Translations under genes and position numbers: made by a program
Notes under the pieces: model-generated
What the model was told of the DNA's origin: nothing
The model's database searches: none
Seen by the model: only the letters and a program-made list of their open reading frames with translations
From: a virus
IMG/VR virus record: IMGVR_UViG_3300006174_000054
Span: 1 to 21,022 of that record
DNA length: 21,022 nucleotides
Strand: one strand, 5' to 3'
Shown here: positions 1-21,022 of the stretch, one piece after another
How the letters are laid out: every line of letters starts with the position of its first letter
Position numbering within the stretch: position 1 is the stretch's first letter

Positions 1-674
1 CTATTGGTCGCACCCAGCGTACCCACCACGTTGACATCCACGACACCCGCTGCCGTGGTGGCCTGGTTCGTGCGCGCCAGGGTCGTGCCGACGAACAGCG
101 CGGCATTGACTCCGAGCGCGTTACCTGTGGGCGCCGTCGTGCCGAAGGTGTTCGGCGTGCCCAGTGCCGTCGTGCCCGAGAACATGCTGGCGTTAACCGA
201 CCCGGCGATGACTGCCGTTGGGGTCGTGCCGAAGTTCGTCGGTGTGCCGAGCGCCGTGCCTGCCCAGGAGACAAGGTTATTACGTGCCGTGCCTACCGCG
301 TCGATCGCACCCGTAACATCGCCACCCTGAGCGCAAATCAGCGAAACGGTCGCTGTGCCTGATGTATAGGCCGAGCAGCGCACCCGAACCTGGAAGAAAC
401 CTGCGGTATCCATCAGCCACTGACCGTTCGCGGTCGTCGTCGTGACCGCAGCGCCTCCGGCCAATGGGTAGGCGGAGAGTGCAAACCAGTTGACGTTATC
501 AATCGTGGCTTCAAACGATAGGGTCAGCGATCCTATGCCCGTGACCTGTACGGCCGCCGTTGACTGCCCTCTCTGCTGCGCCGTTACCGCGGCATTGAGC
601 GAACCGACAGACTGGTTCTGACTGACGACATCAGTCAGGAAGGGATTACCAGCCGCATCGTAAAGTTGAGCCAT
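1..674 (-). CDS. Repeat-containing tail or fibre protein (3' end outside window)
   Basis: An open frame begins at ATG 674 and runs without a stop to the left edge, giving about 224 codons. The start lies one base after the stop of the collagen-like gene, and the GGTGGGG stretch just before it can serve as ribosome binding site, so the two genes are translated together. Residues 40-115 alternate hydrophobic and polar residues (including NWFALSAYPLAGG and GFFQVRVRC), as in beta-sandwich tail proteins. From residue 138 a 29-residue unit is repeated in tandem, with a core like GTALGTPTNFGTTPT; a third, diverged copy starts near residue 196. I recognise no enzyme motif. Position after a collagen-like fibre gene suggests a distal tail or receptor-binding component, but this is inference; the missing C-terminus probably carries the distinctive domain. 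Confidence 0.8.
   Translation of the reverse strand, partial: MAQLYDAAGNPFLTDVVSQNQSVGSLNAAVTAQQRGQSTAAVQVTGIGSLTLSFEATIDNVNWFALSAYPLAGGAAVTTTTANGQWLMDTAGFFQVRVRCSAYTSGTATVSLICAQGGDVTGAIDAVGTARNNLVSWAGTALGTPTNFGTTPTAVIAGSVNASMFSGTTALGTPNTFGTTAPTGNALGVNAALFVGTTLARTNQATTAAGVVDVNVVGTLGATN
90..263 (-). repeat. Two tandem 29-residue (87-bp) coding repeats
   Basis: Codons 138-166 (263-177) and 167-195 (176-90) encode two in-register copies of a Gly/Thr/Ala/Asn-rich unit with shared words such as TALGTP, FGTT, VNA and a final M/L-F. A third unit begins at codon 196 (GTTLAR) and diverges. The copies differ at DNA level, so the repeat looks old and kept at protein level, as in repeated beta segments of fibres. 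Confidence 0.75.
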
Positions 675-675
675 T

Positions 676-1548
676 TCACCCCACCGTATAGTTAATCAAC
701 AACGGGCCGGAAATCGGATTCAGGAATCGAGCGAGAAACGTGAACTGACCGGAGGCCGGCAACGCCATCATATCCAGCAAATCTATATCATCCCACTCGT
801 TGACCGCAGTGGGACCGGCGCCGGCCAGCGAGAGCATGATCTTCGAGGCCGCGGTCACGGTGGCATCGGATACAACGATGGACTGAGATTGCATCGCCGG
901 TGCGGTCAGTGTCACGGTCACTTGCTTGACCGATCCGCCACCGCCGCCGGCCGGTCCTTGGGGGCCGGCAGGTCCGGGGATGATGAGCGGATCTTCAGGA
1001 TCTTCAGGCTGGAGGAAGATCGTCATACCCGCCGGTCCCTGCGCGCCCGGTGATCCCGGTGCGCCGGCAGCCCCTGCGGGGCCAGGGATCGAAAGCCCGT
1101 CCTCTCCGTCGCGGCCTGGAGGCCCGGCGAATCCCGCAATCCCTTGCGGACCCGCTGGGCCGGGGATGCTCAGACCATCCTCGCCATCCTCTCCGCTGAA
1201 ACCTTGCGGCCCCATCGGTCCGACCGATCCCGCTCCGCCGGTCGCGGCGATGACCACGGTCGAGTTGGGGCCGTTATCGGTAAGCGTGATCCCAGCCCCG
1301 GCGGTCAGCACCCGTTCGGCCGAGAGCGCGGCTTCCGCGTTGATGGTGACGTAGCTCGCGGTCGTCGGCGCCCCGCCGCCACCGCCGCCACTCACGAGCT
1401 GGTAGGTGAGGGGCGAAAGGTTGATGCATTCGTACAGGTTCCCAGGCACGACGCTGGTATCCATCCATAACTGGCCGAGCAACGCGGTTCCGGGCGGCCC
1501 GGACGCGCTGTAGATGACATCGAGACTTGAGGATGCCTTATACGACAT
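676..1548 (-). CDS. Collagen-like tail fibre protein
   Basis: A 290-aa protein. Residues 1-60 resemble the N-terminal attachment region seen in many phage fibres (GQLWMDTSVVPGNLYEC), ending in a six-glycine linker. Residues 66-104 are beta-rich (GAGITLTDNGPNSTVVIAA). Residues 107-174 are Gly-X-Y collagen-like triplets rich in Pro, Ala, Asp and Glu. Residues 175-190 interrupt them and a short second run follows at 191-201, then a Gly-rich linker and a beta-rich C-terminal domain (205-290). Such phage proteins form trimeric fibres, with the collagen stretch as shaft and the C-terminus as trimerisation or binding head. The ATG at 1548 overlaps the end of the upstream zinc-ribbon gene by 11 bases and has only a weak ribosome binding site, so translational coupling is likely. 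I infer host attachment; the receptor is unknown. Confidence 0.85.
   Translation of the reverse strand: MSYKASSSLDVIYSASGPPGTALLGQLWMDTSVVPGNLYECINLSPLTYQLVSGGGGGGAPTTASYVTINAEAALSAERVLTAGAGITLTDNGPNSTVVIAATGGAGSVGPMGPQGFSGEDGEDGLSIPGPAGPQGIAGFAGPPGRDGEDGLSIPGPAGAAGAPGSPGAQGPAGMTIFLQPEDPEDPLIIPGPAGPQGPAGGGGGSVKQVTVTLTAPAMQSQSIVVSDATVTAASKIMLSLAGAGPTAVNEWDDIDLLDMMALPASGQFTFLARFLNPISGPLLINYTVG
955..1194 (-). repeat. Three copies of an 18-residue collagen-like module
   Basis: Copies lie at residues 119-136, 145-162 and 181-198. The first two read G-x-D-G-E-D-G-L-S-I-P-G-P-A-G. In the third the glycines before LII are replaced by proline (PEDPEDPLIIPGPAG), which breaks the Gly-X-Y register and creates the interruption in the triple-helical stretch. 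This is direct evidence of internal duplication. Confidence 0.8.
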
Positions 1549-1963
1549 TGAGTTTGGGCTTCAGGAACTTCAGGGGCGCGGTGTACGAAATCCGCATGTG
1601 ATGGCCACAGGTACAGAGCATCACGAGCCTGGAATCGCGCCTCACGATGCTCATGTCGATGTAATGCGCCTTGCCGCACTTCGAGCAGGTGATTTCGTGC
1701 TTGTCGGTGACATCCTTGATGTCAGTCGGCTTGAAATCGACCTTCGATTTCGCAATCGCGGTCAGATGCACGAGCGCGTTGTAGACCGTCTCCGGCGCGC
1801 AGTCGGGCGCTATGACAACCGCCGCGTGGTAGGCGTCCTTCAGTTCCACGTCCTTGATGGCAATCGAGCCATCGGGCATGACGAAGTGCCCGCGGCCCTT
1901 GATGGCTGGGGCTTCCTGGCGACGGATGCCGCGGACGGGGATGGTCTGGTCACTCGTTGCCAT
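1538..1963 (-). CDS. Small zinc-ribbon protein of unknown function
   Basis: A 141-aa protein. I chose the ATG at 1963 because GAGG sits about seven bases before it; an in-frame ATG two codons earlier (1969) is the alternative. Residues 93-96 are CSKC and 117-119 are CTC, a CxxC-x20-CxC arrangement typical of a zinc ribbon. The N-terminal half mixes short strands and helices (VELKDAYHAAVVIA). The gene begins before the stop-proximal region of the membrane-protein gene has ended its ribosome-site spacing, and its own 3' end overlaps the collagen-like fibre start by 11 bases. Zinc-ribbon proteins of this size are frequent in phage late regions and are mostly uncharacterised. It might bind nucleic acid or be structural; the sequence does not decide. 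Confidence 0.75.
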   Translation of the reverse strand: MATSDQTIPVRGIRRQEAPAIKGRGHFVMPDGSIAIKDVELKDAYHAAVVIAPDCAPETVYNALVHLTAIAKSKVDFKPTDIKDVTDKHEITCSKCGKAHYIDMSIVRRDSRLVMLCTCGHHMRISYTAPLKFLKPKLNVV

Positions 1964-2198
1964 TACCATTCCTCACGTGAATCCCAATGTACAGCACCGG
2001 CCAGAGTGCGCCGAGGCCAAACACGGTCGCGGTCGTAAATCCGAGCCACGTCTGGATGCGCATCGCCCAGCAGAACAGGCCGAAGGTCATCGCGAGCGCC
2101 AGTAGCGCCAGCACCTTCGTCCCGAGCGCTTTCAGCAGCATGCTCAGGATCAGCAGTGCCTGGCCGGTGTCCATCGTCGGTTGCACGAAATCGTCCAT
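1950..2198 (-). CDS. Two-helix membrane protein, possible holin
   Basis: Encodes 82 aa from ATG 2198, which has AGGGGA about ten bases upstream. An alternative GTG at 2222 overlaps the previous stop as GTGA and would add eight residues, but it has a poorer ribosome site. Two hydrophobic segments are visible, about residues 27-47 (VLALLALAMTFGLFCWAM) and 51-72 (WLGFTTATVFGLGALWPVLY), joined by a very short turn. The N-terminus is acidic and the tail is short and polar. Size and topology match class II holins, which open the inner membrane for lysis, and the place after the ejection proteins fits phages such as T7, where a holin lies among late genes. No endolysin or spanin is visible nearby, so the holin role is inference. 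Confidence 0.65.
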   Translation of the reverse strand: MDDFVQPTMDTGQALLILSMLLKALGTKVLALLALAMTFGLFCWAMRIQTWLGFTTATVFGLGALWPVLYIGIHVRNGNGNE

Positions 2199-2218
2199 CT
2201 GGTGTTCCCCTATTTGCT

Positions 2219-2410
2219 TCACTTGAGATCAAAGCCGCGCCCCTTTTTACCACCGCTTTCCTTCCGGCGCATCCCTACCGCTTTCAGTAAACGGTCGTAG
2301 AGCTTGTTGCGCTCGTCGGGGTCGATATCCTCTTTGATGCGTTTCCTGATGTCGTCGATGATTTCATTCAGGATGGTCACATCGTCGGACGGGGTGGATT
2401 CACGGGCCAT
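2219..2410 (-). CDS. 63-aa helical charged protein, candidate small terminase subunit
   Basis: I chose the ATG at 2410, which lies inside the last codons of the ejection-protein gene and overlaps it by 11 bases; an in-frame ATG 14 codons upstream would overlap more and is less likely. The protein is strongly helical and charged (residues 11-48, with ILNEIIDDIRKRIKED then DPDERNKLYDRLLKAVGM) and ends in a basic, Gly-rich tail (KESGGKKGRGFDLK). I do not recognise it with confidence. No small terminase gene is seen next to the large terminase. In T7-type phages the small subunit lies downstream of internal virion proteins and beside the holin, as this gene does. A packaging role is therefore possible, but a structural or regulatory protein is equally open. 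Confidence 0.7.
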   Translation of the reverse strand: MARESTPSDDVTILNEIIDDIRKRIKEDIDPDERNKLYDRLLKAVGMRRKESGGKKGRGFDLK

Positions 2411-4016
2411 TGTTCTGCCCCATGTCGGGAGTCTGGCCGAGAGATTCGGCACCGCGGATCACAGCGCCTCGACCGAGCGCCTTGACGCCTTCCGATCCGC
2501 CCTTCATTGCGCCGGCTGCGGCTTTGGAAACGGCACCCGGTTCTTTACCGAGATTGCGAATCATCGCTTTCTGCGCGCCTTCGGACGTGAGGGCAGAGCG
2601 CATGACCTTTCGAGCCACCGAAGGCACGGCCAGCGCCACATGGCCCGTAACGAGCCCGGAACCGCCGAGCAGGTAATCGACCGCCGACCAATCTCCCGTC
2701 TCGCCCTTCTTGGCAACCGCCTTCACGGAATCAGGGAAGTGCTTCGCCATCTTCGCAATCGTATCGAGGCCATCCGTCAGTTTGACCCCGGCCTTTTCGA
2801 GTGCGGCGAAGTCCGACGCCTTGACGTGGTTGCCAGCGCCTAGCGACAGCTCGACGTAATAGAGTTGCGAGAGTTTCGTGCGCGCTTCCCTGAGCCGATC
2901 GACAAGCGTTGGATCGTAATTGCCCATCTGGCGCGTCGCGTAGTCTCCGACGTGCCGGTCGATTCGATCTTCCATCGCTTTCGCAATGGCGAGTTCCGTC
3001 TTGCCGAGCGCGTTCTTCTCAGGATCGTATTGCCGGAGGTGCGCCTTGGCGTTCTTCCTCAACGACTGGATTTCATCCAGCGTGCCGCCCGCGCGAACCT
3101 CCCGAGCGCCGCGCCCGCGGTACTTGTTCTTCAAGTCCTCGATGGACTGATAGCGCGCCGTCCCTTCTGGCGCGCCCGACTCGTCGAGTTTGCCGTAATC
3201 CGGGCCGTGCGTGGCTTCCGGGCCGCCAGCGGCTTCGACATCGAGGTCGAACTGATGGCTGGTTTTCAGGTAGCCGAGTTTCCGTATTTCCTCGTACGGC
3301 TGATACGCGAGCTTTTCCTGATGCGCGAGGTTTTCGGCGTTCAGGGCTTCCCCAGGCGGCAACGCCACAGACAGGCCAGCGAGCCGATCAGTCACCGGCT
3401 CGTTCTTAGCGGAAATGGCGTCACTCATTTTCGGGCCGCCGGAAAAGGTCTGCATCTGCTTCCGCACTGGGCCGCCGATGTACTTCGGATCAATGTCGTA
3501 CCCAGCGATATGAACGTCATGCGCCGCCTGCGTCGTGACGACATTCGGGCGCGGCGGCACTTCCGGTTCCAGCGCCCGCACGCCGCGTCGGGCAGCGGCC
3601 TTTTCAGCACCCTTGGCGAGTCCTGCGACGCCGCCCGTACCGGCCATCGACAAGCCTTCTTCCTCAAACTTGCCCATTTTGGACGCGGGCGGTGCGATCA
3701 ACTTGTCTAGCTGACGGCCCCAGAAATTCGACGGCGCCTCGACCTTTGGCCCGAGCCCAGGCACGGCATTGGCTGCGGCTGTCGCCATGTCGGGAATGAA
3801 AAACAGCGTGTCGATCCCGATTTTCGCAGGGATTCGTACCGCTTCACGGCCGACATCCTTCGCGACGCCGAGCGCCTTGTCGCCCATGCTTTCTGGAGGT
3901 GCTGGCGGTGCCGCCTGCATCTTCTTTATTTCTTGGGCGAGCAGGGTCGCCGCCTGAGTATCGCCAGCGGCATCGGCGTTTTTCAGGGCCGTTTGCAGTT
4001 GTGGGAGTTCAGCCAC
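2400..4016 (-). CDS. Putative DNA-ejection / internal virion protein (third of three)
   Basis: A 538-aa protein starting at ATG 4016, overlapping the preceding gene by eight bases. The first 40 residues are helical and Ala/Gln-rich. A hydrophobic and Gly-rich stretch at about 45-90 (including IDTLFFIPDMATAAANAVPG) could touch or enter membrane. The centre (about 260-400) is rich in charged helix, with repeated Glu/Arg/Lys, and the last 100 residues are Ala/Gly/Lys-rich. No catalytic motif was recognised. Position after the short-tail genes, together with two other large Ala/Gln-rich proteins, matches the ejection-protein block of P22-like podoviruses, whose members leave the capsid with the DNA and form a channel through the envelope. 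The assignment rests on context and composition; an additional enzymatic domain cannot be excluded. Confidence 0.75.
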   Translation of the reverse strand: MAELPQLQTALKNADAAGDTQAATLLAQEIKKMQAAPPAPPESMGDKALGVAKDVGREAVRIPAKIGIDTLFFIPDMATAAANAVPGLGPKVEAPSNFWGRQLDKLIAPPASKMGKFEEEGLSMAGTGGVAGLAKGAEKAAARRGVRALEPEVPPRPNVVTTQAAHDVHIAGYDIDPKYIGGPVRKQMQTFSGGPKMSDAISAKNEPVTDRLAGLSVALPPGEALNAENLAHQEKLAYQPYEEIRKLGYLKTSHQFDLDVEAAGGPEATHGPDYGKLDESGAPEGTARYQSIEDLKNKYRGRGAREVRAGGTLDEIQSLRKNAKAHLRQYDPEKNALGKTELAIAKAMEDRIDRHVGDYATRQMGNYDPTLVDRLREARTKLSQLYYVELSLGAGNHVKASDFAALEKAGVKLTDGLDTIAKMAKHFPDSVKAVAKKGETGDWSAVDYLLGGSGLVTGHVALAVPSVARKVMRSALTSEGAQKAMIRNLGKEPGAVSKAAAGAMKGGSEGVKALGRGAVIRGAESLGQTPDMGQNNGP

Positions 4017-5364
4017 CGCCGTACTTCTTTACGAGATCGTCAATGGTGGGGGCGCCAGAGGCCGACGGCGCGTGCGGAACCAGCTTGGTTTTCGCCTCGT
4101 CGATCTGCCCTGAAATTGCACTGTGACGAGCGTCCATTTCGGCATAGAGGCGCGGAATCACGCGCTTCAACTGCCCCGCCGTCATGTCTCCGTTGATGAC
4201 ATGCTGTAGATCGGTACGCGCGGTGTCTGTCAGCACGCCCGTCATGCTCGGGTTGTTGAGAATGCGCGCCGCCTCGATCTGGAAACTGTTAAGGACGGAC
4301 TGAAACTCCGCGACATCCTCACTGCCCGCGCCGGCTTGAACCATACGAGCGGTGCCCTCGACGAGCTTCACGTCACTGCCGAGCCCCGTCTTATCGACGA
4401 GCGCCAGCACGCGATCACCGTTGAACTTCGCCAGCTTCTCGAATGTCGTGATGGCGTTGTCCTGCCCAACGAGCTTGACGATGCTCGCCTGCTCGCCCTT
4501 CGAGACAGCGCGGCCTGCGATTAAATCTTCTGGCTTGATGTTTTTCGATTGAATATCTGCGGCAACCGCTTCGTGGATCTGGTTCGCCACCTTCTGCCCT
4601 TGCCCGCGCGGATAGCCGCGCACCCATTGAGTAATCGCGGCGGGGTTGGCTTCGACTTCGGCAACGGCGAGCGGAAGCGATTTCTCGTCGAGCATGACGG
4701 CATCGTTCGCCTTTTCCTGCTCCTTCAGTTTTCGCTCTTGAATGTCTATCTGCATCATCTTCAGAGCGCGATTCTCCTCGTCGCCTTCGGTGTGTCGCGC
4801 CGTCTCCGCGACCCAGTGATCCCATCGGTCCTTTTCCACCTTAGAGGCATTGGCGGCCATCGTTTCATCGTGCGTGACCTGACGGGCAAACTGCAACGCC
4901 TTAACGTCCGCATCGACGCGACCCTTATAGGCTTCTCGCATTTCCTTGAAAATCTTGTCCTGCTGCTCTTGACGGTCCTTGAACCGCTTGTAGGCTTCCT
5001 GGTACGCGGCTTCGTGCTGCTGCATCACTTCTTCGTTGCCGGCGAGATACCCCTTCACGAGCCCCGTGGTCGAGGCCAGCATCAGTCCGGCGTCCTGCTT
5101 CGTGAGTTTGCCGCCGAACGCTGAGATCGCCAGTAGCGGGAACAGGCGCCCGAGCGGGTTCGTCACGGGCTTCGGCGCCGGCTGCTGGAACTGCTCACCG
5201 AGATTTGCCAGTTCCTTCTGCCCGAGCGCGTCATAGCCGGCCTGAGCCTGTGGCAAGTCGGCGGCAGCAGCGGTCGCTCCCGCATCGGCCGTCGCATCCA
5301 ACCCCGACACGGCCGGATTCACGCCGCCCGTGGTGTCTGTCGGTTCACCGAGTCCTGCGGCCAT
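4009..5364 (-). CDS. Putative DNA-ejection / internal virion protein (second of three)
   Basis: A 451-aa protein whose ATG overlaps the previous stop as TAATG, a classic translational coupling. Residues 1-60 are Ala/Gly/Thr-rich and probably flexible. Residues 70-105 are hydrophobic (GRLFPLLAISAFGGKL, then LMLASTTGLVKGYL). Residues 110-225 form a long predicted coiled coil, very rich in Glu, Gln, Lys and Arg. The C-terminal half is a mixed helical region ending in DDLVKKYGGG. I recognise no family motif. The sequence pattern of a short hydrophobic patch followed by a long coiled coil, and its place between two other large Ala-rich proteins, suits an internal virion protein that is ejected and reassembles in the envelope. 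Function is inferred from position. Confidence 0.75.
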   Translation of the reverse strand: MAAGLGEPTDTTGGVNPAVSGLDATADAGATAAAADLPQAQAGYDALGQKELANLGEQFQQPAPKPVTNPLGRLFPLLAISAFGGKLTKQDAGLMLASTTGLVKGYLAGNEEVMQQHEAAYQEAYKRFKDRQEQQDKIFKEMREAYKGRVDADVKALQFARQVTHDETMAANASKVEKDRWDHWVAETARHTEGDEENRALKMMQIDIQERKLKEQEKANDAVMLDEKSLPLAVAEVEANPAAITQWVRGYPRGQGQKVANQIHEAVAADIQSKNIKPEDLIAGRAVSKGEQASIVKLVGQDNAITTFEKLAKFNGDRVLALVDKTGLGSDVKLVEGTARMVQAGAGSEDVAEFQSVLNSFQIEAARILNNPSMTGVLTDTARTDLQHVINGDMTAGQLKRVIPRLYAEMDARHSAISGQIDEAKTKLVPHAPSASGAPTIDDLVKKYGGG

Positions 5365-7097
5365 TATCCTGTCTTCCCTTGCTTGTACTGACTGGTGAGC
5401 ATCTGGTACATCTGCGAGAGCTGCTGCGGCGTGATCCCGGTCAACTGCTGGAACTGCGGATCACTGACGGCCACCGTTTTCCCGGTCTGCTGGTTCGTGA
5501 ACGTCGCCGTCGACAGGTTCTGCCCAGCGCCCTTGTGGAAACCGTTCAGGACGTACCCGCCCGTGCCCGTGTAGGCATTCCCGCCCGGCGGGTAGATGAC
5601 CGGAGCGCCCGGATCGTGGCCGTACGTGGCCTGCATGGCAAGGGTCGTGCCGCCCTGCGCCGTCCCGATGATCCGGCCGCTCGACCCCGTACCCTGCCAC
5701 TGGACGACGGATCCCTGCGGCACCGCCACGCTGTTCCCGGCCGGCGCCACGGACGGCACGTTGAGCGTTTTGTTCGTCACGCTGGACGCCGAGTTGTTCC
5801 CGAACCAGTTGAACTGGTTGCCGAGGAGGTCGACCGCGAGCGCGCCCGCCGCGCCGATACCCAGCGCGCCGGCCAGACCGATGCCACCGCCGGCCGCTCC
5901 GGCGCCAGCAGCCCCAGCGTCCGCACCTGCCGCACCGCCCAGCCCGCCGGCCGACGCCCCGATGGACGTACCGATGTCCGTGACTGCTGCGAGGTCGACT
6001 GCCGCAGGGGCCGCTCCGGCCAGTCCCGCCACCCCGGCGCCCGCCGCCGAGAGGCCCAGCGCGTCGCCCGTGATCCCGCCGATCGCGGTCGGCGCAGCCC
6101 CGGCCACCAGTCCGCTGCCCACTGCCCCGGCCGCGCTTCCCGCGCCACCGAGCAGGCTGCTGACACCGCTCCCGATGGCGCTACCGGCCTTGCCCAGAAG
6201 GCTCGTGATGCTGGAGAGGGCGCCGCCAGCAGCAGCCCCGGTGCCAGTCCCGCTGCTGGCCGTCTGCTGCGCGTACGCCTTGGCGAGATCGCCCATCAGG
6301 CTCGAAAGCTGCTGCTGCAACGCGGTATTGCTCTGAATCTCCTGCATGATCCCCGACTGCACGTACCCGCCGCCGGTCGCCGTGAGCTGAAGGCTGGAAT
6401 TCAGTTCCGCGATGAATGCGTTCGACACCGCCGTTTGATCCGCCAGTTGCTTCTGCTGTTCGATCTGCGAGGTCTGACTGATCTGGGCCGACTGCTGATT
6501 CTGCCCGCCGGAGTTCGCCAGCATCTGCGCGACCTGCTGTTCCTGACTGGTGGCGTTTTTCTGGATCTGATCGAGAGCGGCATTCGCTTGCCCCTGAAAC
6601 GGTGCCGTGAGGTTCCCGCTGGTGTAGGCGCCCAATTCCTGAGTGCCCGCTGTGAGCGAAGGCTGGCCGATGTTGGAAATCTGCTGCGCCAGAGCGTTAT
6701 TCTGCTGCTGCGTATTATTCGCCTGTCCCGAGATGATCGCGTACAGGCCCCCGAGTTCCGCCAGACTCCCGAGCGGACTGTTCAGGAGCGAACTCACGCC
6801 GCTGCCGAGGCTCGACAGGGCCGAGCCCAACCCGCTCGCGGGCGCCGTTCCTGCCACCGCGGAACCGGCCGAACTCGTGACTCCACTGAGCCCGCTGGTG
6901 TCCGTGACGCCCGTGGTCGGATTGGCAGACACTGGCGGCGCCGCGGTCGTCGTCGGAAACGGGTTTCCACCAAGCCCGAGCGGGCTCGTGTTGGTCGCAA
7001 AGGGATCGGTGGCCGGGGTAATCCCGAGAGCGTTCGTGTTGCCGAAGCCCGACGAACTGCTGTTCCCGAACGTATCAGTCAGGTTGAAGCCGGTCAT
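5364..7097 (-). CDS. Gly/Ala-rich putative ejection protein (first of three)
   Basis: A 577-aa protein starting at ATG 7097, overlapping the upstream stop by four bases (ATGA). Residues 1-110 are Ser/Thr/Gly/Pro-rich low complexity. Residues 125-280 are a Gln/Asn/Ala-rich region that reads as long amphipathic helix. Residues 285-427 are almost entirely Gly, Ala, Ser and aliphatic residues, with hydrophobic runs such as GIGLAGALGIGAAGALAVDLL. The last 150 residues look globular and beta-rich, then end in a Gln-rich helix (TPQQLSQMYQMLTSQYK). There is no long tail tape measure in the window, so this is best read as the first of three ejection proteins in a short-tailed phage. A Gly/Ala segment of this type could insert in the host membrane. 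No homologous domain was recognised. Confidence 0.75.
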   Translation of the reverse strand: MTGFNLTDTFGNSSSSGFGNTNALGITPATDPFATNTSPLGLGGNPFPTTTAAPPVSANPTTGVTDTSGLSGVTSSAGSAVAGTAPASGLGSALSSLGSGVSSLLNSPLGSLAELGGLYAIISGQANNTQQQNNALAQQISNIGQPSLTAGTQELGAYTSGNLTAPFQGQANAALDQIQKNATSQEQQVAQMLANSGGQNQQSAQISQTSQIEQQKQLADQTAVSNAFIAELNSSLQLTATGGGYVQSGIMQEIQSNTALQQQLSSLMGDLAKAYAQQTASSGTGTGAAAGGALSSITSLLGKAGSAIGSGVSSLLGGAGSAAGAVGSGLVAGAAPTAIGGITGDALGLSAAGAGVAGLAGAAPAAVDLAAVTDIGTSIGASAGGLGGAAGADAGAAGAGAAGGGIGLAGALGIGAAGALAVDLLGNQFNWFGNNSASSVTNKTLNVPSVAPAGNSVAVPQGSVVQWQGTGSSGRIIGTAQGGTTLAMQATYGHDPGAPVIYPPGGNAYTGTGGYVLNGFHKGAGQNLSTATFTNQQTGKTVAVSDPQFQQLTGITPQQLSQMYQMLTSQYKQGKTG

Positions 7098-7435
7098 TCT
7101 GTCACCATACCCATTGCGCGTTCTTCCTTGGCGTGGACGAGATTATGCGCCCGGTGCCAGGTGTAGAACTCGTTTTCGTTCGTCCACTGGTGATTGATGG
7201 TCGCGAGTGAACTCGTGGCATCGGTCAGTTGCCCGATCGCCTTGTGGTTGAGCCAGTGTCGCCCGAACCAGTCGGAGTCGAGTTGCCCGTCCAACACCAC
7301 AGTCTGGATCGCGCGCCCGCGCCGGCCCATTTCCTTCACGTAGGTCATGTGTCGGATGGCATGCGGACCGATCCAGTTTTTCATGGTGTCCGCATCGCCG
7401 TACTCCAGCGTCCCAAAAGGTGTCAGTAGGCTCAT
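7094..7435 (-). CDS. 113-aa His/Trp-rich phage protein of unknown function
   Basis: I chose ATG 7435 because it overlaps the stop of the propeller gene as ATGA; the frame is open further upstream but that part is the shadow of the neighbouring gene. The protein carries two similar His/Trp stretches, DWFGRHWLNHKAIGQL (residues 55-70) and FYTWHRAHNLVHAKEE (90-105), which look like an internal duplication. Small proteins with paired W-x-x-H-x-x-x-H patterns occur in many phage structural operons, but I know of no assigned function. The place between the short-tail propeller protein and the ejection proteins corresponds roughly to where P22 encodes its tail needle; the length is too short and the sequence lacks long coiled coil, so I do not make that call. 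Confidence 0.75.
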   Translation of the reverse strand: MSLLTPFGTLEYGDADTMKNWIGPHAIRHMTYVKEMGRRGRAIQTVVLDGQLDSDWFGRHWLNHKAIGQLTDATSSLATINHQWTNENEFYTWHRAHNLVHAKEERAMGMVTE

Positions 7436-8991
7436 TGGTTCGACCACCGATCGGCTTTCTTGTAGTCCATGAACATCCCGCACAGTTGCATGTTGGCGCC
7501 CTGCGTGGTGAGCGTCATGCCGACGTTCTTGCTCCACAGTCCTTGCGTCGCGGCATTCACCAGTTCATACGTGCCCGTCACGGTCCAGTTGATCGCGAAT
7601 CCGCCAGCGCCGGTAAAAGTGATCTTCTGATTCGAGTTGTTGATGAACTGAAGGAAAATCGACGACAGATTAACCGGCTGCGATATTCCCAACCCATCGA
7701 CGGTGAGCGACACGGTGCCCGATTGATTGAACAGGATGATTTCCACGCCCACGCGGCCCACGGCTTTATCCGACAACGGATCGCCCATGTCCCACAGCGC
7801 CGTGACCGCCTCTCCGGGTGGGCTCGTGGTCTTATCGGTAAAGAGCGAATAGAGTTTGTTTCCGATGAACGCCATGAGAGTCGGCACGGCATTGATGATG
7901 GTGCTGGTGATGAACGTCACGGCACCGAAGTTCGCGAACCACCACACGCCGTTGAACCACAACGCGATCAGAGGATCGTTATCCGCTTGCGGATCATTGC
8001 CGCTGCCGAGGTTGAACGCCGCGCACAGGATGTTATTCACCACGCACTGACCGCCGGAAATGGTCTGTGCGAAGTTGAGGTACTGCCACGTCCCGTCGAT
8101 GTCCTCCGAGACGCGCGCGGCGTTCACGCCGTCGATGATCCAGCCGCCATACCGATTCGCGAACATCAGCGATCGGTTATACGGGAACACGCTAAACGGC
8201 TGGTCTGTCCCGATGATGCTCTGAATGGGCACTAGCGTATACACAGGGGTCGAGGAACCTGTGGGCACGTAGACATCGGCCACGGCATACACACAGGTCG
8301 CACCGAAAATGTACAGATACCCGTTCTGACCCCACAGGCGCGTGATCGAGCCCGAGAGCGTCGGATCGGTCATGTTGATAAAGCCGGCACCATTGGCGAC
8401 CAGCCACGCGCTGTTGTTGATCGGGTCCGTGGTCGCCGTGCCATCGTTGGCGGCGGAGTACGAAATCAACCTACCGCTCGCCACGAACACGCGCCCGAAG
8501 CACACGCACACGTCCGATCCGCCCGTGGGCTGATTCGCGCCGACCATCTTCGTGTACGTGGTGCCATCCCACGTGTAGATGCCGTTCGTATCGGCAAAGA
8601 TCGCGTACTTGTTCATCCACTGCGACATCCGCGATCCTGACCCGGACAGCGCCGAACTGATCTGGCTCGTGGCGTTGCTGTTCACGTTCGTCGCAAACAC
8701 CTTGCCGTTGGTCGCGTAGGAAAAGAGATACGGAATCGTCGTGACCTGCCCGAACTGCGCGGCGTAAATGGAATCGGCCACGAAATCGTGCAGCACGGCA
8801 CTCAGATTCGGTACGGAATGCACATTCGCCGCGCCGATGGGGATCAGGTTTTCCAGGTGATAGAAGAAATTCGCGTGTTCACCGATCATCGCGGATCGGT
8901 CGGACTTCGTGTACACACCCTTGAAGTCGCGGAACGAATGCGTGAAGGCTTCCCTTTCACCCTTCGCCGGTATGGCTTGATCGACGGCCAT
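7432..8991 (-). CDS. Short-tail beta-propeller protein (P22 gp10-like tail stabiliser)
   Basis: A 519-aa protein starting at ATG 8991, one base after the stop of the adaptor gene. The body is a run of short beta strands with repeated aromatic and Gly turns: YLFSYATNGKVFATN, YAIFADTNGIYTWDGTTYTK, RVFVASGRLISYS, NGYLYIFGATCVYAV, YNRSLMFANRYGGWIIDG and NGVWWFANF. This regular sequence of small four-stranded blades is what is seen in podovirus tail proteins such as P22 gp10, which closes the portal vertex and keeps the DNA in the head. Residues 400-519 form a separate beta-rich C-terminal domain. Length is close to that of gp10 (472 aa). The neighbours, an adaptor upstream and ejection proteins downstream, give the same order as in P22. 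Exact homology would need a profile search. Confidence 0.8.
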   Translation of the reverse strand: MAVDQAIPAKGEREAFTHSFRDFKGVYTKSDRSAMIGEHANFFYHLENLIPIGAANVHSVPNLSAVLHDFVADSIYAAQFGQVTTIPYLFSYATNGKVFATNVNSNATSQISSALSGSGSRMSQWMNKYAIFADTNGIYTWDGTTYTKMVGANQPTGGSDVCVCFGRVFVASGRLISYSAANDGTATTDPINNSAWLVANGAGFINMTDPTLSGSITRLWGQNGYLYIFGATCVYAVADVYVPTGSSTPVYTLVPIQSIIGTDQPFSVFPYNRSLMFANRYGGWIIDGVNAARVSEDIDGTWQYLNFAQTISGGQCVVNNILCAAFNLGSGNDPQADNDPLIALWFNGVWWFANFGAVTFITSTIINAVPTLMAFIGNKLYSLFTDKTTSPPGEAVTALWDMGDPLSDKAVGRVGVEIILFNQSGTVSLTVDGLGISQPVNLSSIFLQFINNSNQKITFTGAGGFAINWTVTGTYELVNAATQGLWSKNVGMTLTTQGANMQLCGMFMDYKKADRWSNQ

Positions 8992-8992
8992 G

Positions 8993-9637
8993 CTAGCGCC
9001 CTATCGCATAGGGGTTGGTGAACGCAAAGGTCGCGAAGCCGCGGTAGCACATCTGAAGCATGCTCTTGTACTGCTGCATGAAGATCGCCGCCTCGCCCTG
9101 CGCCTGCTCCTTCCACTTCGCCTTGAACGCGGCGTAATACTGCACGGGCTCCTGAAACGGCACCGGGATCTGCTCGACGGTGGCATCGGAGACGAGCGCA
9201 TTGGGCACCACGGCCACGTCCCAATCGGTGACATAGGATTGGTCGGGATTGGGTCCGAGCCACACCAGCGTTGCGCCCATGCGGCAGAACGCGACTGGGC
9301 GCTGGTAGTAGTTCGAGTACGGGCGGAACATCGCATCGAAGGTCGTGTAGGCGTAACGGTTGAGTTTCACGCGCTGGTTTCCCCAGTAGAGCGTGATGCC
9401 CATGACATCCACGAGCTGCGGCCCCAGGGCGCCGATGAAGGTCTGGGGGACGTACTGTTCCTGCTGCGCGGTGAGCGAGAGGTTCGTGACCAACTGGCGC
9501 AGGCACTTCGAGTCCTGCGCGACGCGATTACGCGCCTCGTTGATGTAGTCGGTCAGTTCAGTGACAGGCCAGTAGTTGCCCGAGGTATCGTGCAGGAGGC
9601 GCTGAACCTGAGTCGTGTAGGTTGTGAGCGCACCCAA
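8993..9637 (-). CDS. Head-tail adaptor protein (P22 gp4-like position)
   Basis: A 214-aa protein. The start is a TTG at 9637 with an excellent GAGG site six bases before it; there is no ATG at the matching place, so the non-standard start is well supported. The N-terminal helix (TTYTTQVQRLLHDTSGNYWPVTELTDYINEARNRVAQD) is typical of phage adaptor proteins, which bind below the portal and carry the motif of a short helix, Asn/Trp turn and D-Y-I-N-x-A-R. The middle is beta-rich, with a WLGPNPDQ turn, and the C-terminus is a long helix followed by a hydrophobic tail (YRGFATFAFTNPYAIG). In P22-like phages gp4 has this role directly before gp10, and here the propeller gene follows one base later. 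Assignment is by motif and order. Confidence 0.8.
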   Translation of the reverse strand: MGALTTYTTQVQRLLHDTSGNYWPVTELTDYINEARNRVAQDSKCLRQLVTNLSLTAQQEQYVPQTFIGALGPQLVDVMGITLYWGNQRVKLNRYAYTTFDAMFRPYSNYYQRPVAFCRMGATLVWLGPNPDQSYVTDWDVAVVPNALVSDATVEQIPVPFQEPVQYYAAFKAKWKEQAQGEAAIFMQQYKSMLQMCYRGFATFAFTNPYAIGR

Positions 9638-9648
9638 TTCTCACCTCT

Positions 9649-10086
9649 TTAGATCGCTTCAGCCGAAACGTCGTCGTCCTCGTCGTCGTCATGGTCGTCG
9701 GGGACCGGCGCCGGGTTCTCCGACACCGGCCCCTTCGTGCCACCAGCATTCACGAGGGAACGATCGTTGCTGATCTTGGGCGGCCTGCCGCGGCGCGGCG
9801 CGCTGGGCGCAATCTCATAGACCTGTTTCAGAGGCTGGAACGTGCATTGCCCGAGCAGTTCCGTCGCCCATTCCAGCGTCGTGTTGGCAGAGAGCAAACC
9901 GATGCGATGAAACGCAGGCGCCTTGTCATCGAGACCGAAACCAAACAGATGCCGCGCGGCTTCAATCGGCATCGTCAGGGATTCGCCGCCCTTCCACGAA
10001 TACTCGATGTTGGCGTACTTGCCCTTGCATTTGAACGGCACCGTGACCCGCAGGTGCGTGAAGTTCGTTTCGCTTTCATCCGCCAT
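9649..10086 (-). CDS. AT-hook and acidic-tail head protein of unknown function
   Basis: A 145-aa protein with a GGAG site before ATG 10086. Residues 1-90 look like a small compact domain, with two Cys (20 and 81) and a strand-helix pattern. Residues 97-104 are PRRGRPPK, the canonical AT-hook core that binds the minor groove of AT-rich DNA. Residues 130-139 are almost all Asp/Glu (DDHDDDEDDD). The gene lies between a putative decoration protein and the head-tail adaptor, so the product is probably made late and may be in or near the virion. A DNA-binding hook next to a DNA-mimic-like acidic tail is unusual; it might organise packaged DNA or act at the portal vertex. The hook could also be a chance Arg/Pro-rich linker, as high-GC genomes often encode these. 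Confidence 0.75.
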   Translation of the reverse strand: MADESETNFTHLRVTVPFKCKGKYANIEYSWKGGESLTMPIEAARHLFGFGLDDKAPAFHRIGLLSANTTLEWATELLGQCTFQPLKQVYEIAPSAPRRGRPPKISNDRSLVNAGGTKGPVSENPAPVPDDHDDDEDDDVSAEAI

Positions 10087-10096
10087 CGGTCACTCC

Positions 10097-10762
10097 TCAA
10101 GTGTGGACGCTGAAATAGCTCGTCGCGGTCGTGCCGCTGGCGAACACGGCGACCGACGCGCCGGACGCGTTCAGGTCGCCAGATGAGGATGCGGCCTGGA
10201 GCGTTCGGAACACGGGCGCGGTGGCCGGAGTGTTGCCGGTCGTCTGATCGAGTGGGATGAACGTGAGGTCCGGGTTGTACTGCACGACGCAGTTGGCGCC
10301 GAGCGTGCAGTAGAACTGACACTGACCGATCTGGGCGGGCGGGAACGGCGTCACGACGGTCGCGATCGTCTGCGTCGGACCGCCGACACCGATGTTCGTC
10401 GAAGCGGCCTGGAAGGGCGGCAGGAACACCGGAATTCCCGTCAACGAGGTCACGGTCGCAGCGGTGATCGTGGTGTAGATCGTGATCGCGGTCGTTGACG
10501 GGATCGTGAGGATGCGGAACACGTTGCCGACGAGGATTCCCGTGCCGGAGAGGCCCGAGGTCGAACCGCCGAAACTGATGAAGTAGTTCGGCATCGCCGG
10601 TGCGGTCGGCTTCAGCGTCAAACCGTGCGCGGCGTTGAACGTGATCGTACCGATGTTGTTCGCTGCACTGAAGGTCGCGCCGGCGCCCGCCGGGATCACG
10701 AACTGAGTCGTGCTCATCTCGGTCTGAATATCGGCACCCCAAAGAGGAATGTTCGGTTCCAT
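10097..10762 (-). CDS. Putative capsid decoration or head protein
   Basis: A 221-aa beta-rich protein with AAGGAA before ATG 10762, ten bases after the major capsid stop. It is rich in Thr, Ala, Gly, Ile and Val and poor in charged residues, with strand-like runs such as NVFRILTIPSTTAITIYTTITAATVTS (read in pieces) and a CQFYCTLGANC cluster near residues 143-153 that could form disulphides or bind metal. No enzyme motif is visible. In many tailed phages a gene for a small beta-rich decoration or stabilising protein follows the major capsid gene directly, and this is the simplest reading. The absence of a known family signature means it could also be another head component. Confidence 0.7.
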   Translation of the reverse strand: MEPNIPLWGADIQTEMSTTQFVIPAGAGATFSAANNIGTITFNAAHGLTLKPTAPAMPNYFISFGGSTSGLSGTGILVGNVFRILTIPSTTAITIYTTITAATVTSLTGIPVFLPPFQAASTNIGVGGPTQTIATVVTPFPPAQIGQCQFYCTLGANCVVQYNPDLTFIPLDQTTGNTPATAPVFRTLQAASSSGDLNASGASVAVFASGTTATSYFSVHT

Positions 10763-10771
10763 TGCTTTTCC

Positions 10772-11779
10772 TTACAGGGCAATCGCGCCCGTGATGTTCG
10801 TGACCGCCGCCTGAGTGGTGGGCTTCGTGCAAACGAGTTCCAGAAGCGTCAGCACGACGCCGACGTAGCCAAGTACCGAACTGGACAGCAGGCTCTCGAA
10901 TCCGCTGAAACTGAAGTTCGCCATGTCGTGGATGTACAGATTCAGGTAGTTCTTGTTCAGCAGGTACAGCGTACCCTCCGGGCATCCGAGGTCGACGTAG
11001 ATCGGCACGCCGCCGATGTCGAGCGCGCGGAAGGCCGAGCGCGGCCGGTCGCCGTCCGAATCGAATCCCTTGCCCGGCTGGATCTGGTAGGACTCGATGC
11101 CGATGAAATCGTCCGCGAGCTTCGCCCAGGTCCCCGGTCCCATGACGCCCATCGTCGGACTCTCGGAGCCGTACTTCTGCACGCCCACGATGTAGTGCAT
11201 GACGAGCGAGCGGGTGGGCGCGGCGGCGGCGTTGTACTGCTTGCTCTGCCACCACGTATTGGCTCGCGGCTGACCGCCGTAGGTCGAAGCGGTCGTGCCG
11301 TCGTCGATGGCGCCGGGGAAGCCGATGAGCTGCTGCGTGTTGGTGCCGTTGTTGTACAGCGCGTTCTGGAGCGCCGCGGCACCGTTGTTTCCGGCATCGT
11401 TCATGCGCGCTTCAAGGAGCGGGACGACGGCGTGATTGAGTTGCAACGCGCCTTCCATGCCGAGGAACGTGACCGGCGTGATGAGCGCCTTGACGTTGAA
11501 CTCCGCCAGATACGCGCCCTGCTGCTGGGTGGGGGTGTTGAAGTTACCCGCGTACCCCGTCCACTGCGAAGTGGTCATCGGTGCGCCCTGGATCGGCACC
11601 GACACAGAGGACACGCCGCCCGAGCAGGACTGCGCCTGCGAGAGCAGCGCGGCCAGCACCGGCGAGGATTGGTAAATCTGCACCACCATCGACGGGACGT
11701 ATGCCCGGCGCGTGACTGCCGCAAGCTCTGCGCCGTAGGGCGCTGAGGCGGGGACGATTCCTGTACCGTATTGCGGCAT
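10772..11779 (-). CDS. Major capsid protein
   Basis: A 335-aa protein with GGAG nine bases before ATG 11779. The N-terminal region (residues 20-60) is helical, followed by a beta segment (SVSVPIQG) and a Gln/Asn/Tyr-rich loop, compatible with the N-arm and E-loop of an HK97-type coat. The pattern IDDGTTASTYGGQPRANTWW near the middle is one I associate with phage major capsid proteins, where a Gly-rich loop and N-x-W-W sit before the spine helix and P domain. The C-terminal part has DIGGVPIYVD and a beta-rich end. The scaffold-like gene lies directly upstream, and portal and terminase further up, as expected for a head operon. The length is typical (300-400 aa) for non-processed coats. The HK97 fold is inferred; I saw no obvious maturation protease in the window. 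Confidence 0.88.
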   Translation of the reverse strand: MPQYGTGIVPASAPYGAELAAVTRRAYVPSMVVQIYQSSPVLAALLSQAQSCSGGVSSVSVPIQGAPMTTSQWTGYAGNFNTPTQQQGAYLAEFNVKALITPVTFLGMEGALQLNHAVVPLLEARMNDAGNNGAAALQNALYNNGTNTQQLIGFPGAIDDGTTASTYGGQPRANTWWQSKQYNAAAAPTRSLVMHYIVGVQKYGSESPTMGVMGPGTWAKLADDFIGIESYQIQPGKGFDSDGDRPRSAFRALDIGGVPIYVDLGCPEGTLYLLNKNYLNLYIHDMANFSFSGFESLLSSSVLGYVGVVLTLLELVCTKPTTQAAVTNITGAIAL

Positions 11780-11799
11780 GGTCTGCTACTCCGTTGTCG

Positions 11800-12315
11800 T
11801 TACCCGGCTCTGCGGGCTTTGAGAATTTCGTCGATGGAAGCGTGCGCCTGTTGCGCGGCCCATTTGCGCCGGTCGCCCCAGATTTCCTTGGCGTCGGGCA
11901 GCACGTCCTTGCGCACCGTCTCGAAGGTCGAGGGGGTCGCGGCGGCGATCCGCTTGGACAGTTCCACATGCTCCATCGCGGTTTCCCAACTGCCGATGTG
12001 CTTTTCGACGATGGCCTTTTCCACTTCGGCCGGATCGAGGCCGCGGGCGGTGGCTTCGGCGTGCTTGCGCTCGCGGTTGCGCTGCGCGGATTCCTCGATC
12101 TGCCGCTGTTCCAGTTCCGCGATCTTCTTGTCGCGGGACGCCAGGCTCGCATCGAACTGCGTTTCCTGCTCGATTTCCGGGAACCGATACGTCGAGGGCG
12201 CGGCCTTCATGAGCAGTTTCTTCGTCTCACGGCTCAGTTCCGGGTTTTCCAGCAACGCGAGGGCCGCGCGCGCGAGGTTGTCGCGCTGTTCCTCGGTTTT
12301 GTTTTCGAGCGACAT
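11800..12315 (-). CDS. Putative scaffolding protein
   Basis: A 171-aa protein with AGGGG seven bases before ATG 12315. It is almost entirely charged helix: residues 1-40 (EEQRDNLARAALALLENPEL), a long Glu/Arg/Lys-rich coiled coil about 55-95 (SRDKKIAELEQRQIEESAQ), then further helices ending in the basic tail EILKARRAG. High helix content, small size, basic C-terminal end and position immediately before the major capsid gene are the usual features of phage scaffolding proteins, which assemble the procapsid and leave before or during packaging. There is no protease motif, so removal would be by exit rather than self-cleavage. Scaffolds share little sequence, so the call is by context. Confidence 0.75.
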   Translation of the reverse strand: MSLENKTEEQRDNLARAALALLENPELSRETKKLLMKAAPSTYRFPEIEQETQFDASLASRDKKIAELEQRQIEESAQRNRERKHAEATARGLDPAEVEKAIVEKHIGSWETAMEHVELSKRIAAATPSTFETVRKDVLPDAKEIWGDRRKWAAQQAHASIDEILKARRAG

Positions 12316-12317
12316 CG

Positions 12318-12557
12318 CTAACCCCTATCGCCCTTGGAGTTGGCGTTCTGCGAACTCACGATCGGTCGCTGCGTGGCGCCCGGCGGCTTGACCTTGAACG
12401 TATTGCTCATCACGCCGCGCGGGGAGCCGGAGTTCAGGCCACCGACCGCGAGGTTGTTGTAGCGCGGCGGATTGTGGATGTTGCCCTTGACGAGCCCGGC
12501 ATCGGTCGGTTCGCGGATCGTCAGGCCGGTGTTGGGGCCAAGGAACTTGTTTCCCAT
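12318..12557 (-). CDS. 79-aa Gly/Asn/Pro-rich phage head-region protein
   Basis: I chose ATG 12557 over an in-frame start 15 codons upstream because GGAG lies nine bases before it and because the longer form would run into the preceding gene. The protein has no clear secondary structure: it is rich in Gly, Asn, Pro and Ser (GPNTGLTIREP, GGLNSGSPRGVM) with several basic residues and no Cys or membrane segment. The stop lies two bases before the scaffold-like start. I do not recognise the family. Small flexible proteins of this sort in head operons may be minor capsid or assembly factors, but nothing in the sequence shows which. Confidence 0.7.
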   Translation of the reverse strand: MGNKFLGPNTGLTIREPTDAGLVKGNIHNPPRYNNLAVGGLNSGSPRGVMSNTFKVKPPGATQRPIVSSQNANSKGDRG

Positions 12558-12567
12558 GATCGTTCTC

Positions 12568-13008
12568 CTACTGCAAAGTCGGTGCGCCGCCCGGCGCGCC
12601 ACCTGGCGCGGCTCCGGGGGGTGCGGCGGGTTTCGGGGGGGCGCCAGGGCCGGCTTGGCTCTGAAGCGCCTGCATCAGTTCGGCGGGCATCAGCTTCTGG
12701 CTCTGCTCCTCGTTCTTGCCGAATTCCTTTTTCAGCGTCGACAACGCGGCGAGGCAGGCATCGAAGTCCTTGGACGCCGGCCCGAAGTCCATCATCGCCA
12801 AGGTGAGGATGTGCTGCGCGACCATGACTTTCGCCTTGCCGCTCGCCTGATTACCGGCCGGTTTCTGCGGGGTGAGCATCGGAGAGGCGGATGGTCCGCC
12901 CTGTGGTGCTGGCGCCGGCGGAGCGCCCGGAGGTCCGCCTGCGGGAGCGGCGGAAGCGTCGGGCGGCATGTCAGGCATGGGCATGGAGCCGGACGTTGTG
13001 CCGTTCAC
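12568..13008 (-). CDS. Pro/Ala-rich head-region protein of unknown function
   Basis: A 146-aa protein read from GTG 13008; no convincing ribosome binding site precedes it, and ATG 12984 is an alternative with no better site. Residues 1-55 and 114-146 are low-complexity Pro/Ala/Gly (PAGGPPGAPPAPAPQGG, PPGAAPGGAPGGAPTLQ). Between them residues 58-112 form a well-defined helical core (KVMVAQHILTLAMMDFGPAS and LAALSTLKKEFG). The flanks probably act as flexible arms around one small helical domain. It is the first gene after the terminator-like hairpin and so opens the head-gene block. A scaffold-associated or capsid accessory role is possible; the family is unknown to me. Weak initiation may make its translation depend on upstream RNA folding. 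Confidence 0.65.
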   Translation of the reverse strand: MNGTTSGSMPMPDMPPDASAAPAGGPPGAPPAPAPQGGPSASPMLTPQKPAGNQASGKAKVMVAQHILTLAMMDFGPASKDFDACLAALSTLKKEFGKNEEQSQKLMPAELMQALQSQAGPGAPPKPAAPPGAAPGGAPGGAPTLQ

Positions 13009-13029
13009 AACGGGAATGTCAAGCGCCCG

Positions 13030-13063
13030 AAATGAAACGACCCCGGTTTTTAGGCCGGGGTCG
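13030..13063 (-). terminator. Rho-independent-like terminator hairpin
   Basis: On the minus strand a perfect 9-bp GC-rich stem (13063-13055 pairs with 13046-13038, CGACCCCGG with CCGGGGTCG) encloses an 8-base loop and is followed by TTTCATTT. The tail is only partly U-rich, so termination may be incomplete and allow read-through into the head genes. On the plus strand no T tract follows, so the element is directional. Confidence 0.65.
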
Positions 13064-13072
13064 CAGTGGGAA

Positions 13073-13092
13073 GCGGGGCATTTCAGCCCCGC
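13073..13092 (-). promoter_or_regulatory. Second tandem hairpin of the leader-like region
   Basis: A perfect 7-bp stem (GCGGGGC with GCCCCGC) and a six-base loop (TGAAAT on the minus strand). It begins one base after the preceding hairpin and lies ten bases before the terminator-like one. No T tract follows it. Confidence 0.6.
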
Positions 13093-13093
13093 C

Positions 13094-13128
13094 GGTCAGC
13101 GGGCGGATGAGGGGGGAAACCGCTGACC
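13094..13128 (-). promoter_or_regulatory. First tandem hairpin of the leader-like region
   Basis: A perfect 9-bp stem (GGTCAGCGG with CCGCTGACC) and a 17-base loop that holds six consecutive C on the transcribed strand. It starts seven bases after the stop of the 12-codon ORF, so a ribosome ending there would cover its 5' arm. The C-run could pair with G-runs in the next hairpins. Confidence 0.6.
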
Positions 13129-13135
13129 TAGAGCT

Positions 13136-13174
13136 TTAACGCTTGCTCTTGCGCCGACGTCGGGACAGAACCAT
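13136..13174 (-). CDS. 12-codon Arg/Lys-rich small ORF with consensus ribosome site
   Basis: ATG 13174 to TAA 13136 encodes MVLSRRRRKSKR. A full AAGGAG lies seven bases before the ATG, the best ribosome binding site near any start in this part of the window. Five of twelve residues are Arg and two are Lys; the four consecutive Arg codons are CGA, CGT, CGG and CGC, all different. It lies 33 bases after the portal stop and just before three hairpins. It may be a leader peptide that couples translation to transcript folding, or a tiny basic protein that binds DNA or RNA. A short ORF can arise by chance, so existence of the peptide is not certain; the ribosome site is the main support. Confidence 0.5.
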   Translation of the reverse strand: MVLSRRRRKSKR

Positions 13175-13207
13175 GTGGGCTCTCCTTATCAAACCGACGT
13201 TCCCTTA

Positions 13208-14863
13208 TCACTTGCGAATCTTAGTCACTTTCTGGCCAGCCGCTTCCGCGGCTTGCTGTGCCTTGGCCGCAGCGGCTTCGGCAGGTTCGATCTTAGTCTT
13301 GAGATTCACTTTCAGCAAGTCCTTAATCGGCACTTGCAGCAGGTCCAGCAGTTCCTCGCGGTCGATCGCCTTGGCTTTGAACAGCAGCAGCGCCGTCTCG
13401 CGCGAATCGGCCATGAACAGCGGCGAGTTGCTGTGCGCATCGACGCGCACGATAAAATCGTCCGTGAACTGACTCGCCGTGAACTCGACGCCGGCAATCT
13501 CGTCGCGGAACCGGGATTTCGAGTATTTCTGCAAGAGTCGCAGGTACAGCGTCGCGAGTTCCTCAAGCGAATCCTCGACGATCATCGCGCGGCGCTTGGC
13601 GCGCGAGGCACCCACTCGCAGGAGCTGCGCGGCATGGGATTCGCTTCGGACCCCGGACTCGCCCTGTCCGCTCATGATCGGCGTCGTGCCCATCTGATCG
13701 TCGAACTGCGTATCCAGATACGTAATTTCCGAAAAGAGGTCATCCGGGATCGTCGTTTGAAGCTTCTCTGCCTTCCCGCCGGGGTTGTCGGACAGCACGA
13801 GCCCGTTCGGGGTGTCCATCGCGTCCTGGATTTCATCGACCGAGCCATCGAAGCCGGTCGCATAGCTGGGCGGGGACGCCTGGAGTTCCATCATGTGCTG
13901 GACCTGATCCCAGCGGCGATTGCGCATCTTCTGAAGCACGATCAGCCGCTCGACGGCCGAGATGCCGTAAAAGTAATCGTGCATCGGAAACGGGCAGATT
14001 TGCACGAACGGCAGCGCGTTGGGCAGGTAGAGGTTCGAGATCGGCCGGTCGTAGACGATGATGCCGGGGTGCGCAAGCGTGAACACCGTATAGTCGTGGA
14101 TCGAATCGTCGAACACGTACAGTTCGTGCATCCGCACCATCGGCTGCGCGAGTTTCGGCTTGTACGGCATCCGCACGCCGAGCGAGGGATTAAATTGCCC
14201 GGTGACGACCGGCATCGCGCTCGATGTGATGATACGGTCGATCGGCTGCGCGGTCTGATCGTCCTTCTGCTCCTCGTTCGCCACCGCATCGTCGACGATC
14301 TGCTGGGCGCTGGGGTGATTGGCCAGTTTCAGTTCGTACAGCAGTTGCGATTTCGGGATCAGGTAGGTGTGGGAGATGGCTTCCTGGTTTTCCAGTCCCA
14401 CCATATCTTCGCGCCACACGCCGAAGTTATGAGGCTCCACGATATCCGGGCTGATCTGAGAGACATTCCAGCGCGGCTTGATGAACATGCTGCCGTACAC
14501 ATACGCCCAGGTGAGCGCATCGCCATAGCGGATGTCCGTATTGCTCGCGTGCCAGACATCGTTCACGGCTTCGGAGAGCGGCGGCACCTTGCCGTATTCG
14601 TCCTGCGGGACCGATTTCGACAGTTCCACGGAGAATCGCGTCGTGTCCTGGCTGTAGTTGAAACTCACCGATTGGTCGATATGCGACCAGATTTTGTTCA
14701 CCGTGCCCTGGATTTCCGCTTCCGTTTCGCAGCCGTAGAGGTAGAAGGTTTTCAGCGTTCGGTAGGCTTCGCGTCGATCTTCCTGGCTCGCGGTGCAGAG
14801 TTGCAACACGTCATGGATGAATTCCTGCCGCTCGATGCCGGGTTTGTCGTCTGGGATTTTCAT
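13208..14863 (-). CDS. Portal protein
   Basis: A 551-aa protein starting at ATG 14863, overlapping the zinc-ribbon gene stop by four bases (ATGA). Residues 60-180 contain the early portal pattern, including SHIDQSVSFNYS, RYGDALTWAYVYGSMFIKPRWN and EPHNFGVWREDM. Later parts include IVLQKMRNRRWDQVQHMMELQ, which fits the wing and stem helices, then NGLVLSDNPGG and the segment GTTPIMSGQGESGVRSESHAAQLLRVGASRAKRRA (here in pieces), a stretch I associate with portal proteins of podoviruses. The C-terminus is Ala/Lys/Gln-rich helix, as in portals that extend into the head. Length fits the usual 450-750 aa. Portal forms the dodecameric ring for DNA entry and binds terminase during packaging; both genes are adjacent here. 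Confidence 0.85.
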   Translation of the reverse strand: MKIPDDKPGIERQEFIHDVLQLCTASQEDRREAYRTLKTFYLYGCETEAEIQGTVNKIWSHIDQSVSFNYSQDTTRFSVELSKSVPQDEYGKVPPLSEAVNDVWHASNTDIRYGDALTWAYVYGSMFIKPRWNVSQISPDIVEPHNFGVWREDMVGLENQEAISHTYLIPKSQLLYELKLANHPSAQQIVDDAVANEEQKDDQTAQPIDRIITSSAMPVVTGQFNPSLGVRMPYKPKLAQPMVRMHELYVFDDSIHDYTVFTLAHPGIIVYDRPISNLYLPNALPFVQICPFPMHDYFYGISAVERLIVLQKMRNRRWDQVQHMMELQASPPSYATGFDGSVDEIQDAMDTPNGLVLSDNPGGKAEKLQTTIPDDLFSEITYLDTQFDDQMGTTPIMSGQGESGVRSESHAAQLLRVGASRAKRRAMIVEDSLEELATLYLRLLQKYSKSRFRDEIAGVEFTASQFTDDFIVRVDAHSNSPLFMADSRETALLLFKAKAIDREELLDLLQVPIKDLLKVNLKTKIEPAEAAAAKAQQAAEAAGQKVTKIRK

Positions 14864-15291
14864 TCTCGATACACTCCCACGATGTTAGGCGTCGGTTTCG
14901 GCAGGCTCTTGAGCGTGGCGCCGGCTTCAGGGGATGGCGTGAAGCCGATGCTTTCGGGTTTGAATTCCGGTGCCTTTTCGCCGCGCGCACTGAAGCCTGG
15001 AGCGGCATGCTCGATCGGAATCCATTCGGGCTTGAACTCGGATTTTTTCTGCATCCGTTGCAGCGCGGATTCGCCCGACTGCGCATCGCCGCTTCGGAGG
15101 TCGGTGAGCCCGTGGTCCTTGGCGAGCAAGTCCATCTGGCGGTCGATGAATTTCATATTCTGGCGACGGTGCGCGGGAGCGGTGCGGATTTCTCGTTTCA
15201 CCAATCCGCTGCCGCAGCCACTGGGGCACTTGGCATCGAAAGCTTCAAAGGGGCCATGCGCAAGGCAGCGGTATTCTTTCAGTATCGGCAT
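14860..15291 (-). CDS. Small zinc-ribbon protein between terminase and portal
   Basis: A 143-aa protein starting at ATG 15291, one base after the terminase stop. The first 36 residues form a compact metal-site candidate: C9, H12, C22 and C26 (RCLAHGPFEAFDAKCPSGCG), giving C-x2-H-x9-C-x3-C. The rest is charged and then Pro/Gly/Lys-rich with repeated EFKPE/EWIP words (residues about 84-120), which suggests a flexible tail. No other motif is seen. Small zinc-finger proteins between terminase and portal occur in a number of phages and are mostly uncharacterised; a role in packaging or assembly is likely from position but not shown. Confidence 0.78.
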   Translation of the reverse strand: MPILKEYRCLAHGPFEAFDAKCPSGCGSGLVKREIRTAPAHRRQNMKFIDRQMDLLAKDHGLTDLRSGDAQSGESALQRMQKKSEFKPEWIPIEHAAPGFSARGEKAPEFKPESIGFTPSPEAGATLKSLPKPTPNIVGVYRE

Positions 15292-15292
15292 G

Positions 15293-17179
15293 TCAACTCT
15301 CCCGTCGGACGCTCACATTACTCCCACTGCGCGCGACACTCCACTTTGGCCGTCCGACCGCAACGGTTTTCTTCGGCGGCGGGACGCCATCCAATTCCGG
15401 CACGATACCAATTTTCCTGAAATAGTTCTGCACCAGCGCCTCCGCGACGTTGCGCGGGTCGGTTTTCGGCGTCTCGACCATATCGCGCCAGATGATGCCT
15501 TCGCCCAGGAGTTTCACGCGCATCTGATCGTTCCAGCACATGATCGCCAGTCCCGCGGCGACGGCGCGATCATCGTTCCGGCCCGCCGGTGCGCCCGGTG
15601 CCCCCGATCCTTCGCGCACGACTTTCTTCATTTCCTCGACGAGATCGCGCGAGTGGATCACGCACATGCCGCGCTCGAAGTAATCGCGGAAGCCGTTCAT
15701 GAACCGCTCTTTCACTTCCTCCGTCGTCTTGGTGTGCAGGAGCGAGGAGCCGGCATTGCGGGTGTCGATGCGCTTGTAGATGTACTGCCTCATGTAGCGC
15801 ACGACCTGGCGGATGGCATCGGGCTTGTCGCCCTCGAACTTCGAGTGCGCGGCGCGCTTCAGGTTCTGGAGTTCCGCGAGGACTGAGATGCCTGGCCCGT
15901 TGACCTCAATGTTCACGCTGCAATTACCGTAAAAGCCTGCTAAATACGCCAAAATCCACGCTACGGCATGTGTGGGGGTTTCGCGTGAGGCGAACTCCGC
16001 GACCTGTTCGATCCGGTTGTACCAGCAGCGCCACAACGAAATCGCGCTGAAATCCGCCCATTCGGAGGAGGCATAGGCAGGATCGCACCCCAGGACGTAG
16101 TACGCGCCGGGCACCGGCTCCGCCCACACCTTGAGTGTGGCTTTCTTCACGTTGCACGGGCTCACTCTCGTTTCGATGAACGAGGTGCCGGTTTCGATGC
16201 GGTAGGTGGAAGGATCTTCCTCGCCATTCAATCGCTTGATGCATTCGGTGATCGGGAGCGTGCGGAAGAACGCGGAGCCGGAGGCGATGAAGGCAATCTC
16301 CTCCGTGGTCGGGAATTCCTGATTGAGCATGTTCTCGTCGGTGATATCTTCCGATCCCTTCCAGCGATACCACGCGATCTGTTCGGCGTCGATGTCGTAG
16401 CCGTAGAGTTTCTTCACGTCCTTGACGTAAGTGCGTTCGGTGTTCGTGAGTTTGCCTTTCTGGCCCCAGTACACATCGAAAATCTGCGAGTTGCGATTGA
16501 CTCTGTAGAACTCGTTTGCCCACCAGCCGATGAAAATCGCGCGTTGCGTCGTGGCCTTCTTCGCTTCGAGCCACATATCGTGAAAGTGGTTGAAGCCGTT
16601 CGCGGTCGATTCCCAGTGATAGAATCGATGCGGGTTTTTCTCCGCGAAGCTAGACCTAAGCGAGTGGATGTTATTCGGGTCTCCGTAGAACGCGGTTTCG
16701 GTCGAATGGCAGACGGTGAGCGCACCGGACCGACCGAGTTTGCTGCCGCCCGCGCGCGTCGTGGTGCCGGCGACCATCATGGAAAGGCGCGATCCGTTGT
16801 CGAGTACGAGCTGGTCGCGGTTGTCGTCGATGACTTCGCGATGCCATTCTTCGGGGAGTCCGGCGCGGTAGAGTTGCAGTTTGGTCCTGAAGTCGCCGCG
16901 GGTTTTTTCATCCTGCGTCACGAGGCCGGCCGAGATCCCTTGGTACTTGTTGATGAAGTACATATCGAGGGCGAGCGTGAAGGTGGATGATCCGATCTGC
17001 CGGCTTTTCAGCGTGACGAATTCATGCACGCCTTCCTGGAGCCCGAGTTGGATTTCCTGGTAGAGCCGGGTTTGCGTGCCCAACAGGTTTTCACCGAGCG
17101 AGACGATGCCGAGTTCTTTCGTATCAATGCGCAGAGCGCGCGCGAAGGACATGAACTCCTCATCGTCGATGACGCTCAT
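15293..17179 (-). CDS. terL: Terminase large subunit (packaging ATPase-nuclease)
   Basis: A 628-aa protein starting at ATG 17179, one base after the PASTA-gene stop. The N-terminal ATPase has a terminase-type deviant Walker A, KSRQIGSS (residues 58-65), a Walker B region ALTVCHSTETAF with candidate catalytic Glu161, and a coupling motif HWESTANG (188-195). The C-terminal nuclease has Asp366 in VLGCDPAYASSEWADFSA, Glu425 in NIEVNGPG and Asp536/537 in GRNDDRAVAAGLA, the expected three acidic positions of the RNase H-like fold. It pumps DNA through the portal and cuts the concatemer. Length is at the upper side of the usual 450-650 aa. No small subunit lies upstream. The call is firm; the exact TerL group (cos, pac or T7-type) cannot be told from the sequence alone. 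Confidence 0.93.
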   Translation of the reverse strand: MSVIDDEEFMSFARALRIDTKELGIVSLGENLLGTQTRLYQEIQLGLQEGVHEFVTLKSRQIGSSTFTLALDMYFINKYQGISAGLVTQDEKTRGDFRTKLQLYRAGLPEEWHREVIDDNRDQLVLDNGSRLSMMVAGTTTRAGGSKLGRSGALTVCHSTETAFYGDPNNIHSLRSSFAEKNPHRFYHWESTANGFNHFHDMWLEAKKATTQRAIFIGWWANEFYRVNRNSQIFDVYWGQKGKLTNTERTYVKDVKKLYGYDIDAEQIAWYRWKGSEDITDENMLNQEFPTTEEIAFIASGSAFFRTLPITECIKRLNGEEDPSTYRIETGTSFIETRVSPCNVKKATLKVWAEPVPGAYYVLGCDPAYASSEWADFSAISLWRCWYNRIEQVAEFASRETPTHAVAWILAYLAGFYGNCSVNIEVNGPGISVLAELQNLKRAAHSKFEGDKPDAIRQVVRYMRQYIYKRIDTRNAGSSLLHTKTTEEVKERFMNGFRDYFERGMCVIHSRDLVEEMKKVVREGSGAPGAPAGRNDDRAVAAGLAIMCWNDQMRVKLLGEGIIWRDMVETPKTDPRNVAEALVQNYFRKIGIVPELDGVPPPKKTVAVGRPKWSVARSGSNVSVRRES

Positions 17180-17180
17180 A

Positions 17181-18041
17181 TCAATGCATCAGCGGAACGG
17201 TCACGCCGCCCGATCCGTAGTAGGTGATCGCGATGCCGAGACTGATGGTAAGCGTGACGACGGTGCCGGCGGTCACGGGGCTTTGCGGTCCTGGGGTCTG
17301 CGCCATCACGAGCCCTTGCGCATAGGTATTGGAGTTGGCGAACACGTACACCGGATTCACGTTGCAGCCGTTATCTTCGATCAGTTTCTCGGCATCGAAG
17401 CGCGCCATACCCAGCACGTTCGGGATGTTCGGAAGTGGCCCAGGCGGCGGCGCTGGTCCGTTGCTTGCGGTCAGGTACGTATTCAGGCCCAAGGGAACGA
17501 TGGTTCCCGCCGCCGGATTCTGCGCGATCACGTAACCATACGGCACAGTGCTGCTTGCCGCCCACATCACGGGACGGATCACGTTCAGGCCCGCCTGCGT
17601 CGCTCTAGTGATGGCATCGTTGAGTAGCACGTAAGGTCCGCCGGCAGACACGACGAGGCTCACGGACGATCCAGATGACACCGTAGAGCCTGCAATGGGG
17701 CTTTGAGAGAGTACCTGTCCGATCGGCAGCGGCGAGGTTTGCGGTGTTATCGTTCCGGTGGTCAATCCCGACGATGCGAGAACGGAACTTGCCAGACTCT
17801 GCTGTATTCCGACGACGTTTGGAACAGTGACCGTGATCGGCGCGACGTTCTGCGCCAGCAGATTATTCCACCGCCGCGGTCGATGCGGAGCGATGACCGG
17901 CAGATACCGCATGAACCGCCAGCCTTGCGGAAGCGCGTAGGGGGCGGTGTGCGCTTGAGCGAACAGATACGCGAGCAGCATTGCCCGCGAATTTCGGCGC
18001 CGTGCCGGAATCGCTTCGACCGTGACGACAGGTAGAGCCAT
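17181..18041 (-). CDS. Triple-PASTA-domain phage protein
   Basis: A 286-aa protein from ATG 18041 with no clear ribosome site; it follows a 23-base AT-rich gap. Residues 1-65 are basic with a hydrophobic stretch (SRAMLLAYLFAQA) but no clear signal peptide. Three PASTA repeats follow: about 72-133 (starting VPNVVG, ending GSSVSLVVSAG), 136-194 (ending with NPAAGTIVPLG and NTYLTAS) and 206-269 (starting IPNVLGM, ending AGTVVTLTISLG). All show the pattern of a V-P-N-V-x-G opening, an Ala/Leu helix, then Q-x-P-x-x-G-x-x-V. PASTA domains in bacteria bind muropeptides or peptidoglycan. In a phage next to terminase the protein may be a virion surface or wall-binding element. The second repeat lacks the PNVVG opening and may be weakened. 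Domain call is good, role is inference. Confidence 0.85.
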   Translation of the reverse strand: MALPVVTVEAIPARRRNSRAMLLAYLFAQAHTAPYALPQGWRFMRYLPVIAPHRPRRWNNLLAQNVAPITVTVPNVVGIQQSLASSVLASSGLTTGTITPQTSPLPIGQVLSQSPIAGSTVSSGSSVSLVVSAGGPYVLLNDAITRATQAGLNVIRPVMWAASSTVPYGYVIAQNPAAGTIVPLGLNTYLTASNGPAPPPGPLPNIPNVLGMARFDAEKLIEDNGCNVNPVYVFANSNTYAQGLVMAQTPGPQSPVTAGTVVTLTISLGIAITYYGSGGVTVPLMH

Positions 18042-18064
18042 TGATTACTGATGTTTACTTGATG
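18042..18064 (-). other. Short AT-rich junction with imperfect repeats
   Basis: The 23 bases before the PASTA gene are unusually AT-rich for the window. With the end of the previous gene they contain two similar words, AGTAGCATCA and AGTAAACATCA. No Shine-Dalgarno or convincing promoter was found in it. Confidence 0.4.
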
Positions 18065-18535
18065 CTACTTGATTTCGACCATCTCGATCGTGATGCTGGC
18101 GTTGAACGCCGCGGCGGGGTTCGCAGGGACGAATAACGAATACCAGCTCGCCGCCGGGATCAGCACGCCGCGGGGCGTGAGGTCGAACTGGTAGGGCGCA
18201 AACTCGTTCCACTGCTGGTTGTCGATCTGCGCGCCGGCCGTGCCGGTCGTGGTCGTGGGCAGCAGCAGGACGGTGCAACTCGCCGCGCTCGATCCTGCCG
18301 ACAGCGGGTTCGGCGTGAGCGATGATCCTCCCGTGCTGGCCGTCGAGCGGCGCAAGGCAGTGATACGCTGAATCGCCGCGGCAGTCGCGTTCGCGTTAAG
18401 CAGGATGCGCGAGATGAATACCGGAACCGTCGATCCCGTGGAGATCTGAAGCAAGTCGTAAGAGGCGGGAGTATTGGGAACCGAGAAATTATCCGACGTG
18501 ATCGTGTAGCTTTGTCCGCAGTCGATGAGGGCCAT
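18065..18535 (-). CDS. 156-aa beta-rich phage structural protein
   Basis: The ATG at 18535 has TAGGAG seven bases upstream, overlapping the previous stop. The protein opens with a short strand pair (CGQSYTITSDNF), continues with alternating strands (VPVFISRILLNAN, SCTVLLLPTTTTG) and ends with ASITIEMVEIK. The middle carries NQQWNEFAPYQFDLTPRGVLIPA, a W-x-x-x-A-P-Y type segment I have seen in phage-encoded beta-sandwich proteins. There is no signal peptide, membrane segment or catalytic motif; two Cys are present. Position between a similar beta-rich protein and the PASTA protein suggests that three or four products form a surface or decoration set. Function is not known to me. Confidence 0.75.
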   Translation of the reverse strand: MALIDCGQSYTITSDNFSVPNTPASYDLLQISTGSTVPVFISRILLNANATAAAIQRITALRRSTASTGGSSLTPNPLSAGSSAASCTVLLLPTTTTGTAGAQIDNQQWNEFAPYQFDLTPRGVLIPAASWYSLFVPANPAAAFNASITIEMVEIK

Positions 18536-18544
18536 GTGAAACTC

Positions 18545-19270
18545 CTAATAGCGTGGTATGAAAACAGGAAGGAATGTACGCCGTTTGCGTTGAATTGTCT
18601 GAGCCGGAGGCAACCCGCTGCCTTCGCGCAGTACCATGCCGATTGTTTGATGCTGTGTGTTCGCCGCGGCCGTGAAGGTCGCTGCGACGGCCGAAGTTGC
18701 CGTCAGCCGCTTATCTTCTGGCCGGATGGACTCTCCAATCGTCGCCCATCCGGAGGCGCGCGAGGTAAAACCCGTGCCCGCCGTCGGTACATTGGTGGAC
18801 GAATTCGGATTGATACACCAGCCGATCAGCACATCAGGCTGCACCCCAGGCGTGATATTCGTGCTCGTGCATCCATCCGCCCCCGTGCCTGGCGTCGCCT
18901 GGTTCTGGGAGGCGGTTTCACCAGCCTGGAACAGCGTGCCGGAGGCTTCCAGCCCAGAGTATTCCATCGCCAGCGCGCCCAGAAACGTCGAACTCGCAAA
19001 GGTTGCGACGACGGCTGTGGTAGCGGCGGCGGCGTTCTTGATACACCCATAGGTGTAGTTGATGCCGCCGAGCGTCACCTCTGCGGCCTTGATGATTGTG
19101 CCGGTTTCTCCAGAGCGCGTGATCGTCGCACCCAGCGCACCACCGACATAGGAGAAGATAAACGCGATGGCATTGCCTGCCGTCGTCGCCACCGCGAATG
19201 AGCCCGTGCTCATGTTCGTTGCGGCCGCCGCCTGGCTCGCTTCCTTCAACTGGACGAATGCGTAGGCCAT
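18545..19270 (-). CDS. 241-aa beta-sandwich surface-type protein
   Basis: ATG 19270 is preceded by AAGG at a long distance, a weak site. The sequence is Ala/Thr/Gly-rich with regular strands, for example SFAVATTAGNAIAFIFSYVGG and VATFASSTFLGALAMEYSGLEASG, then DVLIGWCINP and TIGMVLREG. The word MEYSGL followed by a Ser/Ala-rich loop is common in a widespread group of bacterial and phage extracellular beta-sandwich proteins. The last 18 residues are basic (QRKRRTFLPVFIPRY), which could be an anchor to the particle. No enzymatic motif was found. It probably belongs with the adjacent 156-aa and PASTA proteins as a virion surface component; this rests on composition and neighbourhood. Confidence 0.75.
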   Translation of the reverse strand: MAYAFVQLKEASQAAAATNMSTGSFAVATTAGNAIAFIFSYVGGALGATITRSGETGTIIKAAEVTLGGINYTYGCIKNAAAATTAVVATFASSTFLGALAMEYSGLEASGTLFQAGETASQNQATPGTGADGCTSTNITPGVQPDVLIGWCINPNSSTNVPTAGTGFTSRASGWATIGESIRPEDKRLTATSAVAATFTAAANTQHQTIGMVLREGSGLPPAQTIQRKRRTFLPVFIPRY

Positions 19271-19282
19271 GTGTGTCGTGCC

Positions 19283-20848
19283 TTACGGATAGCTCGATGG
19301 GTAGGAGAGATTCGTCACGGGATTCGCGTTGATGCAGGCAAGTACGCTGTTGGTCCCCCCAGTCCAGTTACCGGCCCCCGTTCCACCAATGTAATTCCAG
19401 ATGAGGTAGTTGATCCCCACCGTGACATTCGCCCACGCGAAGATATCGTTCGGTGTGTAAGGCGATCCGGTCAGACCCGAGCCATTCAGTTCCGGACTCT
19501 CCACGTTATGGAGCGAGGCCATGTGTGTCTTGTAGTTAGTGCCAGGCGTGGTGCCGGCGATGCCGCAGTAGGCAGCCTGTGCCCAGTAGTAACGCGGATT
19601 GGAGAGCATAAACGAATAGCCCAGGATATCCGGCCCCGCAAACGCCACACGGCGCACGTAGGCATCCTGAACGAAATCCGCGCTGTTCTGGATGTTCCCC
19701 TGTTCGATGAAGCTGTGCTTCTGTCCCCAATTCATGTTCGGCATCGCCGCCACCGCGGCCGTGCCCAGCGCATCGAACTGCGTTCTGTACCCTGCGATGC
19801 TGTAATCGGAACCGTTCGCCAGTCCGAAGCTCGTATCGTTGCCGTCGATGACACCCTGCACGGCCGTGTTGGCGTTGTAGTAATACCCGAGCGCCTGCAT
19901 CAGCAGAATCCACTCGTTCATCACGACTGAGCGCCAGTAGGCCACTACCACATAGGTCGGGTTTCCCTGCGGGCCGTTCCAATATCCGTAAGACCCGTTA
20001 TTCGGACTCGACCCGTAGCTCGCATCGCCCGTGATCCATGTGGGCATCGAACCGCCGCCAAAGCTCCCCTGCACCTGGATAATCACGCTCTTGGGACTGC
20101 ACGCCGTGATATCCGCATCGATGTGACTGAAATCGTAAGCGTGGAAGCTCTGCGATCCGACCGCCGCGCCGCCGTAGTTCGTCTGGTACGTCCCGGTGCT
20201 GCCCGCCCCGCCGGTCAGTTGCGAGCTGATCTGCACGGAACTGGTAAACCCGCTCCAGCCCACCACGTTCCCGACGGCGAGCGATGGCACGGTTCCGAGA
20301 GCGCTCACGGTGAGCACTCCGTTGCTCGCGAGGCTCGCGGTCATCTTCCCCTTATCCAGTAACGCCCAGGTGTAGTTCCCGGCCCAGCCCAGCACGTTCG
20401 CGCCCGAGGCGAGCAATACAGTCTGCTCGGCACGCTTGTTCGTGATCTGTCCCGAAGCGCTGCGGTCCACTTCGTTCGAGCGCATATAGTGCCCTGGTGC
20501 CCAGCGCACGGCTCCGGCGCCGGTGCCCGAGGTGGCAAACCCCGGCCCGCTCGCCCTCGATGGCGTCTCGTTCGTGTTCGCCACCGCCATGAACTGATAC
20601 GTCACGCCCGCTGTAAGCCCGTTCACCGCATAGGCCGCCCCCGCCTGCGTCACGAGCACCACCCACGCCGAGTGCCCCGCATCCCACTGCCAGAACGTAT
20701 AACTCACCGCCGATGGAGGCCCCGCGTAACTCACCGTCAGCGTGATCGAACTCGAACTCACCGGCGTCGCCGTCAACGTCGCCGCGTTAAGACTCGGTAA
20801 CACCACCGGCGCCACCGGGTAATACGGCACGGTAATCAGGCGGCGCAT
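19283..20848 (-). CDS. Fibronectin III plus glycoside-hydrolase-like tail protein
   Basis: A 521-aa protein with AGGAA six bases before ATG 20848. Residues 20-108 form a fibronectin type III domain (ITLTVSYAG, then VNGLTAGVTYQFMAVANTN). From about 115 the sequence looks like a TIM-barrel hydrolase-like domain: WAPGHYM, YTWALLDKG (159-167), YDFSHIDADI (238-247), SVIIQVQ, VVAYWRSVVMNEWILLMQALG and GVIDGNDTSF (332-341), ending with a Trp/Asn-rich C-terminal part. A separate beta segment at about 168-236 (LTVSALGTVPSLAVGNVVGW to GTYQTN) seems inserted within it. Glu/Asp at 312 and 382 are candidate catalytic acids, but I cannot assign them. Such proteins can be tail spikes or surface enzymes acting on glycans. 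The hydrolase call is moderate, the fibronectin call good. Confidence 0.75.
   Translation of the reverse strand: MRRLITVPYYPVAPVVLPSLNAATLTATPVSSSSITLTVSYAGPPSAVSYTFWQWDAGHSAWVVLVTQAGAAYAVNGLTAGVTYQFMAVANTNETPSRASGPGFATSGTGAGAVRWAPGHYMRSNEVDRSASGQITNKRAEQTVLLASGANVLGWAGNYTWALLDKGKMTASLASNGVLTVSALGTVPSLAVGNVVGWSGFTSSVQISSQLTGGAGSTGTYQTNYGGAAVGSQSFHAYDFSHIDADITACSPKSVIIQVQGSFGGGSMPTWITGDASYGSSPNNGSYGYWNGPQGNPTYVVVAYWRSVVMNEWILLMQALGYYYNANTAVQGVIDGNDTSFGLANGSDYSIAGYRTQFDALGTAAVAAMPNMNWGQKHSFIEQGNIQNSADFVQDAYVRRVAFAGPDILGYSFMLSNPRYYWAQAAYCGIAGTTPGTNYKTHMASLHNVESPELNGSGLTGSPYTPNDIFAWANVTVGINYLIWNYIGGTGAGNWTGGTNSVLACINANPVTNLSYPSSYP
20141..20347 (-). other. Inserted small beta domain inside the hydrolase-like protein
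   Basis: Codons 168-236 encode a Gly/Ser/Thr-rich segment of the type L-T-V-x-A-[LV], L-A-V-G-x-V-V, then T-G-G-x-G-S-T-G-T-Y. Similar short domains recur in unrelated phage fibre and surface proteins. Here it separates WALLDKGK from YDFSHIDADI, which would read as one motif if joined. Confidence 0.5.
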
Positions 20849-20885
20849 CGATTTCCTGGCACAGTCTCTGGCATGGCCGCCGAGA

Positions 20886-21022
20886 CTACACCAGCCGCTC
20901 CGCTAAGCGCGAGCCCTTCGCTAAGTTACACCGCGGATGCGTGACCGCCAGGTTCCCCTCCACGTGCCGACCCCCCCTCGACACCGGCACCCGATGATCC
21001 ACATGCACCCGCGCCCCCAGCG
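20886..21022 (-). CDS. HNH endonuclease, C-terminal end (5' part outside window)
   Basis: An open frame enters from the right edge and stops at TAG 20888-20886, leaving 44 codons. They contain HVDHRVPVSRGG, then EGNLAVTHPRCNLAKG: the D-H pair, the Gly-Gly turn, the N-L and the H-x-x-C-N-x-x-K end of an HNH nuclease in correct order and spacing. HNH proteins cut DNA with one metal ion in a beta-beta-alpha fold. In many cos-type phages an HNH nuclease is encoded near terminase and assists packaging; others are free-standing homing enzymes. Here four other genes separate it from terminase. The start and N-terminus lie outside, and a run of seven G on the coding strand (20977-20971) could be error-prone in sequencing. 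Confidence 0.85.
   Translation of the reverse strand, partial: LGARVHVDHRVPVSRGGRHVEGNLAVTHPRCNLAKGSRLAERLV

Follow-up and report, generated by a model that had tools for sequence, protein, structure and literature searches.

A conserved candidate micro-gene for a short polycationic peptide between the portal and capsid genes of tailed phages

The window analysed here is the whole of a 21,022-base virus record (IMGVR_UViG_3300006174_000054), in which the minus strand carries every gene around the element of interest (Table 1). This element, a very short, basic open reading frame (ORF) followed by three hairpins, lies between packaging and head genes, as a sequence-only reading of the same DNA had placed it: the terminase large subunit, a 143-aa gene and the portal gene are upstream, and a 146-aa gene, a 94-aa gene, a scaffold-position gene and the major capsid gene are downstream. 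Relatives share both the position of the 146-aa gene and its Pro/Ala-rich N-terminus; a family search with the scaffold-position gene returned no match. Elsewhere in the window, a phage protein bearing three PASTA domains (18041-17181) adjoins the terminase gene, and a collagen-like, GPAGPQG-rich protein is encoded at 1548-676.

Table 1 Features of the portal–capsid boundary in the window, with one pseudoknot example from a relative.
Feature	Position	Strand	Basis or detail
Terminase large subunit	17179-15293	minus	Gene block before the element
143-aa gene	15291-14860	minus	Between terminase large subunit and portal
Portal protein gene	13208..14863	minus	Upstream neighbour; PF23899 SU10_portal, E 3.7e-10; phrog_104
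Shine-Dalgarno AAGGAG	13182..13187	minus	7 nt before the micro-ORF ATG at 13174
Predicted micro-gene	13136..13174	minus	Peptide MVLSRRRRKSKR, 12 aa, net charge +7; sequence, conservation in 74/98 loci, pN/pS
Hairpin 1	13094..13128 (13128-13120/13102-13094)	minus	9 bp, 17-nt loop; absent from nearest relative
Hairpin 2	13072..13093 (13093-13086/13079-13072)	minus	8 bp, 6-nt loop; absent from nearest relative
Hairpin 3, intrinsic-terminator-like	13030..13064 (13064-13055/13046-13037)	minus	10 bp, 8-nt loop; tail TTCATTT 13036-13030
Promoter-like site, capsid operon	12994..13022	minus	TTGACA 13022-13017, N17, weak -10 ACAACG
146-aa gene	12568..13008	minus	First past the boundary; GTG 13008, ATG 12984 likelier start
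94-aa gene	12602-12318	minus	Between 146-aa gene and scaffold-position gene
Scaffold-position gene	11800..12315	minus	Position before the major capsid gene
Major capsid protein	10772..11779	minus	phrog_9953 (PHROG major head protein), E 3.2e-31
Pseudoknot example	L075:6856-6902		A3 alignment

The 12-codon ORF with a full AAGGAG Shine-Dalgarno (SD) sequence that had been described is indeed present, reading from the ATG on the minus strand, and its codons (ATG GTT CTG TCC CGA CGT CGG CGC AAG AGC AAG CGT TAA) include the reported run of four different, consecutive Arg codons (CGA CGT CGG CGC). It is the only stop-defined ORF of the window with 7-25 codons, at least 50% Lys+Arg and an SD. Beyond its stop codon, the three hairpins make up the minimum free energy and centroid structures alike, with a fold energy of -55.2 kcal/mol over 107 nt (shuffled sequences, -34.0 ± 3.1; z = -6.8; 0 of 200 shuffles as stable). 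Of the stem lengths originally given (9, 7 and 9 bp), the number of stems and the 9 bp of the first stand, and the second and third are corrected to 8 and 10 bp. The last stem was rightly called terminator-like: it is GC-rich, runs into TTCATTT (an interrupted T tract) and ranks first among 17 terminator-like sites found on scanning 18 kb, across which the overall number of such sites was not above that in shuffles.

Relatives were sought through the portal protein, not the ORF, giving 16 viral loci, a further 80 by profile, 10 on genome contigs and 2 in annotated environmental phages. Of the portal-related loci, 98 extend at least 450 nt past the portal; ORFs of 8-20 codons that follow an SD and are at least 45% Lys+Arg (the SD before each counted family member being part of the search rule) were found in 74 of these, as one (32 loci), two (41) or three (1) copies, a strong pass for conservation of the ORF in relatives, which had been set beforehand as a test. 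Under a stricter rule (7-25 codons, at least 50% Lys+Arg, SD), applied to both strands of 109 loci (841,585 bp), 123 matches fell in the 900 nt past the portal, versus 0.9 expected from the rate elsewhere in the same loci. The remaining 24 of the 98 loci carry no recognisable copy, and the micro-gene is therefore not essential throughout the group; L008-L016 (except L011), L036, L040, L046 and L109 represent related clades in which the micro-ORF is missing. A further basic micro-ORF, located about 1.2 kb past the portal (MTNRLRKWRK, MLRKWRK), was judged spurious, because the surrounding DNA is the scaffold-position gene, open in another frame.

Typical family peptides include MRRKHRRGRK, MAKRKGRKHR, MARRKRRGRKSKR, MYKAHKRGRKTRR, MARKARKGRKARK and MRKGRKGRKSRK. 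The clade of the window has few sequences, and the window peptide itself, which has no Gly-Arg-Lys core, is one of the most diverged; its nearest relative, L020 (77% portal identity), carries MLNRNVLSRRKRKSRR, VLSRRxRKSxR being common to the two, and a scan with the L020 portal for closer relatives of the window recovered L020 alone. Deeper relatives (capsid 46%) carry MARGKKRTKRSKKR (L239) and MAKRGKKRAAKRSKKR (L240) in the same place, before the capsid operon, with a distant portal relative directly upstream of the micro-ORF in L239. A different long stem follows the micro-ORF in this pair (L239 3340-3390, CCAGGCCAC...GACAACTGGCCCCG; L240 2290-2350). A capsid scan added several loci, among which L232, L233, L234 and L241 show the micro-ORF. 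No cultured member was found by portal or capsid among 50,697 phage records, nor was a comparable ORF found in Hydrogenobaculum phage 1 or in a Vibrio phage with a distant terminase. SU10 and phiEco32 (Kuravirus) resemble the window in gene order (terL, portal, small gene, scaffold, capsid) and in portal Pfam family, but differ in the 9-nt gap from the portal to the next gene, which leaves no room for a micro-ORF and rules one out in both.

To assess the genomic context of these peptides, the viral collection was scanned blindly with two DNA patterns (SD-ATG-[RKGRKxRK]-stop and SD-ATG-[GRK(S/T)xR]-stop); the totals are lower bounds, and the two sets partly overlap. The first pattern gave at least 78 newly fetched matches; among the matches listed, a portal relative was present at most 1.2 kb upstream of 69, and the remaining 9 were no more than about 430 nt from a contig end. 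The second gave at least 88 in-frame matches; among the matches listed, 83 had a portal upstream, the other 5 were within 200 nt of a DNA end and none was elsewhere. For both scans, all 166 of the matches listed had either a portal upstream (152) or a contig edge nearby (14).

Five groups of equal-length ORFs returned pN/pS values (Nei-Gojobori) of 0.35, 0.37, 0.30, 0.33 and 0.36, versus 1.6-2.2 for the same letters in the +1 frame; these figures express constraint without amounting to a calibrated test, since the counts come from related sequences rather than independent events. Selection is accordingly judged from codon comparison to act on the peptide. Family members have 10-20 residues (mostly 12-14), of which 34% are Arg and 30% Lys (about 64% together) and the others are mainly Gly, Ala, Ser and Thr; net charge ranges from +5 to +11 (median +8), and a single acidic residue occurs across 134 distinct peptides. 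Most Arg codons in the family (459 of 540, or 85%) are CGT or CGC. On these comparisons, the micro-ORF is a predicted protein-coding gene, the last of the terminase–portal block.

Conservation extends to the boundary that follows. A terminator-like site under a strict rule occurs in 9 of the 16 window-clade loci (0.2 expected), the L020 terminator falling just under that rule because T residues lie inside its stem. Within 170 nt past the ORF, a TTGAC box is present in 12 of the 16 window-clade loci (1.9 expected) and 45 of 55 others (9.8 expected), and its conservation beyond the terminator indicates that the capsid genes probably have a promoter of their own. A promoter scan of the window did not call the site, in which TTGACA is the -35 and the -10 was not recognisable, so that conservation is what points to capsid promoter activity. 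In the window (13022-12984) and its clade, the first capsid-operon ATG lies about 40 nt past TTGACA and has no SD, which suggests a leaderless or nearly leaderless capsid mRNA. L036, L040 and L046 have no micro-ORF, yet in them an ORF of about 55 aa is followed by the terminator and a TTGACG box, and the boundary is therefore independent of the peptide. We consider it probable that the locus combines a conserved micro-gene, a terminator and a separate capsid-operon promoter. The micro-gene would encode a polycation of 10-20 residues and close the terminase–portal transcription unit, the last hairpin would act as the intrinsic terminator ending this terL–portal–micro-gene unit, and the TTGACA box beyond it would start a separate capsid operon.

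Many relatives (about 42-46% portal identity) carry two tandem paralogues, A (MYxxxKRGRKTRR type) and B (M(A)RKxRKGRKxRK type), with starts typically 112-122 nt apart. After the portal in L071 and L101, a 20-residue variant peptide (MYGKMPKPMKKPMKRDTKRK, MYGKMPKPMKKPPMRDGKRS) replaces the A micro-ORF. An H-type pseudoknot precedes B (stem 1, xGGG/CCCx'; stem 2, GGCUGCYU/RRGUGGCC; L1 usually UGU/UAU; A-rich L3), lying 49-61 nt before the B start, also where A was not found. In an alignment of 35 loci picked for their ORFs and spacing, pairing held in 94% of cells, with 36 double-changed versus 8 in shuffled and at most 6 in slid alignments. For 99 upstream-of-B sequences selected solely on ORF and clade, pairing held in 90.5% of cells, with 98 double-changed versus 26.6 shuffled and 5-19 slid; 12 of 111 regions had been excluded from this set (nine of the window clade and its neighbours, and L098, L203 and L170), and leaving out the last three, which are visibly without the pseudoknot, favours pairing slightly. 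Pairing at the centre of stem 2 departs from Watson-Crick in 98 of the 99 rows (77 UG/UG, 18 UU/UC, others), the lone exception looking misaligned, which suggests recognition rather than mere stability. Taken alone, the descriptor has about 1.9 matches per kb and is therefore discounted, the evidence being covariation on ORF-chosen regions; in the window it gave a chance-level match inside hairpins 1 and 2 only, which we rejected. Because the window is without B and the pseudoknot, the motif bears on the family and not on the window hairpins. Rfam had no match at the gathering threshold at the micro-gene region of the window, L106, L107, L126 or L188, nor at this region in seven other loci searched up to E 5; the window, its hairpins and the pseudoknot were all unmatched. 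The position of B behind a covarying pseudoknot suggests dose control at translation.

The peptide would be well translated and would bind nucleic acid through its charge. We infer a nucleic-acid role from composition and gene neighbourhood only, and the head-gene neighbourhood favours a part in genome packaging or particle assembly. The likeliest role, which we advance as plausible though short of probable, may be that of a protamine-like or J-protein-like counter-ion or condenser for packaged DNA or the packaging machinery; the terminase–portal unit, as opposed to the capsid operon, is not obviously the site for the gene of an abundant virion component. Protein J of the Microviridae (phiX174, alpha3, G4) has about 23-37 aa and binds the packaged genome, and its hydrophobic C-terminal part docks in the capsid. 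Like J, the micro-gene product is a tiny and highly basic phage peptide whose gene lies among those of the head; unlike J, which belongs to single-stranded DNA phages, it has 10-20 aa and no hydrophobic part, comes from double-stranded DNA tailed phages and has a putative virion role. Such peptides are too short for homology search, and the analogy is therefore one of size, charge and gene neighbourhood only. Adenovirus mu, Arg-rich and protamine-like, packs the viral genome. Baculovirus P6.9, also Arg-rich, does so too (PMC12159748). The likeness to both is in Arg-rich composition; both are longer and from eukaryotic viruses, whereas DNA binding by the present peptides is putative.

RNA binding ranks as the main rival to a packaging or assembly role. 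An arginine-rich-motif peptide could act as a regulator by binding phage RNA, chiefly the pseudoknot before its own paralogue (autogenous control), and the peptide of the window lineage would then target other hairpins instead; taken jointly, we regard these two forms as unlikely. They draw on the strong covariation of the pseudoknot ahead of B, even where no A was detected, and on the non-Watson-Crick middle of stem 2 in effectively all 99 sequences, altered RNA grooves of that kind being read by arginine-rich peptides. There is also a precedent in T4 gp32, which binds a pseudoknot 67 nt before its own start codon (PMC3014915). The T4 gene 32 leader is alike in placing an H-type pseudoknot some tens of nucleotides ahead of the start codon for a phage protein that binds nucleic acid; here, however, the pseudoknot belongs to the sister-clade B paralogue only, not to the window, and the likeness is one of arrangement. 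Against an RNA-binding regulator, neither the window nor its clade has a pseudoknot, a ribosome or host protein could equally read the motif, and paralogues and lineages share composition over fixed sequence, which non-specific binding fits better. A more elaborate and rather doubtful proposal is an RNA-controlled system of two peptides, in which polycations of 12-14 residues are encoded in tandem and B follows an H-type pseudoknot of a new class, marked by an obligatory non-Watson-Crick step; by reading this pseudoknot, the peptide would adjust its own dose to how much phage nucleic acid is present.

Quite unlikely, in our view, is a host- or ribosome-directed peptide, that is, a polycation with ribosomes or rRNA as its target, or one that affects the host late in infection. 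Ribosomal proteins do include very small, very basic peptides, and a strong SD and narrow Arg codon choice suggest good translation, but the portal linkage of every listed pattern match with enough sequence fits assembly better.

The sequence-only reading had favoured a ribosome-mediated attenuator, in which the Arg run would stall a ribosome, re-pair hairpins 1-3 and so gate transcription into the head genes. The his and trp leader attenuators have a short ORF, hairpins and a terminator-like stem in a row, and the window has the same parts in that order, Arg run included; it differs from them in offering no alternative pairing, no kept single-residue run and no conserved hairpins 1 and 2, and in the TTGAC box downstream. 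Constraint folding revealed no competing structure: the terminator kept a pair probability of 0.98-0.99 with a ribosome on the Arg run or the stop codon, or with hairpin 1 or hairpin 2 blocked. The stems, expected to be conserved, are not kept as a set: L020 is without hairpins 1 and 2 and retains the terminator stem alone, the hairpins of other relatives differ, and only the terminator-like stem recurs, at about 4 to 72 nt from the stop codon across the clade. The suggested sensing of Arg-tRNA fails as well, as Arg and Lys interchange at most positions (MRRKHRRGRK, MAKRKGRKHR, MARKARKGRKARK), making the sensing of one tRNA impossible, and the family confines its Arg codons largely to the CGT/CGC pair. 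With a TTGAC box beyond the terminator in most loci, and with L036, L040 and L046 keeping terminator and box but no ORF, attenuation is unsupported and very improbable. Least credible is the plain alternative of a terminator after the portal with a short ORF arising by chance or as a GC-rich by-product: it is right about the conserved terminator, and 12-codon ORFs are common in any DNA, but it misses the conserved gene, chance being refuted for the ORF by the excess of SD-led Lys/Arg-rich ORFs (123 versus 0.9), purifying selection and the single genomic context among the matches listed.

Genes of 10-14 codons usually fall below what gene callers accept. In both annotated relatives checked (MW202753 and MW202825), the micro-ORFs are unannotated and a minus-strand CDS is drawn across the region; these CDSs are likely spurious and hide real micro-genes. 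The deposited features are hypothetical CDSs at 4740-5038 of L018 and 5279-5539 of L019 (MW202753, MW202825), drawn over the two micro-ORFs there. In the literature covered, to which a 2022 survey of small phage genes does not belong, we found no account of such peptides.

Together, these results suggest that the micro-gene would be an addition to the small basic viral peptides, with a candidate new RNA motif attached to it in the sister clade. According to a 2010 review, T4 gene 32 may be the sole viral example of pseudoknot-based autogenous control (PMC3014915); recognition of the pseudoknot by the present peptide would add another from phages, after T4 gene 32. Were the peptide packaged instead, a tailed double-stranded DNA phage would have a protamine-like component. 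The genes of the tandem peptides would rank with the shortest in phages to bear a clear mark of purifying selection, and a family so short, with clear purifying selection, an exclusive context among the matches listed and well over 100 homologous loci, offers a test case for the minimal size of a functional phage gene.
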